From a virus: DNA of 23,477 nucleotides. Where the stretch lies: positions 1 through 23,477 of IMG/VR virus record IMGVR_UViG_3300047550_002438; one strand, 5' to 3'. The number at the start of each line of letters is the position of its first letter. Position 1 is the stretch's first letter. This document shows positions 1 to 23,477 of this stretch, piece after piece. A program made the translations under genes and the position numbers. Below the pieces are notes generated by a model, which made no database searches, had not been told where the DNA came from, and was given only the letters and a program-made list of their open reading frames with translations.

Positions 1-228
1 TATTACGGGCTGCTAGACATTGCCATCAAGTACGATATTTTCAAGAAGGTGTCCACCAAGGTTGATGTGGGTGGTGGCAAGACTGCGTTTGAATCGCAGA
101 TCATCAAGAACCCTGAAAAGTATTTCACGAAGGAAGTCATGGACAAGTTGGAGGTTGCGGTTGCCAAGGAGTTCTGCTACGGCAAGGACGAGCCACAGCC
201 TGTGGGTGAAACCGATACGGAGGACTAA
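1..228 (+). CDS. uvsX: UvsX/RecA-like recombinase, C-terminal fragment
   Basis: The open frame runs in from the left edge and ends at TAA 226-228, giving 75 residues of a C-terminus. The stretch YYGLLDIAIKYDIFKK followed by an NPEKYFTKEV segment matches the end of the RecA/UvsX core, where a GLLD.A...I.KK helix is followed by a KDNPE-type segment and a charged tail. UvsX is the T4 strand-exchange protein for recombination-dependent replication. The gene directly abuts a gp41-type helicase and then a gp61-type primase, the recombination/replication order usual in T4-like phages. Walker motifs lie outside the window, so identity rests on the C-terminal pattern and the neighbours. The acidic tail is typical of this protein family. 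Confidence 0.8.
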   Translation, partial: YYGLLDIAIKYDIFKKVSTKVDVGGGKTAFESQIIKNPEKYFTKEVMDKLEVAVAKEFCYGKDEPQPVGETDTED

Positions 229-1638
229 ATGAGCACGATTGAACAAACAGTTATTGCGGGACTCCTGAACAACGACGAGTTCTGCAAGAAGGCTGTGCCA
301 TTCCTACAGGAAGAGTATTTTGCCAATCGCCCTGATCGTGCGGTGTTCCGTGAGATCAAGGGGTTCATAGAGAAGTACAAGGGGGTTCCGTCCAAGGAAG
401 CCCTCCTTATCTCTTTGGAAGGCGACAAGGCTCTCACAGAGGAAGAGATCAAGCGGTGCAGAGAAACTGTGGACGCTGTGTGCCGCAGCGACAAGCAGGA
501 CACCCAATGGCTACTAGACACCACAGAAAAGTTCTGCAAGGACAAAGCCATTTACAATGCCATTCTTGAGTCCATTCATATCATTGACGGCAAGGACAAG
601 GTGCGGACACCCAACGCACTTCCTGACATTTTGAGCAAGGCACTCTCGGTTTCGTTTGACACAAATATTGGTCACGACTATTTGGAGAACTACGAACAGC
701 GATACGAAGTGCTGCACCGCGAGGAAGACAAGATTCCTTTTGATTTGGAAATGTTCAATCTGATTACCAAGGGCGGTGTGGCTCCCAAGACTTTCAATGT
801 CATCATGGCAGGCACGGGCGTGGGCAAGTCGCTGTTCATGTGCCACCACGCTGCGTGCTGCTTGATGCAGAACAAGAGCGTGTTGTACATCACACTGGAA
901 ATGGCAGAAGAGCGTATTGCAGAACGCATTGACGCAAACATCATGGATATTACAATGGACGAACTCCACGATCTACCCATTGAAATGTACGAGAAGCGGC
1001 TCAAGTCTGCTACTCGTGGGGTGAGCGGCAAACTCATCATCAAGGAGTATCCCACTTCGGTGGCAAACGCCAACCACTTCCGTGTGCTCATGGACGAACT
1101 CAAACTCAAGAAGGGCTTCGTTCCTGATATTGTGTTTATTGATTACATCAACATCTGCTCGTCGTCTCGTCTCAAGAGCGGTGGCAACAATGTGAACTCG
1201 TACAGTTACATCAAGGCTATTGCCGAAGAGTTGCGTGGGCTTGCAATGGAACGCAATGTGCCCCTGTTCACAGCCACACAGGTAAACCGTTCAGGATACT
1301 CGTCCACCGATGTGGAACTTACCGATACTTCAGAGTCGTTTGGTCTGCCCCATACCGCAGACTTCATGGCAGCACTCATCACAACTGAAGAATTGGAAAA
1401 GGCAGGACAGATCATGGTAAAGCAGTTAAAGAACCGCTACAATACCAAGGCAGCAAACAAGAAATTTATTGTGGGGTTGAACTACGCCAAGATGAAGTTC
1501 TACGATGTCAAGAAGGAAGAGTTTGAAGACTTGAGCGAAGCCGCAACCACCAAGGAAGAAGGCTTTGGCAGCGGATTCGGAAAGCGTGAATTCAGCAAGA
1601 AGTTTGGTGGCAAGGATACCAGCGACTGGAATTTCTAA
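229..1638 (+). CDS. gp41: Replicative DNA helicase, DnaB family (T4 gp41 type)
   Basis: Hexameric 5'-3' helicase that unwinds the replication fork and works with the primase encoded next. Of 469 residues, about 1-150 form the helical N-terminal domain. The RecA-fold ATPase follows, with Walker A GTGVGKS at 195-201, the DnaB motif ITLEMAEERIAERID near 221-235, Walker B DIVFIDY at 300-306, the glutamine motif TATQVNR, a DTSESFGLPHTADF segment and the MVKQLKNRY arginine-finger region. The length fits T4 gp41. The ATG follows the upstream TAA with no gap and has GGAGG at 219-223 spaced 5 nt away. All motifs needed for activity appear intact. Confidence 0.95.
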   Translation: MSTIEQTVIAGLLNNDEFCKKAVPFLQEEYFANRPDRAVFREIKGFIEKYKGVPSKEALLISLEGDKALTEEEIKRCRETVDAVCRSDKQDTQWLLDTTEKFCKDKAIYNAILESIHIIDGKDKVRTPNALPDILSKALSVSFDTNIGHDYLENYEQRYEVLHREEDKIPFDLEMFNLITKGGVAPKTFNVIMAGTGVGKSLFMCHHAACCLMQNKSVLYITLEMAEERIAERIDANIMDITMDELHDLPIEMYEKRLKSATRGVSGKLIIKEYPTSVANANHFRVLMDELKLKKGFVPDIVFIDYINICSSSRLKSGGNNVNSYSYIKAIAEELRGLAMERNVPLFTATQVNRSGYSSTDVELTDTSESFGLPHTADFMAALITTEELEKAGQIMVKQLKNRYNTKAANKKFIVGLNYAKMKFYDVKKEEFEDLSEAATTKEEGFGSGFGKREFSKKFGGKDTSDWNF

Positions 1639-2631
1639 ATGAGCGTGTTGACAGACAAGAAATACATTAACTTGGTGTCTCCACAACTTCAGAAGTTCAA
1701 GTGGAAGAGCAACGACTTGGCTAATTGCAGGTGTCCTCTGTGTGGAGACTCGCAGAAGAACAAGAACAAGGCTCGTGGATTTTTCTTTCCCAAGAAGAAC
1801 GACTTCTACTACAAGTGCCACAACTGCGGTATTGGTCACACCGTTTACAAGTTCTTGGAGATCATAGCCCCTGCCCTGTGCCGTGAATACGCAATGGAGC
1901 GGTGGCGAAACGGAGAGAACGGGCACAGCAACTACCCCAAGCCTGATGAACGGGAAATGGTAAAACCCAAAGCAGAAATTAAACTGCCACGCATTTCTGA
2001 ATTGCCACCCGACCACGCTGCTCGCAAATATTGCGAAGGACGGCGTATTCCGTGTCCTGAACGCTTCTATTTTTGCGAAGCGTTTGGTGATTGGGTGCGT
2101 GGCATTGACCCTACATACACAACCGTGCCCAATGACGAGCGTATCGTCATTCCGTTCCTGAACAAGAGCGGAGAACTGCTGGGAGTGCAAGGACGGGCTA
2201 TTGGAGGCTCCAAGAACGCCATACGGTACATTACTGTGAAGTTCGTCAAGGACGGCAGAATGTTTTTCGGAGGCGATACAGTTGATTACTCACGACGAGT
2301 TTACGCAACAGAAGGCCCGATTGATTCTGTATTTTTGGATAATGGGATTGCTTTCGCTGGCAGCGAATTGGGAGATGTGGTCAAGCGTTTCAGTAATGTG
2401 GTTGTCGTTTTGGATAACGAGCCTCGTAACCGAGAAATTGTGGAAGCCACCCGTCAAGCCATTGAAGACGGCTACACGGTTTGCGTCTGGGGTACTGGAG
2501 TACTAGAAAAAGATATAAACGATATGGTGCTTTCAGGCAAGTCGCCGCGAGAACTGCAAGCCGAGATTGATAGATATTCGTGTAGTGGTATGGAAGCACG
2601 GCTCAAGTGGAGCACATGGAAAAGGATCTAA
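1639..2631 (+). CDS. gp61: DNA primase (T4 gp61 type)
   Basis: Synthesises RNA primers for lagging-strand replication in complex with the preceding helicase. The 330-residue protein has an N-terminal zinc-binding module, CPLCGD at 32-37 paired with CHNCG at 60-64 (CxxC...CxxC). It has a TOPRIM catalytic domain with the glutamate motif ATEGPIDS (E225) and the acidic motif VVVLDNEPRN (about 255-264), followed by KDINDMV. This domain order and size match T4 gp61 and bacterial DnaG cores without the C-terminal helicase-binding domain of DnaG. The ATG immediately follows the helicase TAA; no good Shine-Dalgarno is visible, so translation is probably coupled to the helicase. Confidence 0.93.
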   Translation: MSVLTDKKYINLVSPQLQKFKWKSNDLANCRCPLCGDSQKNKNKARGFFFPKKNDFYYKCHNCGIGHTVYKFLEIIAPALCREYAMERWRNGENGHSNYPKPDEREMVKPKAEIKLPRISELPPDHAARKYCEGRRIPCPERFYFCEAFGDWVRGIDPTYTTVPNDERIVIPFLNKSGELLGVQGRAIGGSKNAIRYITVKFVKDGRMFFGGDTVDYSRRVYATEGPIDSVFLDNGIAFAGSELGDVVKRFSNVVVVLDNEPRNREIVEATRQAIEDGYTVCVWGTGVLEKDINDMVLSGKSPRELQAEIDRYSCSGMEARLKWSTWKRI

Positions 2632-2632
2632 C

Positions 2633-2875
2633 ATGGAACCAAAAGAAGAAGGTGGCGGCGAAAGTTTCAACCATCCAGTTATTGCATACGCTTTTGCCAT
2701 TCTTGAGTATGTCAAGAACACCAATCCTGAACTGTACAAGCGAGCGGTGGAATACGCTGAAGACCTGACAGGCGTTGAACTGGAAGGCTTTGAACTAGAA
2801 GAGATTGAACGGGACTTGGATGAAGAAACCGAAGACGACGGCGATCAGAACGAAGACGAAGACTTTTACGAATAA
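2633..2875 (+). CDS. Small acidic hypothetical protein (80 aa)
   Basis: The ATG at 2633 lies one base after the primase stop and has AGGA at 2622-2625. A longer in-frame reading starting at 2567 would lie inside the primase and is not favoured. The N-terminal half is predicted helical (HPVIAYAFAILEYVKNTNPE), and the last 30 residues are almost all Asp and Glu. Such tails often occur in small phage regulators or DNA mimics, but no family is recognised and no function is assigned. It sits between the primase and thyX in the same transcription direction, so it is probably co-expressed with replication genes. Confidence 0.75.
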   Translation: MEPKEEGGGESFNHPVIAYAFAILEYVKNTNPELYKRAVEYAEDLTGVELEGFELEEIERDLDEETEDDGDQNEDEDFYE

Positions 2876-2881
2876 CACACC

Positions 2882-3562
2882 ATGCAAACTCGTGAAACCT
2901 TTATTTCTGTATTGAACTGTGGGCATGTGGAATATGTGTCCCACATGGGCGACGATCTAACAGTAGTAAACGCTGCTCGTGTGTCGTTCAACAAGACCAG
3001 CAATGAGTTCAACGGCAAGGATGAGAAACTCATTGCGTATCTTGCCAAGCACAAGCACTGGACTCCCTTTGCCCATCCGCAGATCACGCTGCGTATCAAG
3101 GCTCCCGTGTTTGTCCGCACCCAACTGTTCAAGCACAAGGTGGGATTCACCGAGAACGAAGTGTCGCGGCGGTATGTGGTGGATGAGCCACAGTTCTACA
3201 CCCCTTATTGGCGAGCAGCACCCACCGATGGAGCCAAGCAAGGCAGCAGCGATTTTATTGACGGTGCAGAGGCTTACGAACTAGACAAGATGTTTAACCG
3301 TGTGATATTGGAAGCACTGGATGTGTACAACCGCTTGCTAGCCGAAGGTGTTGCTCCTGAACAAGCACGAGCAGTTCTGCCGCAGGGCACATACACCGAA
3401 TGGTGGTGGACAGGTTCGTTGTCTGCCTACGCCCGTGTGTACTCACAGCGAAGCGACGCACACGCACAATGGGAAGTGCAGCAGTACGCCAAAGCAATTT
3501 CTGAAATTATTGCACCCCTATTTCCCCACTCGTGGAGGGCACTAACAGGACTCCCTACATAA
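2882..3562 (+). CDS. thyX: Flavin-dependent thymidylate synthase ThyX
   Basis: Makes dTMP from dUMP using methylene-tetrahydrofolate and FAD/NADPH. The 226 residues carry the ThyX signature region FKHKVGFTENEVSRRY (83-98), here with KHK in place of the usual RHR and one extra residue before NE. The second conserved block is ARAVLPQGTYTEWWWTGS (162-179), then SQRSDAHAQWEVQQYA (188-203), which holds the dUMP-binding arginine. The length is normal for the family. It acts in the same pathway as the ribonucleotide reductase at 9842, though fibre genes separate them. There is no clear Shine-Dalgarno before the ATG, which sits 6 nt after the upstream stop. Confidence 0.95.
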   Translation: MQTRETFISVLNCGHVEYVSHMGDDLTVVNAARVSFNKTSNEFNGKDEKLIAYLAKHKHWTPFAHPQITLRIKAPVFVRTQLFKHKVGFTENEVSRRYVVDEPQFYTPYWRAAPTDGAKQGSSDFIDGAEAYELDKMFNRVILEALDVYNRLLAEGVAPEQARAVLPQGTYTEWWWTGSLSAYARVYSQRSDAHAQWEVQQYAKAISEIIAPLFPHSWRALTGLPT

Positions 3563-3566
3563 TACG

Positions 3567-5216
3567 ATGGAACAGTTTAAGCGGTTTTCACAGCCCAAAG
3601 GCTCTACCGAGCCAACGAAGCCTCTACCGTTTTCGGAGGGGCGTTATGGCTTTGGTGCGGAATTTACCCTGACCCACCGCGTCAAGGGCACAGACTACAA
3701 GATTGGTGATCGGTTTACCTATATTTCACAATCTGATGCTGCTGCACACAACCCGTATATTTTGAAAATTGGTAAGGGTTTGGGCGAGTACTGCTTTGCT
3801 GATCCCAAAGGACGAGCGGTAATCCTGTCTGCTGATGTGGGCGTGGTGGATACCCTGTTTGAGTGGGTGGAACCACAGCCCCAAACTGTGGTGTTGAGCG
3901 AAGGCGAAGAGTTTGTTCCGCCACCGCCACCGCCCGTATTCATTACTGAGCAGCAGTTCACCGAGTTCCGAAAGGGCTTGGCTACTGTGCTTTCAGAAAT
4001 TGCGGCTATTGTTCCTCAACAAGGCGAGCGTGGCGGTCGCGGTGAAAAGGGCGAAAAAGGTGATCGTGGCGAGCGTGGAGCAGACGGACAAAACGGTGAA
4101 CGCGGCGAGCGGGGAGAGGACGGCAAGGATGGAGAGCGTGGAGAGCGTGGAGAGCAGGGAGACAAGGGCGACAAAGGCGATACAGGTGATCGCGGGGAGA
4201 AGGGAGAACAGGGTGAAAAAGGCGAACAAGGACAAAAAGGCGAAACAGGCGAGCGTGGTGAAAAGGGCGAGAAAGGTGATCGCGGCGAGATTGGCCCTCG
4301 TGGAGCGGTCGGTGCGAAAGGTGATAAAGGCGATAGAGGCGAGCGTGGGACTGACGGTAAAGACGGAAAACCCGGCTCGCAAGGAGCGAAAGGCGAGCGG
4401 GGAGAGAAAGGCGAACGCGGAGAAGCGGGCCCGCAAGGCAAGACAGGCAAAGCAGGCGTAAAGGGAGCAAAGGGTGACAAGGGCGACAGCGGACTGGTTT
4501 CTGCCAAGTTCCCACTGGTCTACGATGCCGCAGAAAAGTCGGTGTCTATTGACGAGGCTCGCCTAGACGCTATTCTCAAGAAGATCATGGGCGGCGGCAA
4601 GATTTCTGCCGCAGACATGGGCTGGCTTGCGTCCACGGGCGGTGGAGGCAAGGTGGCTGTGTATATCAATGGCTCCAAGATTACGCCTGATGTTCGCACA
4701 TTAGATTTTACTGGTGCGGGTGTTACCGCTACAAAAGTTGGTGGTAAAGTCATCATCAACATAGGCACGAACTTCTACTATCAGCCTGACCCACCCACAA
4801 CAGGAATCACTGTTGGTTCGCGTTGGATGGATTCAGATAATGGACAAGAGTATGTGTATGTGAATGATGGAGACACCAATCAGTGGGTTCAGCCCACAGT
4901 GAATCCGTTCTTTGGCCCAGTGACATACAACACCACAGCCGTTACCATTTCCACATACGAAGCCACCGCACAGGACTACTACATTGGTGTCAGTTACGCG
5001 GGAACACCAACAATTTATTTACCTTCTGCTCCCGGCAGCGGCAGAGAAGTGGTTGTGAAAGACGAATCAGGAAACGCAGGAGCAGCCAACAGGTATATCA
5101 CTGTGCGTGGTGCAAGTGGATCATCGGAAACCATTGACAATCAGGCATCTGCGGTTTTGAACCTAAATAATGCAGGTGTTCATTTCATATACAGAGGTGG
5201 ATGGAGAATCATATGA
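3567..5216 (+). CDS. Collagen-repeat fibre/adhesin structural protein
   Basis: A 549-residue protein in modules. Residues 1-115 form a globular N-terminal domain, then comes a PPPPPP hinge (118-123), a short helical segment at 128-148 that could set the trimer register, and 53 uninterrupted Gly-X-Y triplets at 153-311 (DNA 4023-4499). A linker and beta-rich C-terminal region follow, including a GSRWMDSDNGQEYVYVNDG segment (417-435) and a terminal domain ending YRGGWRII. Phage collagen-like proteins are trimeric fibre shafts carrying a distal host-binding domain; that role is inferred here from architecture and the fibre genes downstream. The repeat is rich in GER, GEK and GDK and nearly lacks proline. 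Which phage substructure it belongs to is not known. Confidence 0.85.
   Translation: MEQFKRFSQPKGSTEPTKPLPFSEGRYGFGAEFTLTHRVKGTDYKIGDRFTYISQSDAAAHNPYILKIGKGLGEYCFADPKGRAVILSADVGVVDTLFEWVEPQPQTVVLSEGEEFVPPPPPPVFITEQQFTEFRKGLATVLSEIAAIVPQQGERGGRGEKGEKGDRGERGADGQNGERGERGEDGKDGERGERGEQGDKGDKGDTGDRGEKGEQGEKGEQGQKGETGERGEKGEKGDRGEIGPRGAVGAKGDKGDRGERGTDGKDGKPGSQGAKGERGEKGERGEAGPQGKTGKAGVKGAKGDKGDSGLVSAKFPLVYDAAEKSVSIDEARLDAILKKIMGGGKISAADMGWLASTGGGGKVAVYINGSKITPDVRTLDFTGAGVTATKVGGKVIINIGTNFYYQPDPPTTGITVGSRWMDSDNGQEYVYVNDGDTNQWVQPTVNPFFGPVTYNTTAVTISTYEATAQDYYIGVSYAGTPTIYLPSAPGSGREVVVKDESGNAGAANRYITVRGASGSSETIDNQASAVLNLNNAGVHFIYRGGWRII
4023..4499 (+). repeat. Collagen-type Gly-X-Y coding repeat, 53 triplets
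   Basis: The reading frame has glycine at every third codon for 53 consecutive triplets with no interruption. At DNA level the unit is a degenerate 9-bp pattern (GGN-GAR-CGN/AAR), so the region is prone to slippage and recombination. Long antisense open frames here are by-products of the repeat. Confidence 0.95.
5162..5169 (+). promoter_or_regulatory. Late-promoter-like box CCTAAATA
   Basis: CCTAAATA resembles the T4-type late promoter TATAAATA recognised by a gp55-like sigma factor. With T4 geometry, transcription would begin near 5175, about 38 nt before the ATG at 5213. It lies inside the last codons of the collagen gene. The same box occurs upstream of several other genes in this window. 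Confidence 0.4.
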
Positions 5217-6448
5217 GTTACCTGTTCAACAACAAGGTGGGGTTTACTGAAAATGCGGTGGACGCTTTCAACAGGTTGAAAGTTTCCAGTCCGTTTACGC
5301 TGTTTGACAGCCAACACCGCTATCAGATCAACGACAAGTGGAATTTTTTTGGAGCAACTGGCGGAACAGCATCCCATGTAGCAACTGAAAGTGCCATAAA
5401 ACTTTCGGTTGGCAAAAGTCTCGGTAGCAAAATAACCAACGAAACCAAGCGTGTGTTTCCGTATCAACCCGGCAAGTCACTGTTTGTACTGAACACCTTT
5501 GCAATGAACCCCCCGAAAGATGGACTGCGGCAACGGGTGGGATATTTCGGCACAACAGGTGGAGCCACCTCTGGAACTCCGTACAACGGGGTGTACCTAC
5601 AGCAAGACGGGCTGACTTTATCCTTCTGCTTGGCAAGCGGATCGCTGTCAACCACAACCACAGTTAATCAGTCACAATGGAACGGAGACAAGTTTGACGG
5701 CACGGGCGAGACAAGCCGAATCCTTGATGTAACAAAAGCAAACATCTTATGGACTGATATTGAGTGGCTGGGTGTGGGTGATATTCGTTGCGGATTCTTT
5801 GTGGACGGAGAGCCTATAGTAGCCCACACATTCCACAACGACAATATAAACACAACCACATACATGACTACTGCTGTGCTGCCTATTAGATACGAATTGG
5901 AGAACACCACCGCACAAGCCGCAGGCAGCACATTGACTCAAGTGTGTTCAAGTGTTGTCAGTGAGGGCGGATACGAAGGGTTCAGCCGCAGATACAATGT
6001 GACACATGACGGTGCCACTCTGAAAACACTAACCACAGCAGGAACGCAGTATCCCATTATTGCCTTGAGGCTGAACGCCAACAGGCTTGACAGCGTGATT
6101 GTTCCGTCCAACATTAGTGCTATTGTTCAGGAAACCGCAAACAACAAGCCTGATACCGTTCAATACAGGATTTTGCTGAATCCCACCCTTACGGGCGGAT
6201 CGTGGAACACCCACTTCAACGGAAATGTGGACTACAACAACACTGCAACAAGCGTATCCGGTGGAACAGATATTATTGGCGGATACATCAGCAGCAGCGG
6301 AGCGTTTAGTGTGTCCGCTATAAATGATTTCAACTTTCAGTTTGGAAGAACCCAGTTTGGAGTGAGTGATGTGCTTGTATTAACCCTGACTCCTATTAAC
6401 GATGGTGCAAAGATTTGTGCTGACATGTCTTGGTTTGAGATTATCTGA
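5213..6448 (+). CDS. Virion structural protein with DAFNRLKVSSPF-type N-terminus
   Basis: The ATG at 5213 overlaps the previous stop as ATGA and has GGAG at 5203-5206, so it is preferred over the ATG at 5201. The 411-residue protein opens with a FTENAVDAFNRLKVSSPFTL type segment and then FDSQHRYQIND. This ENAVDAF.RL(R/K)VS.PFTLFDS pattern recurs at the start of large structural proteins in many marine and T4-like phages. The rest is beta-rich, Thr/Gly/Asn-rich and without transmembrane segments or catalytic motifs. The position between two fibre genes supports a tail or fibre component; the exact role is unknown. Confidence 0.8.
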   Translation: MSYLFNNKVGFTENAVDAFNRLKVSSPFTLFDSQHRYQINDKWNFFGATGGTASHVATESAIKLSVGKSLGSKITNETKRVFPYQPGKSLFVLNTFAMNPPKDGLRQRVGYFGTTGGATSGTPYNGVYLQQDGLTLSFCLASGSLSTTTTVNQSQWNGDKFDGTGETSRILDVTKANILWTDIEWLGVGDIRCGFFVDGEPIVAHTFHNDNINTTTYMTTAVLPIRYELENTTAQAAGSTLTQVCSSVVSEGGYEGFSRRYNVTHDGATLKTLTTAGTQYPIIALRLNANRLDSVIVPSNISAIVQETANNKPDTVQYRILLNPTLTGGSWNTHFNGNVDYNNTATSVSGGTDIIGGYISSSGAFSVSAINDFNFQFGRTQFGVSDVLVLTLTPINDGAKICADMSWFEII

Positions 6449-7116
6449 TGCCCCTAGATTTTCCCCCATCACCAACACTGAACCAAGTCTACTCCCTCGG
6501 CGGAAAGTCGTGGAAGTGGAATGGTGCTGCATGGGAAACCTACAACGACAATCTTGGGGTAGATTTTGTTGAAACCCTGAACGGACTCACGGGAGAGGTC
6601 GGCGTAGAGGGCGGAACAGACATATCTGTTGTAGTTTCAGGAAAGACTCTCACGGTAAACTACACTGGCTCAAGTGTTTCAAACGCGGTGACTTCATTCA
6701 ACGGACTCACTGGTGCGGTTCAGGGCGTGTCTGCTGCTAATGGACTCACAGGTGCGGTGGCATTCCGTGCAGGTGCAGGGGTTACTCTTTCCACATCGGG
6801 TAGTGGAATTTCGTTTGCGATACACTACGGCCCAACTGGAGCAGGTTCACAGTTTACAAACATATCCAATGCAACCAATCCCGATAGACTACTCATTCAA
6901 CAGAGCAGTGATGGTGGGATGTATTTTCTTACTTTCTCAACTCTAGTGACAAAGGCTGCTCAAGTTGGAACTAATTTAAATACATCAGCAACCTATACAC
7001 AAAACAATACCAATTTCGTGGTGCAAAATACATCATCTGGACTCACAGAAATGGTGTCTGCCAACAATGTGTTTTCAAGTATTGATGGTGGAATGTACGG
7101 CGATGCTATACCATAA
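6448..7116 (+). CDS. Fibre-like structural protein with NGLTGAV repeats (222 aa)
   Basis: It starts at an ATG sharing one base with the previous stop (TGATG). The N-terminus PSPTLNQVYSLGGKSWKWNG followed by AAWE is the aromatic W.W(N/D)G..W module common at the start of phage fibre proteins. It is followed by three copies of an NGLTG(A/E)V repeat near residues 44, 85 and 98, the second copy being SFNGLTGAVQGVS. The same repeat appears in the next gene, so the two probably belong to one fibre system. No enzymatic motif is visible. The final TAA (7114-7116) lies inside a late-promoter-like box. Confidence 0.8.
   Translation: MPLDFPPSPTLNQVYSLGGKSWKWNGAAWETYNDNLGVDFVETLNGLTGEVGVEGGTDISVVVSGKTLTVNYTGSSVSNAVTSFNGLTGAVQGVSAANGLTGAVAFRAGAGVTLSTSGSGISFAIHYGPTGAGSQFTNISNATNPDRLLIQQSSDGGMYFLTFSTLVTKAAQVGTNLNTSATYTQNNTNFVVQNTSSGLTEMVSANNVFSSIDGGMYGDAIP
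6694..6738 (+). repeat. 45-bp module shared with 7798-7842 (copy 1)
   Basis: Encodes the SFNGLTGAVQGVSAA module. It matches 7798-7842 at 42 of 45 positions, including third-codon positions, which is closer than protein-level similarity alone would require. Confidence 0.85.
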
Positions 7117-7119
7117 ATA
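7112..7119 (+). promoter_or_regulatory. Late-promoter-like box CATAAATA
   Basis: CATAAATA is a close match to the T4 late promoter TATAAATA. It contains the stop codon of the preceding gene. Predicted transcription start near 7125 gives a 13-nt leader before the ATG at 7138 that still includes AGGA (7127-7130). Confidence 0.55.
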
Positions 7120-7137
7120 GTATAACAGGAACACCTA

Positions 7138-8748
7138 ATGGCAGTACAGATAAGCATAGCAAAAGGCACCTCAAACCCCACTTCTTCCACGGGTCTAACC
7201 CTTGGTGAGCCTGCTTTCAACTACTCCAACAATACTCTTTGGTTGGGCAAGGGGTCTGGCGTTACTCCTGTATGGGTGGGTGCGGGTGTGTGTGGAGCGT
7301 CCGCAGGAATTGACGCAGGACTAACCTATCAGATTCCCACGCTTGGTGCAGTCAAGGACTACTTCTCTGCTGTATCGTCTAGTTTCTTGGGGACTACTGC
7401 CTCGTATGTTTCGTCATTCAACGGGCTGACTGGAGCAGTCACGGGTGCAAGTCTTGGTGCCAATACATTCACAGGACTGCAAACTCTTAACAGCGGACTC
7501 ACGACAGCGTTTGCGTATGTTAGTGGTGGTGCAACCGTTGGCGGAAACCTGTATGTGAGCGGCAATCTTACAGTCAGCGGCGGGGTTACAACCAGTGTTA
7601 GTGAGATTGTGCTGATTGAAGACAATATTATTACACTAAATTCAAATGTCACAGGCACTCCCACAGAAAACGCTGGTGTTGAGATTGAACGGGGCACATC
7701 TGCAAACACCCAAATCTTGTGGAACGAAAGCACCGACAAGTGGACATTCACCAACGACGGTAGCCTGTACTACGATATTCCAACAGACTATGTGGGGTCA
7801 TTCAACGGACGCACAGGTGCGGTTCAAGGCGTGTCTGCTGCTGTGGCTGGAACTGGTATTGCTGTTAGTGGTGCGACTGGATCAGTTACAATCACGAATA
7901 TTGGTGTCCAGTCTTTCAATGGGCTAACTGGTGCGGTCACAGGAGTTACCGTTGGAGGAGTCAACACATTTACTGCTCTGAACACTTTCAACGCAGGCAT
8001 CAGTTCAGCAGGCGGTACATTCTCTGCCTTGACTCGTTTCACCGCAGGCATAACTGCAAGCACTCTGTATGTGAGCGGTGGAGTCACGCTAAACAGCAAT
8101 ACTACAGTTGCGGGAACTCTGTATGTTAGTGATATTCTCTCTGACAGTATCTCTCCCCCGACCACCCTTAATATTAGCAATTCTCCCAATAATGTAACTA
8201 ATATTGGAGATGTTGCGCTTGTTGGAAGTGCCACTTTCATCACTGTAGACGACGATGCTGGTACTATTACTTTAAGTGCTCCATCCGGTGGAATAATTGT
8301 AGATGGAAACTTCAATACTATACAGTGTAGTACAATCATATCTGCTACAGAAGGATTTAATGACAGTTATTCTCACATAGACACTTTCCGAACAACCACC
8401 ACAGCCACAACAGCCAACCAAACCATAGCAACTATACCTAGTGTTGTTGACTGTTCAACAATTCCATTCACGATGTCTAATCCTGCATTTGAGGTCACTA
8501 TTGCTGCTCGTGATACTGTGTTAGAAAAAACAGAAATGCTCAAGATGCTGGTGGTTCAGGATGGAGTGAATACTGTAAATACACAGTACGGACTGATTCG
8601 TACTGGTGCAACTGGCCCTGTTTCGTCTTACAGTACTACATTAAGTGGAACCACTGCTTCTGAGAGAGATTTATTGATTCGTGCAACTCCATTGTCTGCG
8701 AACAGCACGATGTTTACAGTTACAGTTCGCAGTCATTCAAATCTTTGA
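7138..8748 (+). CDS. Large fibre structural protein with SFNG-TGAV repeats
   Basis: A 536-residue Ser/Thr/Gly/Val-rich protein with no transmembrane segments. Three SFNG(L/R)TGAV repeats lie at about residues 92, 221 and 259. Between them are beta-helix-like YVSG...LYVSG strings and the block VSEIVLIEDNIITLNSN followed by an ERGTSANTQILWNESTDKW segment. That block is found in long tail fibre-type proteins of T4-like environmental phages (family knowledge). The C-terminal 150 residues lack repeats and may be the distal domain. The gene has AGGA ahead of its ATG and its own promoter-like box. The specific attachment site on the virion cannot be read from the sequence. Confidence 0.85.
   Translation: MAVQISIAKGTSNPTSSTGLTLGEPAFNYSNNTLWLGKGSGVTPVWVGAGVCGASAGIDAGLTYQIPTLGAVKDYFSAVSSSFLGTTASYVSSFNGLTGAVTGASLGANTFTGLQTLNSGLTTAFAYVSGGATVGGNLYVSGNLTVSGGVTTSVSEIVLIEDNIITLNSNVTGTPTENAGVEIERGTSANTQILWNESTDKWTFTNDGSLYYDIPTDYVGSFNGRTGAVQGVSAAVAGTGIAVSGATGSVTITNIGVQSFNGLTGAVTGVTVGGVNTFTALNTFNAGISSAGGTFSALTRFTAGITASTLYVSGGVTLNSNTTVAGTLYVSDILSDSISPPTTLNISNSPNNVTNIGDVALVGSATFITVDDDAGTITLSAPSGGIIVDGNFNTIQCSTIISATEGFNDSYSHIDTFRTTTTATTANQTIATIPSVVDCSTIPFTMSNPAFEVTIAARDTVLEKTEMLKMLVVQDGVNTVNTQYGLIRTGATGPVSSYSTTLSGTTASERDLLIRATPLSANSTMFTVTVRSHSNL
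7798..7842 (+). repeat. 45-bp module shared with 6694-6738 (copy 2)
   Basis: Second copy of the SFNG.TGAVQGVSAA coding module, differing from copy 1 at three bases. It lies in the middle of the next fibre gene. Confidence 0.85.
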
Positions 8749-8763
8749 TGACTAGGAGATAAA

Positions 8764-9426
8764 ATGGCAGATACCACAGTAACATTTGCAGGTTCAGGAA
8801 ACAGAACTCCCGGATATTTACCAACAGTTAATGTGGTGTCTACGGCAGGAGTAACCACCAACGGAGCAAACAACTACTACAATCCAGAGTTTGTTCGAAC
8901 AGGTTCGGCAAATGGGTTAACAGTAGTCGCAAACAGAGTATATTTCAACTGTATTTACATAAGCAGACCAACAACCATACGAAGACTCAAAGTAACATCT
9001 GCAAATATTTCAGCGTCAGGCCCAACAGGAAGCGTTATTCTTGGGATTTATTCTAATGGATCAGACGGGCTTCCAAACCAATTATTGTATTCTTCTTCAT
9101 CTTTTGCCGTGGGAACTGCGTATACTCAAAATGTGGCAGGAAGTGATGCAGGATTAACAACCTTGTTTCCGGGATTTTATCATTTAGCAGCAGTGTTTAG
9201 TCTTAATGGAGCAACAATGTTTGGTTACAATGGTAGTAGTGTTAATTACGCACATCACGGATCAACAGATCATGGAGCAGGCTATCAAAATGTGGTGCCG
9301 TGGTTACCTAATTCTTCATTCGCACTACCCACTAGCACTAGTGGAATAACCATGTATTTCCATGAGAATGCAATTGCTTCTGGCACAGCACCTTTGCGAA
9401 TAGAATTTGGAGTAACTGGAGCATGA
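8764..9426 (+). CDS. Putative receptor-binding/fibre tip protein (220 aa)
   Basis: The start has an excellent Shine-Dalgarno, AGGAGA, directly before ATAAAATG. The protein is Gly/Ser/Asn/Thr-rich and beta-rich with no transmembrane segment. It contains segments such as TTIRRLKVTSANISASGPTG and SVILGIYSNGSDGLPNQLLY, which resemble jelly-roll or carbohydrate-binding beta sandwiches of phage fibre tips. The assignment is by composition and position after the fibre gene, not by a recognised family. Visible base composition is more AT-rich than the flanking replication genes, as expected for a module exchanged between phages. It overlaps the next gene by ATGA. Confidence 0.7.
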   Translation: MADTTVTFAGSGNRTPGYLPTVNVVSTAGVTTNGANNYYNPEFVRTGSANGLTVVANRVYFNCIYISRPTTIRRLKVTSANISASGPTGSVILGIYSNGSDGLPNQLLYSSSSFAVGTAYTQNVAGSDAGLTTLFPGFYHLAAVFSLNGATMFGYNGSSVNYAHHGSTDHGAGYQNVVPWLPNSSFALPTSTSGITMYFHENAIASGTAPLRIEFGVTGA

Positions 9427-9755
9427 AAATATCTAAAGAAAATGTATGGGACGCACAGACAGGGATTAGTACACTCACAGATGAACGAGTGTTTTCTGAT
9501 TGTGTTCGGTATCAACTTCAAGTTGTACGCGATCATGCCAAAGAACTAATTCTTGCAGTCGCTCCAGAATACAAACAACGAAACGCTGCTCTTGGTTTAC
9601 TAGATCAAACCGAAACCGATGCAATAAAACAAGCCATTCAAGATATTCGTGCAATTTCTAATTCCAAAGAAGCAGAAATTCTAGCGGTGGTATGGGACGG
9701 AACCGAAGCGTCTCGTCCTGCTGCGTGTGATGCTGTTCAAGCAGTCTTTTGGTAA
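9423..9755 (+). CDS. Small protein, possible fibre chaperone (110 aa)
   Basis: Starts at ATG 9423, overlapping the upstream stop by four bases, so it is translationally coupled to the putative tip protein. It is soluble and largely helical. The segment APEYKQRNAALGLL followed by an acidic helix and AISNSKEAEI resembles small proteins coded right after phage fibre genes, some of which act as assembly chaperones. That role is inferred from position and size only. Codon use is AT-rich like the gene before it, suggesting the pair moves together. Confidence 0.7.
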   Translation: MKISKENVWDAQTGISTLTDERVFSDCVRYQLQVVRDHAKELILAVAPEYKQRNAALGLLDQTETDAIKQAIQDIRAISNSKEAEILAVVWDGTEASRPAACDAVQAVFW

Positions 9756-9841
9756 ACTAAAAATTCAAATCAATATTTGATCGCCTGTGAACCGCACGGT
9801 AGGGGCTACATACTCTACCAACCCTAACAATGGAGGCAAGT
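9756..9841 (+). other. Leader of the ribonucleotide reductase gene with weak hairpin
   Basis: An 86-bp gap with no ORF. It holds the short inverted repeat GGTAG...CTACC (12-nt loop) and, at the end, GGAGG (9832-9836), which sets the start of the next gene at 9842. It is too short for a cobalamin riboswitch and shows no T run, so it is neither a clear terminator nor a known regulator. Confidence 0.3.
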
Positions 9842-11764
9842 ATGAGCAAGAGTCTTCCCACTCAGTATCAGTCGTTTATTCACCTTTCAAGATATTCTCG
9901 GTGGCTTGAGAGTGAAGGCAGACGCGAAACTTGGGAAGAAACTGTGGATCGCTACTTCCGTTTCTTTGACGGGCACTGGAGTGATCGCGGCGTAAAGATT
10001 TCAAAAGCAACACGCGAAGAACTGCGTGAAGCCATTCTCAATCTGGAAATCATGCCGTCCATGCGTTCACTAATGACCGCAGGCGAAGCACTACAGCGTG
10101 ACAATACCGCAGGCTACAACTGCTCGTATGTGGCAGTCAACAAGGTGCGAGCGTTTGACGAAATCCTGTATGTGCTTATGTGTGGCACAGGCGTGGGCTT
10201 CTCTGTGGAGCGGCAGTATGTGGAGAAACTGCCCACCATTGCAGAGCAGTTCACCAACTCTGATACGGTAATCGTGGTCAAGGACTCCAAGGAAGGTTGG
10301 GCAAAGGCGTATCGTGAACTAGTGTCCCTGCTTATTGGTGGACAGGTTCCACAATGGGACTTGAGCAAGATTCGTCCCGCTGGTGCTCGCCTCAAGACAT
10401 TTGGTGGACGGGCTAGTGGCCCTCGTCCACTGGAAGAACTGTTCCGTTTCACCGTTGACACCTTCAAGCGAGCAGCAGGACGCAAACTCACTTCAATGGA
10501 GTGCCACGATGTGATCTGCAAGGTAGCCGAAGTGGTCGTGGTGGGCGGTGTGCGTCGTTCTGCTCTTATCTCCCTGTCCAACCTTACCGACGAGCGTATG
10601 CGTGAAGCCAAGACAGGGCAGTGGTGGATTGAAAACCCACAGCGAGCACTGGCTAACAATTCGGTGGCGTACAAGGAGAAGCCCGAGATCGGCACATTCA
10701 TGGAAGAGTGGGTGTCCCTGTACAAAAGCAAGAGTGGTGAGCGTGGCATTTTCAACCGCCAAGCCGCACAGAAGACTGTGGAAAAGTTGGGCGAGCGTCG
10801 TGACCCATCCTACGAGTTCGGCACCAATCCGTGCTCCGAGATTATTCTACGCGACAAGGAGTTCTGCAACTTGAGCGAAGTGATTGTTCGTGCAGACGAC
10901 ACTCGGGACAGTCTGCTACGCAAGGTGCGTCTTGCTGCGGTGCTTGGCACATGGCAGGCTAGTCTGACCCACTTCCCGTATCTGTCTAGTGATTGGAAAA
11001 AGAACTGTGAGGAAGAAGCACTGCTGGGTGTGTCGCTCACGGGCATTTTGGACAATCCCCTGCTACGCAAGCCCAACAAGGCACTAGAAGGGCTGCTCGC
11101 AGAAATGCGTGAAGCAGCGGTGGCTACCAACAAGGAGTGGGCAAAGCGGATCGGCATCAATCCTGCTGCGGCTATTACTTGTGTCAAGCCTAGCGGCACA
11201 GTTTCCCAATTGACGGACTCTGCTAGCGGTATTCACGCTCGTCACAACGAATACTATATCCGCACCGTTCGTGCTGACCGCAAAGACCCCCTGTGCCAGT
11301 TCATGTTGGACAAGGGCTTTCCCGCAGAGCCGTGTGCCATGCGTCCTGACCACACAATGGTGTTCTCGTTCCCCATGAAGGCTGTGGGTTCTGTGACCCG
11401 CAACGACATGACTGCAATTGAGCACCTTGAGTTGTGGCTCGCATATCAGCGGAACTGGTGCGAACACAAGCCCAGCATTACCGTGACTGTGCGTGAGCAC
11501 GAGTGGATGGAAGTGGGTGCGTGGGTGTACGCTCACTTTGACGAGATCAGCGGTATTTCGTTCCTGCCGCACTCCGACCACTCGTACAAGCAGGCTCCGT
11601 ATCAGGACTGCACCAAGGAGCAGTACGAAGCGGCTCTTGCAGCCATGCCAAAGGGCGTGGATTGGAGCGAGTTGACCAATTACGAAAAGGAAGACAAGAC
11701 CGTTGGGGTTCAAACATTCTCGTGCACTGGCGACAAGTGCGAGATTGTTGACCTTACTACATAA
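9842..11764 (+). CDS. nrdJ: Ribonucleotide reductase, class II adenosylcobalamin-type, monomeric
   Basis: Reduces ribonucleotides to deoxyribonucleotides for phage DNA synthesis. The 640-residue protein shows the monomeric class II (Lactobacillus RTPR-like) pattern: GYNCSYV with C94, MCGTGVGFSVERQYV (113-127), NPCSEI (329-334) with active-site N, C331 and E333, FCNLSEV with C342, CVKPSGTVSQLTDSASGIH (447-465), and a C-terminal CTGDKC pair (628, 633) for thioredoxin-type re-reduction. It is shorter than the roughly 740-residue Lactobacillus enzyme. The ATG at 9842 is chosen over 9830 because GGAGG lies 5 nt upstream of it. Use of this enzyme implies cobalamin in the infected cell. Confidence 0.93.
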   Translation: MSKSLPTQYQSFIHLSRYSRWLESEGRRETWEETVDRYFRFFDGHWSDRGVKISKATREELREAILNLEIMPSMRSLMTAGEALQRDNTAGYNCSYVAVNKVRAFDEILYVLMCGTGVGFSVERQYVEKLPTIAEQFTNSDTVIVVKDSKEGWAKAYRELVSLLIGGQVPQWDLSKIRPAGARLKTFGGRASGPRPLEELFRFTVDTFKRAAGRKLTSMECHDVICKVAEVVVVGGVRRSALISLSNLTDERMREAKTGQWWIENPQRALANNSVAYKEKPEIGTFMEEWVSLYKSKSGERGIFNRQAAQKTVEKLGERRDPSYEFGTNPCSEIILRDKEFCNLSEVIVRADDTRDSLLRKVRLAAVLGTWQASLTHFPYLSSDWKKNCEEEALLGVSLTGILDNPLLRKPNKALEGLLAEMREAAVATNKEWAKRIGINPAAAITCVKPSGTVSQLTDSASGIHARHNEYYIRTVRADRKDPLCQFMLDKGFPAEPCAMRPDHTMVFSFPMKAVGSVTRNDMTAIEHLELWLAYQRNWCEHKPSITVTVREHEWMEVGAWVYAHFDEISGISFLPHSDHSYKQAPYQDCTKEQYEAALAAMPKGVDWSELTNYEKEDKTVGVQTFSCTGDKCEIVDLTT

Positions 11765-11807
11765 CTTCGCAGGCTTGTGCCCCGCTTGAGATAGCATCTC
11801 TTGCCCG

Positions 11808-11836
11808 ACAACCCCCGAAAGGGGGTTGTTTCTTTT
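11808..11836 (+). terminator. Strong intrinsic terminator after the reductase gene
   Basis: A perfect 9-bp stem (ACAACCCCC / GGGGGTTGT) with a GAAA tetraloop is followed by TTTCTTTT. It should end plus-strand transcription 44 nt after the reductase stop. A second small hairpin, GAGATagcATCTC, precedes it at 11788-11800. Confidence 0.93.
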
Positions 11837-11895
11837 ACCACAAACCTTCAATAAAATTGAACATTTTTGTTTTGGTGAGTGGGCTAGATATTTGT

Positions 11896-12666
11896 ATGCA
11901 GAGAGCGGGATTCACATCTCTTCTGCTAGCCCTCACACTACTCTTCGGGGCATGTGAAGAGGTATACCCGCCTCAAATATCCCAATCAACACCATCAGGG
12001 GAACCCATCACAACTCTACCGTGGTTCATGGAGGGGTTCTCCCTGATGGACGAATACACCGAAGACCTTGCTGTTGGACGGTTAGTCACCGACAAAGGCG
12101 AGGAAATCGGATCAGCAGTTCTAATCGCTCCGAGCGTGATCCTGACCGCAGGGCACTGTATGCAGGACGGCGATATTGCTGAATTTGTAACAGGGTGCGA
12201 GCGGTATAAGATTGCCGCTTACAAGTTGCACCCGCTGTTCAAGGTGCAGCAACACATTTTTATGGACTTGGCGGTTGCCGTATTGGATCGCCCGTGCTGT
12301 GTGGAACCTGTTCGCTTTCTCAACACCGAAACCAATCGTTACGAACAGGGCGAGCCGCTAACTGTGATTGGTTTTGGTGGAGGCTACAAACGCCACAGTC
12401 ACCCTGAAGTGTTTACCTACTACGGGACGCTGATTGAAGACCCCACCGCGTTCAAGTTCCTGCCGTTGGAAGGCACCGTATACTTTGGTGATTCAGGCGG
12501 AGCAGTACTGGACGGAAAAGGCGTTCTCGTGGGGATTGTGTCTGCGTTGGGCTACAGTAACGGGCACATTTACGAGAACTCTGCAACACGATTAGACTTG
12601 GCATCCGATTGGGTAAAAAACACAACACTAGAACTTTCTGGTGTTCCGCTGGAGGTGGCTCCGTGA
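11896..12666 (+). CDS. Secreted trypsin-like serine protease, probable lipoprotein
   Basis: From ATG 11896 the protein is 256 residues. Residues 1-20 form a lipoprotein-type signal peptide (MQRAG, hydrophobic core, LFGAC with the lipidation Cys at 20). The chymotrypsin-fold catalytic triad is complete: His in VILTAGHCM, Asp in FMDLAVAVLD and Ser in YFGDSGGAV. The product should be exported and membrane-anchored in the periplasm. In-frame TTG 11857 and GTG 11875 are possible but would spoil the signal peptide, and no start has a good Shine-Dalgarno. It follows a strong terminator, so it needs its own promoter; TAAAAT at 11852-11857 is a weak -10 candidate. Proteases of this type are unusual in T4-like genomes, and its target is unknown. 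Confidence 0.88.
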   Translation: MQRAGFTSLLLALTLLFGACEEVYPPQISQSTPSGEPITTLPWFMEGFSLMDEYTEDLAVGRLVTDKGEEIGSAVLIAPSVILTAGHCMQDGDIAEFVTGCERYKIAAYKLHPLFKVQQHIFMDLAVAVLDRPCCVEPVRFLNTETNRYEQGEPLTVIGFGGGYKRHSHPEVFTYYGTLIEDPTAFKFLPLEGTVYFGDSGGAVLDGKGVLVGIVSALGYSNGHIYENSATRLDLASDWVKNTTLELSGVPLEVAP

Positions 12667-12743
12667 ACAGACTACAAAAAGTGCTAGTGTGTGCTTGCAG
12701 TTTTTGCCTTGGGCTACTGCTTGCCCGCCTTATGGGATTTTAA
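12663..12743 (+). CDS. 26-residue single-pass membrane peptide
   Basis: A short frame from GTG 12663 to TAA 12741-12743 overlaps the protease stop as GTGA. It has an excellent Shine-Dalgarno, GGAGG at 12651-12655, 7 nt ahead. The product begins MNRLQKVLVC, has a hydrophobic core with three Cys followed by LGLLLA, and ends RLMGF, a single transmembrane helix with a positive N-terminus. Ribosome site, overlap and a sensible membrane peptide together support translation. It could be a signal-anchor helper of the protease, a micro-holin or a toxin-like peptide; no family is recognised. Confidence 0.6.
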   Translation: MNRLQKVLVCACSFCLGLLLARLMGF

Positions 12744-12964
12744 TTGGTTGCTTCTATAGTATCAGAAGCCTTGATGGCTTCCTGTGAAGCCTTGGCTGCG
12801 TCCAACTGCTTCTGTAGTTCAGCCTTTTCCTTGAGGGCAATCTCAAGTTTGGCTTCAGCCAAAATGACTGCACTTGTAAGCGAGTGGACACGCTTCTCCA
12901 ACAGGGGGATCAGCACGGTTTCATTGTAATTTTCAGTTTTCTGTTCTGGTATTGCTGGAAACAT
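12740..12964 (-). CDS. Small coiled-coil protein (74 aa)
   Basis: Start ATG 12964 is selected by AAGGAGG (12979-12973), 8 nt away. A longer reading to 13003 would run through the promoter box and is rejected. The protein begins MFPAIPEQKTENYNE and then forms one continuous helix of heptad-like pattern, rich in Ala, Lys, Glu and Leu (ILAEAKLEIALKEKAELQKQ). It has no signal peptide or membrane segment. It is an isolated minus-strand gene between two plus-strand genes, ending tail-to-tail with the 26-residue peptide at a shared TTAA. Function unknown; small oligomeric scaffold or regulator are both possible. Confidence 0.8.
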   Translation of the reverse strand: MFPAIPEQKTENYNETVLIPLLEKRVHSLTSAVILAEAKLEIALKEKAELQKQLDAAKASQEAIKASDTIEATN

Positions 12965-12984
12965 AATTTGTTCCTCCTTTCCTG

Positions 12985-12992
12985 TATTTAGG
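12985..12992 (-). promoter_or_regulatory. Late-promoter-like box CCTAAATA (minus)
   Basis: On the minus strand CCTAAATA reads 12992 to 12985. T4 geometry puts the transcript start near 12979, exactly at the AAGGAGG of the coiled-coil gene, giving a 15-nt leader. It is back to back with the plus-strand box at 13001. Confidence 0.5.
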
Positions 12993-13000
12993 CTAGCCGC

Positions 13001-13008
13001 CATAAATA
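13001..13008 (+). promoter_or_regulatory. Late-promoter-like box CATAAATA (plus)
   Basis: CATAAATA lies only 5 bp before the ATG at 13014. With T4 late-promoter spacing the first transcribed base would be the A of that ATG, predicting a leaderless mRNA for the RuvC-like gene. The box is separated by 8 bp from the divergent minus-strand box. Confidence 0.5.
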
Positions 13009-13013
13009 CCTGT

Positions 13014-13589
13014 ATGGTGATAGCAGGAATTGATTATTCGCTTTGTGGCCCCGCCGTGTGTTTATACAACAACGACGATGCCCTGCCGTGGGATCACTCT
13101 CGGTGTTCATTTTACTTCTTGACCGAGAACAAGAAGCAATCAGAAATTCGCACCATGAATATTTACGGTGAGCGGCTCACCGATTGGAACTCCGATCAGG
13201 AACGCTACGAAAGTATTGCAGACTGGGCAATAGACATTGTGATGGGCTGTTCCCATGTGGCACTAGAAGGGTATGCGTATTCGGCAAGTGGACGAGTGTT
13301 TCACATTGCCGAGAACACAGGCATTCTAAAATATAAACTGTACCACTTGGGCGTGCCACTCACGGTGATCCCGCCCACAGAAGTAAAAAAGTTTGCCACA
13401 GGCAAGGGCAACGCAGACAAGACCCAAATGTACGACGCATTCATATGGGAAACCGGCATGCACCTGAAAGCAGTACTTGCACCCAATCGCAAGGAAGTGG
13501 GTAGTCCTGTTTCAGATATTGTGGACTCGTACTACATCTGCAAGCGGATGTTTGAGAACATCCGTGCAGGAGCAGACAAAGACGATTAA
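13014..13589 (+). CDS. RuvC-like Holliday-junction/branched-DNA nuclease
   Basis: The 191-residue protein has the RNase H-fold RuvC layout: GIDYS with D7 on the first strand, VALEGYAYSASG with E85, a KGNADKTQM helix near 131, and SPVSDIVDSYYIC with D168 and D171 spaced as in RuvC (DxxD). The four acidic metal-binding residues are present, so it is probably active in resolving recombination or replication branches, a job done in T4 by an unrelated endonuclease VII. D7 forces the start to be ATG 13014 or GTG 13017; neither has a Shine-Dalgarno. It converges with the lipoprotein gene, overlapping at TTAA. Confidence 0.82.
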   Translation: MVIAGIDYSLCGPAVCLYNNDDALPWDHSRCSFYFLTENKKQSEIRTMNIYGERLTDWNSDQERYESIADWAIDIVMGCSHVALEGYAYSASGRVFHIAENTGILKYKLYHLGVPLTVIPPTEVKKFATGKGNADKTQMYDAFIWETGMHLKAVLAPNRKEVGSPVSDIVDSYYICKRMFENIRAGADKDD

Positions 13590-13891
13590 GCAGAAGGCGG
13601 TGTGTCGCTGGGCTTGACTTCAGCGGGCTTGTCCTCTTCAGCGTCTTCCTTGTCGTCCAAGTGGATAGGCTTGTTGATTAGTTCCTTCCAAGCCCATGCC
13701 AGCACCAAGATCACCACAGGCAGATACCACAGAATCCAGCCCCAGTTCTGACTGATCTGGTCGCCGTTGGTGATCTCGTGCTTGAGTTTCATCATAATGA
13801 CACTATCGGTGGTGTCATCAGGAATAATCATGGGAGCAGTGCTGCACCCAGCGAGAAGTAGTCCTGCAAGTAGTCCGTATGCTTTCTTCAT
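13586..13891 (-). CDS. Lipoprotein with C-terminal-half membrane segment, spanin-like candidate
   Basis: The 101-residue product has a signal peptide MKKAYGLLAGLLLAGC with an ideal lipobox (LAGC, Cys16). A 33-residue polar stretch follows, then a transmembrane helix at about 50-68 (WGWILWYLPVVILVLAWAW) and an acidic, proline-rich tail of about 33 residues. A lipoylated N-terminus plus a later membrane helix is the layout of unimolecular spanins, which fuse inner and outer membranes at lysis. The periplasmic part is much shorter than in T1 gp11, however. AGGGGA lies upstream and the holin candidate is 11 nt away, so a lysis role is plausible but not proven. Confidence 0.75.
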   Translation of the reverse strand: MKKAYGLLAGLLLAGCSTAPMIIPDDTTDSVIMMKLKHEITNGDQISQNWGWILWYLPVVILVLAWAWKELINKPIHLDDKEDAEEDKPAEVKPSDTPPSA

Positions 13892-13902
13892 GGTGTTCCC
13901 CT

Positions 13903-14340
13903 TTACGACTTGTTGGCAGCGGCAGCACTACCGAAGTAGAAGCCCACGATGCTCACGAGGATTTGACGAGTTTCGGACGCGAACAGGAATCCGTTCACTT
14001 CCACGAAATACTTACGGGTAGTTTCAGGGAACAGCCCGAAGAAGCCTTCAGGAGTCTTGGCATCTACTTCCACGAAAGTGGGCAGACCAAAGAACGGCAG
14101 GATGAACGGTGCTAGCAGGGTGGCAAACAGCACAGCCAACACAATGACTTGGCGAATACCCTTGCCCACATCAAGCGGAACACGCTCTGCGGCTTTGTCT
14201 TGGTTCTCTGTGGTCTGCTTGTTGGCAGTGATTAGCCGCTCAAACATTTCCTTCTGGTCTTGACGCTTCTCTGCCATGAAGCGGAACAGGAATCCTGTAG
14301 CCGATCCACCCACCAATGACAATAGTTCTGGACTAAACAT
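13903..14340 (-). CDS. Putative holin, three-membrane-segment type
   Basis: A 145-residue protein. An N-terminal hydrophobic/amphipathic helix is rich in Gly (SLVGGSATGFLFRFMA), followed by a charged helix at 23-60 and a strong transmembrane segment at 64-86 (VIVLAVLFATLLAPFILPFF). A polar loop with aromatic residues follows, then a C-terminal hydrophobic helix ending ILVSIVGFYFGSAAA. The ending and three-segment layout resemble the 3-TM holin family first known from gene transfer agents. AAGGAA precedes the ATG, and a CATAAATA box lies upstream. It would release the endolysin, whose gene is not in this window. Confidence is limited because the family assignment is from pattern only. Confidence 0.65.
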   Translation of the reverse strand: MFSPELLSLVGGSATGFLFRFMAEKRQDQKEMFERLITANKQTTENQDKAAERVPLDVGKGIRQVIVLAVLFATLLAPFILPFFGLPTFVEVDAKTPEGFFGLFPETTRKYFVEVNGFLFASETRQILVSIVGFYFGSAAAANKS

Positions 14341-14361
14341 AAACTCAATTCCTTTCTAAAG

Positions 14362-14571
14362 TTAGTGACCTTCAATCACTCTATTATTTATGAGTTTGGC
14401 AGTCCTTCGCCGTTGAATATTGAATTTCTTTTTTGGGGGTACAGGGGGGATATCGCTGCCTAAACCCGCGATTTTACCCCCGCCAACGGTGTTTGCGGGT
14501 GCACTGGTGGGCAATCCACCGCCATCTTGTTCTAGAAATGTAGCAAAGCGTTGCAGTTTACGATGTGCCAT
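14362..14571 (-). CDS. Small basic protein with GGGKIAGLG motif (69 aa)
   Basis: Start ATG 14571 has GGAGGAGG upstream at 8-nt spacing, so it is preferred over 14676. It overlaps the end of the preceding gene by 14 bp. The first 16 residues are helical and basic. A flexible segment with ANTVGGGKIAGLGSD follows, then IPPVPPKKK and an arginine-rich RRRTAKL tail. A GGG.IAG..... PPV.KK type segment recurs in small or terminal regions of T4-like phage proteins, but no function is attached to it here. The basic tail could bind nucleic acid or the capsid interior. Confidence 0.7.
   Translation of the reverse strand: MAHRKLQRFATFLEQDGGGLPTSAPANTVGGGKIAGLGSDIPPVPPKKKFNIQRRRTAKLINNRVIEGH
14385..14392 (-). 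promoter_or_regulatory. Late-promoter-like box CATAAATA (minus)
   Basis: Reads CATAAATA from 14392 to 14385. Predicted start near 14379 gives a 39-nt leader to the holin candidate at 14340. It lies inside the end of the 69-aa gene. Confidence 0.5.
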
Positions 14572-16123
14572 AGGACGAGCCTCCTCCAAACACCATGAAG
14601 TGTATTTTTTGAGTGTATCCAATACTGTAAGCGTAGGTTGCACCTGTTGCGGTGAACTGCCGTGATGCGGCGGCACCTGTTTCTGCTTGACGCAGAGAGG
14701 TAATAGAGAATCCTGTGGTGGTTCGTTGGTCGTTGACCGCTGAACGGTTTCGCATAAGATTCAGGGTGTACTCGTATGTGGGCGGGATGGTTTGTGCCAA
14801 TCCCACCGCGTTGATTTCTGGGAAAATGTTTTCTTGTTCCGTTGATGTAACCACACAGTAGCCAGTGTTGCCCATTGTTTTGGTGAAGTACAAGTCAAAC
14901 ACGCAGTTGCCGCCAGCACTAACGCCCTGAATATTGTACGCACCTTCAAGATACGCCTGCACGGTGCCGCCTTTGTTTGGTGGAATCACAAGGGTTCCCC
15001 ATGCGGATGCCGCTCGCTTGTTGGTGATTTGTGCAAGCGAAGACGAGTAAGTGGCACCTGATGCACCAAAGCCGCGAGTGCTTGGGTACAGGTTGATTAG
15101 TTTGGTTTGATCGCCGTATACAGGTCTAGTATCGGTTGTTCTGATATAGTCTGAAGCCACCGAGCCATATTCTAACTGTGCAGCAGCCATGTAAATTCTT
15201 GTGTCACTGTATACCTGATTTATCAATGGAGCAGGTGCATTCGGAGTAGAAAAAGTGAGTATGCACCGTTTCCAGCCACCCCCAGCGTCCACCATAGAAC
15301 CGCTACGGCTTCCGCCGCTTGGCGGAACAGTACCGACTCCAGTTAATGTGCCAGTAGACAAATTGTAATCGTATCCAAAATTATTATTGACTCCACCACA
15401 CTGCAATTGTGCGGTGACACCTGTTCCGCTCTTGAAATACACCGAAAAGGTGTGTGTGGTGTTTACTGAACCTGCTGCTTGTGCAACATAGTTGGCTGCT
15501 GCCGCGTTTCCATCAAAATAGAAAGCACTAACGCCTGCAACAGGAGAACTGGTGACTGATGGATCAACTGCCCCGTAACTACCCGGAGAATTAATGACTG
15601 TGCTGTTCCATGCAGGGGCGGTTGTAATGTCAAACCGGTCGCTTCTGTACAGTAGATTTGCTAGGTGTGGTTTACGCAAATCTGAATCACTACGCAGACA
15701 CACAAACGCTGCGTTTACTCGTGCTCGTGTGCTGCTGTTATAGTCTTGTAGTTTTGAAGGGTTGGCTGTGTCTGTGGGTTGGAATTGTAAAACCGCTATG
15801 TCCGCAGACGCACTTGCTCCACTGGCTGTGGCAGTGTTACTGGCTGTGGTGCCCTGTGCAACACAGGTAAAATACGCGGACGAGTTGTTTCCAAATTCAG
15901 GCTGCACCATTGCAACATACGCACCGCTTGAAAACTTGGCAGGATCAGAAAAGTTTACCCGAAACACTCCTGTTTGGATATACTTCACAGAAGAAACACC
16001 AACAGAGTCAACAATAGTAGGATCAACACCACTATTTAATTCAAACACACACCACGCATCTGCTGTGGGCTTGGGCGACGCTGCATTTCCGAAAAGGGTT
16101 GTTGCTGATTGTGCTAAAGACAT
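14558..16123 (-). CDS. Tail fibre/adhesin-type structural protein with lectin-like domain
   Basis: A 521-residue protein beginning at an ATG that shares a base with the previous stop (TAATG). The central region has the beta-sandwich pattern HTFSVYFKSGTG, then GGGWKRCILTFST, then IYMAAAQLEYGSVASDYIRT. That block is typical of phage tailspikes and fibres that bind cell-surface glycans (the ...QLE.GS.A..YI.T ending is a good marker). The rest is Ser/Ala/Thr/Gly-rich without membrane segments. It is followed by the 69-aa gene and a lysis-like pair. Host receptor binding is inferred from the domain type. Confidence 0.8.
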   Translation of the reverse strand: MSLAQSATTLFGNAASPKPTADAWCVFELNSGVDPTIVDSVGVSSVKYIQTGVFRVNFSDPAKFSSGAYVAMVQPEFGNNSSAYFTCVAQGTTASNTATASGASASADIAVLQFQPTDTANPSKLQDYNSSTRARVNAAFVCLRSDSDLRKPHLANLLYRSDRFDITTAPAWNSTVINSPGSYGAVDPSVTSSPVAGVSAFYFDGNAAAANYVAQAAGSVNTTHTFSVYFKSGTGVTAQLQCGGVNNNFGYDYNLSTGTLTGVGTVPPSGGSRSGSMVDAGGGWKRCILTFSTPNAPAPLINQVYSDTRIYMAAAQLEYGSVASDYIRTTDTRPVYGDQTKLINLYPSTRGFGASGATYSSSLAQITNKRAASAWGTLVIPPNKGGTVQAYLEGAYNIQGVSAGGNCVFDLYFTKTMGNTGYCVVTSTEQENIFPEINAVGLAQTIPPTYEYTLNLMRNRSAVNDQRTTTGFSITSLRQAETGAAASRQFTATGATYAYSIGYTQKIHFMVFGGGSSYGTS

Positions 16124-16629
16124 TACACCACCATTACCTGTATTTGATATGTGTATGGGAATGTAGACTCATTTAAAATTTCTCCAACAAGAGGAGCAGT
16201 ATTGGTGGGAGTGGTGGTTGGCAAAGTTCCATCGCCTTCGTTAGTTAAAATCCCAAGACGAACCCAAAAGCCGTTAACTGTTTTGGGGTACTTAGACGAG
16301 TTTAGAGCGTGTGCAAAAAGCACTCTGCCTCCGCTCGCGTATTGGGTGCTCACTATTTTTGGACTCACAAATATTTTATATTTGGTGTTTACCATCGGGG
16401 TTACAAACCTGAAAGGTATTGCACCCGTTGCTCTTCCTAGTACGGTTATTCCTGTTGCTGTTATTTGAGTGCTAAACAGGGCATCATCAAAATTCAAATT
16501 ATAGCAGTTCACCACATTTCGCAAGGTCATGGTGGTTTGGTCAGTGGCATTTAATCCGTACACCCCCCACGCCTTGACCGTGCCACCACCAGCGAAAAAT
16601 GGATTGATTACGCCTGCACTATTGGGCAT
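16123..16629 (-). CDS. Structural protein, unrecognised (168 aa)
   Basis: Start ATG 16629 overlaps the previous stop (TAATG) and has GGAGG 5 nt ahead. The product is soluble, beta-rich and glycine/threonine-rich (NPFFAGGGTVKAWGVYGLN near the N-terminus) and ends PYTYQIQVMVV. It is tightly coupled to the 521-aa adhesin-type gene downstream, so a partner in the same tail or fibre structure is likely. No family is recognised. Confidence 0.75.
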   Translation of the reverse strand: MPNSAGVINPFFAGGGTVKAWGVYGLNATDQTTMTLRNVVNCYNLNFDDALFSTQITATGITVLGRATGAIPFRFVTPMVNTKYKIFVSPKIVSTQYASGGRVLFAHALNSSKYPKTVNGFWVRLGILTNEGDGTLPTTTPTNTAPLVGEILNESTFPYTYQIQVMVV

Positions 16630-17012
16630 TATAGCCTCCGTAAAACCTCTCCAAGCCGTCCGTCCATCGGAATGGTGTCCACAGGGCTTTCGTCCAATAC
16701 CATGCCCTCACCTATGTAGTTCAGGTACAGCAGAGCAGACTTTAGGCACGGGTGCAGATCAGGCTCTAATTTGAAAAATAGCATTCGTGCGGCTCCCAGC
16801 GGTGTGAACACATTTCCCAAAACAGTCAGGTGGTTCAACAGCAGGATGGGGCGAATCTTGCCGCTACGCCTGTATTTTTTAAGAAGCCGCTTCACATATT
16901 TGATACGGTTCAAGTCTTCGCTGAATTCCGTCATGCCTTCACATTGGGGGTTGGTGTACCGTCCCATAGCGTAGAGTAGAAAGTTGTCGCGGTTAAGTTT
17001 CTTGAAGTCCAT
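16629..17012 (-). CDS. Conserved T4-like phage protein of unknown function (127 aa)
   Basis: The pattern FLLYAMGRYTNPQC, then EFSEDLNRIKYVKRLLKKY, then LLLNHLTVLGNVF and AARMLFFKLE recurs in a conserved small protein of T4-like environmental phages (...LNHiiilyNVFg..aa.rmLFFk). It is helical, without signal or membrane segments or a catalytic motif. It has no clear Shine-Dalgarno. Its downstream neighbours are structural genes coupled by overlaps. Function is not assigned; a DNA-packaging or virion assembly role would be a guess. Confidence 0.85.
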   Translation of the reverse strand: MDFKKLNRDNFLLYAMGRYTNPQCEGMTEFSEDLNRIKYVKRLLKKYRRSGKIRPILLLNHLTVLGNVFTPLGAARMLFFKLEPDLHPCLKSALLYLNYIGEGMVLDESPVDTIPMDGRLGEVLRRL

Positions 17013-17027
17013 GACGAAAACGAGTTG

Positions 17028-17210
17028 TTATTTTTTAAGTGCTTGCTTTTTCTTGAACTTGTTCTGCTTTTCTTTGGGTGACAAGTCGGTGTCGGTAATA
17101 TTTGAACCTGGAACAGGCGATTGTATTTCCACACCCTGCCCAATAAAGATGTCCTCAAACACTAGGGGTTTGGACGGGCGGAGGCGGATGTACTCCCAAA
17201 AGCCTTTCAC
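17028..17210 (-). CDS. Small basic hypothetical protein (60 aa)
   Basis: Starts at GTG 17210, overlapping the upstream stop as GTGA, so translation is coupled. The N-terminus FWEYIRLRPSKPLVFEDIF is followed by a polar stretch and a lysine-rich tail ending KKKQALKK. No transmembrane segment or known motif. Its basic C-terminus and position in the virion-type cluster suggest a structural or DNA-contacting accessory, without further evidence. Confidence 0.65.
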   Translation of the reverse strand: MKGFWEYIRLRPSKPLVFEDIFIGQGVEIQSPVPGSNITDTDLSPKEKQNKFKKKQALKK

Positions 17211-18883
17211 TTGCCCTCGTATTTGGCTATTGGACGGGGAGAACCAACCTTTTTTCCGTCCTGCACCTTTTGGGTCAGGATGGTTTTCTTGGTCTTGGCT
17301 TCCTGCACTGGCTTCTTCTTGGCACGAAGCAGGGCAAAGTCCTGTGAGTCAAGACGCTTGTTCTTGTTCACATCCAGTTTCTTCTGTCCGCCAACCAGTT
17401 CTTCGCTCACGCCTGTAGCACGCTTGATGCCCTTGACGGCATTCGCTTGCTGCTTGCCTGTGAGGGAAGCGTAGTTCTTGGAGGAGCCGTACATCATGGA
17501 TGAGAGTTGTGAGCCACGCTTGGCAACATATGCGTCTCGTGTCTTCTTGCTCAACTCGTCAATCTGCTCGGCGGCTTCGGCAACACGCACCTGATCCTTG
17601 CCTGCTTTTCCAGCGGCTCGCTTGGCAGCAATCACATCCAGCCGCTTTTTGTGGGCTTCCAGTTCGCGTCCCTTGTCAAAGGTGCCTGCTGCAACTCGCT
17701 TGGCTTTGCTGGCTTCCACCTTTTCACGCTGCTTGTAGTACGCATCACGCATTTGCTGCTTTCGTTCAGGATTGTTTACGCCACGAGAACCGATTCGTGC
17801 CCTGTCGTATGCGTATCCCATACGGGCTAGTTTGGCGGCTCCTGCTTCGGTAATCTCTTCGGTTTCTTCCTTGACTGCTGGCTTGGCTTTGCCGTAGCGT
17901 TCACCTTTCCATTTTGCCCAAGCGTTTGACGAAGACGCATAAGTGTCTTTGGTCTTGGGTTTGGCAGGGGCTACTGCTACTTTTTCTTCAATCTGTTCGG
18001 TTTCTTCCTTGACAGGCTTGCCCTTTCGCTTCACGATCTTGCCACCGCGACCGTACAGATACGGCGACTCGTACTCTTTTGTGTCACGCTTGAGCAGACG
18101 GACAAGTTTACGCTCTTGCTTGTCTTCTTGCTTGCTTGCACGAGACGCAACTGTGCCTGTTTTTGTCATTCGGGTTTCGTAAGCACGCTGGGCAGAAGCG
18201 TCTGCTTTATCAATCTTACGCTTCATCTCACGCTCACGAGCAGGAGTTTGGATGTCTTCAGCCACTTCCACGCTCTCTGCAACAGGAGCAGCGGGAGTGA
18301 GTTTAGCAGTCACCACATACAGCGACTCGGGAGTGAGTTCCACATCCACATGCAAATTGAGTTGGGTGTAGCCGCCTGTGGGGTTAGCCTTGCCGTCAAA
18401 ACGAATCTGCCCTGTGAGTGCGTCGTAGCCGTCAACGCGACCAAACTGCACCACAGGAATATCGTAGGAGCCAACGCCGCCGTCCCATGAACGGGGCTTC
18501 CAATCAAAGTCTAGTTGCACCACATTGAGACGCACCTTCATCTTGAGGAACGCTTCATTGGGATCAAGGTAAGTGCCCTTGCCAATAGTGGCAAGCATGG
18601 CGTTGATGCCAGCGAGAGCACCCGCAGACTGTAGGTGGTGCAGTCCTGCATCGTCCTTGTGAGCCGAGCGGTTGCCGTAACCTGTTAGAACTTCGCTGTA
18701 CTCGCTCTCGTTGAGAGTGCTACGGAACGCCTTGAATGTCTTGTTTTCTTTCATGTGTTTTGCCTTTGATATCTCAATTGCTGCTAGTTGCTGCTTTGCT
18801 TTGCTTTCGCTACTATGGGTTCCTAATACTTTGGTTCCTGCCTTGTCCGTTACTACAAACTTGTCGCCGCGTTTCTGTATCAT
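17207..18883 (-). CDS. Modular virion-type protein with dockerin-like EF-hand
   Basis: A 558-residue protein in modules. Residues 1-43 are a small N-terminal fold (KFVVTDKAG..VLGTHSS..KAKQQLAAIE) seen at the start of many T4-like phage proteins. Residues 48-195 are globular and beta-rich. About 205-440 is long charged helix with several VKEETE(Q/E)I repeats, and 440-490 is an EQIDELSKKTRDAYVAKR module. A dockerin-like EF-hand loop lies at 504-515 (DVNKNKRLDSQD, calcium ligands D504, N506, N508, D512, D515) followed by FALLR. Helix-rich Lys/Glu proteins of this type often sit in prohead core or internal protein roles; this is inference. ATGA overlap at 18880-18883 and AAGG upstream set the start. 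Confidence 0.75.
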   Translation of the reverse strand: MIQKRGDKFVVTDKAGTKVLGTHSSESKAKQQLAAIEISKAKHMKENKTFKAFRSTLNESEYSEVLTGYGNRSAHKDDAGLHHLQSAGALAGINAMLATIGKGTYLDPNEAFLKMKVRLNVVQLDFDWKPRSWDGGVGSYDIPVVQFGRVDGYDALTGQIRFDGKANPTGGYTQLNLHVDVELTPESLYVVTAKLTPAAPVAESVEVAEDIQTPAREREMKRKIDKADASAQRAYETRMTKTGTVASRASKQEDKQERKLVRLLKRDTKEYESPYLYGRGGKIVKRKGKPVKEETEQIEEKVAVAPAKPKTKDTYASSSNAWAKWKGERYGKAKPAVKEETEEITEAGAAKLARMGYAYDRARIGSRGVNNPERKQQMRDAYYKQREKVEASKAKRVAAGTFDKGRELEAHKKRLDVIAAKRAAGKAGKDQVRVAEAAEQIDELSKKTRDAYVAKRGSQLSSMMYGSSKNYASLTGKQQANAVKGIKRATGVSEELVGGQKKLDVNKNKRLDSQDFALLRAKKKPVQEAKTKKTILTQKVQDGKKVGSPRPIAKYEGK

Positions 18884-19890
18884 GGCATACCTTTTTCAGT
18901 TTTACGCCACTTGGCGTGTTCACGCTTGTTGACTTGGAAAGCACTGCCTTGCTTGTCAGACTTGTTTGCTAGTCCTTTGAGTTCAAGGTAGTTGATTCGT
19001 GAACCACGAGCAGATGCCTTTTTGCGTGCAGCAGGAGAAGAGGCGGGGTCGTTGTGTATTTTTGAAGCCTTCTCCCGTTCACGATCAATCACAGCCTGAC
19101 GAGCAGGAGTAATGGCTTCATCAAGATCGTTTGTAAACTGGAAGAACGACTTGCCCTCGCTCACGCTTTTCCACCCGCCGCCCTTGGAGTTGTACCACTT
19201 GACTGCCCATCCGTTGGCATACGCAGACGGATACACCTTGAACTTGCTCTTGGCAAGACTCTTGGCTTTTGACCACAGGGACGGATTGGTGGGCTTGTTG
19301 GCTTCAAGAATCTCTTGTGCGTCCTCGTGGAGTCCCACCAGTTCAATGGTGTCTTGATCGCCACCGTCAAACGCTTCTTCCACAACATCTTTGCCCATTG
19401 TGTACTTGAAAGCGTTGAACAGAGCAGGACTGCCAGTAATCTTGCCCACCAGTGAGTCCAACATATTAATCATCATTTCGCGGTACACCTTGCCCACGCT
19501 CATCTGCTTCATGTTGCTCTTGGACTTGAGAGCCTTGCGAGCAGCGGTTATTTGTTCTTTGTCCACCAGCCCTTTGCGTAGGAGTATATCCACGCGGCTA
19601 GACTCTGCACTTTCTCCCAACTTTTGGCTAGTAGCAGCAACGGTTTCTGAAGCATCAGCGGCTCCTTTGGTTTTGGTTAGTGACGAGCGAAGAGCGGTGT
19701 ACAGTACACGGTTCTTCAAGATAGTGTCAACCACATCCACCAAAATCTCCTGCATGAGTGTGCGGTAGGCAGGACTCTTGGCGTATCGTTCAGGATCAGA
19801 GAACAGAGTCATGGCACGACGCACATTGTTTTGGGAAACCAGACCAAGACGGAGCAGGGCTTGTAGTTTTGATTTGATAGCGGTGTCCAT
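18880..19890 (-). CDS. Virion-type protein with tandem helical repeat and YPSAYANGW motif
   Basis: Residues about 10-72 and 100-165 of this 336-aa protein are two related helical domains: LLRLGLVSQNNVRRA versus LLRKGLVDKEQITAA, then AYRTLMQEILVDVVD versus VYREMMINMLDSLVG, then LYTALRSSLTK versus LFNAFKYTMGK. A second region carries KVYPSAYANGWAVKWYNS (218-235) with GGGWKSV. This is a motif shared with proteins of many large phages. The C-terminus is basic and contains SRINYLELKGLANKSD. The start has AAGGAA ahead and a CCTAAATA box 34 nt upstream. It overlaps the next gene by ATGA. Role in the virion is inferred from its neighbours, not from a known family. Confidence 0.78.
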   Translation of the reverse strand: MDTAIKSKLQALLRLGLVSQNNVRRAMTLFSDPERYAKSPAYRTLMQEILVDVVDTILKNRVLYTALRSSLTKTKGAADASETVAATSQKLGESAESSRVDILLRKGLVDKEQITAARKALKSKSNMKQMSVGKVYREMMINMLDSLVGKITGSPALFNAFKYTMGKDVVEEAFDGGDQDTIELVGLHEDAQEILEANKPTNPSLWSKAKSLAKSKFKVYPSAYANGWAVKWYNSKGGGWKSVSEGKSFFQFTNDLDEAITPARQAVIDREREKASKIHNDPASSPAARKKASARGSRINYLELKGLANKSDKQGSAFQVNKREHAKWRKTEKGMP

Positions 19891-19923
19891 TACAGGTTCC
19901 TTTTTGCGAAAATGCGTTTTCTA

Positions 19924-19931
19924 TATTTAGG
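19924..19931 (-). promoter_or_regulatory. Late-promoter-like box CCTAAATA (minus)
   Basis: Reads CCTAAATA from 19931 to 19924. Predicted start near 19918 gives a 28-nt leader with AAGGAA before the ATG at 19890. The leader contains the inverted repeat GAAAA-cgca-TTTTC (19903-19920 region). Confidence 0.5.
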
Positions 19932-19937
19932 TTCCCA

Positions 19938-21221
19938 TTACATGCTGCGAACGGGACCGTACACCGATCTGCCGTTCTGAATTCTGTATATTTGAATCTT
20001 GCCGTTTCGCAGGGTCACATAGATTTCCTCGCCGTAACGGATGGCTTGAACCGCATCACCGTCTCCAAAGGTCTGGTACGGCTGGGTGCACGAGCCAATA
20101 TAGAAGTTTACACGCCCGTTTTTCACGGCTACCCATGTGTCTTCGGCTGTGCCTCGTGGGTTTCGTGGGCAAGTGGCTTCCCCAATAGTCTTGTGGCTAG
20201 TCATAGTGGGCTTGTTACCCTTGCCTGCTTTGGGTGACTTGCCTTCCGCTCGTCGCTTTTGACGCACAGCAGCCTTGCGTTCCTTTGGTGACATCTCGCC
20301 CACAGTTTCAGGAGTCTTGCCTACGCGGTGCAAAGGACGGCACTTGGGATACGCACCGCCTTCGCTGGCACTCTTGCGACCGCACGGGGGATACTGCCCT
20401 GTCTTGGGGTCTTTCTTGCCGCCAATGTTGACCCACTTCTGTGCAAACCAGTCGCCAAGGTCTTCGTCAATCTTGCACGGCGGAGTTGGGAATTGGGTGT
20501 TGTGCTTGGAGAACCCACCTGTTTGACCGGGTGTGTCTGCTCGTCGCTTGTGCTTGTCGCTTTCAATAATACTTACGGCAGCGGCGTGATACAGTTCAGA
20601 GAAATCAAAATCTTCTTTTAGTTTTGTACGCATACCCCGTTGCAGTTCATCAAACAGTTTCATAACATCTTCACGAGTTGCAGCAGACGGCATTCCTTTA
20701 GCAAACGATTTCTTGTTATTTTCTGAAACTGCTGCTCGCATTTTGCTGGCACTCATGCCTTGAACGCCTGTGGCTTTGGCATCGCGTTTGCCTGCCATCA
20801 CAAAATCGTAGCGTTTCAGATTGAGCCTGTGCTTGGGTTCAGGATGCTTCATTAGTCTGCGAATGTTGGCTTCTTCGTAGTCTTCGCTGCGGTCTTCTCC
20901 ACCAACAAATACCACATGATCGTATCCCTTTTCAGCCAAAGCGTACAGCATATCAAAAGGTGTTTTGACCTTTTCTGAATTTAAGAAGTTTACTCCCGGA
21001 AAGAGGCGTTTCAACCAATAGTACTTACGAGATGGCGGTAGCGGATTCTTCTTGGGATCGTGACTGCGACTAAAACCAATCGCGTGGTCTGCTCCCATTC
21101 GTTTCGCTACATCTACCACCTTGTTGAAAAGGAGTTGGTGTCCCGAAGTTGGTGGCTGAAAACGACCGAAAGCGACCACTATGGTCTTGCTTCGTCGTGT
21201 ATCTTTTACAGATTTAGCCAC
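19938..21221 (-). CDS. NMNAT-like nucleotidyltransferase fused to DUF5872-like and C-terminal domains
   Basis: A 427-residue multidomain protein. Residues 11-175 match the cytidylyltransferase/NMNAT fold: VVAFGRFQPPTSGHQLL with the TSGH catalytic motif (25-28), VVFVGGEDRS near 103, and GMSASKMRAAV (155-165) equivalent to ISSTKxR. The enzyme should transfer AMP or CMP to a phosphorylated substrate such as NMN. A Cys-containing module follows (LGDWFAQKWVNIGG, PPCGRKS, AYPKCRPLHRV, 255-300) resembling DUF5872, then a basic linker and a beta-rich C-terminal domain (355-427). Start is GTG 21221, preceded by an exceptional Shine-Dalgarno. Such fusions occur in T4-like environmental phages; the substrate is not determined by the sequence. 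Confidence 0.82.
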   Translation of the reverse strand: MAKSVKDTRRSKTIVVAFGRFQPPTSGHQLLFNKVVDVAKRMGADHAIGFSRSHDPKKNPLPPSRKYYWLKRLFPGVNFLNSEKVKTPFDMLYALAEKGYDHVVFVGGEDRSEDYEEANIRRLMKHPEPKHRLNLKRYDFVMAGKRDAKATGVQGMSASKMRAAVSENNKKSFAKGMPSAATREDVMKLFDELQRGMRTKLKEDFDFSELYHAAAVSIIESDKHKRRADTPGQTGGFSKHNTQFPTPPCKIDEDLGDWFAQKWVNIGGKKDPKTGQYPPCGRKSASEGGAYPKCRPLHRVGKTPETVGEMSPKERKAAVRQKRRAEGKSPKAGKGNKPTMTSHKTIGEATCPRNPRGTAEDTWVAVKNGRVNFYIGSCTQPYQTFGDGDAVQAIRYGEEIYVTLRNGKIQIYRIQNGRSVYGPVRSM

Positions 21222-21224
21222 TTT

Positions 21225-21235
21225 GGATCACCTCC
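21225..21235 (-). promoter_or_regulatory. Extended ribosome binding site, 11-nt match to 16S tail
   Basis: Minus-strand GGAGGTGATCC pairs perfectly with the 3' end of bacterial 16S rRNA (GGATCACCTCC). Its GGAGG core lies 9 nt before the GTG at 21221, offsetting the weak start codon. It is the strongest ribosome site in the window. Confidence 0.85.
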
Positions 21236-21263
21236 CGTAATGCACTTGCGGTACACCAACTCT

Positions 21264-22481
21264 TTACTGTTTCCACGATTTAGAAATCGTGAAGTTAGCC
21301 TTTGAAAACTCAATGCGGTCAACCAATTTGACTGCATCGTTACTCAACCGATCTATGGCAACAAACCCTTCGGGAACTGTTGCCACATACTTGTCGCCCT
21401 TCTGCACGAATGTTCCAAACTCTGTGCTTAAGGTTGCCAATTTTGCTAGCACATGCTTTTTGAGTTGTGCTACACGATTATGTAGTGCAAACAGGCTATT
21501 GATCTGATTGCGGTTGTTACGCACATAATCCAGCGTGGGTGTGGGTGTTTTGGCAGGAATCTTTGACTTTTTAGTTTTACGCTTGGCATCAACCTTTGCA
21601 GACATGAACGCGATTAACTCGTTTGTGTCGCCAAGTTCTCGCCCTGTGCGAATAATGCTGTTGAAATAGGTTTTGATTTCCGCTACAAGTGCAGGATTCT
21701 TGGCAACACCGTTCATTGGGGTTCGCAAAGCAATACCGTCTTTTATGATGGCATCTATCTGTGAAGCAATATTGGTAATCTCGCGTTCGTTGAACAACCC
21801 GTCGCCACGAGAAAATCTGTAGGTGGCGTTGTCGTACCATACCGCTCTGCTTTTGGCTAGCCCTGCAAGCGATGGGTTAAACTTTATTACCTTTAGATCA
21901 CGCATGGTGGTTCCACCGTACTCGGTGTGGAACACAATTCCAATCTTGGCAGAACCAATCCGCTTTCCTAGATGCGACTGGGGATCAATTGCGTATTTAA
22001 TGGTGTTGGGTTGAAATGTAATGTACCGCTTGCCGTCAATGGTTTCCCGTTTCAGAGACTCGCTGTCAAACAGCATGTCCCCTTGCAGGATGCCTGTGAT
22101 GCGTAGCCCCTTTAGATGCTTCAAGGCTAGTTTTAGTTTGGTGTTCAGCCCTTCGCCTTCGTGGTTGCGATCAATGTCGGCTTCGGTGTAGTTAATCTTG
22201 GGTGTCACATTGAACACGCTCTTGGTGCCCACAAAAAACTTGCCGTTCTCGGGATCGGTTCCCACGATTACGGCAGGAGCACCGTCCCACTTGACTGAAA
22301 TATCGTAGGGCACGGTGTCGTTGCCGTGTAGCGACTGCACCACACCACGCAGAGAATTCATAGCCTTTGAAAAGCCTGCAAAACCACCGTTGAAGATTTC
22401 GTCTTCAAGGTGTTCCAAATGCACATTCTTTCCGCCTGTGCTTTTTAGCGATTCCGCAAGGAATGGAATAAATGAATTCAT
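21264..22481 (-). CDS. KxDG-motif protein, possible nucleic-acid ligase-like nucleotidyltransferase
   Basis: From ATG 22481 (405 aa; GTG 22490 adds three residues). It shows SVKWDGAPAVIVG with K64-x-D-G67, the lysine motif I of the covalent nucleotidyltransferase (DNA/RNA ligase, capping enzyme) superfamily. FVGTKSVFN follows, then GILQGDMLFD (130-139, motif III-like), IGIVFHTEYGG (180-190, motif IIIa-like), VPEGFVAIDR with E371-G372 (motif IV-like) and AVKLVDR with K385 (motif V-like). About 180 residues between the last two groups are an unusual insertion. The same family occurs in T4-like phages as an unannotated protein. Ligase-type chemistry is inference from motifs; the next gene is an NMNAT-like enzyme. 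No Shine-Dalgarno is visible. Confidence 0.75.
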   Translation of the reverse strand: MNSFIPFLAESLKSTGGKNVHLEHLEDEIFNGGFAGFSKAMNSLRGVVQSLHGNDTVPYDISVKWDGAPAVIVGTDPENGKFFVGTKSVFNVTPKINYTEADIDRNHEGEGLNTKLKLALKHLKGLRITGILQGDMLFDSESLKRETIDGKRYITFQPNTIKYAIDPQSHLGKRIGSAKIGIVFHTEYGGTTMRDLKVIKFNPSLAGLAKSRAVWYDNATYRFSRGDGLFNEREITNIASQIDAIIKDGIALRTPMNGVAKNPALVAEIKTYFNSIIRTGRELGDTNELIAFMSAKVDAKRKTKKSKIPAKTPTPTLDYVRNNRNQINSLFALHNRVAQLKKHVLAKLATLSTEFGTFVQKGDKYVATVPEGFVAIDRLSNDAVKLVDRIEFSKANFTISKSWKQ

Positions 22482-22495
22482 GGGTTTCACGCCAT

Positions 22496-22503
22496 TATTT
22501 AGG
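22496..22503 (-). promoter_or_regulatory. Late-promoter-like box CCTAAATA (minus)
   Basis: Reads CCTAAATA from 22503 to 22496 and contains the stop codon of the upstream exonuclease gene. Predicted transcript start near 22490 coincides with the GTG of the next frame, leaving at most 9 nt before the ATG at 22481. Confidence 0.45.
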
Positions 22504-23164
22504 CGTGAGTAACCTGTTCAGACTTCCATAGAGAGATGGCGTTTACAAGGGGTTCCACCCAATCACGGGTGGCGGCTTCAAACACTTGGCATTCACCTGT
22601 GCTGCTCACGCCCATGATAATGGTGATGCGATCCACAGGCTGTCCTGTCATGTCTTGCCACATGAGAGCGTAGGCAGCACCTTGAGTAAAATAATCGCTC
22701 ACCGCGTCTTCGCTTTTGGGATTATTTGAAGTCTTGAAGTCAATCACAGACAGGGTGCCGTTGTATTCCGCAATACAATCGGTGCGTCCTGCCAAGCCTA
22801 CCCGCTTAGACCACAGGGGCACTTCAATGGCACGAACATTGTCAATACAGTCCAGTGCGGGCTGCATGGTGTGGAAAATGTCTAGTTCTTCTGTGCCTGC
22901 GGCTTCTTGCAGCGAACTCTCAAAACGGTTGTGCAAGTAGTCCTCTATCAAGGCGTGAACACGAGTGCCACGAGACAGGATTCGCTTGGACTCTTCGGGA
23001 TTCTCTCGCCGCCATTTTGCGAAGAACTTTCGCTTTGCCCATCCTGTAACAGTAGTCACAGACGGGAAAACTCCGTCTGGAGTTGTATACTGCCGCGAGC
23101 CGTTTGCCTCGGTGGCTGTTATATCCCCCGAAGTATTCACAAAAGCATGACGAAAGGATTTCAT
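22499..23164 (-). CDS. PD-(D/E)XK exonuclease, MGME1/RecB-nuclease type
   Basis: A 221-residue nuclease with the RecB-family motif order: FPSVTTVTGWAKRKF near the N-terminus, GTRVHALIEDYL (H70, E74), EVPLWS (E114), GLAGRTDCIA with D128, SVIDFKTSN with D142 and K144, and QGAAYALMW (Q161, Y165). The D...DxK core and the QxxxY motif are complete, so it should cut DNA ends in a metal-dependent way. The N-terminal pattern matches the single-strand exonuclease MGME1 and similar T4-like phage enzymes. The start lies 2 nt after the preceding stop with no strong Shine-Dalgarno, so translation is probably coupled. It likely acts in recombination or DNA end processing. Confidence 0.88.
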   Translation of the reverse strand: MKSFRHAFVNTSGDITATEANGSRQYTTPDGVFPSVTTVTGWAKRKFFAKWRRENPEESKRILSRGTRVHALIEDYLHNRFESSLQEAAGTEELDIFHTMQPALDCIDNVRAIEVPLWSKRVGLAGRTDCIAEYNGTLSVIDFKTSNNPKSEDAVSDYFTQGAAYALMWQDMTGQPVDRITIIMGVSSTGECQVFEAATRDWVEPLVNAISLWKSEQVTHA

Positions 23165-23166
23165 GT

Positions 23167-23334
23167 TTATTCGTTTTCGTTCGGCTGTTCATCCACCGCT
23201 TCCACTTCAGGTTCAACCTTGGGCTTTTCGGGAAGGGGAGTTTGGTTGCGGTCAAGCCACCGCTTGGCTGCTGCGAATTCAGGCTTGTTCTGTTGGCTCT
23301 GCATCCACAGTAGCATGTCTCTCATATTTGGCAT
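23167..23334 (-). CDS. Small acidic-tailed protein (55 aa)
   Basis: A short frame from ATG 23334 to TAA 23167, with AGGAGA 7 nt ahead. The product begins MPNMRDMLLWMQSQQNKPEF, continues AAAKRWLDRNQTPLPEKP and ends with an acidic tail rich in Glu and Pro. It stands 2 nt before the exonuclease start. Good ribosome site and coupling support it as real. Function unknown; a binding partner of the exonuclease is possible by position only. Confidence 0.75.
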   Translation of the reverse strand: MPNMRDMLLWMQSQQNKPEFAAAKRWLDRNQTPLPEKPKVEPEVEAVDEQPNENE

Positions 23335-23389
23335 AAAGGTTCTCCTATCTTATGTAGCCGTGCAATTTATCAAATATACAACAATGTAT

Positions 23390-23476
23390 TTACTTTGAAT
23401 ACTTAAGTGCGTCTTCGTAGGTTTGCAGCAAGTCTTCAGATATTTGGGCGTACCGAGCCGCACCACGAGCAAACGC
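23390..23476 (-). CDS. C-terminal fragment of an unidentified protein
   Basis: The frame enters from the right edge and ends at TAA 23392-23390, giving 28 residues (RGAARYAQISEDLLQTYEDA and a short tail). It is helical and not recognisable on its own. It is separated by 55 nt from the next gene, which has no clear promoter box. Confidence 0.5.
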   Translation of the reverse strand, partial: AFARGAARYAQISEDLLQTYEDALKYSK

Positions 23477-23477
23477 A

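Follow-up and report, generated by a model that had tools for sequence, protein, structure and literature searches.

A gene at 21264–22490 (minus strand) of a 23,477-nucleotide virus record, referred to here as the window, encodes a 408-residue protein of the Pfam family DUF6267 that we predict, from a structural model, structural matches and conserved residues, to be a ligase-type covalent nucleotidyltransferase. Our best explanation, to which we assign a probability of about one half, is that DUF6267 proteins are unrecognised enzymes of this type which seal nucleic acid, most likely RNA, and that an NMNAT-like protein encoded by the following gene takes part in the same process or complex. 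On the predictions made here, DUF6267 would constitute a new, divergent family within a known superfamily, the covalent nucleotidyltransferases, which includes ligases and capping enzymes.

The two minus-strand genes are separated by 42 nt and lie at the positions given in an earlier note made from the sequence. The DUF6267 gene starts with GTG, and its product matches PF19782, described as a “family of unknown function”, over its whole length (E = 1.6e-98), as well as phrog_455. The NMNAT-like gene (19938–21221, minus strand) encodes a 427-residue, multi-domain product matching phrog_3041 (E = 8.9e-45) and phrog_395; its GTG start is preceded by a good Shine–Dalgarno sequence, GGGAGGTGATC. 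The phrog_455 profile covers both genes, its positions 20–341 corresponding to the DUF6267 gene and 418–619 to the NMNAT-like gene. Upstream, a PD-(D/E)XK exonuclease gene (22499–23164, minus strand; PF12705, E = 4.5e-10; phrog_298, E = 4.8e-54) ends 8 nt before DUF6267 and is probably in the same operon; a homologue of it adjoins DUF6267 in most close relatives. Downstream of the pair lie genes for two basic, low-complexity proteins (18880–19890 and 17207–18883, both minus strand), the first matching part of DUF5872 and the second the start of phrog_3684; the Pfam and PHROG matches of these two genes yield no useful function. In syn9 and S-SZBM1, too, the pair is followed by low-complexity genes of a similar kind.

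The window also encodes a DnaB-type helicase, a primase, ThyX and a ribonucleotide reductase, a gene content consistent with a relative of T4-like cyanophages. The reductase (9830–11764, plus strand) matches the B12-dependent RNR insertion domain (E = 8.7e-8). Also present on the plus strand are a collagen-repeat tail-fibre-like protein (3567–5216; Pfam Collagen, E = 5.9e-28) and a 269-residue trypsin-like serine protease (11857–12666; Pfam Trypsin, E = 8.1e-13), the latter unusual for a T4-like phage.

Relatives of DUF6267 were found by tblastn in 465 phage records, ~97% of which are named Synechococcus phage, Cyanophage or Prochlorococcus phage; the remainder comprise Methylophilales, Pelagibacter, Stenotrophomonas and Vibrio phages and others. 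The gene neighbourhood in relatives includes helicase, UvsX, MazG and PD-(D/E)XK nuclease genes. In annotated genomes the product is a “hypothetical protein” of T4-like gene cluster 71, and the name DUF6267 was not found in the literature searched.

The AlphaFold model of DUF6267, computed from a 30-sequence alignment, has a mean pLDDT of 83.9 and a pTM of 0.79. Foldseek matches of this model to the PDB were weak (best E = 0.27, not significant alone), with capping enzymes and ligases recurring among them. VIA-align was run on these candidates, and all 50 of the entries it listed are covalent nucleotidyltransferases. The Naegleria RNA ligase came first (Z = 9.0), followed by REL1 (7.8), T4 Rnl2 and fungal Trl1 (both 7.7), T4 Rnl1 (7.6), archaeal RNA ligases (~7) and DNA ligases (~6), RNA ligases thus ranking above DNA ligases among the matches listed. 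The best Z barely exceeds the background quoted for the tool, and values of such size can be background; chance hardly accounts for the list, however, since it contains not one unrelated entry. The ligase reading of the fold holds because the listed entries are uniformly covalent nucleotidyltransferases and because the catalytic-type residues of DUF6267 are invariant. The ligase-type core that the earlier note had suggested from motifs, and that a predicted fold lacking such a core would have refuted, is therefore supported by the predicted fold and the structural matches as well as by the motif residues themselves.

Conservation was assessed across 47 DUF6267 members, ~28–85% identical to the window protein; ten of these are short (297–324 residues), and the metaG-MbCM1 member is represented by residues 1–310 of a fusion protein. 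Invariant in all 47 are K67, D69, G70, K90, Q136, D138, N162, H188, T189, Y191, N277, K344, E374, G375, V377, K388, R392, F395 and N399, while H24, H27, E29 and D30 are conserved in 46. Invariance over this range of identity places the motifs beyond chance.

Motif I reads K67-W-D-G70 (22281–22292, minus strand, as are all features of both proteins), the KxDG form, in which K67 is the predicted nucleotide-accepting lysine. K90 (22221–22223) is an invariant basic residue within GTKSVFN. The motif III-like Q136-G-D138 (22077–22085) would provide the acidic residue, as Asp where the Naegleria ligase has the usual Glu, an equivalence suggested by the order of the motifs. H188-T-x-Y191 (21918–21929) occupies the motif IIIa position within a predicted strand (residues 183–192). 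Motif IV, E374-G-F-V377 (21360–21371), has the expected Glu-Gly pair without the usual lysine of this motif, and motif V, K388-L-V-D-R392 (21315–21329), supplies its lysine. The earlier note had counted from an ATG three codons later, so that its K64, 371–372 and 385 are K67, E374-G375 and K388 of the full reading frame; the GD pair it described is present as G137-D138, but its 135–136 is off by one, the pair falling at 134–135 in its own numbering.

An insertion before motif IV, put at roughly 180 residues in the same note, is real but spans ~118 (residues 235–352; 21435–21788), all of it predicted helical. It is much reduced in the short members, which retain N277 and K344. The chain stops ~16 residues past motif V, where the model has only a short helix, and it consequently lacks a C-terminal OB-fold; a partner might conceivably supply one in trans. 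No accessory nucleic-acid-binding domain of any known ligase family was found in DUF6267.

Pfam ligase models matched none of the DUF6267 members, with one exception: PF09511 (T4 RNA ligase 1 family) matched one of 30 members at E = 0.039. PF09414 (T4 RNA ligase 2 family) gave no match in the members scanned. With PF01068, neither the window protein nor any of ten further members scanned singly gave a match even at an E cut-off of 1, and the 25 families listed for the DUF6267 alignment do not include it. Profile–profile comparison of DUF6267, with and without the insertion, against T4-Rnl2 and DNA-ligase alignments returned nothing, as did the positive control of Rnl2 against DNA ligases. Profile searches of PDB sequences with DUF6267 returned chance matches only. 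Judged on its residues, the family fits a working enzyme which differs from each named ligase family.

In the mechanism we propose, lysyl-AMP would most likely form by attack of K67 on the alpha-phosphate of ATP or another AMP donor; the AMP would then be passed to the 5′-phosphate of a broken nucleic-acid strand, and the 3′-OH would complete the seal. The likeliest substrate would be RNA or a nicked RNA-containing duplex. The helical insertion that separates motif IIIa from motif IV may replace the OB-fold or the known C-terminal ligase domains, and its N277 and K344 probably serve the active site or engage the substrate.

The partner protein comprises an NMNAT-like (HIGH-superfamily) domain (residues 8–205; 20607–21200), a DUF5872 stretch (residues 250–328; 20238–20474; PF19197, E = 2.5e-8, over its cut-off) and a small C-terminal domain (residues 390–426; 19944–20054; phrog_23252, E = 2.7e-5). 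The TSGH and SASKMR motifs noticed earlier are present as T25-S-G-H28 and S157-ASKM-R162. Across 45 NMNAT-like sequences, 16 columns of the domain are invariant, and G27 and H28 of TxGH and S157 and R162 of SxxxxR do not vary, so the protein carries the (H/T)xGH and SxxxxR active-site signature. An NMNAT-like domain, which the earlier note had also read in this gene, is supported by the PHROG matches, where the N-terminal domain is labelled “cytidyltransferase” in both phrog_3041 and phrog_395, and by a weak resemblance to NadR and MJ0541. Scores stay below the curated cut-offs for NMNAT families (24 bits at best, where the cut-off is 397). Given so faint a similarity, and scores far below every NMNAT cut-off, we call the partner NMNAT-like and regard NMNAT itself as unproven. 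The domain also occurs within very large proteins of >1000 residues (loci L039, L045, L031, L186 and L224).

NMNAT-like proteins are present in published cyanophage virion proteomes (PMC9602691, PMC9146016, PMC10665884), although two of these studies caution that they could be carry-over from infected cells. The S-SZBM1 virion study lists the cytidylyltransferase (140) and the product of the next gene (139), which is the low-complexity protein mentioned above; the S-SZBM1 DUF6267 protein (141) was not found in that study's main text or protein table.

The association of the two genes was counted over 90 non-redundant evaluable DUF6267 loci. At 57 of these the NMNAT-like gene lies no more than 1.5 kb after DUF6267, and at 28 the two lie within 100 nt of each other or are fused; the other 33 of the 90 lack the pair within 1.5 kb. 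Two fusions were found. Re-sequenced S-PM2 (LN828717.1, 93485–95260) encodes a single 591-residue DUF6267/NMNAT-like protein, and metaG-MbCM1_189 (JN371769.1; 1846–4032 of the locus examined) is a 728-residue fusion of a short DUF6267 with the NMNAT-like domain, annotated as the ribonucleotide reductase subunit NrdB. The original S-PM2 record (AJ630128.1, 103025–104804) has DUF6267 split over two reading frames, p138 and p139. Strong as the link is, it is not obligatory, since the DUF6267 gene does not sit beside a cytidyltransferase gene in S-CAM7, S-SSM7, S-H38 and ACG-2014f. Conserved adjacency and the two fusions bear out the earlier suggestion of a functional pair; the many members with no partner nearby count against our best explanation. 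As a putative division of labour, the NMNAT-like protein would be another nucleotidylyltransferase working in the process or complex that DUF6267 serves. It may share the DUF6267 substrate, contribute to the same response or, if the donor were NAD+, recycle NMN.

The same link can be read differently, with DUF6267 modifying a small molecule or protein instead of a nucleic-acid end, in a pathway of two enzymes whose other member would be its NMNAT-like neighbour. Frequent adjacency and fusion to what is a small-molecule type of nucleotidylyltransferase would suit such a role, as would the missing nucleic-acid-binding accessory domain, the active-site variants, the unique insertion with its invariant N277 and K344, and the reports of NMNAT-like proteins in virions. 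We consider this possible but on balance unlikely: the members of the superfamily that appear in the PDB list all act on the ends of nucleic acids, the pair has no other pathway enzymes conserved next to it, and nearly all of the records surveyed below are without NadV.

Other ligases were sought genome-wide in 18 DUF6267-bearing records, comprising 11 phage genomes and 7 large contigs; the phages are related, so the 18 amount to few independent events, and the contigs may be incomplete. The positive control, T4, matches PF01068, PF09414 and PF09511. Rnl2-type, Rnl1-type and RtcB ligases were found in none of the 18. PX29, CZ01 and Astolliot, which lack DUF6267, were chosen for having Rnl2 and do not count towards mutual exclusion. 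It is because RNA ligases lead the structural ranking and no other RNA ligases were found that we favour RNA as the substrate.

DNA ligases of the PF01068 type were detected in two of the 18 records only, and NAD-dependent DNA ligase in none of the 13 tested. This scarcity raises the question of whether DUF6267 is the missing replicative DNA ligase, sealing Okazaki fragments or recombination nicks in place of T4 gene 30. A review found no T4 g30 homologues in cyanomyoviruses, unless distant ones were missed, and 16 of the 18 records lack a PF01068 ligase; the position of DUF6267 near helicase, UvsX and PD-(D/E)XK nuclease genes would also be in keeping with such a role. The same review notes that the host ligase could serve these phages (PMC2984593). 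DLP_6 (KU682439.2, 126448–127011) and S-CRM01 (HQ615693.1, 142801–143331) carry a PF01068 ligase alongside DUF6267, by which a strict pattern of DUF6267 replacing DNA ligase is rejected. The OB-fold of DNA ligases is missing from the model, and the structural ranking among the matches listed places RNA ligases first. We therefore hold a replicative role to be doubtful.

The earlier note had further envisaged a phage NAD pathway. A survey reported NadV in all phages that carry NadM (PMC9503650), whereas 17 of the 18 DUF6267-bearing records lack NadV (PF04095), DLP_6 being its only carrier. A canonical phage NAD-salvage reading is accordingly not supported, and the interpretation given in that note is, overall, partly supported. 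The absence of NadV does fit another arrangement, in which DUF6267 would be a nucleic-acid ligase fuelled by NAD+ and the partner, using ATP, would turn the released NMN back into NAD+, since a self-recycling ligase would need no NadV. We regard this as a long shot. If true, a pair of this kind, fused in some phages, would work on when host NAD+ is drained.

That DUF6267 is an inactive, degenerate ligase fold with a structural or scaffold role and an unrelated neighbour is very improbable: the deviating motif III and IV residues, the 33 loci lacking the pair within 1.5 kb and the four phages whose DUF6267 gene has no adjacent cytidyltransferase gene could be read in this way, but a dead enzyme does not fit catalytic-type residues that stay invariant while overall identity drops to ~28%, and the two fusions and the failure to find the protein in the S-SZBM1 virion main text or protein table also argue against it.

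Cyanomyoviruses are abundant marine viruses. On the model, a ligase-type enzyme appears to have been hidden within their shared gene set, and it may explain how viruses without recognisable ligases seal broken nucleic acids. If active, DUF6267 would form a ligase family in which a helical module stands where accessory domains usually do, and it would tie nucleic-acid end repair to an NMNAT-like enzyme reported in virion preparations. The family is of interest for where it is found and because it makes the long-noted ligase gap in cyanophage genomes testable (PMC2984593).

Among known systems, phage NAD salvage (NadV with NadM or NadR) resembles the partner in its GRFxPPTxGH and GxSxxKxR signatures and in the weak NadR/MJ0541 similarity; the partner differs in its distance from every NMNAT cut-off, in the general absence of NadV and in having DUF5872 and a C-terminal piece instead of a Nudix or kinase domain, neither of which was matched in Pfam or PHROG. 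T4 gene 30-type DNA ligases (PF01068) share with DUF6267 the nucleotidyltransferase core, at the lower Z of ~6, and a replication-gene neighbourhood, whereas DUF6267 has neither an OB-fold after motif V nor a PF01068 match. T4 RNA ligase 2 and trypanosome REL1 (PF09414) have the same core at Z = 7.7–7.8, and by eye T4 Rnl2 and DUF6267 are alike in their EGYV/EGFV motif IV and in having K..FS at motif V; set against this, DUF6267 has no PF09414 match, no Rnl2-type C-terminal domain and KxDG in place of KxHG. Human RLIG1 (C12orf29) was not among the 50 structural matches listed, which is no evidence against a relation; it offers a precedent for an uncharacterised protein that proved to conceal a ligase of this fold (PMC9931718, PMC11494293).

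The closest structural match is the Naegleria gruberi RNA ligase (NgrRnl), a eukaryotic nick-sealing enzyme of the Rnl5 group, superposed over 182 residues at 3.7 Å with the Z of 9.0 given above. Identity is ~11%, and NgrRnl has Glu at motif III and no helical insertion of the DUF6267 kind between motifs IIIa and IV; its N-terminal region is without a counterpart in DUF6267, as the match starts only at its residue 143. The two share a KxDG motif I, an acid at motif III, EG at motif IV and a lysine at motif V. The residues named in the titles of the Naegleria mutant structures, K170, D172, E227, E312 and K326, find likely equivalents in K67, D69, D138, E374 and K388 of DUF6267. The gap from motif IV Glu to motif V Lys is the same 14 residues in both proteins, and when the C-terminal ends are aligned, K388 falls within one residue of NgrRnl K326.
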